NCBI GenBank assembly: GCA_017412405.1 | Contig: JAFPYB010000122.1 | Location: 1 to 39,998 of the forward strand | Direction of reading: 5' to 3' | DNA: 39,998 nt | Origin: Treponema sp. | GTDB taxonomy: Bacteria; Spirochaetota; Spirochaetia; Treponematales; Treponemataceae | Shown: one piece after another, positions 1 through 39,998 of the stretch | Numbering within the stretch: position 1 is the first letter of the stretch | How the letters are laid out: each line of letters starts with the position of its first letter | Made by a program: the position numbers and the translations under genes | The notes under the pieces: generated by a model | What the model was told of the DNA's origin: nothing | The model's input: the letters and a program-made list of their open reading frames with translations, nothing else | The model's database searches: none

Positions 1-938
1 CATGACGACATTTCCACCGTAAAGGTACAGGCACAATTCATCGCTTTGGACTGTTGTTCCGTTCGTGAGCTTTACAGTCGCAGAATATGGTTTTATAAGT
101 CCGCCGATTTCATCTCCGTTCTGAACGACAGAAACGCCGTCCAGCGTAAGGACGGATGTTCCGCCTGAATCGCCCGCCATGCCGAGCGTAATTTGGTTCA
201 TCTTAAGAGTTCCGTCCTTGAAAACGATGAACTCATCGTTTCCAGCAAAGCTGACCTTGCTTTCGGAACTGATTTTATGACCGCACAGATTGACCACAGC
301 CCCGATTGTGTCTGAATAGCTGTAGCTGATTACAGGTCCCGGAGCAGTCCGATCTGGTGAAAGCTCAAAATCATTCTGAACGATGATTTTTCCGAATGTA
401 CTCTCATCATTCTGGTCAATTCCGCCCTTCTCAGCAATCTTGCTGAACGCATCAGAAAGCTCCTCTTGATTTGAGACAAAATAGAAATCCGTGTATTCCG
501 AAAGGTGAAGCTCAAAGTTTACGGTATTGTCTGTTTCGGAAACGGTCTTGTTCAGAACATACTGCGTTCCAAGAACTATATCTTTTTCCTTGTCGATGTA
601 GATTTTGAGGTAAAAATCGTAAGTATCGTAAACAACATTGTCAAAAGAAATCGTATTCCCTGGGCTGCCGCCTTTTGGACCGTACTTATTTCCAGTCTTT
701 GTGTTCTCAAACCAGACTTCATAATAGAAATTTGTCGTGTCCTTAGTGCGCAAATCGCCAAGAATCGTGTCAGATGCTGTTGATAACGGCAATGTGATGC
801 TTATGCTAGTCGTGTCGGTGTTGCTTTTACCCCCCCCCCACCAGACCCGCCTCCGCTGCTTCCAGAGTCACAGGCGCAGATTAGGGCTGTGGCAAAAATG
901 AAAGCCACTGCTTTTAACGCAAAGAACGATTTTTTCAT
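1..938 (-). pseudogene. secreted lipoprotein gene with two frameshifts, 3' end beyond window
   Basis: The start ATG at 938 has an AGGAG site 7 bases upstream. It opens a lipoprotein signal peptide (MKKSFFALKA, then a hydrophobic run to ALICAC, with Cys as the likely lipid anchor) and a Gly/Ser tether. The tether runs into nine G's (831-839), after which the frame meets TAA at 828-830. Protein-like sequence resumes one frame over (GKSNTDTTSISITLPLS) for about 50 bases. A second shift near 780 (a CAAACA run) leads into a third frame that stays open from 801 to base 1. That long part is Asp/Thr/Tyr-rich (for example FYYEVWFENTK, GDSGGTSVLTLDG) and looks like a beta-rich surface domain; I do not recognise the family. 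Restoring it needs 8 or 11 G's plus loss of one A. This could be decay, phase variation or read error. Base composition is more AT-rich than the neighbours. Confidence 0.6.
831..839 (-). repeat. homopolymer tract of nine G (minus strand) inside lipoprotein gene
   Basis: Nine consecutive C's on the plus strand are nine G's in the coding sense of the lipoprotein, directly after its Gly/Ser linker. Poly-G tracts of this length slip readily and are known phase-variation switches in Treponema pallidum and other bacteria. With nine G's the signal peptide frame stops immediately; eight or eleven would carry it into the next protein-like segment. Confidence 0.75.
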
Positions 939-984
939 AGATGCTCTCCTTGCGGCGGCTGACTGACCACCGCATCTAAAGGTT

Positions 985-1013
985 ATTTTACAACAAGAAT
1001 TGCGTTCTGTCAG
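985..1013 (-). promoter_or_regulatory. sigma-70-type promoter of the frameshifted lipoprotein
   Basis: On the minus strand CTGACA (1013-1008) is followed after exactly 17 bases by TAAAAT (990-985), each 5 of 6 to consensus. Transcription would begin about 40 bases upstream of the ribosome site of the lipoprotein gene. A good promoter suggests the locus is still expressed, or was until recently. Confidence 0.55.
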
Positions 1014-1018
1014 CTTTT

Positions 1019-1138
1019 TTATCTATGGACAGGTATTGTTTCAAGTTTAATTTGATACCCGAGACAGCGAAGGACAGAAGTAAAAGTCGTGAGGTTCCCT
1101 GTTTTTTCGTGATTTTGCGTTAGCAAAATCAAATCCGT
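1019..1138 (-). pseudogene. possible C-terminal remnant of a HipB/HigA-like antitoxin gene
   Basis: A minus-strand frame without a start codon is open for 39 residues and ends TAA at 1019. Its end (EKTGNLTTFTSVLRCLGYQI, then KLETIP) resembles the extreme C-terminus of small HTH antitoxins of the HipB/HigA type, where a helix followed by LGY-x-L/I-x-L/I closes the protein. Nothing upstream encodes the HTH part, because the terminator of the aldolase gene abuts it, so only a fragment is present. It also holds a perfect hairpin (arms GATTTTGC and GCAAAATC around GTTA, 1111-1130). The homology call rests on pattern memory only and could be chance. Confidence 0.3.
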
Positions 1139-1148
1139 GTGGCAATAC

Positions 1149-1185
1149 AAAAAAAATACCCTCGGTTCATCGCCGAGGGATTTTT
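1149..1185 (-). terminator. intrinsic terminator of the KDPG aldolase gene
   Basis: Read on the minus strand, a CCCTCGG/CCGAGGG hairpin with a 7-base loop is followed by a run of eight T's (positions 1156-1149), 16 bases after the aldolase stop. T's also flank the other side, so it may act in both directions. Confidence 0.85.
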
Positions 1186-1200
1186 GTTTATAGGCTTAGA

Positions 1201-2172
1201 TTATGCTCTCTTCAGGTGGATTGCGAATCCGCCCACCTCTTTGTCGAGGTAGACGACCTTGAGCGGAGAGGCGTTCTCTTTGCCCATCCACTTCTCCGTT
1301 CCTGCGACAGGCTTGAAGCCGAACTTGTCGAGGTACGCCAAAGCGCGCTCGATGTTGTTGCAGACCACGGAGATGTGTCCGTGTGTTCCGCGTCCGTTCT
1401 GCTTCATGATTTCAATCTGGTCTGAGGCGAAGATTGAAGAGTTTCCGACTTTTGCGGCGAATCCGAATGGATCGAAGCCTTCAGCGATTTTTGTGGCATC
1501 GTCCGGGTTCTTAGCGTTGATTCCCCAGTGGTCGATGTGGAAGTTGTGCATGGCCTTCACAGCGTCCTTGCAAATCTGTGTGATTTCGTCCCACTTGCAG
1601 CCCTCGATGAGAGGCTTCTTGACCATCCATGTTCCGCCCATGCAGAGGATGTTCTTGCGCTTCGCGTACTCGCCCACGTTCTCCGTCGTGACGCCGCCTG
1701 TCGGCATGAACGTGCACTGCGGGAACGGGCCGCCGAAGTCGTCGATGATTTTGTATCCGCCCTTGCGCTCTGCAGGGAACAACTTGAGGTGTGTGACGCC
1801 CTTGTTGATGCAGGCTGTGATTTCAGACGGGTTGGAGATTCCTGGCATTGTAGGAATATTGTTCTTCAAGCACCAGTCAACGACATCAGGATTGTATCCC
1901 GGTGAAACGATGAATTTAGCTCCGGCCTTGACAGCCTTTTCTGCCTGCTCAACGTTGAGGACTGTACCTGCACCAACGAGCATGTCTGGCTCGGCCTTAA
2001 TCATAGCCTCGATAGCCTCAGCTGCACAAGCGGTGCGGAAAGTTACCTCAGAAGCCGGGAGTCCGCCCTTGACGAGAGCGTGGGCCAGGTCGGCTGCCTT
2101 TGAAGCATCTTCGATTGCGACAACAGGAATGATACCGATGTCACGGAATGTGTCATAAATGTCTTTTGCCAT
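1201..2172 (-). CDS. eda: KDPG/KHG aldolase fused to a C-terminal glyoxalase-like (VOC) domain
   Basis: 323 residues. The first ~200 are a class I KDPG/4-hydroxy-2-oxoglutarate aldolase: EVTFRT (Glu42, Arg46), the GAGTVL strand, SPGYNP, Schiff-base Lys130 in HLKLFPAE, and the phosphate-binding PTGGV. It would split 2-keto-3-deoxy-6-phosphogluconate into pyruvate and glyceraldehyde-3-phosphate (Entner-Doudoroff or uronate breakdown) in the cytoplasm. Ordinary Eda is about 205-215 residues; the extra ~120 (from about residue 205) look like a vicinal-oxygen-chelate fold, with GHISVVCNNIERALAYLDKFGF typical of glyoxalase/bleomycin-resistance domains. AGGAGA lies 8 bases before the ATG. It sits 87 bases after the exchanger gene on the same strand and has its own terminator. 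No other Entner-Doudoroff gene is nearby, so the substrate is not fixed by context. Confidence 0.88.
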   Translation of the reverse strand: MAKDIYDTFRDIGIIPVVAIEDASKAADLAHALVKGGLPASEVTFRTACAAEAIEAMIKAEPDMLVGAGTVLNVEQAEKAVKAGAKFIVSPGYNPDVVDWCLKNNIPTMPGISNPSEITACINKGVTHLKLFPAERKGGYKIIDDFGGPFPQCTFMPTGGVTTENVGEYAKRKNILCMGGTWMVKKPLIEGCKWDEITQICKDAVKAMHNFHIDHWGINAKNPDDATKIAEGFDPFGFAAKVGNSSIFASDQIEIMKQNGRGTHGHISVVCNNIERALAYLDKFGFKPVAGTEKWMGKENASPLKVVYLDKEVGGFAIHLKRA

Positions 2173-2235
2173 TTTGATAATCTCCTAAAAAATATTTTTC
2201 CTTACACTATACATCTTTTGTTTCGTTTTATCTAT

Positions 2236-2256
2236 AAAAATCGTGTGCGTTACACG
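2236..2256 (-). terminator. weak hairpin with T-run after the exchanger gene
   Basis: Directly after the exchanger stop, minus-strand CGTGT/ACACG forms a 5-bp stem with a 5-base loop, followed by ATTTTTAT. It is weak and may allow read-through into the aldolase gene. Confidence 0.4.
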
Positions 2257-2259
2257 GCT

Positions 2260-3240
2260 TTACTGAATCAGATACGCGAAATAACCGGCATATGCGAGAA
2301 TCATGACAATTCCGCCAATGCGGTTCAGCTCTTTTTTCTTGTTGAGGACGACGCACAAAAGCAGGAGCGCCGCCGTGAGGAGGCACACCACGCTGTCGGC
2401 GAAGAAGCGCCCTTGGTACGGAACGTCCTTGACCGTGGCGGCAACTCCACCGACGAAGAGCATGTTGAAGATGTTCGAGCCAACGATGTTCCCGATGGCT
2501 ATGTCCGCGTTCTTTTTGAGGGCGGCTGCAATGCACGTGGCAAGTTCCGGGAGGCTCGTTCCCAGCGCGACAATTGTAAGCCCGATGAACCGCTCCGACA
2601 TGCCGAACATCTTTGCCAGGGCTGTCGCCGAATTTATCGTGTAGTTTGAGCCGAGGACGACGAGGGCGAGACCCACCACAAGAAGGAAAATGAGCTTTGC
2701 CCAGCTTGCGTTCTTTCCGTCCGGGACTTCCTCCGCTTCCGCCTCGCCTTTTTTGACCATGACGAACAGGTAGGCGAGGTACGCGGCGAAGAATATGAGC
2801 AGGATGATTCCGTCAAGGCGCGAAAGCGTGCCGTCTGGGGCGGAAAGCCCTTTCAAAAGACCCGCGCCAAGACCGAGGACTGCGAACACCACCGTGATGA
2901 AGATGACGAAGGGCATTTCGTAGCGCACGGTGGATTTCTGCACGGCAAGTGGCGTGATGAGGGCCGTGATGCCGAGGATGATGAGCACGTTCAGGATGTT
3001 CGAGCCGATGATGTTCCCCACCGCCAAATCCGCGCTCCCGTGGAAGCTTGCCGTGAGCGAGATTGCCGTCTCGGGCGCGCTCGTTCCCATCGCCACGATG
3101 GTCAGCCCTATGATGAGCTGGGGGACACCTGCCTTGTCCGCGATGCCCGCAGCTCCCTCAACGAACCAGTCCGCGCCTTTCACCAGCAGAATGAAGCCGA
3201 AGACTAGCAGACCGAGAATGTCCAAAAGTTGTGCGTCCAT
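2260..3240 (-). CDS. YrbG-like cation/Na+ (Ca2+/Mn2+) exchanger, CaCA family
   Basis: 326 residues of mostly hydrophobic sequence with about ten membrane segments. The two inverted alpha repeats of CaCA exchangers are clear: GTSAPETAIS followed by GNIIGSNILN (about 52-84), and GTSLPELATC followed by GNIVGSNIFN (about 227-260). The paired acidic and Asn residues in these repeats bind the cation. It would export divalent cation across the inner membrane against Na+ or H+. I chose the ATG at 3240 because AGGAGG lies 5 bases upstream; a GTG at 3246 overlaps that site. The leader carries what looks like a yybP-ykoY riboswitch and a terminator, which suggests control by Mn2+ and possibly Mn2+ as the exported ion. 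Known YrbG-like proteins move Ca2+, so the ion specificity is inference. Confidence 0.9.
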   Translation of the reverse strand: MDAQLLDILGLLVFGFILLVKGADWFVEGAAGIADKAGVPQLIIGLTIVAMGTSAPETAISLTASFHGSADLAVGNIIGSNILNVLIILGITALITPLAVQKSTVRYEMPFVIFITVVFAVLGLGAGLLKGLSAPDGTLSRLDGIILLIFFAAYLAYLFVMVKKGEAEAEEVPDGKNASWAKLIFLLVVGLALVVLGSNYTINSATALAKMFGMSERFIGLTIVALGTSLPELATCIAAALKKNADIAIGNIVGSNIFNMLFVGGVAATVKDVPYQGRFFADSVVCLLTAALLLLCVVLNKKKELNRIGGIVMILAYAGYFAYLIQ

Positions 3241-3253
3241 GCGCACCTCCTAT

Positions 3254-3311
3254 AAAAAAAAGACCTTTTGCCGAATGTGCGCTTTTGAGCATACACGCGG
3301 CAAAAGGTCTT
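3254..3311 (-). terminator. intrinsic terminator/attenuator in the exchanger leader
   Basis: A perfect 14-bp inverted repeat (AAGACCTTTTGCCG at 3260-3273 and its complement at 3298-3311) is followed on the minus strand by seven T's, only about 4 bases before the AGGAGG of the exchanger. There is no room for a promoter between terminator and start, so every exchanger transcript must pass it. The CAAAAGG just before the riboswitch core can pair with CCTTTTG in the first arm, a candidate antiterminator (inference). Confidence 0.85.
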
Positions 3312-3314
3312 GTT

Positions 3315-3392
3315 ATCCGAAAAACGAACGCCCGAAACCAGTCTTTCGACGGGTATGTTGATTTCAGGCCGTAACTACTCCCCTTTTGTTCT
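3315..3392 (-). ncRNA. probable yybP-ykoY (Mn2+) riboswitch
   Basis: On the minus strand the leader has AAAAGGGGAGTAG (core GGGGAGTAG at 3383-3375), the hallmark 5' motif of yybP-ykoY manganese riboswitches. About 12 bases later comes ATCAACATACCCG (3362-3350) and a GTC-GAAA-GAC hairpin inside a CCCG/CGGG stem. It lies between a promoter (3398-3426) and an intrinsic terminator (3254-3311) ahead of a cation exchanger gene. Known members bind Mn2+ and raise expression of metal exporters. I cannot run a covariance model, and the second half fits less strictly than the first, so the class is probable rather than certain. Confidence 0.68.
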
Positions 3393-3397
3393 AGAAA

Positions 3398-3426
3398 AGT
3401 AAAACAGATTTCGATTTTTTGTGCAA
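3398..3426 (-). promoter_or_regulatory. promoter of riboswitch-exchanger transcript
   Basis: Minus-strand TTGCAC (3426-3421), a 17-base spacer and TTTACT (3403-3398) place the start of transcription near 3391, just before the riboswitch core. It follows directly on the terminator of the upstream gene. The hexamers are only moderate matches. Confidence 0.45.
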
Positions 3427-3431
3427 GAGCG

Positions 3432-3462
3432 AAAAAAATCGGACTCGCAAATGAATCCGATT
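3432..3462 (-). terminator. intrinsic terminator of the 127-residue protein gene
   Basis: Minus-strand AATCGGA and TCCGATT form a stem around a 12-base loop, followed by a run of T's. It begins 16 bases after the stop at 3478, separating that gene from the riboswitch transcript. Confidence 0.8.
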
Positions 3463-3477
3463 CGTGTTGCAGCTTTC

Positions 3478-3861
3478 TTAGACATCAAGGCTGAAGAGCA
3501 CGCCGACTTGTGGAGCCGCTCCGGCAAGACCGTATCCGGTTGCCTGAGCTGTTTGAATGGTCGTCTGAAGTTTCGTCTGGAAGTGCTCTATGAGAACATC
3601 GAGCTGCTTGTCGGTGAATTCCCCCTGTTTCACATCAACTTTCGGGCTCGCTTTCATTGTGTGAAGCTGGTCTATGAGCGAGTTCAAAATGCGAACTTTG
3701 CTCACAGGAATGCCCTGCTGATCCGGACGAGCCGCAACGCCCGACACGTGGTCGAACTGTGAATAAATCACCATTGCAGGCTTCACAGGTACATACAACT
3801 TGCTTGTGCCAGAGACTACATTGTTATATGTATAAGAGTTTATCCCAAGTGAATTGATCAT
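3478..3861 (-). CDS. small protein of unknown function (127 aa)
   Basis: I do not recognise this protein. It has no signal peptide or membrane segment. The N-terminus (MINSLGINSYTYNN) is polar. The middle has KVRILNSLIDQLHTM and a probable amphipathic helix (FTDKQLDVLIEHFQTKLQTT), and the end is Gly/Ala-rich. The start ATG is preceded by a GGGGG run, a weak ribosome site, and by very AT-rich DNA likely to contain the promoter. A clear terminator follows, so it is a single-gene unit. The clean start, terminator and normal codon use support a real gene. Its function cannot be read from the neighbours. Confidence 0.75.
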   Translation of the reverse strand: MINSLGINSYTYNNVVSGTSKLYVPVKPAMVIYSQFDHVSGVAARPDQQGIPVSKVRILNSLIDQLHTMKASPKVDVKQGEFTDKQLDVLIEHFQTKLQTTIQTAQATGYGLAGAAPQVGVLFSLDV

Positions 3862-4018
3862 AGCTCATAACCCCCTTTTATAAAGATTTTGTTTTACCCA
3901 CCTGTTTTAATTTTCGGAACGGGGGAGAAAAAAATAAGTTTTTTGTGAAAAAAAATAAAAAAATCAATAGGAATTTGTGGTTGCAAAGCGATTTTTTGAA
4001 TTATTGATGTCGAATTTA

Positions 4019-4048
4019 TTGGACATAATCGAAAAAAAAGACTATATT
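4019..4048 (+). promoter_or_regulatory. htrA promoter, apparently giving a leaderless mRNA
   Basis: TTGGAC (4019-4024), an 18-base spacer and TATATT (4043-4048) end only 6 bases before the ATG at 4055. Transcription would start at or next to the start codon, and no Shine-Dalgarno sequence is present. Confidence 0.5.
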
Positions 4049-4054
4049 TGTGGT

Positions 4055-5401
4055 ATGAAATTGTATTCAAGACTTCAATTGGTAAAAAATACGATTATCG
4101 GCGTTGTGCTGGGGCTTTTCATTGCAACCGCCGGATTCTCAATTTATACACGCGCAAAACGCTCGGGGTCTGCTGGTGTGCCGTATGCGGGCGGGGAGCT
4201 TGTTTCCCAGGATGAGGCGCAGTCGTCCGGCGAGGAAAAGCTGGTTGTGCAGGAGGAGTCGCCCGAGTCCAAGAAAATTGCCGAGCTTGAGGCAAAATAC
4301 GATTCTCTTCTTTCCAAGACTACGGAAATCGCCAATTCCACCGCCGTCTACACGCAGGACGAGTCGCAGAACATAGCCGTCTACGAGAAGTGCAACGAAG
4401 CCGTCGTGAACATCACCACGCAGGAAATGGGCTACAACTGGTTCTTGGAGCCTGTCGTCCAGGAGGGCGGTTCCGGCTCCGGGTCAATCATCGACAAGCG
4501 CGGCTACGTTGTCACCAATGTTCATGTCATCTCAAAGGCGAGCAAGATAAACATATCCCTTGCGGACGGAAGCACCTATGAGGGGCGCGTGGTTGGAAGC
4601 GACACCGAGAGCGACATCGCCGTGCTCAAATTCGAGCCGAAGGCCGGTGTCACGCTAAAGACGATTGATTTCGGGAACAGCGACAATCTCAAGGTGGGGC
4701 AGAAAGTCATCGCCATCGGAAACCCCTTCGCGCTGGAGCGCACTATGACCACGGGAATCATCTCGGGGCTTGGGCGGCCAATCCAGGAGAGCGCAAACGT
4801 CATCATCCGCAACATGATTCAGACTGATGCCGCCATAAACCCGGGGAACTCTGGCGGGCCGCTCCTCGACTCCACTGGAAAGATGGTGGGCATCAACACC
4901 ATGATAATCTCAAACTCTGGAAGCTCTGCGGGGCTTGGCTTTGCAGTCCCGGTCTCAACGGCGCGCCGCGTCGTGAATGATTTGATTCAGTTCGGCAAGG
5001 TGAACCGCGGAAAGCTTGGAATTAAGCCGGTCCAAATGTCCGGGGACATCGCAAATTACATCAATTCGGCGAACGGGCAGAATGCGGGGCTTTCCCGCGT
5101 GGCAATCAGTTCCGGCATCATCATAAGCGAGGTGCAGCCTGGAAGCGGCGCGGAGAAGGCAGGACTCAGGGCGGGACCTCTTTCGGTGCGTTCGCGCTAC
5201 GGCTTCAACACAGTCACGTTCAATATCGGCGGCGACATCATCACAGGAATCGACAACATTTCCGTGGCTTCATACGCCGACTACATGAGCGCGCTGGAAT
5301 CCAAGCGTCCTGGCGACTCCGTGACGGTCACCGTGTACCGCGACGGCGAGTACAAGAAAATCAAGGTGACATTGGACGGCTCTGCTTCAAGCACATTGTA
5401 G
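4055..5401 (+). CDS. htrA: HtrA/DegP-family serine protease with one PDZ domain
   Basis: 448 residues from the ATG at 4055. An upstream in-frame GTG at 3977 would add a non-conserved stretch before the membrane anchor. Residues 11-30 form an N-terminal transmembrane anchor, then a polar linker that may be coiled. The protease domain has the full S1C triad: His157 in VVTNVHVIS, Asp187 in SDIAVLKF, and Ser266 in NPGNSGGPL. One PDZ domain follows (about 340-445, beginning near IIISEVQPGSGAEKAGL). This is DegS-like: anchored in the inner membrane, facing the periplasm, and cleaving misfolded or signalling substrates. The lipase gene starts 15 bases after its stop, so the two are co-transcribed and the lipase may be a client of the protease (inference). 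Confidence 0.95.
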   Translation: MKLYSRLQLVKNTIIGVVLGLFIATAGFSIYTRAKRSGSAGVPYAGGELVSQDEAQSSGEEKLVVQEESPESKKIAELEAKYDSLLSKTTEIANSTAVYTQDESQNIAVYEKCNEAVVNITTQEMGYNWFLEPVVQEGGSGSGSIIDKRGYVVTNVHVISKASKINISLADGSTYEGRVVGSDTESDIAVLKFEPKAGVTLKTIDFGNSDNLKVGQKVIAIGNPFALERTMTTGIISGLGRPIQESANVIIRNMIQTDAAINPGNSGGPLLDSTGKMVGINTMIISNSGSSAGLGFAVPVSTARRVVNDLIQFGKVNRGKLGIKPVQMSGDIANYINSANGQNAGLSRVAISSGIIISEVQPGSGAEKAGLRAGPLSVRSRYGFNTVTFNIGGDIITGIDNISVASYADYMSALESKRPGDSVTVTVYRDGEYKKIKVTLDGSASSTL

Positions 5402-5416
5402 GTTCGGGAAAACTCA

Positions 5417-7579
5417 TTGAAAAAAGAAATAGCCGTTTTTCTTCTTGCTTTTCTGTGCCGATTTTTTTCCTCAGCTGTTTCCCTGCCTGTTTCCGGACTT
5501 GAGACGGTGGGGGAGGGGGCTGTGTATGTGGACGTTTCCTGGAGCGACGACTGGTTCGTGTCGGCTCCGGCAACGAGCTACAACCACAATCTTGCCCGCG
5601 TTGCCTGTGTCCTCGCAGAGAACGCATACTGCGACGTTCCTGGCGAAAATCCCCATGATTCGCTCACTGTCTCCTACAAGTCCCTGGGGGCTGACATTTC
5701 TTCCATAGAATATCATTACGATATTGATTATTCCGCGCCCATTCTGGGGAACAACCAGGCGGCGTTCAGCTTTGCCACAAAAAAGATTCGTTCCTGGGCG
5801 GCTGAAAAAACACTGGTGTTCGTCGTCATTCGGGGAACGCCGCTGAACGCGAACGAATGGATTTCAAACGTGAACATAAGCGACACGACGAAAACGGCCG
5901 AGGCGATTCACGAGGGGTTCTTCAACGCGGCGCAGCAGATTCACAATTCGCTTGTCTACTATCTGCTCAAGCACAGCATAGACCCGGATTCGTGCTGCTT
6001 CCTTGTCGCTGGGCACAGCCGGGGGGCTGCCCTTGCGAACTTGCTGGGCGCAATCATGGCGGACGAAGGCTTTTTTGACACGGACTGCATCTACGACTAC
6101 ACGTTTGCCGCCCCCAACGTCTCCATCGCGGAAAAGACCGTCAGCCCGGCCTACGACTTCATCTGGAACATCGTGAACGCTGAGGACATTGTGCCTTGCG
6201 TGCCGCCGTGCCGTGGAGACAGCTGGCAGTACCGTAAGTTCGGCAACACGCTTACAATGGTCAACTACTGGAACACGGACGTTCAGACTTACATGGAAGA
6301 CTATCTTCCGCGCATGAACAGCTACTACACGCAGTTCCTCAAGCGCGATTTTTATCCGTTCAAGCTCGGAACGTACCTTCCGTCCATGGTTACCCGCCTT
6401 CTCACGGGCATGTGCAAGGACGTTGGGGCGTATTATTCCTCGGCGCTGAAACTGCGCGAGAAGGCGGAGAGCCTTTTTTGGAAGGTTTTTCCCGACAATC
6501 CCAACGTGTATGAGTCGCCCCTTGATGATAGTGCCGAGCCGAAGGGCAGGGGCAACAAATCCCTCGTGGAGAAGATTCTGGAGCGGCTCAACAAAAGCAC
6601 GAACGGGCTTTTCGATTATGCGTCCAATGCGTTCGTGGATATGCACGCCTGCGAGGCGTATCTTTCCTGGCTTCTTGCCCTTGGCGAGGACGAGCTTTAT
6701 TCGGAAGTGGGGAGCAGCGCAATTGTCATCGAAAAATCCTACGAATGTGCCGTGTTCAATTCCAGGGGCGAGGTGATGGCGCGCATTATCGACGGAATCC
6801 TGCAGGTGAAAAGCGTGAAGGCCCCCATCGGAGCATCGATTGCTTTTGGAAAGACGGTCATCTACTTTCCTGCCAATGCTGATTTTACCGTTGTCATCTA
6901 CAAGGACAGCATTGTTCCCACGGTCATTCCCACAATAATCGAGCATTACGATTCGGCGGGCCACTTGCTTGAGACGTGCGAGACTAAGAGGCTGTATCCC
7001 GCGTGGTTCGTCGCCTACAAATTCCACGCCGGGCTTGTCACCGAATGTAATGACGAGATTGATGCCGAGAAAATCTCCGGCATGGAGCTTTTGGATTTGG
7101 TGCGGACAGGAAATCTCCGTCAGTCCCAGAAGTTCCGCGTGCAGCCAGAGCTGAGCATCAATGTGAGCACCGGCGTGTTCGGTGGATTCCACTTTGGCTG
7201 CAGGAACATTTTCGGCTCGATTCTTGCTGGAAAGACGCTCACGAAATGGGACGACGGTATTTTTGTCGCGCTGGGAGTGGGGCACGAGTCCAATTTCTAC
7301 GGGCACATCATGCTGGACTCGGAGTTTTTCGCGAAATATGTTTATTCGACGAACAGCGAAGTTGCCAATTCGGCGTTCGTTCCCGCGCTCCGCTTTTCGT
7401 TTCTCGTAAAGCCGTTCCACCGCATGGAGTTTTTTTCCGCCGTCACCTTCGACGCTCTCATTGACGGATTCAACGACGGTGCGTTCAGTTCCGACATACA
7501 CAACCGCCTCTTGGGGGCAATCGAGTTTTCAGACGATTTCAAGATTGTCCCCGCGTTGAGCTTTGGGGTTAAGTTCTAG
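5417..7579 (+). CDS. secreted class 3 (Fungal_lipase-like) lipase with possible beta-barrel C-terminus
   Basis: 720 residues starting at a TTG; no ATG or GTG lies near, and the TTG gives a proper signal peptide (MKKEIAVFLLAFLCRFFSSA). The alpha/beta-hydrolase part has VVIRGT, the nucleophile elbow GHSRG (Ser201), TFAAPN and AEDIVPCVPP with a candidate Asp near 257; a candidate His near 409 lies in DMHACEAYL. This is the pattern of lipase class 3, acting on lipid esters outside the cytoplasm. After an uncharacterised middle region, the last ~140 residues alternate in a beta pattern and end in FGVKF, with a terminal Phe as in outer-membrane proteins. That suggests a small membrane domain or outer-membrane attachment. 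It follows htrA by 15 bases in one operon. Confidence 0.8.
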   Translation: MKKEIAVFLLAFLCRFFSSAVSLPVSGLETVGEGAVYVDVSWSDDWFVSAPATSYNHNLARVACVLAENAYCDVPGENPHDSLTVSYKSLGADISSIEYHYDIDYSAPILGNNQAAFSFATKKIRSWAAEKTLVFVVIRGTPLNANEWISNVNISDTTKTAEAIHEGFFNAAQQIHNSLVYYLLKHSIDPDSCCFLVAGHSRGAALANLLGAIMADEGFFDTDCIYDYTFAAPNVSIAEKTVSPAYDFIWNIVNAEDIVPCVPPCRGDSWQYRKFGNTLTMVNYWNTDVQTYMEDYLPRMNSYYTQFLKRDFYPFKLGTYLPSMVTRLLTGMCKDVGAYYSSALKLREKAESLFWKVFPDNPNVYESPLDDSAEPKGRGNKSLVEKILERLNKSTNGLFDYASNAFVDMHACEAYLSWLLALGEDELYSEVGSSAIVIEKSYECAVFNSRGEVMARIIDGILQVKSVKAPIGASIAFGKTVIYFPANADFTVVIYKDSIVPTVIPTIIEHYDSAGHLLETCETKRLYPAWFVAYKFHAGLVTECNDEIDAEKISGMELLDLVRTGNLRQSQKFRVQPELSINVSTGVFGGFHFGCRNIFGSILAGKTLTKWDDGIFVALGVGHESNFYGHIMLDSEFFAKYVYSTNSEVANSAFVPALRFSFLVKPFHRMEFFSAVTFDALIDGFNDGAFSSDIHNRLLGAIEFSDDFKIVPALSFGVKF

Positions 7580-7688
7580 CGTGCCACGGGACCGTGAAAA
7601 AGCCGATTGTTGACATGATTCACAACATTCGGATGGGGCTGAAAGAAAAAAGTTTGCGTTGAGCTTTGGTTTTATTCTTTTTTGCCCG

Positions 7689-8870
7689 CTAGTCCAAGCT
7701 CACGAGACGGTAGTGCCGCTTTCCGCCGGCGAGGGATATTTTCTCTGCGTGTTCCAGGATGTGCCGCCCGTTCCGGCTTTCGATGCGTTCCGTGAGGCTG
7801 GAGGCGGAATTGCCTTCGGTGCGCGGGCAGGTGAATATGATGTCCATGCAGGCTTGGTCAAGGGCGAGCGGGTCAAGGGATGCGCAGATTCCCACATCGT
7901 TCATTTCGCTGGGGGCGGGTAGCCCGCAGTTGTCTGAATCGACGGAAAGCTTGTTCAGTACCGTGATGAATGCGGCTCCGCCTTTTTTCGCCATTTCGTC
8001 GAAAATGGCTTTTGCCGCCTCTGCCGCGCTTTCCTGGGCGCGCCGCCTGTAATCGGCCTTGTCGTCCTTCTCGTAGTCTTGGAACGTGCTGTCGTTTGTC
8101 CTTCCGCCGGAGTAGACCAGGGCTTTGCCCGAGTCGGCGGAAAGGATGCCTGATGACAGGCCGAGGGAGAGGGCTTCGATGGCTCCTGCAAAACCCATTG
8201 TCCCGTCGCCCGAAAAGTGCGTGAGGAGAACGTAGGAGTCGAAATCGAAAAAATGCGAGCCGACGGACGCATACTTCAAGTTTGTTCCTGCAGTGACCGG
8301 GATTTTTTCAGTTCCGTCCTCGTCAAGAATCACAAAATCTTCCGCTGAAGAAAAACGGTGGTCTTTGAGGACCTGCCTGTGCATGTAGCTGCTTTTTCGG
8401 CAGCCGCCGTCCGCCGCGTTTGAGTCGATGAGCGTCCCTTTGATTTCGTTCTGTACAAGGCGAGAGATTAGCTCCGGGCGCAGGTAGTTTGACTTCGGTG
8501 GCTCCCCCGAGTTTATCCGAACGCCCGCGCGCCCGCTTGCGTTGAAGCCAAGCGCGCGGTACACGGCAATAAGCCCCTCCGGGGAAATGTTCCGTGTAAA
8601 ATACACGATGGGCGCGGATGGGTCTGTCGTCTTTGACACCGTGTAGCCTTCTGCGCCTTCGTCGAGCTGGTTTTCAATCGGAATGGAGGAAACGGCGGAG
8701 GAGACGACCACTGGGGCTGTCTTTTGTTCTCTGGGTTTTTGGGGGATTTGGGTCTTTTGCTTTGGTCTGAGTTTCTGCTTCAAATCTGAGAGCGACAGCG
8801 TGTATGCGCCGTGGGCTGCGAGTGCCAGCGCGAGTGAAAGTGCGAGCTTTTTTGCGGTGTGTTTCCTCAT
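7689..8870 (-). CDS. exported DUF362-family protein
   Basis: 393 residues from the ATG at 8870, which begins a signal peptide (MRKHTAKKLALSLALALAAH); the frame extends upstream but a -10 box lies there. DUF362 features are NYLRPELISRLV, a LIDSN stretch, SYVLLTHFSGDGTMGFAGAI with a following Ser/Gly-rich segment, GICASLDPLALDQACMDII, and the closing motif AGGKRHYRLVSLD. Family members are annotated as Fe-S centre proteins of unknown reaction, often with a ferredoxin insert; the usual CxxCxxC cluster motif is absent here. Export to the periplasm is predicted from the signal peptide. The gene converges on the lipase and diverges from the FIST gene. Its mRNA looks leaderless. Confidence 0.82.
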   Translation of the reverse strand: MRKHTAKKLALSLALALAAHGAYTLSLSDLKQKLRPKQKTQIPQKPREQKTAPVVVSSAVSSIPIENQLDEGAEGYTVSKTTDPSAPIVYFTRNISPEGLIAVYRALGFNASGRAGVRINSGEPPKSNYLRPELISRLVQNEIKGTLIDSNAADGGCRKSSYMHRQVLKDHRFSSAEDFVILDEDGTEKIPVTAGTNLKYASVGSHFFDFDSYVLLTHFSGDGTMGFAGAIEALSLGLSSGILSADSGKALVYSGGRTNDSTFQDYEKDDKADYRRRAQESAAEAAKAIFDEMAKKGGAAFITVLNKLSVDSDNCGLPAPSEMNDVGICASLDPLALDQACMDIIFTCPRTEGNSASSLTERIESRNGRHILEHAEKISLAGGKRHYRLVSLD

Positions 8871-8877
8871 GGCTGGG

Positions 8878-8886
8878 ATTATAGCA
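8878..8886 (-). promoter_or_regulatory. extended -10 promoter of the DUF362 gene
   Basis: Minus-strand TGCTATAAT is a perfect extended -10 element ending 7 bases before the ATG at 8870. No good -35 box is seen, as expected for an extended -10 promoter. The transcript should start at the start codon. Confidence 0.6.
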
Positions 8887-8965
8887 CAAATCGCGCACAA
8901 TTCGGTACTTTTCGATAAAAATGAGTGGAAAAAATACAAAATGAGATTTATAATTGCAAAATGTA

Positions 8966-8986
8966 TTGGAAAAATCGCTTTTCCAA
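8966..8986. promoter_or_regulatory. perfect inverted repeat upstream of the FIST-chemoreceptor operon
   Basis: TTGGAAAA and TTTTCCAA flank a 5-base centre (ATCGC), 43 bases before the FIST start and between two divergent genes. The shape suits a dimeric regulator, but no regulator gene is adjacent. Confidence 0.4.
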
Positions 8987-9028
8987 CGCTAACCATAAAT
9001 TTTCGACTACTTTGACAAGGATGAATGT

Positions 9029-10168
9029 ATGGAACAGGAAGTTGTTACGACTAAAAAACAAGATCCAGCAGATGCGGCCAAAGATTTGGCTTCTCAACTG
9101 AAAAATCCTTTGGACTCATACAAGGCTGTTATTTTTATGGCCGCGATAAAATATGATTTTGACGCGCTTTCGGTGGCAATAAAGAATCTGTTTCCGAAAA
9201 GCGAGGTCATTGGCGCGAGTACGGCCGGGGAAATAAACCAGAACGGATTCTTGAACGATTCTGTGGTGCTCACCACACTTTCCGACGCTTCAACGAAAGT
9301 GAGCGGCGTGCTGGTGGAGAACGGCAGCTTGTACCCAATCCAGAGCAAAACAGCTATTGAAAGCGCGCTTTCCCGTGCCGGAATCACGACGGGGGACCAG
9401 AATTCCCACAAGAACGCGTTTGCAATCACGTTCATCAACGGCGTGTACAATGCGGAGGAAACTGTCCTCACCACGTTCTACTCAATCATAAAGAACGACA
9501 AATTCCAGCTTGCAGGCGGTACGGCGGGATTCACCGGGAACACGCCCAAGACCTTCGTGAGCTACAACGGAAAGACGACTCAGGACGGGGCTGTAATGCT
9601 CTTTGTCAAGACGCAGTGCAAGTTCGACATCCGGCAGGAGGACATTTTCAATCCGACTGGAAAGCAGGTGTTCGTCACCGAGGCGGATCCGGTGAACAGA
9701 ATTGTCTCCAAATTCAACGGACGCGCCGCAAAATCGGTTTATGCGGAAATGCTGGGCGTGAGCGAGAGCCAGGCGGAGGGAATGACGTTCGAGAATCCCT
9801 TCGGAAAGCACTTGAACGGCTCAATCCACATCACCGCGCTGGCAGGTTTTACGCCGGACAGGAAGATTTCCCTGTTCGCCCGTGTCGTGCCCAATTCAAC
9901 GCTTGAGGTCATGAAAATAGGCGACCCGCTCAAAAAAGCCGACGAGACGTGCAGCGGAATCAAGGCGAGCATCCCAAGCCCGCGCTTCACGCTGATGATG
10001 ACGTGCATCACGCGCACCATGGCGTTCGACCGTATGCACATTGCCGACAAAATCATCGACAAGTACCGTGCCACGTTCCCAACGTTCTGCGGATTTTCGT
10101 GCTACGGCGAGCAGATTGGGCGAATGCACTGCAACCAGACGCTGGTGACGGTTGTTGTGGGAAACTGA
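9029..10168 (+). CDS. FIST-domain sensor protein
   Basis: 379 residues, cytoplasmic, with no signal peptide or membrane segment. The N-terminal FIST domain shows VIFMAAIKYDFDALSVAI, EVIGASTAGEI and the Gly/Ala-rich LAGGTAGFTG. The C-terminal FIST_C part includes a FNPTGKQVFVTEADPVNRIV-like segment and ends with CFSCYGEQIGR-type residues (FCGFSCYGEQIGRMH). FIST domains are thought to bind small ligands such as amino acids and are usually linked to signalling output domains. AAGGAT precedes the ATG. The gene for a soluble chemoreceptor signalling protein starts 22 bases downstream in one operon, so the likely role is ligand sensing feeding chemotaxis or a related kinase (inference). Confidence 0.9.
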   Translation: MEQEVVTTKKQDPADAAKDLASQLKNPLDSYKAVIFMAAIKYDFDALSVAIKNLFPKSEVIGASTAGEINQNGFLNDSVVLTTLSDASTKVSGVLVENGSLYPIQSKTAIESALSRAGITTGDQNSHKNAFAITFINGVYNAEETVLTTFYSIIKNDKFQLAGGTAGFTGNTPKTFVSYNGKTTQDGAVMLFVKTQCKFDIRQEDIFNPTGKQVFVTEADPVNRIVSKFNGRAAKSVYAEMLGVSESQAEGMTFENPFGKHLNGSIHITALAGFTPDRKISLFARVVPNSTLEVMKIGDPLKKADETCSGIKASIPSPRFTLMMTCITRTMAFDRMHIADKIIDKYRATFPTFCGFSCYGEQIGRMHCNQTLVTVVVGN

Positions 10169-10190
10169 GTTTTAGGGAGATGTCACTGTT

Positions 10191-11075
10191 ATGGAAAATC
10201 TTGAACTGATAAAATGCGGAATAAATATTGTTGAATCTCTGACCGAATACATGAAGAAGGACGCCATCGGCGCGGACTTCTTCATGCACTACCTCACGTC
10301 CAGGAACGAGCAGTCCAAGGTGTCCCTGGCGCAGGAGATGGCGATTGAATCTCTGCTCATGAAGACTGCCGACATGGAGAGCGAGACAAAGAACATTGCG
10401 GACAATGCCCGGGAGAATTCCACGCGTCTTGGCATGATTTCTCAGGCAATAGCGGACTTGAAAAAATCGGTTCAGGCAATAGAGCTTGAGCAGAAGAAGT
10501 ATGTGGAGGAATTCAAGAGCCTCATCACGCAGACTGCCACGATTACGGCGCAAATCAACGACATCCAGAACATTTCCGCGCAGACAAACCTGCTTTCGTT
10601 CAACGCGTCCATTGAGGCTGCCCGTGCCGGAAACGCTGGAAAAGGCTTTCGCGTCATTGCCAACGAGGTCAAGAAGCTTTCCAACGACACGAGCAAAACC
10701 TCCGAGGAAATCAAGAAGAACGTGAACAATCTTGTTGCGTCAATCAGCGACATGGAGAAAAAGACGCTCAGAAATTCTTCCGCGCTCACTGACCTTGCGG
10801 AGGAGACGAACCAGACTCTTGAAAGCTTCGACTCTGTGCGCGAGATAAACTCGCGGAACAACGACAATGTGGAGAATATCACGCAGTTCATAAATTCCAC
10901 CTTCGAAGGATTGAACACCGTCATCAAAACCATCAAGGACTCGGAGGACGAGAGCAACAGGACGCTGGAGCTGTTCGCCCGGTGTGCGTCGGACAACGAA
11001 ATGCTTTTCAACGATTTCTACTCGTTCGTGTTCCAGCTCAGGGCAGTGTTCAAGGAAATGAGCAAATTGGCCTAA
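10191..11075 (+). CDS. soluble methyl-accepting chemotaxis signalling protein
   Basis: 294 residues with no membrane segment or periplasmic domain. After about 60 residues of helical N-terminus the protein is a continuous coiled coil. Its hairpin tip is canonical: [20 protein letters not shown] followed by [17 protein letters not shown], the CheA/CheW contact site. GGGAG lies 12 bases before the ATG. It forms an operon with the FIST gene upstream, so it probably takes its input from the FIST protein rather than from an own sensor domain, as a split two-piece cytoplasmic chemoreceptor (inference). The signalling part is short for a full receptor. Confidence 0.88.
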
Positions 11076-11124
11076 GCGGTGGCGTGGCTTACTAGAAGAC
11101 GAGAGTTCATGACGCGCCCTGCGG

Positions 11125-12633
11125 TCAGTCGCGCACGGCGTAGCTCCACAGCCCGAAATAGCTGTTCGAGCCGTTTGAGGCGAACACCGTCACGGTCTTT
11201 GTGTCCGGGATGGTCGCCTCAAGCTCGAAAAGTCCTGTGGCGGGGTTCTTCGTCATCTGTACCAGGGAATCGGTGAGCTTCACCGCGAACTTTGAGTATT
11301 CGCCGCTTTCCACCACGAATTTGACCGCGCTTCCTTTTTTGAGGCTGCCTTGAAGGGGAGCTACAGGGTGTGTAGAGCGCGCGGACGAGTATGAAAGGTG
11401 GGTTTCCGGGTATTTTGCGTTTCCCCTGCCGAAGCCTCCATATGGTGCCCGTGCTTTCACGTCAAAGGTGAATATTGGCTCAAAATCCGTTCCGTCCGTG
11501 TCCAAGAGCGAGAACACTTTCTTGAGGGCTTCTGTGCGCTCGTCGTCGAAAAAATCATCCACAAGATAGTACCGTGCGTTCTCGCTCACCTTGCGGTATG
11601 AGGCGCGGAAAAAATCGTGTTCTTTTTTTGTGATTTTTTTTTCAGAAAGGAGCGCGGAAATCTCTGGAATCACGCTTCCTTCAAAATCATCCGCTGAGAA
11701 CACGGCGGTGAAAGCGTCGCCGTCGGTGCTTTTTGCAAAGAGCATGGCCTTGTACGGCTCTGTGTCTGGAACGTCGTAGGAGACCGTGGCGGAGTCGGCC
11801 GTGCGCGTAATCCATGCAGCTCCTGGAATGTACGCGCCGCTCGTCTTCGACTCGATTTCGGCCATGATGATGACGTTTGGCTTTGTGAGCGCGACTTGGA
11901 TTGTGAGCGGGGACGATATGCCGGTGGCGTAGTCCGGGATGTTCCCGCTGAGCGCAAGCCCGCTTGCAAAGAACGAGGCCGGAATGTACGGCTCCTTGAC
12001 GAACATTTCCCGCGTGCGCCGCTCTTTTTCCCCAAGAAACTGGTGCTCGTCGTTTTCGGGCAGGTGCGAATAGATGAATTGCTCGGGGGTGAGGGAAAGC
12101 CAGTCGCTTGAATATGATTTTATCCACGTCTTGAAATCAACGCGTCCCGCGTCCCATGTAACGTCCAGGAGCTTCCATGCCCCGTTGACCTTGACTGCGT
12201 TCCATGTGTGGTCGGTCTTTGTCATGAGCGCGCCGAGGTAGCCGAATCCCTTTGAGTAGCCGTTTATGACGATTGATTCAAGCCCTGCCCGTGTGCAAAG
12301 CTCGTTCATGACGCGGGCATATCCTTCTGAAAGGGCAGTATTCTTTTTGAGCACGGACATAACGTCCTGTTTTTTTGAAAGCCCCGAAAAATACATGGCG
12401 GTGTCGAAGGAAATTGTGTCGCAGACCCAATCGTGGAGAATCTTCACTTTTTCTTCTTCGTCCGTAACGCCGTCCAAGAGGCATGAGACGAGGGGCTGAA
12501 GATTTTCTTTCGGCTTTTTAGATACGGCTTCTGTGAGCTGGGGTGGTACGCTCCGAACGCGCCTGCTAATTTTCTGCGCGAACAGGGAGCTTGCTGCGGC
12601 GAGAATTGCCGCAAAAAAGATGATTCGTTTCAT
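11125..12633 (-). CDS. exported transglutaminase-like (KY-type) protein, catalytic Cys replaced by Ser
   Basis: 502 residues from ATG at 12633, with AAGGA 9 bases upstream and a clear signal peptide (MKRIIFFAAILAAASSLFAQ). Residues ~45-165 form a transglutaminase/cysteine-protease-like core: KILHDWVCDTISFD, then LKKNTALSEGYARVMNELC, His142 in DHTWNAVKVNG and Asp157 in WKLLDVTWD. In this family the helix normally begins with a nucleophilic Cys (CxGYA); here that position is Ser102. So His and Asp of the triad are kept and Cys is not. The C-terminal ~300 residues look like beta-sandwich repeats suited to cell-envelope binding. It may be a non-catalytic binding protein in the periplasm or on the surface. 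It is a single gene on the strand opposite the chemoreceptor. Confidence 0.8.
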   Translation of the reverse strand: MKRIIFFAAILAAASSLFAQKISRRVRSVPPQLTEAVSKKPKENLQPLVSCLLDGVTDEEEKVKILHDWVCDTISFDTAMYFSGLSKKQDVMSVLKKNTALSEGYARVMNELCTRAGLESIVINGYSKGFGYLGALMTKTDHTWNAVKVNGAWKLLDVTWDAGRVDFKTWIKSYSSDWLSLTPEQFIYSHLPENDEHQFLGEKERRTREMFVKEPYIPASFFASGLALSGNIPDYATGISSPLTIQVALTKPNVIIMAEIESKTSGAYIPGAAWITRTADSATVSYDVPDTEPYKAMLFAKSTDGDAFTAVFSADDFEGSVIPEISALLSEKKITKKEHDFFRASYRKVSENARYYLVDDFFDDERTEALKKVFSLLDTDGTDFEPIFTFDVKARAPYGGFGRGNAKYPETHLSYSSARSTHPVAPLQGSLKKGSAVKFVVESGEYSKFAVKLTDSLVQMTKNPATGLFELEATIPDTKTVTVFASNGSNSYFGLWSYAVRD

Positions 12634-12700
12634 ACGCACGGTTCCTTATGGGCGGTGGTATTTATGCCAAAGCGTCTTGCGGACGGCGGCGCGAAAATGC

Positions 12701-12743
12701 TGGTCGCTTGCGCGACCATGCCGAGAAAGCTTTCGCTTTCTCG
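12701..12743. repeat. two adjacent perfect hairpins between icd and the transglutaminase-like gene
   Basis: TGGTCGC/GCGACCA (12701-12718) and CGAGAAAGC/GCTTTCTCG (12722-12743), each with a 4-base loop, lie just after the icd stop. No T-run follows, so they are not classical terminators; they may stabilise the icd mRNA end or be copies of a dispersed repeat. The arms close with GC around a 4-base loop, like the hairpin at 1111-1130. Confidence 0.5.
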
Positions 12744-12750
12744 CGGGTAG

Positions 12751-13947
12751 TTACAGCTTTGCCGCAATCCTGTCAATAAAATCCCAGCTGTTCAGAATTT
12801 CTTTCGCTTTCGGTTCGGCGAGGCGGGCGAGGTCGCCTGTCATCACTCCGCTTTCGATTACGTCGAGGGTCGCCTTCTCAAGCTTCTTCGCGAAGTCCGC
12901 AAGCTCAGGCGTTCCGTCAAGCTCCGCGCGTTTCGCGAGCGCGCCCGTCCACGCGAAAATAAGCGCGACAGGGTTCGTGCTCGTCTTCTCTCCGGCCTGG
13001 TAGCGGTAGTAGTGCTTCTGCACGGTTCCGTGGCTGGCCTCGTACTCGAATTCTCCGTTCGGGGAGACGAGAATCGAAGTCATCATCGCCAAAGAGCCGC
13101 ACGCGCTCGCTATCATGTCGCTCATCACGTCGCCGTCGTAGTTCTTGCACGCCCAGAGGAAGCCGCCCTCGCTCTTCATCACGCGGGCCACGGCATCGTC
13201 GATGAGCGTGTAGAAGTATTCGATTCCGGCCTTCTCGAATTTCTCCTTGTAGTCCGAGTCGAACACGCGCTGGAAAATCGCCTTGAAGTTTCCGTCGTAA
13301 GTCTTGGAGATTGTGTCCTTCGTTCCCAGCCACACGCTGATTTTCTGGTCGAGCGCGTACTCGAAGCAGCACTTGGCGAACGACTCAATCGAAGAGTCCA
13401 TGTTGTGGATTCCCTGGAGGATTCCTGGCCCCTTCATCTCCTGAATCACCTTCCTGGTGACGGTGCCGTCCTTGGCGGTGAAGACAAGCTCGGCGGTTCC
13501 CGGCCCGTCCACCTTCATTTCGCAGTTCTTGTACACGTCGCCGTAGGCGTGGCGGCCGAGGACAATCGGCTTCTTCCATGAAGTCACGCAGCATTTGATG
13601 TTGTTGACGAAAATCGGGGTGCGGAACACAGTGCCGTCAAGCTCCTCGCGGATGATTCCGTTCGGGCTTCTCGTGAGCTGCTTGAGGTTGTACTCCTTCA
13701 TGCGGGCCGCGTTCGATGTGATTGTCGCGCACTTCACGCCGACCTTGAGCCTCTTTATGGCCGCCGCGGAATCGTACGTCACCTTGTCGTCCGTGTCGTC
13801 CCTGTTCTTGAGCCCCAAGTCGAAATATTCGGTCTTCAAGTCCACAAACGGTTCGAGAAGCTTCTCTTTGATGACCGCCCACAAAACACGGGTCATCTCG
13901 TCGCCGTCGAGTTCGGCGATGGCGTTCTTCATCTGGATTTTTGCCAT
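12751..13947 (-). CDS. icd: NADP-dependent isocitrate dehydrogenase, eukaryote-like dimeric type
   Basis: 398 residues from ATG at 13947, with GGAG 6 bases upstream. It aligns closely with the dimeric IDH family (human IDH1/2-like). Substrate residues fall at the same numbers: Ser94 and Asn96 in SPNGIIR, Arg100, Arg109 in TVFRTPI and Arg132 in GRHAYGD. Metal-binding Asp and Tyr residues are seen in YTLIDDAVA and YDGDVMSD, and the NADP region is EASHGTVQKHYY followed by GEKTSTNPVALIFAWTGAL. It oxidises isocitrate to 2-oxoglutarate with formation of NADPH in the cytoplasm, supplying glutamate precursor and reducing power. It is a single-gene unit with its own promoter and a hairpin-bearing leader. 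Confidence 0.96.
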   Translation of the reverse strand: MAKIQMKNAIAELDGDEMTRVLWAVIKEKLLEPFVDLKTEYFDLGLKNRDDTDDKVTYDSAAAIKRLKVGVKCATITSNAARMKEYNLKQLTRSPNGIIREELDGTVFRTPIFVNNIKCCVTSWKKPIVLGRHAYGDVYKNCEMKVDGPGTAELVFTAKDGTVTRKVIQEMKGPGILQGIHNMDSSIESFAKCCFEYALDQKISVWLGTKDTISKTYDGNFKAIFQRVFDSDYKEKFEKAGIEYFYTLIDDAVARVMKSEGGFLWACKNYDGDVMSDMIASACGSLAMMTSILVSPNGEFEYEASHGTVQKHYYRYQAGEKTSTNPVALIFAWTGALAKRAELDGTPELADFAKKLEKATLDVIESGVMTGDLARLAEPKAKEILNSWDFIDRIAAKL

Positions 13948-13971
13948 TTTTTTCTCCAAGTTAAAAGTAGG

Positions 13972-14015
13972 GGGAAATGCTTGTTAATCGCTTAGGGCGT
14001 TAATCGGCATTTCCC
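13972..14015 (-). promoter_or_regulatory. hairpin in the 5' leader of icd
   Basis: GGGAAATGC (13972-13980) and GCATTTCCC (14007-14015) are a perfect 9-bp inverted repeat enclosing 26 bases with two GTTAATCG copies. It lies inside the ~75-base untranslated leader between the predicted start of transcription and the ribosome site. There is no T-run, so it would act on stability or translation, or as a DNA operator. Confidence 0.5.
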
Positions 14016-14028
14016 AAGATTCTTCCCG

Positions 14029-14057
14029 ATTATAAAGGGAATCTCCAAAAATTGCAA
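14029..14057 (-). promoter_or_regulatory. icd promoter
   Basis: Minus-strand TTGCAA (14057-14052), a 17-base spacer and a perfect TATAAT (14034-14029). The -35 box is the exact centre of a 28-bp palindrome, so anything binding or melting the palindrome would affect icd transcription. Confidence 0.65.
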
Positions 14058-14068
14058 TTTTTGGAGAT
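14041..14068. repeat. 28-bp perfect palindrome, first copy
   Basis: Positions 14041-14054 are the exact reverse complement of 14055-14068. The inner 24 bases (CTCCAAAAATTG and its complement) recur exactly at 33079-33102. The copy sits between the end of the rhodanese gene and icd and overlaps the icd -35 box. It could be a dispersed repeat, an operator or a terminator hairpin for the rhodanese gene, though no T-run follows. Confidence 0.7.
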
Positions 14069-14116
14069 AAACCCAAATTTTCTGGAAATCTTATACACCC
14101 CAAAGGAGAGTGCCTT

Positions 14117-14551
14117 TCAGGGCTGCTTTTCGATTTCGCCCGTATAGTCGATTATGCCTCCAATCTCGTAGATTGCGCCGTAGCCCAGCTTTGCCAGCTT
14201 GTCCGATGCAATGCGGCTTCTGTGCCCGCTCCGGCAGTAGACGAAAATCATCTGCCCTTTGTTTGGAAGAATCTGGGCGGCGTTCTTTTCGCTTATGGAG
14301 CCGAGGGGGAAAAGTATGGCGGCAGGGATGTGGCCCTGCTTGTACTCGGATTTCGTCCTCACGTCCACAAGAACGCCATCGGGATTCTCGCCCAGGAGGG
14401 AAAGCCCCTCCGCCATGGAAATGTGTGCTACGGAATCGGATGTGGACTCTTCCGATTCTGCTTGGGTGCTTCTGCATGAGGCGAGCATTAGCGATGCTGC
14501 AAGCGCGAAAAGCGCGGGAATGCGCACGATGGCGCGGATATGTGTGTTCAT
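14117..14551 (-). CDS. rhodanese-domain lipoprotein
   Basis: 144 residues from ATG at 14551. The open frame extends further upstream, but this Met starts a lipoprotein signal peptide (MNTHIRAIVRIPALFALAAS, then LMLASC, lipid anchor on Cys). The mature part is a single rhodanese domain: GVLVDVRTKSEYKQGHIPAA and the active-site loop CRSGHRS with the sulphur-carrying Cys. It would transfer sulphur, or sense or handle reactive sulphur species, in the periplasm or on the outer surface. There is no Shine-Dalgarno site; a GATATA -10-like box lies 6 bases upstream, so it may be leaderless. It diverges from thrA and has no obvious partner. Confidence 0.85.
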   Translation of the reverse strand: MNTHIRAIVRIPALFALAASLMLASCRSTQAESEESTSDSVAHISMAEGLSLLGENPDGVLVDVRTKSEYKQGHIPAAILFPLGSISEKNAAQILPNKGQMIFVYCRSGHRSRIASDKLAKLGYGAIYEIGGIIDYTGEIEKQP

Positions 14552-14657
14552 GTTGTATATATCGGCTGGAAGAAGCCCATGACGCACGAAAATAAAATTG
14601 CGAAAAATCAGAACGGCTTGTCCACTTCCTGCAAGTCGGCTGGCAAAAATAGTGCCA

Positions 14658-14686
14658 ATGACAAGGACGCGTCTTTTTTCTATAAT
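14658..14686 (+). promoter_or_regulatory. thrA promoter
   Basis: ATGACA (14658-14663), a 17-base spacer and TATAAT (14681-14686) give a near-consensus promoter with a leader of about 24 bases. No threonine/isoleucine leader peptide or attenuator is visible in so short a leader. Confidence 0.65.
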
Positions 14687-14716
14687 GAACACTGATTCTT
14701 GTTTTTTGGGGATAGT

Positions 14717-17212
14717 ATGATTACATTGAAATTTGGCGGGACCTCAATGGGTAACGCCAGAAGGATTCTTGATTCAGTTGAAATTATGGTTGGACGGGCG
14801 CGGAGCGACAGAATCAGCGTCATCATTTCCGCTGTGGCGGGCGTGTCGAACTACTTGCAGTCCGCAATCGACTCGTGCGTTCAGGGGAATTCGGCCCTCG
14901 CGTTCATAGAAAGCATACGGAAAACACATTCCGACATCTGTTCTGAGATTCAGTCCTCAATCGAAGGGTTCAGCGCGGCTGACACGCTGAAAGTCCTTGA
15001 GCCGCGCTTTTCGGAGCTTGAAAAACTCTTGAACGGCGTTTCGACGTTCGGCGAGTGCCCCACATCGATTCACTGCCGCATCATGGGCATGGGCGAGCTT
15101 TTGTGCGTGCCGATTGTGAACGCGGTTCTGCTGGCAAAGAAGCTGAGCGTCCTCCTTTTGGACTCTCGCTCCTTCATTTTCACGACCGGAAGCCAGAAGG
15201 AGGGCGACCCGGACTACGCCCGCACTGCTACGGCTCTGGCCCCATACCGTGACGGGGCGGAGCCGAACCAGGCCCGCATCCTCCTTTTCCCGGGCTTCAT
15301 CTGCTCGTGGACGAAAAATTCCGAGAGCAAGAGCGTGATGGGGCTGTTGGGGCGCAACGGCTCTGATTTCTCCGCGTCCATTGTCGCATCCGCATTGGGT
15401 GCGGAGAGGGCTGAGTTCTGGACTGATGTTGACGGAATCTACACGGCGGATCCCCGCGTGGTTCAAGATGCCATCCTTGTTCAGGACATGACATACGAGG
15501 AGGCGATGGAGCTTTCGTTCTTCGGAAGCAAGGTTCTCCACCCAAAGACGCTCGCGCCTCTTCAGGCGAAGGGAATAGAGGCCTGGAGCCTGAATTCCCA
15601 CAATCCCGCGGCTCGTGGCACACGAATCGGGAAGGGACCGTTCGAGAGCGAGAAGGACGCGGGACCCGTTCGTGGCATTTCTTGTCTCAAGAACACGGCC
15701 CTCGTCTCAGTGTCCGGAAGCGGCCTCAAGGGAAAGACCGGCATTGCTTCACGAATATTCGCGGCAGTCTCCCGGGCTGGAATCAGTATGCTTCTCATCA
15801 CGCAGTCCTCGTCCGAGTACACGGTCTCGTTCTGTGTGCGCCAGAGCGAATCAAGCAAGGTGCGTGAGGTCTTGAATGCGGAGTTCGCCCTTGAAATCCG
15901 TGGCGGGCTGATAAACAAAATCGGCGTTATTGAGGATGTGGCGATTGTTTCGATTGTTGGCGACAACATGAAGCAGAACTGCGGCGTGGCTGGAAAATTC
16001 CTTGACTCGCTCTCCTCCCGTGGAATAAACCTGCACGCAATCGCGCAAGGCTCAAGCGAGCGTTCCATCTCCGTCGTCATAGGCGGAAAATTCGGCGACA
16101 TCGCCGTGCGCTCGGCTCACCTCTTCTTCTTCAACACCAAGCAGCCAATCGAGGTGTTCGCGTTCGGCGCGGGAACAATCGGCGGTGCCCTTCTTGACCA
16201 AATCCGCGACCAGCACGACGCGCTCCTTGCCCAGAACATCGACATCAAGGTGTGCGCCATCGCCACTATGGACGGCATGATTATTGACGGAAACGGAATC
16301 AATCTTTCTTCATGGCGGGATGAAATCAAGAAGTCGGGCAAGATGACTAACCTTGACGAAATCCTTGAATTCGTGGACGAGGCAAAGCCGCTGAACCCGG
16401 TCTTCGTGGACTGCACGGCAAGCTACGACCTTCCTGAGCGGTACTTGGACATTTTCCGCGCAGGAATGAGCATTGCCACGCCGAACAAGCGGGCAAACTC
16501 CATGAGCATGGACTTTTACCACGAGCTGCGTCGCGTGGCGAACGAGAACCAGTGCCGCTTCCTCTACGAGACGAACGTTGGTGCGGGGCTTCCCATCATC
16601 GACACCCTCCAGAACCTCTTCAAGTCAGGCGACAGGCTCACTGCCTTCAACGGCATCATGTCCGGCTCGCTCTCGTACATCTTCGGAAAGTTGGACGAGG
16701 GGAAGAAATTCAGCGAGGCAGTGCGCGAGGCAAAGGAGCTTCGCTACACCGAGCCGGATCCCCGCGACGACCTGAAAGGGACGGACGTGGCGCGGAAGGC
16801 GCTCATCATTGCCCGCGAGGCCGGCATGAGCCTGGAGCTTGATGCAATCAAGATGAATTCCATTTTCCCCGCGGACTTCTCCATTGAGGGGTCCGTCGAC
16901 GAGTTCATGGCGAACCTACCGAAAGTTGACGCATACTTCGAGAACAAGATGGCGGAGCTGAAGAAGGAAAACAAGGTGCTCCGCATGGGAGCCAGCATAA
17001 AGGACGGAAAGGTGTCGGTCGGTATGCTTGAGGTGGGGACCGGCGACCCGCTTTATGGCGTGAAGGGCGGCGAGAACGCGTTCGTGTTCCAGACGGCGCG
17101 TTACACCCCGATTCCGCTCACAGTGCGCGGCTACGGGGCTGGGGCCGGCGTGACCGCCGCCGGCGTGTTCGGGGACATTCTCCGCACAGTGAGCTTCAAT
17201 CCCACGAATTAG
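14717..17212 (+). CDS. thrA: bifunctional aspartokinase/homoserine dehydrogenase
   Basis: 831 residues from ATG at 14717 (GGGGA just upstream; an in-frame TTG at 14699 lacks a ribosome site). The aspartokinase part has LKFGGTSMGN, GRNGSDFSASIVASALGA, WTDVDGIYTADPRVV and LSFFGSKVLHPKTL. Two ACT-type regulatory repeats follow (about 315-465). The homoserine dehydrogenase part has the NAD(P) motif GAGTIGGALL, then ATPNKRAN, YETNVGAGLPIIDTL and GIMSGSLSYIFG with TEPDPRDDLKGTDVARK. It catalyses the first and third steps from aspartate to threonine and methionine, and the ACT repeats suggest allosteric control by threonine. It stands alone with its own promoter and terminator; no thrB or thrC is adjacent. 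Confidence 0.96.
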   Translation: MITLKFGGTSMGNARRILDSVEIMVGRARSDRISVIISAVAGVSNYLQSAIDSCVQGNSALAFIESIRKTHSDICSEIQSSIEGFSAADTLKVLEPRFSELEKLLNGVSTFGECPTSIHCRIMGMGELLCVPIVNAVLLAKKLSVLLLDSRSFIFTTGSQKEGDPDYARTATALAPYRDGAEPNQARILLFPGFICSWTKNSESKSVMGLLGRNGSDFSASIVASALGAERAEFWTDVDGIYTADPRVVQDAILVQDMTYEEAMELSFFGSKVLHPKTLAPLQAKGIEAWSLNSHNPAARGTRIGKGPFESEKDAGPVRGISCLKNTALVSVSGSGLKGKTGIASRIFAAVSRAGISMLLITQSSSEYTVSFCVRQSESSKVREVLNAEFALEIRGGLINKIGVIEDVAIVSIVGDNMKQNCGVAGKFLDSLSSRGINLHAIAQGSSERSISVVIGGKFGDIAVRSAHLFFFNTKQPIEVFAFGAGTIGGALLDQIRDQHDALLAQNIDIKVCAIATMDGMIIDGNGINLSSWRDEIKKSGKMTNLDEILEFVDEAKPLNPVFVDCTASYDLPERYLDIFRAGMSIATPNKRANSMSMDFYHELRRVANENQCRFLYETNVGAGLPIIDTLQNLFKSGDRLTAFNGIMSGSLSYIFGKLDEGKKFSEAVREAKELRYTEPDPRDDLKGTDVARKALIIAREAGMSLELDAIKMNSIFPADFSIEGSVDEFMANLPKVDAYFENKMAELKKENKVLRMGASIKDGKVSVGMLEVGTGDPLYGVKGGENAFVFQTARYTPIPLTVRGYGAGAGVTAAGVFGDILRTVSFNPTN

Positions 17213-17215
17213 GGC

Positions 17216-17261
17216 AAAAAAAGGACTGATTCCCGCATATTTTGAGGAGTCAGTCCTTTTT
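17216..17261 (+). terminator. intrinsic terminator of thrA
   Basis: AAAGGACTGA and TCAGTCCTTT form a 10-bp stem followed by T's, starting 4 bases after the thrA stop. The A-run on the other side could make it work on the minus strand too. Confidence 0.85.
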
Positions 17262-17329
17262 CCATTCTGGCAGAACCGTTTTATAGTTGGGGGCATTCCG
17301 GGAAAGGAATTCTCCAGCCATCATTTTTC

Positions 17330-18163
17330 CTATCTTCTTGACGGGCTCATGGAGTCCTGAACGGCGGATATGTTCGAGATGATTTTGTATGCCGGAAGCT
17401 CGCATGAAAGAATTTTCTTGATGTATTCGATTGTGCCGCTGGTGTCCGTTATGCCCGAAAGCGTGACGGTCTTTCCTTGCACGTCGGCGTTGAAGTTCGA
17501 CACGTTCACGTCGTAGGCGTTGAACAGAAGGCTCACGATGAGCTGCCCGATTCTCAGGTCGTTGATTTTTTCCTTTGAAATCCGCTCGTCCTCTTCGGTC
17601 ACGTTGTTTTTGAGGAAGTCGATTATTGTCTGCATGATTGCATCTTCTGTCATGTTCGTCGTGTTGAGAACCAGGTCGAACAGCGTCTCGTCGGAGAGCT
17701 TGAGCTTGAAGTAGAGCTTGTAGTAGCCGTATTTGTCCATTTCCGAGCGCAAAAGCTTTTTCTTTGCGGTTTTCATGTCGATGTTGAATTCTTTCGTTGC
17801 CCGCTCAAGGCGTGTCCAGCCGTCTGCCACAAGGCGCACCGACACGCAGCTTGGAATGTCCTTCAGGATGTGGAACGCTGCCCGGCCGGCGAACACGCAG
17901 TTCATGTCCGCATTGATACATTCGCTGCATATTGCTTCCTTGAGATAGTTCACATAATTTTCGCGGTCCTTCGAGAAGAAGGAGAAGAACCGGGGCTTGA
18001 CCTCGTCGTATTTGTTGAACTGTTCGCTTGGATAGCCGATTTTTTCCATCCGCTGGCGAATCATCCTTCTGTCGATGTATGTGTAGCCGAGGGTGTCCGC
18101 CATTTTTTTTATGAGATTTTCGTCAACGGCACTCATCTGCCTGGAAATTGCAAGAATGGCCAT
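17330..18163 (-). CDS. cytidylate-kinase-like protein without a P-loop, fused to a BON-like domain
   Basis: 277 residues; AGGAGG lies 4 bases before ATG 18163. The N-terminal ~195 residues follow the Cytidylate_kin2 plan: start MAILAISRQ, then helix, LGYTYIDRRMIRQRM, VFAGRAAFHIL, VSVRLVADGWTRLER and KYGYYKLYFKLKLSDETLFDLVLN. The phosphate-binding loop (GSGK in true kinases, GSGG in this family) is missing: after ISRQ comes MSAVDENL. The last ~75 residues resemble a BON domain (VQGKTVTLSGITDTSGTIEYI), which usually binds membranes or other ligands. It is cytoplasmic, as no signal peptide is present. It may be a nucleotide sensor or a pseudokinase. The TetR gene lies 57 bases upstream on the same strand, so the two could be co-transcribed. 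Confidence 0.78.
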   Translation of the reverse strand: MAILAISRQMSAVDENLIKKMADTLGYTYIDRRMIRQRMEKIGYPSEQFNKYDEVKPRFFSFFSKDRENYVNYLKEAICSECINADMNCVFAGRAAFHILKDIPSCVSVRLVADGWTRLERATKEFNIDMKTAKKKLLRSEMDKYGYYKLYFKLKLSDETLFDLVLNTTNMTEDAIMQTIIDFLKNNVTEEDERISKEKINDLRIGQLIVSLLFNAYDVNVSNFNADVQGKTVTLSGITDTSGTIEYIKKILSCELPAYKIISNISAVQDSMSPSRR

Positions 18164-18219
18164 ATGTCCTCCTAAAAATCATTAGACGTGTTCCGGAAGT
18201 TTCAGTTTCTTGAACAGGT

Positions 18220-18849
18220 CTATTTCTTGTATATCCTGAAAAACTGCCTGACGTGCCTGGTGACAAAATCAAGCGCGTGGTTGTGCTCAGTCATGTTGCT
18301 CCTGCAGCTGTCGAACAGGAGGATGAGCGGCGAGACGAGCTGTGCCGTCATCACCTCCAAATCCTCGTTCTTGAGAACGTTACGTTCCATGAGCTTGTGC
18401 AGGAGGTTTTTGCTCGGGTTCATCAGGTGGTCATGGAACTCGTTCTGGTACAGGCTTGCGAACCGGTCAAAGTGGAATCGCTCAATCTGGCTCAGGCGGC
18501 TGGCACGGTTCAAAAAATCGTCCTGAATCGATGCTGCGAACACGCTTTTGAGGGCGTTTCCCACAAGCTCGGCGGCCTTCTCCGCCTTGTCCGCGTACGA
18601 ATCGAAGCTGGAAAGGCACGATTCGATTTCCCTCTGTTCCGTCTCGATTTTGGCGTTGTACCGCTCAAAAATCATCAGGAAAATGGAGTCCACTATTTCC
18701 TGCTTGCTCTTGAAGTGCTTGTAGAGAGCCGGAGCCTTGACACCCACGGAGCTTGCAATCTGCTCTACGGATGTTGATTCTATGCCGTTCTCTGAAAACA
18801 GGGTGAGTGCCGAATCGATTATTCTTTCTTTTGTGGACACGTTCTGCAT
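18220..18849 (-). CDS. TetR/AcrR-family transcriptional regulator
   Basis: 209 residues. The N-terminal HTH is typical: TKERIIDSALTLFSENGIES, then TSVEQIASSVGVKAPALYKHFKSKQEI with the ALYxHFxxK recognition helix end. The C-terminal ~150 helical residues should bind an unknown ligand and make the dimer. It is divergent from the PAS-GGDEF-EAL gene, and the 207-base gap holds two perfect inverted repeats (18909-18924 and 18941-18957), so it probably represses itself and the c-di-GMP gene. No clear ribosome site precedes the ATG at 18849. The cytidylate-kinase-like gene follows on the same strand. Confidence 0.9.
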   Translation of the reverse strand: MQNVSTKERIIDSALTLFSENGIESTSVEQIASSVGVKAPALYKHFKSKQEIVDSIFLMIFERYNAKIETEQREIESCLSSFDSYADKAEKAAELVGNALKSVFAASIQDDFLNRASRLSQIERFHFDRFASLYQNEFHDHLMNPSKNLLHKLMERNVLKNEDLEVMTAQLVSPLILLFDSCRSNMTEHNHALDFVTRHVRQFFRIYKK

Positions 18850-18908
18850 CAGTAGTCTTGGACTTGTTGGATTATCTTGTCGTCCCCAATTTTATTATCG
18901 ATATGGTA

Positions 18909-18924
18909 GTTAATAATCATTAAC
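18909..18924. promoter_or_regulatory. inverted repeat, candidate operator near the TetR start
   Basis: GTTAAT-AATC-ATTAAC is a perfect 6+4+6 inverted repeat in the divergent gap, 60 bases upstream of the TetR start codon. It could be a second regulator site. Confidence 0.4.
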
Positions 18925-18940
18925 TTTTCAAGTGGGTGAA

Positions 18941-18957
18941 TTGAACTGACCGTTCAA
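18941..18957. promoter_or_regulatory. probable TetR operator
   Basis: TTGAAC-TGACC-GTTCAA is a perfect 6+5+6 palindrome, of the size and style bound by TetR/AcrR proteins. It lies in the gap between the TetR gene and the gene it probably controls, and its right arm covers the -35 box of the predicted sigma-28 promoter. Confidence 0.6.
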
Positions 18958-18980
18958 CTGGCTGTTTTTTGTGCCGATAA
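18954..18980 (+). promoter_or_regulatory. sigma-28 (FliA) type promoter of the PAS-GGDEF-EAL gene
   Basis: GCCGATAA at 18973-18980 is a perfect match to the sigma-28 -10 box, and 15 bases upstream is TCAA (3 of 4 to TAAA). Transcription would start near 18987, with a leader of about 70 bases. This ties the gene to the flagellar regulon. Confidence 0.6.
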
Positions 18981-19056
18981 TCAAAATGGCTGTCCTGAAA
19001 CTTCTGTTTGCGGGCAGCCATTTTGGAAAGAATTTTCGGATACGGCTAAGAGAAAA

Positions 19057-20781
19057 ATGGACTACAATTTTGAGACATTCGGCATGGAGCAGATTGAGAA
19101 CATCGTTTCCCTTTTGAACCAATGCACAGATTCGTATATTTTCATTTTCGATTTGGACAACGACATTTTTTCGATTTCAAGTCGGGCGAAAGATGATTTC
19201 GATTTCTCCTACGACAAATTTTCTGGGGCTGCGGAAAAGCTTCTGAGCATAACGTACCCGGAGGACGTTTCTCTGTTCAGGATGAATCTTGACGCGCTCA
19301 AGGGCGGGCAGCGCTCGGAGATGAACCTTGAGTGCCGCTGGAAGTCCCGCAGCGGGAATCCGGTCTGGGTTCGCTTCCGCGGGCGCGCCATTCCCAGCGC
19401 GGACAACAGGCGCGTGCTTTTGGGGAATGTGGAGATTCTGCATGAAACCGACAACGCCGACGCTGCCACCGGGCTTTTTTCCGAGACGCAGCTAAAGAGC
19501 GATTTTTCCTTTGTGCGGGAGCGCAAGGGGCAGGTGTCGGGCTTCATACTCAAAATCGACATAGACAACATCTCCATCATAAACGAGCAGTACGGCGTTT
19601 CCACCGGCGACTCCGTGGTGAAGAAGGTGGCTGCCTGCTGCCGCAAGGTCTGCTCAGGCACTGCCCGCGCGTACAAAATCGAGGGGGACAAATTCATCTG
19701 CATGAACCTGTCCGGCAAGGCTGCCCCCATGGCGCAGAAATTGTACCGCGCCCTCAAGCGTGAGATTGCCGAGGCGGAGAAGGGAATCGCGTACGATGTG
19801 GTGTTCACTGTGTCTGGTGGCGCGGTGGCGTTTTTGAACGAGACTGCACCCCTTGAGGACATTTTGAAAAAGCTCAACTATTCCCTTTCCATGGCGAAAC
19901 TCCAGGGGCGGAACACCCTTGTCATGTTCAACGCGGTGGACTACTCAAAGCACCTCCGCGAAATCGACCTGCAGGAATGTTTGCGCATCTCCCTCAAGAA
20001 TGATTTTGAGGGGTTCGAGCTGTACTACCAGCCCTTCATCGACGCGAAAAAAATCTACCTTGACTCGGACAGGACTGTGACGAACGTTGTCGGCTGCGAG
20101 GCTCTCCTTCGCTTTTCCTGCGAGAAGTACGGAATGCTTTCCCCTGACGAATTCATACCGATTCTGGAGCGCACGGGCATGATTGTCCCTGTGGGCCGTT
20201 GGATTTTGAAGACGGCGTTCAACCAGTGCAGGGAGTGGAACCGTGTGCAGAAAGAGTTCAAGATGAGCGTGAACCTTTCCTACATCCAGGTGAGGAAGAG
20301 CGAGATTGTTGAGGATGTGGAGACTGCTCTTGTTGCGTCCGGCGTGAATCCAGCGAACGTGACGCTGGAGCTTACGGAAAGCGGCTACATCGACAACGCG
20401 CTTGGACTCCAGCGGCTCACCGAGAATTTCGCCAAGCTCGGGGTGAACGTTGACATCGACGATTTCGGGACGGGCTACTCGAATTTGCGCTACCTCCAAT
20501 ACCTGCACGCCACGACACTCAAGCTGGACTACACTTTCGTCCATCGCGCCACGAACGGGAACGAGGGCGACAAGAACGTAATCAAGCACATTGCCGAGAT
20601 GGCGCACGAGCTTAAGATGAAGGTCTGCATGGAGGGCGTTGAGACTGCCGAGGACGTGGAAAAGCTCCTGGTCTACAGCCCCGACAAATTCCAGGGATTC
20701 TACTTTGGCCGGCCGTGCTCCGCGGTGAATTTCCGCGAACTTCATGTGCGCCCCAACGCAAAACTCGAGACGTACAAATAG
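19057..20781 (+). CDS. c-di-GMP phosphodiesterase: PAS, degenerate GGDEF, EAL
   Basis: 574 residues, cytoplasmic. The N-terminal ~130 residues are PAS-like (ITYPEDVSLFRMNLDAL, a PAS_3 style core). Next is a GGDEF domain whose signature is EGDKF (about 209-213) instead of GGDEF, so cyclase activity is unlikely. The EAL domain keeps the key residues: EALLRF at 348, SVNLSYIQ, LELTESGYID, DIDDFGTGYSNLRYLQ, KLDYTFV, MEGVET and FQGFYFGRP. It should hydrolyse c-di-GMP, promoting motility, with PAS as sensor and the dead GGDEF as a possible GTP-binding regulator. A sigma-28 promoter overlapped by a TetR-type operator precedes it, which links transcription to flagella and to the divergent regulator. 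Confidence 0.93.
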   Translation: MDYNFETFGMEQIENIVSLLNQCTDSYIFIFDLDNDIFSISSRAKDDFDFSYDKFSGAAEKLLSITYPEDVSLFRMNLDALKGGQRSEMNLECRWKSRSGNPVWVRFRGRAIPSADNRRVLLGNVEILHETDNADAATGLFSETQLKSDFSFVRERKGQVSGFILKIDIDNISIINEQYGVSTGDSVVKKVAACCRKVCSGTARAYKIEGDKFICMNLSGKAAPMAQKLYRALKREIAEAEKGIAYDVVFTVSGGAVAFLNETAPLEDILKKLNYSLSMAKLQGRNTLVMFNAVDYSKHLREIDLQECLRISLKNDFEGFELYYQPFIDAKKIYLDSDRTVTNVVGCEALLRFSCEKYGMLSPDEFIPILERTGMIVPVGRWILKTAFNQCREWNRVQKEFKMSVNLSYIQVRKSEIVEDVETALVASGVNPANVTLELTESGYIDNALGLQRLTENFAKLGVNVDIDDFGTGYSNLRYLQYLHATTLKLDYTFVHRATNGNEGDKNVIKHIAEMAHELKMKVCMEGVETAEDVEKLLVYSPDKFQGFYFGRPCSAVNFRELHVRPNAKLETYK

Positions 20782-20799
20782 AGTTTTCCTGGATTTTTC

Positions 20800-21794
20800 T
20801 CAAATCCTGTCGCTGTATGGCAATGATTTTATGTATCGTTCCATGAAAGCGAAGTCCGGAGTGCCGTCGGTGGTGGCGGGGAGCTTTATGTGCGAGTCCT
20901 GCATCTTTTCAAGCGTCCACTTGCGCCCGTAGCTGAAACGGTATCGCTCCTGCCTGATTATCGTGCAGAGAAAAAGAGCTGTGTACTTGTTGAGGTTCCA
21001 GCCCCTCGCATAAAGCACGTTCACGTCGTCGCTTGCCCAGAAAGGCTCTTCTTGGAAAAATGCTTCTCCAACGCTTCCGTTGTAGTTCACTGTTATGCAG
21101 TTTCCCTCCCATGTCTCTTCCGTGTCTATTTTTCACGGACTCCATTGTTTCCGTCGATGGCCCCCAGAAAGTTCACGTTTCCCGGAACCATGTCAGATTT
21201 TGTAAGACGCTTTCCTTTTTGAAACGCGAAAAGGTCGCCAAGGCGGTAGGATTTCCAAGACGACACGTCGAGTTTCGGAGTTTTTCCGCCCGCTTTTGTG
21301 GAGAGCGGCTTGTGTCTCAGCGATTTGATGAAACTCTCCATGAATTGCCAGTCGGGGCTTCCGTCTTTTTTTGTGGGAAGCTTCAGCGCCGTTTCTTTTA
21401 TAATGTCAATTTTGAATGCCCTTCCGTATGAATATCTGTAGCTTTCTTTTTTCAAGAGAGTCATGACAAAAAGTCCAGTATATTCATTGAGCCAGTTTGT
21501 GCGAACGATTACAATATGGTCTCCTGCAATAAAATCATCTTTTTGATACGAGATTGTTGCCGTCGTGTCTCCTATTACAAGAGCATTTCCTTTTTCGATG
21601 TTTTCAAGTCTTTCCCTAAGGGCGAATGCCTTTACGCCGTTGTTCAAGTCAGTTCGTGTTACATAAGGAATGGAATCTTCTGTCAGTTTTTTTGAAAATG
21701 ACAAATCTTCATCTTTGTAGGCTTGTGCCTTGTAAATTTCGGAAATCAGGTCTCCGAAACGAAATGCTTTCCACGATTTCGTATCAAGATTCAT
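20800..21794 (-). pseudogene. BcgI-like restriction-modification specificity subunit, frameshifted
   Basis: The gene starts at ATG 21794, overlapping the nuclease-methylase gene by 11 bases, and reads as a specificity protein for 222 residues to a TAG at 21126. One added A in the A5 run (21129-21133) restores the frame and lets it continue to TGA at 20800, about 331 residues in all, close to BcgI subunit B (341). Two target-recognition halves are visible. Each starts with a W-K-x-x-R-x-G-D-L motif, contains NEYTGLFVMTLLK/NKYTALFLCTIIR and YRYSYGR/YRFSYGR, and ends with a LPTKKDGSPDW/LPATTDGTPDF motif. The break falls early in the second half. Without the restored frame the system should lose its normal two-part target and may be inactive or altered. 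It could be a true mutation or a one-base assembly error. Confidence 0.75.
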
Positions 21795-23649
21795 ACACAG
21801 CTCCCGTTTTTACAAGATAAGATAGATAATTGTTGAGCGTCTGCTGGAAGTCATCTTCTGTCAGCTTTGAATAGTCCGTTTCCATATAGGCCTCACAGAG
21901 CCACTCATCCTGCCAGCTAACACATTTTCGGGCGGTCAAGCCTTCTTCAATATCACGGTTGCGGTAGAGGGAAACCCATTTTTTTTCGATTTCTGCCCAT
22001 TTCTTGAAGGCATCTATTCTGCCGAGTTTTTTCCGCTTCACAAAACCGTCGTCCTTGTAATAGCCGAAGAATGTCTCTTGGCTGCTGTCGTGGGGCGTGT
22101 GCGCTTCCCAAACCATGACGCAAACATTCGTTCCCGTGGGGTAGAAAATATCGTCCGGCATGCTGAACACTGCCTTGAGCGTGTGCTTTTTGAAAAGCCG
22201 TTCCCGAGTAGTCTTGAATTTCGTTCCGATTGCGCAGCTCATGGGAACGACGACGACTCCGGTTCCACCGGGGCTGAGAATGTCGAGAAGATGCTCCGTG
22301 AATTCAAGCTCTTCCTTGTCCGTCTGGGAATATGGCGGATTTATCAAGCCTATGTTGATGTGCTTCTCCTTGAGTTCGTCCGTTATTTTTTCGTTGAAGC
22401 AGTCGCCCTTGTAGATGTTCGATTTTCCGTCTTTTCGGATAATCATGTTCGCGATGGCGAGCGTATAAAGGCCGTCGTCGAATTCAACCCCGTACAATCC
22501 ATCTTTCCTGATTTTTTCGATTTCATCTGGATTCGCATCCTTGAACATCCTGTTCATGGCTGTGACAAGAAAGGATGCGGAGCCACAGCAGATGTCCACC
22601 ACGCGGCTGTTCTTGTTCACTCCGGCAAGGTCGCACATGAATTCTGTCAGGTGCTGGGGGGTGAGGACAATTCCAAGACCGCTTCCGTCTCCGCCCGAAT
22701 ACTTGATGAATTCGTGGTAGAAGACTCCTAAAGCGTCAAGAGTGCTGTCGGCGTAGTTCATCATCGGCTTTATCTTCATTTCCAGCTGCTCGATGTACCA
22801 TGTAATCGACTTTTTGTGCCCCAGCGGTATCGCCGTGAATTTCGTGTTGTCCTGCAGTGTCTTGAAAACCTGCTTGATGTAGCTGATTCTCTCGTTCCTG
22901 ATGTCGCTCTCTGCAAGCACGTTCTCAATCGCGCTTTGGATGTTCTGCATGACGATTTTGAACGATGGCAAGGCCGCATAGGATTTGCAGAAATCATCAT
23001 CGTTTAGGGCGATTAGGATTCCAGCGATGAAAATGGGTTTGTGGGCTTCCGTCACTTTTATTTCCCGGAGCGCATCGTGCATGATGATTGCGGTCTCCCG
23101 TATTTCATCAAGGGAATAGGATTTTTTGAGCTTGCTTCCCTTTATGAGTTCGATGTAGTTTTGAGGCTCCAAGATGATGTCTCGGGCTTTTTTCAATTCC
23201 TGGAAAGTATCCTGCCCTTTTGCCCAATGGAATGCGCTCGCCTTTATTTCGTCCTTTTTTGTTCCGCTTACGGCAACGGCTATGACATTGTATTCTTCTT
23301 TGAGATATTTCGCGTAATAAAGAACTCCGTCCACGGCAAAGTCTTTCGGGTGGCTGTAATCGTCGGAGGCGTGTTTCTTCACTGACCTTTTGCATTCCAC
23401 CACAATGATTGTTGAGAAGTCGTCGTTGAAAGTGATGATGTATTCTGGCTTCGCTTTTCCGTTTCCGCCAAGAGAAAAGTCTGAGAGCGCACATTCATTG
23501 GGCTTTCCTCCCGCTTTTTTTAGAAGAGCTTCGATTTTATCGACTTTTGCGACATCGCCTTGCGGAAACACGAATCCGAATTTGTTTTCTCCGATGTTGC
23601 ACTTCATTTCTTTTAAAGTGATATTCTCTGTGTATTGTTCGATTGCCAT
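21784..23649 (-). CDS. BcgI-like fused endonuclease-N6-adenine methyltransferase subunit
   Basis: 621 residues. The N-terminal part looks like a PD-(D/E)XK nuclease: EYIITFNDDFSTIIVVECKRS carries the E-x-K element at about residues 68-90. A helical HsdM-like region follows, then an N6-adenine methylase core with motif I-like DICCGSASFLVTA and the catalytic NPPYS motif. Nuclease and methylase in one chain, with a separate specificity protein encoded downstream, matches the type IIB enzyme BcgI (A subunit about 637 residues). Such enzymes cut on both sides of their target. The promoter is TTGCAC-18-TATACT with only ~5 bases of leader and no Shine-Dalgarno site. Base composition is more AT-rich than the flanking genes, which suggests horizontal transfer. 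A type IIG or type I-like assignment remains possible. Confidence 0.82.
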   Translation of the reverse strand: MAIEQYTENITLKEMKCNIGENKFGFVFPQGDVAKVDKIEALLKKAGGKPNECALSDFSLGGNGKAKPEYIITFNDDFSTIIVVECKRSVKKHASDDYSHPKDFAVDGVLYYAKYLKEEYNVIAVAVSGTKKDEIKASAFHWAKGQDTFQELKKARDIILEPQNYIELIKGSKLKKSYSLDEIRETAIIMHDALREIKVTEAHKPIFIAGILIALNDDDFCKSYAALPSFKIVMQNIQSAIENVLAESDIRNERISYIKQVFKTLQDNTKFTAIPLGHKKSITWYIEQLEMKIKPMMNYADSTLDALGVFYHEFIKYSGGDGSGLGIVLTPQHLTEFMCDLAGVNKNSRVVDICCGSASFLVTAMNRMFKDANPDEIEKIRKDGLYGVEFDDGLYTLAIANMIIRKDGKSNIYKGDCFNEKITDELKEKHINIGLINPPYSQTDKEELEFTEHLLDILSPGGTGVVVVPMSCAIGTKFKTTRERLFKKHTLKAVFSMPDDIFYPTGTNVCVMVWEAHTPHDSSQETFFGYYKDDGFVKRKKLGRIDAFKKWAEIEKKWVSLYRNRDIEEGLTARKCVSWQDEWLCEAYMETDYSKLTEDDFQQTLNNYLSYLVKTGAVYES

Positions 23650-23660
23650 ATTCTATCCAT

Positions 23661-23690
23661 AGTATATCGAATTTGTTGTTCGTTGTGCAA
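23661..23690 (-). promoter_or_regulatory. promoter of the restriction-modification operon
   Basis: Minus-strand TTGCAC (23690-23685), an 18-base spacer and TATACT (23666-23661). The ATG is 12 bases beyond the -10 box, so the leader is very short. The -35 box is part of one of the repeated GTGCAAAA motifs of this gap. Confidence 0.6.
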
Positions 23691-23887
23691 AAATCGTGTT
23701 GTGTAGTCTACAAGTCCAAATCCTTTGGCAAAACGGGTGCAAAACTATCCAAAATCTCCAAATGAATTTGAAAATTTTTCGTATTAGCCTTAAAATGAAT
23801 TATCACGCTTCGTGCAAAAAATACAACATGAAAGAGCCATGTTCACGAACTGGTTTTATGTGCATTTTCGGTTGGTGTTTTTTGCAC
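23685..23887. repeat. GTGCAAAA motifs in the gap beside the restriction-modification operon
   Basis: GTGCAAAA occurs at 23685, 23737 and 23812, and its reverse complement TTTTGCAC at 23880-23887, within about 200 AT-rich bases. The first copy covers the -35 box of the methylase promoter. They may be sites for a regulator or chance in AT-rich DNA. No convincing gene is seen in the gap (23650-23912). Confidence 0.35.
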
Positions 23888-23912
23888 GTTGGGCAGACAT
23901 TTTGAGGGCACT

Positions 23913-24818
23913 ATGGGAAATTCAATCCGTGAGAAATATGGTGATATGTTCGAGGCGTTGAAAAATGCTTCGGTCGCCGCCGCAAAAATAGACGAGACAA
24001 ATGTATATCAAAAGGCGAATCCAGTGACGCGGAAAATGATGGACAAGCTCATAAGCGACAACATGCTTCCTGGGAGCCGCCTTGAGGGAAAGGAAAATTT
24101 CAGGCAGTTCCTTGATTTGGTCAATTCGGGAAAGCACGGGCTTATTCTCATGGAGCATTATTCCAATGCAGACCTTCCGGCTCTCTTCTATCTTCTTGAG
24201 CATGATTTTGGCGAGGAGGGGAAGGATTTGGCTTCCCGCATCGTCGCAATCGCGGGCATGAAGCTGAACGAGGCGAATCCCTTCGTGCGGGCGTTCGCCG
24301 AGGCGTTCACCCGCGTCGTCATATATCCAACGCGCTCGCTCAACAAGGCCGAGGAAAAGGCTGTGAGCGAGGAGGAAAAGAAGCAGGAGGAGAAGCGGGC
24401 GCACACCATAAACCTTGCCGCCATGCGCGCAATGGACAAGTGCAAGCGAAACGGCGAGGTCATCCTTGTGTTCCCTGCCGGAACCCGCTACCGCCCGGGG
24501 CATCCCGAGACCAAGCGCGGGCTTCGTGAAATCGACTCGTACCTCAGGATGTTCGATGTGGCCATCCTGGTCACGATAAACGGAACCTGTCTCAAAATCG
24601 ACATGAACAACCCGGACGATATGCTCTCCGACATACTGGAGCCTGCCGTGCAGATTTTTGCGGCAAGCCCGGTCATCGAGTGCAAATCGTTCCGCAAGGA
24701 ATATATGGCAACATTGGATGAAACGTGCGAAGATCCAAAACAGGCCATAATCGATCATCTCATGGAAAAATTCGACGAGCAGCACAAAGAAATAGAGCAT
24801 CATGGAAGACTTCACTGA
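23913..24818 (+). CDS. glycerol-3-phosphate 1-O-acyltransferase-like protein
   Basis: 301 residues from ATG at 23913, with GAGGG 4 bases upstream; it starts MGNSIREKYG. It has the acyltransferase motif H-x4-D as H82-YSNA-D87 within LMEHYSNADLPAL and the second block VFPAGTRYRPGHPETKRGL (residues 186-204). The region between is rich in charged residues (EEKAVSEEEKKQEEKR). The short length and motif order resemble the soluble plant/Chlamydia-type GPAT rather than the 800-residue PlsB. It would acylate position 1 of glycerol-3-phosphate, the first step of phospholipid synthesis, at the inner face of the membrane. The next gene overlaps its end by 17 bases, so they are translated together. Confidence 0.85.
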   Translation: MGNSIREKYGDMFEALKNASVAAAKIDETNVYQKANPVTRKMMDKLISDNMLPGSRLEGKENFRQFLDLVNSGKHGLILMEHYSNADLPALFYLLEHDFGEEGKDLASRIVAIAGMKLNEANPFVRAFAEAFTRVVIYPTRSLNKAEEKAVSEEEKKQEEKRAHTINLAAMRAMDKCKRNGEVILVFPAGTRYRPGHPETKRGLREIDSYLRMFDVAILVTINGTCLKIDMNNPDDMLSDILEPAVQIFAASPVIECKSFRKEYMATLDETCEDPKQAIIDHLMEKFDEQHKEIEHHGRLH

Positions 24819-25485
24819 GCCGTTGTGCATTGACTTTTCGTATGATATAAATCTTCTCGTTCACGATGTGCTGAAAAACACGATTTCAACCGCAATTGAG
24901 GGGCAAATCGCAAAAATGCCGACGCAGCACCAGACGATGATTCCAAAACAGATTATGCTTGAGAACATTCTGGCATACAATTTGGACATTTTGGAAGATC
25001 AGTGCTACATTACTACTGGAGCCGACGGAAAGCTGTTTTTGTGCGGCCCGTGGTTGCTCCGCCCGGTTCTGTGCGACGGAAAAAGCATAACGATGATGGA
25101 TTATCTAAAATTCCACCTGACTTTTGACGATGTGGAGTTTCTTCCCCATCGGAACGCAATCGAATTCCGCAAACGGCACTGGGGTCCCAGGAGCGAGGTG
25201 CATTCGTCGTATAATGTGCCTCGGGCTGCAAAAATCGATATGTTCAGGGAGAACGAGCAAATGGAGAAAATGAGGACACCTATGCAGGAAGAAATGATGA
25301 AGCAGAATGCCGCCGCCGCAGCTCACGCAAAAAAGAGCATGGAGGATTTGGTTCAGGAAATATCCGAGGATGATTTTGAGGAGCAGCTTGAGCCGCTGGA
25401 AGCCCTTCCCGAGGAAGAGCCGAAGGTGACGGAAAAACAGAAGCAGATGCTCGACCAGCTTGTTGATTCCGTCCTTGAAAAATAG
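24802..25485 (+). CDS. unknown protein translationally coupled to the acyltransferase
   Basis: 227 residues; I do not recognise the family. It begins inside the last codons of the acyltransferase gene (17-base overlap), the usual sign of coupling. No signal peptide or membrane helix is seen. Residues ~1-150 look folded (for example DINLLVHDVLKNTI, LFLCGPWLLRPVLCDGKS, FHLTFDDVEFLPHRNAIEF). From about 150 on the protein is a charged, Met/Glu/Ala-rich helical tail (MEKMRTPMQEEMMKQNAAA, then acidic) that may be a coiled coil. Context points to a partner or regulator of the acyltransferase in lipid synthesis (inference only). Confidence 0.75.
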   Translation: MEDFTEPLCIDFSYDINLLVHDVLKNTISTAIEGQIAKMPTQHQTMIPKQIMLENILAYNLDILEDQCYITTGADGKLFLCGPWLLRPVLCDGKSITMMDYLKFHLTFDDVEFLPHRNAIEFRKRHWGPRSEVHSSYNVPRAAKIDMFRENEQMEKMRTPMQEEMMKQNAAAAAHAKKSMEDLVQEISEDDFEEQLEPLEALPEEEPKVTEKQKQMLDQLVDSVLEK

Positions 25486-25537
25486 GGGGGCGGAAACTGG
25501 CAGCTTCAAGCTGCGCGGTTTCCCCTCCAGATTTTTT
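25485..25537 (+). terminator. strong terminator between convergent genes
   Basis: A long GC-rich hairpin (GGGGCGGAAAC-x-GCAGC arm against GCTGC-x-GGTTTCCCC) is followed by ATTTTTT. The T-run ends at the stop codon of the SEC-C gene, and the stem could also serve that minus-strand gene. Confidence 0.8.
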
Positions 25538-26036
25538 ATGCGCCGCAGCACTTCTTGTATTTTTTTCCGCTTCCGCAGGGGCAAGGATCGTTTCTTCCGA
25601 TTTTTGCACCCTCGCGGACAACTGTCATTGGCTTTACGTTGCCCACCGAGTACATCCATTCGCCGTTGATTTTCTTGAACAGACCGATTTCGTGGTGGAT
25701 GTCGCGGAATCCTTTCTTGTCGGTGTATGTTGCCTCAAATTCAACGAGACCTTCCTCGTCGTTCTCGCCGCCTTTTTCGGTGCGGAGGATTTTGAGACCG
25801 TGCCATGTTGATGTCTTGGACCATTCCTCCGTCGCTTTCTTGTCGATTTCGGCGATTTTCTCGCCCTCTTCGCATGAGTTGATGATGAAATCAATCTCCT
25901 GCTTCTCGTATGCGGAATAGCGCGCTCTCATCAAACGTTCTGCTGTTGGTGCTTTTGTTGTTCCCTTGATGATTCCTTCGCAGCAGTCGGCATATGCAAG
26001 TCCTGAGCCGCATGGACAAAGGTTTTTTTCGGACAT
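25536..26036 (-). CDS. YchJ-like protein with two SEC-C zinc motifs
   Basis: 166 residues, cytoplasmic; AGGAGA precedes the ATG. SEC-C motifs stand at both ends: [13 protein letters not shown] (about residues 7-19) and [15 protein letters not shown] near the C-terminus. The middle is the UPF0225/YchJ (NTF2-like) domain: [45 protein letters not shown] and [17 protein letters not shown]. Each CxCx(7-10)CC cluster binds zinc. The SEC-C motif of SecA contacts SecB and ribosomes, but the role of YchJ is not known. The gene has its own promoter and a leader of about 145 bases. Confidence 0.92.
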
Positions 26037-26187
26037 ATAAGTTCTCCTATATAATGTTCTGATTCTGTTTCAGATCTTTTTCTGTTTGAAACTTCATCTC
26101 CCGTGATTTTGCATGGCTGTGGCCCGAAAACTGCAGGAGATTGGATTTGTCAAACCTGTTCGCAAACCGAAGTTTCCGGACAAGTCT

Positions 26188-26217
26188 ATTATACTGGATA
26201 TGCTGTTTTTTTTTCAA
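26188..26217 (-). promoter_or_regulatory. promoter of the YchJ-like gene
   Basis: Minus-strand TTGAAA (26217-26212), 18 bases, then a perfect TATAAT (26193-26188). It gives a leader of roughly 145 bases before the ATG at 26036. That leader holds a possible 16-codon ORF ([16 protein letters not shown]) ending right at the ribosome site, which may be chance. Confidence 0.6.
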
Positions 26218-26273
26218 TCGAACATTGTGCGGCTTTGTGAACAAAAATCGTGCAATATGATAGAATCTGAGTC

Positions 26274-27638
26274 ATGTACATTGTTTCAAAAAAGTCGAAG
26301 CTGTCTGGGCGCATTTGCGTTCCAGGCTCAAAGTCCCATACAATCCGCGCGTTGATTCTCGCCACGCTTGCCGAGGGAACGTCGCGCATAAAAAATCCGC
26401 TTCCCAGCGCGGACTGCCTTTCCACGGCCGCCGCCGTCCCGCTCATCGGCGCGGAGGTTGACCTGTCCCTTGGCGTTGAGGGCGAGCCCGGCACGGAATG
26501 GGTGGTGCACGGCGCGGGCGGGCGCATCCATATCCCGGACGATGTGGTGGATGTGGGAAACTCAGGCTCGCTCCTGTATTTTCTCTCCCCGATTTGCGCC
26601 ACGTTCCAGGGGGCGAGCGTTTTCACTGGCGATGAGTCCATCCGCTCCCGCCCGGTTCAGCATGTCGTTGACGCATTGCGCCAGCTTGGCTCTGACTCCT
26701 TCGTGACGTGCCCAGGAAAGAACGGCTGCCCAATGGTGGTGCGTGGGCCTGTTTCCGGCGGAAGGGTGCGCACGGAAGGTGAAATATCAAGCCAGTATGT
26801 TAGCGGCCTCATGATGGCTGGAATCCGCATGGAAGACGGCATAACCATAGAGCTTTCAAACCCTAAGGAAACGCCCTATCTCACAATGACGCAGAAGTGG
26901 CTTGAGAAAGTTGGCGTGGAATGTGAGGTTTCTGATGATTTCAAGCGCATTTCTGTCAGGCCGAAAAACGTCATAGAAGCGTTCGACACCGTTGTTCCCA
27001 GCGACTGGGAGGCGGTGGCGTTCCCCCTTGTCGCCGCCCTCATTGCGGAAGAAAGCAGCATTGTCATTGAGAACATAGACGGTAGCGGTACCCAGGGCGA
27101 CGACAAAATTGTTGATGTGCTCAGGTCAATCGGCGGAAAGATTGTTTGGGACAAGGAGGCTGGAACGCTCACGGTGTCGTCGTCGCGCCTTTCAACAAAG
27201 TCGTTGCCGAACGGCGAACTGCGCGTGGCCCTTTCCCCGTTCCCGGACGCGGTGTGCGCCCTTGCGGTGGCGGCGTGCTTCACCGAAGGAACTACAGTCC
27301 TTGAGGATGCCGCAGTGTGCAGGCGTAAGGAGACCGACCGCCTCAAGGTGCTGACGGCGGAGCTTTCAAAGCTGGGCGCGCAAGTGGAGGAGGGCGAGGA
27401 CTTCCTCATAATCCGCGGACATTCTCCTGTCCTTGAGGACGGCTCCGAAAATCCTGAGTTTTCTCTCCACGGAGGCGAGGTGGAAAGCTACCACGACCAC
27501 CGCATGGCAATGTCCCTTGCCGTTCTGGGGCTGGGGCTTCCGTCTGGAACCGTGGACGTGAAGGATGCGGAATGTTGCAAGGTGAGCTTCCCGAATTTTT
27601 TTGACGTGATGAAAGAAATCCACGCGAATTTTGAATGA
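26274..27638 (+). CDS. aroA: EPSP synthase (3-phosphoshikimate 1-carboxyvinyltransferase), divergent
   Basis: 454 residues. Conserved parts are PGSKSHTIRAL (Lys and Arg of the substrate site), DESIRSRPVQHVVDALRQLG, SSQYVSGLMMAG, the RRKETDRLKVL block and SYHDHRMAMSLAVLG. It joins shikimate-3-phosphate and PEP in aromatic amino acid synthesis. Two sites deviate. The usual GNAGTAxRPL loop is VGNSGSLLYFL. Near the C-terminus the Lys expected just before S/T-FP (Lys411 in E. coli) is displaced by one (CCKVSFP, Lys436-Val437). Residue pattern otherwise supports an active enzyme or a close paralogue. The ATG has a TAGAAT box 7 bases upstream and no ribosome site. The patatin gene overlaps the stop by ATGA. 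Confidence 0.9.
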   Translation: MYIVSKKSKLSGRICVPGSKSHTIRALILATLAEGTSRIKNPLPSADCLSTAAAVPLIGAEVDLSLGVEGEPGTEWVVHGAGGRIHIPDDVVDVGNSGSLLYFLSPICATFQGASVFTGDESIRSRPVQHVVDALRQLGSDSFVTCPGKNGCPMVVRGPVSGGRVRTEGEISSQYVSGLMMAGIRMEDGITIELSNPKETPYLTMTQKWLEKVGVECEVSDDFKRISVRPKNVIEAFDTVVPSDWEAVAFPLVAALIAEESSIVIENIDGSGTQGDDKIVDVLRSIGGKIVWDKEAGTLTVSSSRLSTKSLPNGELRVALSPFPDAVCALAVAACFTEGTTVLEDAAVCRRKETDRLKVLTAELSKLGAQVEEGEDFLIIRGHSPVLEDGSENPEFSLHGGEVESYHDHRMAMSLAVLGLGLPSGTVDVKDAECCKVSFPNFFDVMKEIHANFE

Positions 27639-29077
27639 ACAAAAAATCTGCCCGTCTTTTTTTACTGATTCTTCTCGGTTTCGCGCTTTTTTTCTCGTCC
27701 TGCCTTTCCACCCCTGATTCGTCTGGAAAAGACGATGGCGAAAAAAAAGCCGTGGGGCAGAAGATTTCCTCCCTTTCGTCCTTGTGGGGCGTGTGGAGGT
27801 TCTCGGGGCTAATCGGGGGCGAGCCAATGAGTTTCCTTGAGTATCCGTTTTCAGCGAAGAAAAACGATGATGAGTCCCGCACATTTTTCAAGTTTTCCTC
27901 CGAATTGCGGGACGACACCGGCTTGTGGGCTGCGTTCGCGGCGGAAAAGGGGATGAGCCTTTCCGAGGTGTGGCAAAAACGCAGCACCTACCTGAACGAC
28001 TTGTACGGAGCCGGCTCAATTCCCGCCTGCGACGAAAACGGCTCGGAGCGGGGCGTGAAGGTCTTCTACGACGAGGAGCGCATTTGCTTCCAGTCCTTCG
28101 TCCTTGTCCCTGAGAACATCATGATGCAGAACATCGACTGCTTTCTTGTCTCCGCCGACGACATGGGCGTTTGGCTTGACGACGGGGCTGTGTTCTTGTT
28201 TTATTCCTCCTTTGACAAGCCGTCCGTGGAGAAAAAATGTTCCCACGGCGTGGGTCTTGTCCTTTCCGGCGGCGGAGGAAAGGGCGCGTACGAGGTTGGC
28301 GTGTGGAAGGCGCTCATTGATTTTGGAGTCGCTTCCCGTGTCACGGCGTTTTCAGGTTCCAGCGTGGGCGGATTGAATGCTGCCCTGTTCGCCACATCCG
28401 ATTTCGACTACATTGACGATTTGTGGCGGAACGTTGTTCCCAGCGAGCTTGTGACCGAGAAGGAGCTTATTTCTCAGGAAGGTCTCAAAAAAATCATCGA
28501 TTCCATGAGTTTTTCGTCACTCCAAGAAAAAAAATCGCCGGCTGTTTTTGTCACGGCTGTTAGGAACAACAACCTTGCGCTCAAATTCATCGGGAATGTG
28601 ATTTCGTCCTTGCCCGGCCGATATGCGACGCGGTTTTTGCTCAACGAGGAGGCGGATGCTGAGCAAATCAGGAAAAAGCTCCTTGCAACGTCGGCGTTCC
28701 CCGTGTTCACGCAGCCGATTTTGCTTTCCGACGGCTACAAGTACATTGACGGCGGGGCGGAGGAGTTCGGCGGGGACAACACGCCCATCGACCCGATTGT
28801 TGACAATTTTGACGAAATAACGGACATAATCGTGGTGTATTTGAGCAGTACGCCGGAGCGGAGAATCAAGAAAATCAACTACGACACAAAATTCATCGCC
28901 GAAGTGATTCCCACTATTGATTTGGGGGATTTGTTCGAGGGTACGATGAATTTTGATTCTGATAGAATCCGGTTGCTCATTGACCAAGGCTACCGCGACA
29001 TGTCAAAAATCCTCAGGGACGAGCTGGGGCTTTTTCCCGTGAGCCGCTTTTGGATTGACGGGAGCGGCTCGCGCTAG
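27635..29077 (+). CDS. patatin-like phospholipase lipoprotein
   Basis: 480 residues. The start overlaps the aroA stop (ATGA). The signal peptide MNKKSARLFLLILLGFALF ends at the lipobox FFSSC, so the protein is lipid-anchored. Residues ~25-205 form an unrecognised N-terminal domain (LWGVWRFSGLIGGEPMSF and following). The patatin domain follows: oxyanion loop LSGGGGKGAYEVG (about 211), nucleophile elbow GSSVGGLNAALF (Ser about 242), and the Asp dyad partner in YIDGGAEEF (Asp about 372). It should cleave acyl chains from phospholipids, at the periplasmic or outer surface. Coupling to aroA has no evident functional meaning. The final TAG overlaps the cobB stop on the other strand inside one CTAG. 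Confidence 0.9.
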   Translation: MNKKSARLFLLILLGFALFFSSCLSTPDSSGKDDGEKKAVGQKISSLSSLWGVWRFSGLIGGEPMSFLEYPFSAKKNDDESRTFFKFSSELRDDTGLWAAFAAEKGMSLSEVWQKRSTYLNDLYGAGSIPACDENGSERGVKVFYDEERICFQSFVLVPENIMMQNIDCFLVSADDMGVWLDDGAVFLFYSSFDKPSVEKKCSHGVGLVLSGGGGKGAYEVGVWKALIDFGVASRVTAFSGSSVGGLNAALFATSDFDYIDDLWRNVVPSELVTEKELISQEGLKKIIDSMSFSSLQEKKSPAVFVTAVRNNNLALKFIGNVISSLPGRYATRFLLNEEADAEQIRKKLLATSAFPVFTQPILLSDGYKYIDGGAEEFGGDNTPIDPIVDNFDEITDIIVVYLSSTPERRIKKINYDTKFIAEVIPTIDLGDLFEGTMNFDSDRIRLLIDQGYRDMSKILRDELGLFPVSRFWIDGSGSR

Positions 29078-29820
29078 ACGGAGAGCGCACCGAACACTTT
29101 TCCGAGGGAGTCGTGTATTACCAGCTCGCAGCTTGCGTCGGCTGCGGTCTCGCTCTTGTTTATCATGACGAGGTGCTTTCCCCGGAAATACCTTATGAAT
29201 CCTGCGGCTGGGTAGACGACGAGGGACGTTCCCCCGATGATTAGCGTGTCCGCCTCGGAAATTGCTTTGAGCGCACCGTTCACCACGTCGTCGTCAAGCC
29301 CCTCCTCGTAGAGGACAACATCGGGTTTTACGATGCCGCCGCATTTTGTGCAGCGCGGGATTTTTTCATCCGTGTTTTCGCTTTCCGCAATGAAGTCAAT
29401 GCCGTAGGGCGCGTGACAATCCATGCAGAAATTGCGCAGCGTGCTTCCGTGCAGCTCGAACACCCGGCGGCTTCCCGCCATTTGGTGCAGGCCGTCTATG
29501 TTCTGGGTGACTACGGCGCGCAGCTTCCCTTTTGCCTCAAGCTCCGCAAGGCGCGTGTGCGTTATGTTCGGCTTCACGTCCTTGATGATGAGCTTTTTGC
29601 GGTAGAAGCGGTAGAATTCTTTCGGGTCGCGGTCAAAAAACGAGCGGGAAATGATTTCTTCGGGCGGGTACTTCCACTCCTGGTTGTACAGCCCGTCACG
29701 GCTCCTGAAATCAGGAATGCCGCTTTCGGTTGAGACTCCCGCCCCGCCAAAGAACACGATGGCAGATGTCCCATCGATTATCTGCTGCAATTTCTTCACT
29801 TTTTCGTCAAATTCTTCCAT
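29074..29820 (-). CDS. cobB: Sir2-family NAD-dependent protein deacylase (sirtuin)
   Basis: 248 residues, AGGAGG 8 bases before ATG. All sirtuin motifs are present: [25 protein letters not shown], catalytic His in ELHGS, the zinc site CMDC/CTKC (the second pair about 35 residues later), [12 protein letters not shown] and the closing MINKSE. It removes acetyl or other acyl groups from lysines using NAD+, in the cytoplasm. It lies 79 bases downstream of cheW on the same strand, so read-through from the chemoreceptor operon is possible. It converges with the patatin gene, stop codons overlapping. Confidence 0.95.
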
Positions 29821-29899
29821 AAAAATATCCTCCTGTTTGTGGCCGGGCTTGTGTGGAAAATCTGTTTTCCTTGCAAGACGGCAGTTCTTTCTGGCATGG

Positions 29900-30409
29900 C
29901 TATTTTGCTGCTCCCAAGTCCCGCTGCAGGATAAGCTCGAAGGTGTCCGTGTTCAGCGCGGGAATTTCCTCGCCCTTGTAGTCGAACGTTCCCAAAAACA
30001 GGCCATCCTCGTCGTTGTTGGCGATGGTGTGCAGCTCCGTGTCCTCAATCTCGTGGAAAAAGAGGATGTCCGAAATGTGCAGCGAGATTTGGTCGTCGTC
30101 GCGCTTTAAAAGCAGGAACAGCGGCTCCTTTGGGACTGTCTCGTTCCCGCTTTCCATGAGGGGAATCGGGTTCAGCACCGTGAACGGGTCCCCGCGCCTG
30201 TTTATGACACCCTCGATGTACGACGGCAGGAACGGCAGCTTGTAAACAGCCACGTCCCTGATGATTTCCCGCACCGCGCTGGACTGTATGGCGTATTTTT
30301 TTGAGCAGATGCTGAACACGAGCCAGTTCGTCTTTGGAACGTCCTCTGTCTTTTCATCTCGCCCCTCGGCGGAAATTTCCTCGATGCGCTTTACGATTTC
30401 TTCATTCAT
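29900..30409 (-). CDS. cheW: CheW-like chemotaxis coupling protein
   Basis: 169 residues from ATG at 30409, which overlaps the receptor stop (ATGA) and has GGAGAG upstream. It is a single CheW domain: NWLVFSICSKKYAIQSSAVREI, then LPFLPSYIEGVINRRGDPFTVLNPI with the canonical GVINRRG, and ISLHISDILFFHEIEDTELH. The first ~25 residues are a charged extension. CheW links receptors to the CheA kinase at the membrane. Translational coupling to the receptor just upstream suggests a dedicated adaptor for that receptor rather than the general cheW of the main chemotaxis operon. Confidence 0.93.
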   Translation of the reverse strand: MNEEIVKRIEEISAEGRDEKTEDVPKTNWLVFSICSKKYAIQSSAVREIIRDVAVYKLPFLPSYIEGVINRRGDPFTVLNPIPLMESGNETVPKEPLFLLLKRDDDQISLHISDILFFHEIEDTELHTIANNDEDGLFLGTFDYKGEEIPALNTDTFELILQRDLGAAK

Positions 30410-32163
30410 GATTTCTCTCCGCCGTCCTTTCCCTTTTCGTTCAGCTCCTCCGCGATTTCCTGCACGTTCTGCGCCGCACATGAAATGCTTTCCGTCGCCT
30501 GCGTGAAGTTGTCAACGCCCACGGCAATCTGCTTGAGCGTGATGAGAATCTGCTCCGAGGCGAGCGTCTGCTGCTGGATTATGGTTGTGATTGCGCCTGC
30601 GCTTTCCACCGTGATTTCGGACGCGTTCTTTATGCTCTCGAACTTTGACTCAAGCTCCTGTGCCTGCTGGCAGCCCTCGTTGATTTTTTCGGTTCCGCTC
30701 TCGGAGGCGAGGATGAGGCTGTCGGAGCTTTGCTGTATTTCGTTGATTTTTTCCTTGATTTCCTTCGTGCCGTCGATGATTCCGTCGGCAAGTCGGCGTA
30801 TTTCCGTGGCGACGATGTGGAAATTCTTTCCTGCCTCGCCTGCGCTCGAAACCTCAAGCTCCGCGTTGAACGCGATGATTTTTGCCTGGTCCGCCACCGA
30901 GTTGATGAGAGACACAATGTCCCAGATGTTCTCGATTTTCTTTCCGAGGGATTTTATGCCGTCAATCGTGTGCTGGTTCGCATCAAAAATCTCCCGCAGC
31001 TTGGCAATGCTGTTTTGGAGGGAAGCGACACCAGAGTTCACGTCGTCGGATGTTTTCTTTGCGATTGAGTTCACATCCTTGATTTTCTTGGATATGTTCT
31101 CCGCAAGCTCGTTCGTGTCCTCCATTGTGGCGACGATTTCCTTGACCGCCGCGCTCTGGTCCTGGCTTGTGGCGGCATTCTCCTTTGCTGCCACGGCAAG
31201 GTTCTGTGTTTCCCCGTAGAGCTTGTCGCCCAGAGCCTTTTCCTTTGAGCGGATTTTTTCCATGTACCACAGGAGGAAAATCGTTGCCGCGATACAGATG
31301 AGCGTCACCAAAATGATTACAAGCGTGACGCTTCGCGCAAAGTACGATGTGAAGTCGGAGGTGAGCCCCTCGGTGACGAGGTACCATGGCGTGAAGCTGA
31401 TTCTCTTGACCGCGTAGAATTTGTTCTTTATGACGATGGCCTTTGACGCTTTCACATAGTCTTCCTGCGTCATGTTCCCAAGCTGTATGTCGGAGTCCTC
31501 GAAGTAGTTTCCCTCAAGAACGTCCGATTCGTCTTTTGTGGCAAGGTAGCGGCCTGTAACGTCAATCATGCTGATGGTGGATTTTTCCGTTAGCTTCGTG
31601 CCTTTTGCAATCTTGCTGAACACGGACAAGTCCATGTCGAAGGCGCACACCCCTATGAGCTTCCCGTCCTGCGTCTTGACGGCGCGGGAGATGGTGACAC
31701 ATTTTTTCTTGGAGTCCGTGTTGAACGCGAAAATCCGTTCCGCATTCACAGCGTCCTTGAACCACGGCTTGTCGAACTGGTTGAAGTCCCCGGGAATCTC
31801 GGTGTCGTCGCTCATAATCATGTAGCCCCCTGATGAGAGCGGGGTGGCGGTGACATAATAGTATGTCGATACGAAGGAGACTTTCCCAGTGAGCTTGACG
31901 ATTCTGGCAATCGTGTTCCTGTCTGTGGAATCAAGGGCAATGTTCGCGATTATGTTCAAGTTCGCCAGGTCATGGGAGAACAGGCTCGTGACGTGGTTTT
32001 CCACCACCGACAGCACTCCGGATGCCTGATGCTCAATATTCTCGTTGATTATTTTTGTGGTGACGTTTACGAAGAATATGATTGAAAAAAAACCGACCAG
32101 TGCAAGCGGAATGAAACTTGCGATGAAAAGTTTCGGCGAAATTGAGATTTTTTTTAATTTCAT
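30406..32163 (-). CDS. dCache-type methyl-accepting chemotaxis protein with divergent tip
   Basis: 585 residues; AGGAG 6 bases before ATG. Topology is membrane helix (about 10-33), a periplasmic sensor of ~240 residues with dCache features (VSTYYYVTATPLSSGGYMIM, DFNQFDKPWFKDAVNAERIF, ISMIDVTGRYLA), a second membrane helix (about 278-300) and a cytoplasmic coiled coil. The tip differs from standard receptors: instead of QTNLLALNAAIEAARAGE it reads QAKIIAFNAELEVSSAGE, then AGKNFHIVATEIRRLADG. No HAMP domain is obvious between membrane and coil. The neighbouring cheW is coupled to it. It senses a small ligand (class typical for amino or organic acids) and would signal through a dedicated CheW. 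Confidence 0.92.
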   Translation of the reverse strand: MKLKKISISPKLFIASFIPLALVGFFSIIFFVNVTTKIINENIEHQASGVLSVVENHVTSLFSHDLANLNIIANIALDSTDRNTIARIVKLTGKVSFVSTYYYVTATPLSSGGYMIMSDDTEIPGDFNQFDKPWFKDAVNAERIFAFNTDSKKKCVTISRAVKTQDGKLIGVCAFDMDLSVFSKIAKGTKLTEKSTISMIDVTGRYLATKDESDVLEGNYFEDSDIQLGNMTQEDYVKASKAIVIKNKFYAVKRISFTPWYLVTEGLTSDFTSYFARSVTLVIILVTLICIAATIFLLWYMEKIRSKEKALGDKLYGETQNLAVAAKENAATSQDQSAAVKEIVATMEDTNELAENISKKIKDVNSIAKKTSDDVNSGVASLQNSIAKLREIFDANQHTIDGIKSLGKKIENIWDIVSLINSVADQAKIIAFNAELEVSSAGEAGKNFHIVATEIRRLADGIIDGTKEIKEKINEIQQSSDSLILASESGTEKINEGCQQAQELESKFESIKNASEITVESAGAITTIIQQQTLASEQILITLKQIAVGVDNFTQATESISCAAQNVQEIAEELNEKGKDGGEKS

Positions 32164-32191
32164 TTGATTCTCCTACAAAAAACTTACTATA

Positions 32192-32237
32192 ATAATAGAG
32201 GTGTTCTTGAACTTTGTTTTCCGAACACTCCTATTAT
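32192..32237. promoter_or_regulatory. inverted repeat with divergent promoters between the receptor and the BI-1 gene
   Basis: ATAATAGAGGTGTTC (32192-32206) and GAACACTCCTATTAT (32223-32237) are complementary at 13 of 15 positions around a 16-base centre. On the plus strand TTGAAC (32207-32212) and TATTAT (32232-32237) with a 19-base spacer fall within it; on the minus strand a TATAGT/TATTAT box lies at the other edge. A dimeric regulator could control both directions. Confidence 0.45.
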
Positions 32238-32281
32238 AAAGTATAAAGCGAATTTCGTAAAAAAGAAAACAGGAGGATTTT

Positions 32282-33022
32282 ATGGAATCAGCAGAAACTA
32301 ACGCTCTCTCTCTCACCGAGTCTGAAAAGTCCATTTTCATCACGCGCACTTACGGCTGGATGGCTCTGGCTCTTTTCATCAGCGCGGTCACGGCGTTCTT
32401 CACGGCGCGGAACATTTTCACCGAGAATGGTGGAGCCACCGCATTTGGACGCTTCTTGTTCGCCAACGGCATGGTGGGATTTTTCGTCCTTGCAATCGCG
32501 GAAATCGTGCTCGTGTTCTGGCTCACGCGCTCAATCAGGAAGATTTCTGTTCAGGCCGCCACCGTCGCGTTCGTGGCGTATTCGGTCATAAACGGCATTA
32601 CGCTCTCATCGATTTTCATCGCGTACAAGATAAGCTCCATCGCCTCCGCTTTCTTTGGCTGCTCTGCCATGTTCCTCGCGCTCTGCTTCTACGGCTCCAC
32701 CACAAAGCGGAATCTTTTGTCCATGGGAAAATACTTGATGATGGGACTCATCGGAATCCTCATCGCCTCTTTGGTGCAGATGGTCATCGGATTCTTCACG
32801 AAGACTCCCCTCACAATGCTCGACCTTCTCATTTCGGTGGCGACAATCATCGTGTTCACGGGGCTTACTGCCTACGACGCGCAGAAAATCCTAAAGACGG
32901 CGGAGCAGGCAAACGGAAGCGACGACTACAAGAAAGTCGCGATTATCGGTGCGCTTGAACTGTACCTGGATTTCATCAACTTGTTCCTCACGCTCCTGCG
33001 CCTCTTCGGAAAACGCCGCTAG
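32282..33022 (+). CDS. Bax inhibitor-1 / YccA-family membrane protein
   Basis: 246 residues with AGGAGG 5 bases before ATG. About seven membrane helices follow a short polar N-terminus (MESAETNALSLTESEK). Family motifs are FITRTYGWMALALFISA, VAYSVINGITLSSIF, a loop with KRNLLSMGKYLMMGLIG, FTGLTAYDAQKI and the closing ALELYLDFINLFLTLLRLFG. BI-1/YccA proteins sit in the inner membrane; in bacteria YccA inhibits the FtsH protease and other members leak Ca2+. No ftsH is in the window. It is transcribed alone, divergent from the chemoreceptor. Confidence 0.93.
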   Translation: MESAETNALSLTESEKSIFITRTYGWMALALFISAVTAFFTARNIFTENGGATAFGRFLFANGMVGFFVLAIAEIVLVFWLTRSIRKISVQAATVAFVAYSVINGITLSSIFIAYKISSIASAFFGCSAMFLALCFYGSTTKRNLLSMGKYLMMGLIGILIASLVQMVIGFFTKTPLTMLDLLISVATIIVFTGLTAYDAQKILKTAEQANGSDDYKKVAIIGALELYLDFINLFLTLLRLFGKRR

Positions 33023-33076
33023 GGTGCGAAAAAGCCACCCCACCGGCGGCTTGTGAAACATCGACTTTTCAGAGTT

Positions 33077-33104
33077 ACCTCCAAAAATTGCAATTTTTGG
33101 AGGT
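33077..33104. repeat. 28-bp perfect palindrome, second copy
   Basis: Positions 33077-33090 are the exact reverse complement of 33091-33104, and the inner 24 bases are identical to those of the copy at 14041-14068. It lies between two convergent genes, 6 bases from the methylase stop. No promoter overlaps it here, so its shared role at both sites would be as a repeat or a transcript-end hairpin. Confidence 0.7.
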
Positions 33105-33109
33105 TCCCA

Positions 33110-33847
33110 TCATTTGTACAGCAGGAAAATCGTCGGGATTTTTCCAAGTTCCGGCGATTTTTCTTTTTTCCACGCGGCTATGGTCTTTGTGCGGATGGAC
33201 TCGTCCTTCGTTGTGAGCGCGGATGCCACGCATAGTTTTGTCTCGGCGCGGCACGTTTTTAATAGCGCGTCGAAGAGCTTTTGGTTCCTGTATGGTGTCT
33301 CTATGAAGATTTGCGTCTGGTTCTCCTTGTGGACGCGGTTTTCCAGCTGCTTGATTTTTGATTCGCGCTCGCCGTTCTTCACGGGAAGGTAGCCGTTGAA
33401 GGCGAAGTTCTGCCCGTTGAACCCCGATGCCATGAGCGAGAGAATCATGGAATTCGGCCCCACCAGTGGCACCACGGGAAGATTTTTTTTGTGCGCGAGG
33501 GCGACGGCGCGGCTTCCAGGGTCTCCCACGGCTGGGCATCCAGCGTCCGAAATCACGCCCATCGCCTCTCCATTTTCCAGCGGGCGGAGCATCGCGGACA
33601 AATCGGCATTCTCCGCCGTGTGCTCGCTCAGCTCAAAAAAATCGCACTCGTCTATGGGAAAATCGCGGTCAAGCCTCGAAAGAAAGCGCACCGCCATTTT
33701 CCGCGACTCCACGATGAAATGGCGCAGATGCCGCACGACATCAGCGTTGTGGGGCGGGAGCACGAAGTCAGTCGGCGTGTCGCCCAGCGGGGACGGTATG
33801 AGGTAGAGCGCGGGGGAAAGAGGCGTTTCTTCCATTTCTTCCATCAT
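33110..33847 (-). CDS. RsmI-like SAM-dependent methyltransferase (tetrapyrrole methylase family)
   Basis: 245 residues. The start ATG at 33847 overlaps the pyrE stop (ATGA), so the two genes are coupled. Features of the RsmI type are LYLIPSPLGD at the start, LSEHT, VISDAGCPAVGDPGSRAVALAHKK (the GDPG SAM site), VPLVGPNSMILSLMASGFNGQNFAFNGYLP, and the late IFIETPYRNQKL. RsmI 2'-O-methylates C1402 of 16S rRNA. This protein lacks the usual C-terminal extension (about 280 residues in E. coli) and belongs to the short RsmI-related group, so the exact target is not certain. The initial Met/Glu-rich residues probably matter little. Confidence 0.85.
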   Translation of the reverse strand: MMEEMEETPLSPALYLIPSPLGDTPTDFVLPPHNADVVRHLRHFIVESRKMAVRFLSRLDRDFPIDECDFFELSEHTAENADLSAMLRPLENGEAMGVISDAGCPAVGDPGSRAVALAHKKNLPVVPLVGPNSMILSLMASGFNGQNFAFNGYLPVKNGERESKIKQLENRVHKENQTQIFIETPYRNQKLFDALLKTCRAETKLCVASALTTKDESIRTKTIAAWKKEKSPELGKIPTIFLLYK

Positions 33848-34530
33848 TTTGCGCCGTAGACGGAATAATATTCGTCGATTTTTGCTTTTATCTCGTCGGT
33901 GATGATTTTTTTGTCTCCGTTGGTGTGCAGCACGTCGATGACATCTTTCATTGAGACGATTGCGCGGGCAGGAAAGCCGTATTTCTCGGAAATCACGTCC
34001 AGGGCCGCCTTTTGCGAATCCGGGGCTTTTTCCATGCGGTTGAGCGACACTATTTCGCCCACGATTTTGATTCCGCCCTCCCGCGTCTCCTGCGCCTTGA
34101 TTTTTGGGTAGGTCTCCTCGATGGATTTCCCGCTCGTCGTCACGTCCTCGATGATTACCACACGGTCGCCGTCCTTCATCTGGTAGCCCAGGAGGGAGCC
34201 TTTGTCCGCGCCGTGGTCTTTTGCCTCCTTGCGGTCCGAGCAGTACTTGATTTCCTTCCCGAACAGGCGCGAGTACGCCACAGCCGTCACCACTGCAAGG
34301 GGGATTCCCTTGTATGCAGGCCCGAAGAACACGTCTATGTCGTCGCCGAAATTGTCGTGGATTGCCTTGGCGTAGAACTCGCCCAGGCGCGAAAGCTGGC
34401 TTCCTGTCACATATGCGCCCGCGTTCATGAAGAACGGCGACTGGCGGCCGCTTTTGAGGGTGAACGAGCCGAATTTGAGCACCTCGCACTCAACCATAAA
34501 ATTGATGAAATCTGTCTTGTATTGTTCCAT
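33844..34530 (-). CDS. pyrE: orotate phosphoribosyltransferase
   Basis: 228 residues, AGGAG 8 bases before ATG. The N-terminal hood shows FGSFTLKSGRQSPFFMNAGA. The core has VFFGPAYKGIPLAVVTAVAY, YCSDRKEAKDHG with catalytic Lys and the flexible loop, and the PRPP motif VVIIEDVTTSGKSI. It converts orotate and PRPP to OMP in pyrimidine synthesis. It lies upstream of the coupled methylase gene and 12 bases after a small frameshifted ORF, behind the guaA terminator. No other pyr gene is present in the window. Confidence 0.96.
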   Translation of the reverse strand: MEQYKTDFINFMVECEVLKFGSFTLKSGRQSPFFMNAGAYVTGSQLSRLGEFYAKAIHDNFGDDIDVFFGPAYKGIPLAVVTAVAYSRLFGKEIKYCSDRKEAKDHGADKGSLLGYQMKDGDRVVIIEDVTTSGKSIEETYPKIKAQETREGGIKIVGEIVSLNRMEKAPDSQKAALDVISEKYGFPARAIVSMKDVIDVLHTNGDKKIITDEIKAKIDEYYSVYGAK

Positions 34531-34541
34531 ATAAAAATCTC

Positions 34542-34650
34542 CTATTTGTCAAATGTGAAGCACGGTTGCCCGTCAATCATCTCCATATGCACACCCGGCT
34601 GTGCTGGGGTTATGGAATCAAGGAACTCGATTTTAAGCCCTGTGTTTCAT
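34542..34650 (-). pseudogene. small ORF ahead of pyrE, out of frame by one base
   Basis: An AGGAG site precedes ATG 34650. The frame as given stops after MKHRA. If one G of the GGG following is removed it continues to TAG at 34542: MKHRLKIEFLDSITPAQPG then VHMEMIDGQPCFTFDK, 35 residues, protein-like and ending just before the pyrE ribosome site. I do not recognise it. It may be a real small protein with an assembly error, a decayed gene, or a chance frame. Confidence 0.4.
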
Positions 34651-34683
34651 AAAAACTCCTGTCAAAAAATATATTTGATTCGG

Positions 34684-34727
34684 AAAAAAGGCAGCTGTTG
34701 GCCGCAGGTTTTCCGAACATTGCCTTT
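34684..34727 (-). terminator. intrinsic terminator of guaA
   Basis: On the minus strand AAAGGCA at the guaA stop pairs with TGCCTTT, followed by more T's (six in a row). A second overlapping inverted repeat, TTCGGAAAA (34679-34687) with TTTTCCGAA (34709-34717), can form an alternative stem. Confidence 0.7.
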
Positions 34728-36606
34728 ATTCCCAGCCGAAAGTTGCCGGCGGTTTGTTCGTCGCGTCAAAGTAGAGCGCGTCCACGAAAGGAAGGGAGGC
34801 GATTTTCCGCACAATCGACTTGAACACGTCGTCGCTGAACCAGGCGAAGCGCGCCGTCATAACGTCCTCGGAGCAGACCGGACGCAGGACAAAGCTTGCG
34901 CGGTTGGCTTTTGAGGCGTAGGGCAGGTCTATTGTGAGATGCTGGAAAATCTCGTTGTAAAGACCTCGGGCGTGGAGCTCCGAAAGCACGATGTCGTCAA
35001 CGGCGCGAAGCTGGTCGAGCCTGTCACGGGTGCAGTAGCCCTCCTGAATCTTCATTTCGCCTTCCGCGATGGCAGGGTTTTTGTAGAGCGTGATGACGGT
35101 GCGGTTCAAAAACTGGGCCTTGTTCGTTATGGCGGAGCTTGCAGCCTCCACTTTCTCGCGCTTGCCTGGAATGTGGAAGAAGCCGTCGCCCTCGCTCTTG
35201 AACGTGAGGACCGCCGGGAAGCGGTACGTCCTGAAGTCGCCCTGAACGCCCACGCTGCGCACTGGAAGCACGCTGCGCTTCATGGAGGCGGTGCAGTTTT
35301 GGCAGAACGAGCTGATTTCCACCGCGTCCAGCTCCGCCTGGGCTTTTTTCAGCTCCGCCTCGTCCTCCGCGCCGAATTTTCCGTCGGAGCATAGCACGTT
35401 GATTGAAAGCCCCGGTCCCGGGAACGGATGGCGCATGACAAGCTCATCGGAAAGCCCGATTTTTTTCCCGATGGCGCGAACCTCGTCCTTGTACAAGTCC
35501 TTGAGGGGTTCGATTATCATTCCCGCCGCAATGAGTTTTTGGATTCCATCCACGCGGTTGTGGTGCGTCTTTATCGTCTTGGAATTTTTCGTTCCGCCCG
35601 ATTCGATGATGTCTGGGTAGAGAGTCCCCTGGGCGAGCATCCATTTTGATTCGTCCAGCTTTTGCTCCTTAACGAACTCGTCCCGCACGGTGATGAAATT
35701 CTCGCCCACCGCCATGCGCTTTTTCTGCGGGTCGGTGAGACCTGAAATCGCCTTGAGGAAGCTCTCGGACGCGTCCTTAACGAGGAAGTTGTTGAACCCG
35801 TGCGCCCTGTACGCCTTCTCCACGTTCTTGGACTCGTCCTTTCGCATGAAGCCGTTGTCGATGTGGAGACCCAGCACGCGTTCCTGCCCCAGAGCCTTGT
35901 TCAGCAGGGCGAATGCCACGGTGGAGTCAACGCCGCCCGAAAGGAAGAGAAGCACGTTCTTGTCCTTCGCGTCCTTCTTTATGTTGTCCATGATGACCGA
36001 AAGAACGGTGTCATCGTCCCAGTTGCGCTCCATGCCGCATATTTTTGCGAAGTTCTGGAAAATGCGGTTTCCTTCCGGCGTGTCCTTCACCTCGCAGTGG
36101 CACTGGAGGCTGAACCGTTTCTTTGCCAGATTCTGCACGGCGGCGAAAGGGCAGTCCTTTGTTGTCCCGATGACTTCGAACCCGTCTCCCAGCGAGAGCA
36201 CGCCGTCCTGATGGCTCATCCACACCTGCGTCGTCTCCGAGATTCCGTCCAGGAGCGGGGATGATTTTCCCCCGTCCGTCTTTGTCAGGTGTGCGATTCC
36301 GAACTCGCCCACATCCGCCTTCCCGACTTTTCCTCCGTAGCTTTTTGCCATGAGCTGATGCCCGTAGCAAAGACCGAGAATCGGCACTGGGAGCGAAAGA
36401 ATTTTCTCGTTGAACTCGGGAACATCGTCTTCGTACACGGACGACGGACCGCCCGAGAATACGATTCCCCGTGCGCCTTCCAATGCCGCCACGTCCGCAG
36501 ACGGGAGCGCAATCTCAGAATAGAAGCCCAGGGCGCGGAATCTTTTTGCAATCAAATGCGCGTACTGCGACCCAAAATCAAGAACGACGATTTTTTCTCG
36601 TGACAT
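34726..36606 (-). CDS. guaA: GMP synthase (glutamine-hydrolysing), long form
   Basis: 626 residues from ATG at 36606, GGAGA upstream; the frame runs further upstream but only through the structured leader. The glutaminase domain has VLDFGSQYAHLIAKR, FSGGPSSVYE, Cys80 in GLCYGHQLMA, and HCE at the site usually HPE. The ATP-pyrophosphatase domain has LFLSGGVDSTVAFALL and HIDNGFMRKDES. The C-terminal domain ends DATNKPPATFGWE, as usual. Typical bacterial GuaA is 510-525 residues; the extra ~100 lie in the dimerisation domain, resembling the insert of eukaryotic GMP synthetases. It amidates XMP to GMP in the cytoplasm. A terminator separates it from the pyrE unit. Confidence 0.95.
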   Translation of the reverse strand: MSREKIVVLDFGSQYAHLIAKRFRALGFYSEIALPSADVAALEGARGIVFSGGPSSVYEDDVPEFNEKILSLPVPILGLCYGHQLMAKSYGGKVGKADVGEFGIAHLTKTDGGKSSPLLDGISETTQVWMSHQDGVLSLGDGFEVIGTTKDCPFAAVQNLAKKRFSLQCHCEVKDTPEGNRIFQNFAKICGMERNWDDDTVLSVIMDNIKKDAKDKNVLLFLSGGVDSTVAFALLNKALGQERVLGLHIDNGFMRKDESKNVEKAYRAHGFNNFLVKDASESFLKAISGLTDPQKKRMAVGENFITVRDEFVKEQKLDESKWMLAQGTLYPDIIESGGTKNSKTIKTHHNRVDGIQKLIAAGMIIEPLKDLYKDEVRAIGKKIGLSDELVMRHPFPGPGLSINVLCSDGKFGAEDEAELKKAQAELDAVEISSFCQNCTASMKRSVLPVRSVGVQGDFRTYRFPAVLTFKSEGDGFFHIPGKREKVEAASSAITNKAQFLNRTVITLYKNPAIAEGEMKIQEGYCTRDRLDQLRAVDDIVLSELHARGLYNEIFQHLTIDLPYASKANRASFVLRPVCSEDVMTARFAWFSDDVFKSIVRKIASLPFVDALYFDATNKPPATFGWE

Positions 36607-36644
36607 ATAATTTCTCCAGAATAAAAGGGCAATCCCCGAAAAAT

Positions 36645-36742
36645 AGACCTGTTCGATAACTGCGTTATCGCTCATTCGCTTCAAAGTGGCCTGCCAAGAG
36701 ACAAAAGTTTTCCGGCAGGTCTAATTGCTTTTTGACAGTATA
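36645..36742 (-). promoter_or_regulatory. guaA promoter -10 and structured leader, possible attenuator
   Basis: Minus-strand TATACT (36742-36737) would start a leader of ~125 bases. In it AGACCTGCC (36721 downward) can pair with GGCAGG (about 26 bases on) or, as AGACCTG, with CAGGTCT (36651-36645), which is followed by ATTTTTC. Between them is a perfect CGATAAC-TGC-GTTATCG hairpin (36654-36670). Mutually exclusive stems next to a T-run resemble an attenuator. I do not recognise a known riboswitch; the purine aptamer signature is absent. Confidence 0.4.
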
Positions 36743-36784
36743 GAGGAAAAGTCCGTACTTGAGAACCGATTTTGCAATTCTGGC

Positions 36785-36812
36785 TTGACGATTGAAGCTG
36801 TTGCCTTATATA
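36785..36812 (+). promoter_or_regulatory. promoter of the GH25 lipoprotein
   Basis: TTGACG (36785-36790), 16 bases, TATATA (36807-36812). An overlapping ACCGATAA (36812-36819) is one base off the sigma-28 -10 box with TGAA 15 bases upstream. Either gives a leader of 0-9 bases without a ribosome site before ATG 36828. Confidence 0.5.
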
Positions 36813-36827
36813 CCGATAATCAGTTGT

Positions 36828-37676
36828 ATGAAAGCGTATGTTCCAATAATTCTTTCAGCAACATTCATTCTGTTTTCCTGCGCGTCCACCAAAACCATCC
36901 GCTTCCGGGACGTTGCAGGAAATCCGCACAAATTCGCGGTGAACCAAAACGCCGCGTTCCACGAGTTCGACAAGAAAAAATTCGTCCGTGGCGAGGATGG
37001 AAAACTGTATTATGACGACGACCGCTACGTTGTGCGGCACGGGCTTGACATTTCGCGGCACGACGGAAAAATCGACTGGGAGAAAGTGCGCGCCCAGGGA
37101 TACGACTTCATAATCTTCCGTGTGGCGTACCGAGGCTACCAGAGCGGCATTCTCCACGAGGACGAGAATTTCAGGGAGAATATTGTGGGTGCGCTGGCCG
37201 CAGGCTTCGACGTGGGGGCCTATGTGTTCTCCCAGGCCATAAACGAGGAGGAGGCGGTGGAGGAGGCCGAATTCATCCTGGACATAATCAAGGACTACAA
37301 TATAACTCTTCCCGTGGTGTACGACCCGGAGAGCATTCCCTGGGAGGAGGCTCGCACCGACGACATCCCGGGCGAGCAGTTCACTCGCAACACGAAGATT
37401 TTCTGCGAGCTTGTGAAGGAGGCTGGCTACAGGCCCATGATTTATGCGAACCATCTCTGGCAGGCGTTCATGTTCGACATGGAGGCCCTCAAGGAATACA
37501 CGTTCTGGTACGCCGACTACGAGGACAGCCCCCAGCTTCCATATGATTTCGAGTTCTGGCAGTACACTGCCAAGCAGAAGGTGGACGGAATAGAGCCTGA
37601 ATGTGACGCGGACATTTGGATTTTGCGCCGCACCGACAATGACCGGCAGGAATCGGACGTGAAAACGGCCGGTTGA
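36828..37676 (+). CDS. GH25 lysozyme-like lipoprotein
   Basis: 282 residues. The signal peptide MKAYVPIILSATFILFSC ends at a lipobox Cys. After ~70 residues the GH25 barrel begins: HGLDISRHDGKIDWEKV (first catalytic-face Asp), YDFIIFRVAYRG, DVGAYVFSQAINEEEAVEEA, LPVVYDPESIPW (the D-x-E pair), YRPMIYANHLW, YTFWYADYED and EFWQYTAKQKVDGIE. Family enzymes cut the glycan between MurNAc and GlcNAc. As a lipoprotein it would remodel peptidoglycan in the periplasm. It is divergent from guaA and lies upstream of the coiled-coil lipoprotein gene, which has its own promoter. Confidence 0.92.
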   Translation: MKAYVPIILSATFILFSCASTKTIRFRDVAGNPHKFAVNQNAAFHEFDKKKFVRGEDGKLYYDDDRYVVRHGLDISRHDGKIDWEKVRAQGYDFIIFRVAYRGYQSGILHEDENFRENIVGALAAGFDVGAYVFSQAINEEEAVEEAEFILDIIKDYNITLPVVYDPESIPWEEARTDDIPGEQFTRNTKIFCELVKEAGYRPMIYANHLWQAFMFDMEALKEYTFWYADYEDSPQLPYDFEFWQYTAKQKVDGIEPECDADIWILRRTDNDRQESDVKTAG

Positions 37677-37748
37677 TGGGGCTGGAGCCGCGTTCAGTGC
37701 TAATCTGGCTGCAAATTTGTTGTCAATCGGGCGAAAAAGTGAAAATCA

Positions 37749-37779
37749 TTGGCACAAACTATTGATTTTATGGTAGAAT
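37749..37779 (+). promoter_or_regulatory. promoter of the coiled-coil lipoprotein
   Basis: TTGGCA (37749-37754), 19 bases, then TAGAAT (37774-37779) preceded by TGG, an extended -10 form. A GGAG ribosome site follows 22 bases before the start codon region (ATGGAGATTTTCTTATG). Confidence 0.5.
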
Positions 37780-37801
37780 CAAAAATGATGGAGATTTTCT
37801 T

Positions 37802-39998
37802 ATGAAGAATAAATTTTTGCCGATAGCGGCACTTTCGCTTTTGACATTTGTTTTTTCCTCATGCTATTCGGCCAGACTGCAGCAGGCGCTGGCAGAAGTC
37901 GAAGAGCTGAGCGGAAAAGTTGCTCTTGTTGAAGAGGATATCGAAGCAAAAAACGCGGAGATTGAATCTAAAGAGGATGAGATTGCTGCGCTCAAGAAGC
38001 AGATTGCGGACTTGGAAAAAAGAGGCAACAACGACAAGGAAATTGCCGAAAAGAACAAGACCATTTCCGATCTTGAAAAAGAAGTGGCAAGTCTCAAGTC
38101 TCAGGTCAGCTCAAAGGAAGACGAGATTTCCAAGCTCAAGAACCAAATCGCGGAGTTGAGCAAGCAGCAGGCTGACACCGCCGGCTTGAACAAGACAATC
38201 GACAACCAGAAGAAGCAGATCGACGACTTGAACAAGCAGGTCGCAAACCTCAACAACACTGTTTCAAACCAGAAGAAGCAGCTTGACGACCTTTCAAAGC
38301 AGAATTCCGATTCTTCAAGCCTCAAGAAGCAGGTGTCGGATCTTACGTCAACAAACGCAAGCCAGAAGAAGACAATCGACGACTTGAACAAGCAGGTGTC
38401 CAACCTCAATACAACTGTCGCAAACCAGAAGAAGCAGATTGACGACTTGAACAAGCAGAACTCCGGCGGCTCAAATCTCCAGAAGCAGGTATCGGATCTC
38501 ACGTCAACAAACTCAAACCTCAAGAAGCAGGTTGATGATTTGAACAAGCAGGTTTCAGGCCTCAATTCAACGAACTCGAACCAGAAGAAGCAGATTGACG
38601 ACTTGAACAAGCAGATTGCAAGCCTCAACACCACAATCAACAATCAGAAAAAACAGATTGACGATTTGAACAAGAAGGCTGCAACAAGCAACTCCGCCGC
38701 TGCGAACGTCCTTGAGTCGGCTCAGGACAAGCAGATTGCGAGCCTCAACAACACAATCGCTGCCCAGAAGAAGCAGATTGAGGATTTGACCAAGCAGGTG
38801 GCAAACCTCAACACTACGGTGAACAACCAGAAGAAGCAGATTGACGAGCTGACAAAGCAGAATGCCGCCAACGCCCAGGCTGCAAAGCAGAACGAGCAGC
38901 TGACAAAGCAGGTTTCAGACCTGAACAACACAATCGCAAATCAGAAAAAGCAGCTTGACGACTTGAACAAGCAGCTCGCCCAGGCAAAGGCATCTTCCGC
39001 CAATGCGAACCAGACGGCAGCCTTGAACAAGCAGATTTCAGACTTGAACACCACAATCGCAAACCAGAAGAAGCAGATTGATGATTTGAACAAGCAGCTT
39101 GCCCAGGCAAAGAGCGCGTCTTCCGCCAACGCCGCCAATGCGAACCAGGTGGCGGAGCTGAACAAGCAGATTGCGAACCTCAACACCACAATCGCCGCCC
39201 AGAAGAAACAGATAGACGACTTGAACAAGCAGGTGGCAGCCAACGCCAATGCCGCAAAGCAGAACGCGGACTTGAACAAGCAGATTGCCAATCTCAACAA
39301 CACAATCGCCGCCCAGAAGAAGCAGCTTGACGATTTGAACAAACAGCTCGCCCAGGCAAAGGCTTCCGGGAACGCAGCCGCATCTGCCGACTTGACAAAG
39401 CAGATTGCAGACCTGAACAACACGATTGCAGCCCAGAAGAAGCAGATAGACGACTTGAACAAGCAGGTGGCAGCCAACGCCAATGCCGCAAAACAGGTTT
39501 CTGACTTGAACAAGCAGGTCGCAAACTTGAACACGACTGTTGCAAACCAGAAAAAACAAATCGACGACTTGAACAAACAGCTTGCCCAGGCAAAGAGCGC
39601 GTCTTCCGCCAATGCTGCCAATGCGAACCAGGCGGCGGAGCTGAACAAGCAGATTGCGAACCTCAACAACACAATCGCCGCCCAGAAAAAGCAGCTTGAC
39701 GACTTGAACAAGCAGAGCGCTGCCAACGCCAATGCTGCAAAGCAGAACGCGGACTTGAACAAGCAGATTGCAAACCTCAACACCACAATCAACAATCAGA
39801 AAAAACAGATTGACGATTTGAACAAACAGCTCGCCCAGGCAAAGGCTTCCGGGAATGCCGCCGCATCTGCCGACTTGACGAAGCAGATTGCAGACCTGAA
39901 CAACACGATTGCAGCCCAGAAGAAGCAGATAGACGACTTGAACAAGCAGGTGGCAGCCAACGCCAATGCCGCAAAGCAGAACGCGGACTTGAACAAGC
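37802..39998 (+). CDS. repetitive coiled-coil lipoprotein, 3' end beyond window
   Basis: At least 732 residues, still open at the window edge. The signal peptide MKNKFLPIAALSLLTFVFSSC gives a lipid-anchored Cys21. All that follows is predicted coiled coil without Pro. A first part (about 25-125) is a normal charged coil (EIESKEDEIAALKKQIADLE). Then a 21-residue unit, three heptads, repeats with variations: LNKQVANLNTT-VANQKKQIDD. Hydrophobic residues stand at a/d spacing (L, V/I, L, V/I, Q, I), leaving one Gln in the core per unit. Ala/Asn-rich spacers (SSANAANANQ) interrupt some units. Such a protein would be a rod roughly 100 nm long or more, in the periplasm or on the surface. It resembles no defined family I can name. 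Confidence 0.85.
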   Translation, partial: MKNKFLPIAALSLLTFVFSSCYSARLQQALAEVEELSGKVALVEEDIEAKNAEIESKEDEIAALKKQIADLEKRGNNDKEIAEKNKTISDLEKEVASLKSQVSSKEDEISKLKNQIAELSKQQADTAGLNKTIDNQKKQIDDLNKQVANLNNTVSNQKKQLDDLSKQNSDSSSLKKQVSDLTSTNASQKKTIDDLNKQVSNLNTTVANQKKQIDDLNKQNSGGSNLQKQVSDLTSTNSNLKKQVDDLNKQVSGLNSTNSNQKKQIDDLNKQIASLNTTINNQKKQIDDLNKKAATSNSAAANVLESAQDKQIASLNNTIAAQKKQIEDLTKQVANLNTTVNNQKKQIDELTKQNAANAQAAKQNEQLTKQVSDLNNTIANQKKQLDDLNKQLAQAKASSANANQTAALNKQISDLNTTIANQKKQIDDLNKQLAQAKSASSANAANANQVAELNKQIANLNTTIAAQKKQIDDLNKQVAANANAAKQNADLNKQIANLNNTIAAQKKQLDDLNKQLAQAKASGNAAASADLTKQIADLNNTIAAQKKQIDDLNKQVAANANAAKQVSDLNKQVANLNTTVANQKKQIDDLNKQLAQAKSASSANAANANQAAELNKQIANLNNTIAAQKKQLDDLNKQSAANANAAKQNADLNKQIANLNTTINNQKKQIDDLNKQLAQAKASGNAAASADLTKQIADLNNTIAAQKKQIDDLNKQVAANANAAKQNADLNK
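39100..39998 (+). repeat. 483-bp near-identical tandem repeat inside the coiled-coil gene
   Basis: Identical blocks recur 483 bases (161 codons) apart: GCCCAGGCAAAGAGCGCGTC begins at 39101 and 39584, and GATAGACGACTTGAACAAGC at 39445 and 39928. An additional copy of the latter block at 39211 gives a 234-base (78-codon) sub-period. Copies differ mainly by synonymous or Ala/Asn-neutral changes. Such DNA can expand or contract by recombination and is easily collapsed in short-read assembly. Confidence 0.85.

Follow-up and report, generated by a model that had tools for sequence, protein, structure and literature searches.

The stretch of DNA analysed here, from a gut Treponema (39,998 nt, the window), carries on its minus strand a leader RNA of the yybP-ykoY class ahead of a gene for a CaCA-family exchanger. 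Taken as a whole, the unit is very likely to be a Mn2+ riboswitch with a three-way junction, a transcriptional ON switch for an exchanger expelling Mn2+. The order of elements in the sequence, from 5' to 3', is promoter, aptamer, intrinsic terminator, Shine-Dalgarno sequence and the exchanger ATG (Table 1), and every element of the original prediction, which placed a promoter, an aptamer-like RNA and a terminator before the exchanger ribosome site, was found in its place. That prediction spotted the L1 loop and missed L3, the stronger clue of the two because it equals the RF00080 consensus. Transcription is expected to start at about 3391-3389. The leader promoter is absent from the list produced by a consensus promoter scan, as its -10 element has no A at position 2; the layout TTGNNN-N17-TTTA(C/A)T is common to the leaders of two close orthologues, and similar promoters lie ahead of most sibling leaders.

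Table 1. Elements of the leader and exchanger gene in the window, and loci of the MamN/CitMHS-like side finding
Feature	Position or loci	Strand	Details and support
Sigma-70-like promoter	3398..3426	-	-35 TTGCAC 3426-3421, 17-nt spacer, -10 TTTACT 3403-3398
Predicted yybP-ykoY aptamer, three-way-junction form	about 3301..3390	-	R1 model, RF00080, fold, covariation
P1.1 5' strand CAAAAGG	3382..3388	-	Pairs with 3307-3301 in the aptamer fold; helix 1 covaries
L1 GGGGAGTAG (RNA GGGGAGUAG)	3375..3383	-	GGAGUAG in 77/77 aligned leaders
L3 TCAACATAC (RNA UCAACAUAC), metal-site loop	3353..3361	-	Identical in 60/77 leaders
P1.1 3' strand CCUUUUG (switch strand)	3301..3307	-	Common to the aptamer and the terminator 5' arm
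Intrinsic terminator	3254..3310	-	Stem 3310-3261, 5' arm 3310-3298, 8-U run 3261-3254
Shine-Dalgarno GGAGG	3246..3250	-	3 nt past the terminator U-run
CaCA exchanger, 326 aa	2260..3240	-	ATG 3240; PF01699, TIGR00367
MamN/CitMHS-like transporter (side-finding loci)	L034, L035, L036, L038, L043, L046, L053, L101, L162-L168, L173, L174, L179, L183, L185, L186		

Assignment of the leader to the yybP-ykoY class

For the Rfam model of the class, RF00080, no match was found in the window or in the genome at the gathering score, which is a detection threshold and no biological feature. The RF00080 match expected in the original prediction is present in a permissive scan, but at 15.9 bits (E 0.016) it stays below the cut-off of 45 bits. 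Since the mntP leaders of the genus also fail the cut-off (18.7-26.3 bits), the low score was judged not decisive and the model insensitive here; signal was seen in five control genomes, above the cut-off in two. The Rfam model overlooks P2-less members of the class across a whole genus. A separate covariance model, R1, was built from six leaders of the genus, five from MamN-like genes and one from mntP, with no exchanger leader included. It matched the window leader with 66.7 bits (E 1.6e-18 in the search of the loci and 2e-17 in that of the whole genome) and also the leaders of UPF0016, MntP, TerC, P-type ATPase and CaCA genes in other phyla. R1 matches to the loci L189-L191 (E 0.02-0.06) are weak, look like chance and were excluded.

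The R1 alignment, covariation and fold place P1.1, P1.2, P3.1 and P3.2 correctly with respect to L1 and L3; L1 is a G-rich loop (GGGGAGUAG), and L3 (UCAACAUAC) presents UCAAC(AUAC) with the conserved discriminator adenosine. Over 77 aligned leaders from several phyla, 94.1% of cells are paired in the structure and two-sided changes occur in 25 of 29 pairs, counts that lean towards the structure because the alignment follows the model and the collection of loci relied on the L1-L3 pattern or on the model. Pairing among the same 77 leaders is at most 48% after sliding of the strands, and the compensatory changes sit in helices outside the L1-L3 search pattern. P3 came out wrong when RNAalifold was applied to a MAFFT alignment, owing to one gap misplaced in the exchanger leaders, and a hand-written structure on six consistently aligned leaders was used instead. 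The yybP-ykoY identity claimed from the sequence at the outset is borne out by the R1 model, covariation and the leaders of orthologues, and as a sequence-based assignment it is strongly supported.

The window aptamer consists of P1.1, P1.2, P3.1/P3.2 and P4, with P4 directly after P3; P2 is absent from the leader, which leaves a three-way rather than a four-way junction. The four-way junction with P2 is usual in yybP-ykoY RNAs, not universal, and was not taken as defining. There are precedents for the P2-less form: the yybP-ykoY aptamer of S. pneumoniae mgtA is reported to have a three-way junction (PMC9495176), and scanning GTDB genomes with a P2-less pattern returned 108 stretches, mostly ahead of UPF0016 genes. 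The mgtA riboswitch, as reported, also resembles the window unit in having a divalent-cation exporter as its target, but there the exporter is a P-type Mn2+/Ca2+ ATPase. With the L. lactis yoaB riboswitch the window shares L1, L3, P1.1, P1.2, P3, P4 and the competition of P1.1 with an intrinsic terminator, and differs from it in the three-way junction and in falling below the Rfam cut-off. Treponema mntP leaders tend towards P2 with little P4, while the leaders of MamN-like and exchanger genes have P4 and no P2, and one MamN-linked leader (L046) has both. Three MntP-linked leaders of the genus (L031, L033, L042) have L1 and L3 identical to those of the window but differ from it in the presence of P2, in little or no P4 and, by eye, mostly in having no terminator before the gene.

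Proposed switching mechanism and ligand

When 3390-3299 is folded alone, P1.1, P3 and P4 form; in the fold of the full leader, the terminator takes the 3' strand of P1.1 and P1.1 is opened. That strand lies within the 5' arm of the terminator, as in an expression platform where P1.1 excludes the terminator, and by a simple rule a terminator overlapping P1.1 was found in 63 of the 77 related leaders. Because the strand is part of the terminator arm, ligand binding should permit read-through, and the attenuation logic proposed earlier gains support from this overlap and from the folding. Docking of L1 and L3 upon Mn2+ binding is known to stabilise P1.1 and to keep the terminator from invading it (PMC6754395, PMC11087558); given this published mechanism and the mutually exclusive folds observed here, the window unit should be OFF by default and turned ON by Mn2+. 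With too little Mn2+, the terminator would capture CCUUUUG and the transcript would stop before the Shine-Dalgarno sequence. At high Mn2+, L1 and L3 would dock around the ion, P1.1 would be stabilised and the terminator excluded, and the exchanger would be made and would expel Mn2+, probably against Na+.

It is unlikely that the aptamer senses Ca2+, or Ca2+ together with Mn2+, and switches on a Ca2+-exporting exchanger when Ca2+ is high. Such a reading would suit a protein family that is nominally Ca2+/Na+ and has canonical NCX site residues, and some yybP variants may sense divalent ions other than Mn2+ (PMC7266159); however, the window leader shares its exact L1 and L3 sequences with leaders ahead of MntP in the same genus, and a Bordetella CaCA homologue under a yybP-ykoY RNA exports Mn (PMC8546581). 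The S. pneumoniae mgtA aptamer, which also has a three-way junction and drives a Mn2+/Ca2+ ATPase, reportedly binds Ca2+ more tightly than Mn2+ (PMC9495176, PMC11434433), but transcription under this RNA is reported to be activated more by Mn2+ than by Ca2+ (PMC9495176).

The exchanger and proposed Mn2+ export in Treponema

The exchanger protein matches Pfam Na_Ca_ex (PF01699) in two stretches with E 2e-70 and the NCBIfam calcium/sodium antiporter model TIGR00367 with 236.9 bits (cut-off 179.65), and among proteins of solved structure it lies closest to the M. jannaschii Na+/Ca2+ exchanger. The sequence has two alpha-repeats, with PE and GN..GSN motifs and with E57, N76, E232 and N251 at the ion-site positions. 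These residues also occur in ordinary Na+/Ca2+ exchangers, give no pointer to Mn2+ and, being typical of the family, were uninformative as a test of Mn2+ versus Ca2+ specificity. Elsewhere in the window (1201-2172, minus strand) there is a gene for a KDPG/KHG aldolase that is extended at its C-terminus by about 120 aa; this extension has no Pfam match and, by eye, looks like a glyoxalase/VOC-type domain.

The original prediction regarded an exchanger as an unusual riboswitch target. Such targets are indeed uncommon but have already been described: the calcium:cation antiporter BP3410 of Bordetella pertussis is controlled by a yybP-ykoY riboswitch that responds to Mn, and cell Mn is lowered about fivefold by functional copies of the antiporter (PMC8546581); BP3410 is listed as YrbG type (PMC9936198), and V. 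vulnificus yrbG has been predicted to be under a yybP-ykoY RNA (PMC13274385). The window target is therefore less surprising than was first held. In both the BP3410 and the window units the same RNA family precedes a YrbG-type CaCA exchanger, and the BP3410 transcript ends within its leader without Mn, a termination design that can be likened to the one predicted here. The two units come from distant bacteria, the BP3410 aptamer is a clear Rfam match (E 8.5e-15; PMC8546581), and the Mn response and Mn export measured for BP3410 are what we infer for the window unit, which is best seen as a new, well-supported member of the riboswitch-CaCA pairing proven in Bordetella. No spirochaete example of the pairing was found in the literature searched, the scope of which did not extend to full lists of riboswitch targets. 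An exchanger otherwise annotated as Ca2+/Na+ would gain a Mn2+ function, and the view of CaCA proteins as a recurrent though uncommon class of bacterial Mn2+ efflux proteins is supported.

The yybP-ykoY RNA precedes mntP in the genus Treponema. Directly after such leaders, in at least 13 genomes of the genus and in Treponema parvum, lies the gene for a MamN/CitMHS-like protein (PF03600, ion-transporter superfamily; loci in Table 1), which also stands directly 3' of mntP on the same strand in six genomes (L197-L202); in L198 and L199 the mntP operon begins with a yybP-ykoY leader, as judged by motif. As 13 R1 matches sit ahead of MamN-like genes and mntP is adjacent in these six genomes, the protein can be tied to Mn2+, and it is a candidate for an unrecognised Mn2+ transporter. 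Of the 196 genus genomes, 134 encode MntP, 161 encode the MamN-like transporter and 18 have neither. Both are absent in all four genomes with a window-type exchanger against 14 of 192 others (Fisher p 5e-5), and CaCA exchangers of any kind are much less frequent in genomes with the MamN-like protein (12/34 against 149/162 in the 196 genomes, p 5e-12), in tests that ignore shared ancestry and draw on incomplete assemblies, the source assembly being 79% complete. Their joint absence in the exchanger genomes fits replacement. It is conceivable, if rather tentative, that most Treponema species use MntP and/or the MamN/CitMHS-like protein, the latter of which would form a novel Mn2+ transporter class, and that the window lineage swapped both for a YrbG-type CaCA exchanger under the same three-way-junction riboswitch.

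The source genome encodes a UPF0016 protein, a possible Mn exporter; the idea that its gene is under a riboswitch was rejected, as no motif or model match was found upstream. The presence of this protein would suit an alternative in which the RNA is a real Mn2+ riboswitch whose exchanger restores the Ca2+/Na+ balance or supplies periplasmic Mn2+ rather than detoxifying Mn2+. Precedents for such roles are E. coli Alx, a riboswitch target of the same class that raises intracellular Mn (PMC9936198), and the TerC proteins that metalate exported enzymes (PMC12096827, PMC10550928). There is little chance that this applies here, however: with MntP and the MamN-like protein absent and the UPF0016 gene leaderless, the exchanger is the sole gene found under the riboswitch in the assembled part of the genome. 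The genus distribution, together with the Bordetella counterpart, rather suggests that the exchanger may serve as a Mn2+ efflux route.

Orthologues of the exchanger were examined for the same leader. It is present, with promoter, aptamer and terminator all kept, at orthologues 86% and 88% identical from two ruminant Treponema genomes, but absent at a 77% identical one (L003) and at those of 54-59% identity; since the L003 orthologue has no leader, the coupling of riboswitch and exchanger is not obligatory. A divergent leader (R1 19.3 bits) precedes a divergent exchanger at L030 (34% identical to that of L041 by BLAST), and in view of this and the patchy occurrence among orthologues, the pairing was probably gained or lost several times. 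At L024, a terminator-like leader containing GGGAGTAG lies ahead of a CaCA exchanger of about 40% identity; R1 gives it no score, and it may be a degenerate member of the class. The L1...L3 pattern (GGGGAGTAG...TCAACATAC) occurs once in the 40-kb window against none in 100 shuffles and is found in 22 of the 196 genus genomes, the reversed pattern in none. The full leader folds better than 200 of 200 shuffles (z -4.8), and the terminator alone reaches -31.1 kcal/mol (z -8.0). A chance combination of an L1-like motif and a hairpin before an ordinary gene, in line with an RF00080 score under the gathering score and the leaderless 77% orthologue, is refuted by the independent model (E about 1e-18) and covariation, and the absence of shuffle matches and the conservation at two orthologues likewise count against it.

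Further targets of P2-less leaders

Besides the MamN/CitMHS-like candidate, the P2-less leaders lead to an unexplained target, stand-alone OadB, found behind yybP-ykoY-type leaders at L175-L178, L180-L182, L184, L187 and L188 and at L063, L074, L113 and L125 (PF03977 confirmed for L063, the others assigned by sequence likeness). The Treponema OadB leaders have a shortened L3 (UCAACA followed by A or G, without UAC) and those of Lachnospiraceae a full one; among the 77 leaders, shorter L3 forms are mostly OadB-linked. OadB is an odd target, and the ligand of its leaders could differ. Upstream of one OadB leader, on the opposite strand, a sub-threshold match to the TD-1 RNA was noted (L175:1200-1319; RF03155, 50.3 vs 64.5 bits).

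A distant CaCA subfamily also follows P2-less yybP-ykoY leaders (L114, L122, L107, L099, L080, L069, L156, L073). Its hosts are Bacillota, Geobacteraceae, Magnetococcales and other groups, and several of its members are without GN..GSN. At L161:5552-7345, a leader of the yybP-ykoY class lies ahead of a gene for a Na+/phosphate cotransporter with PhoU domains.
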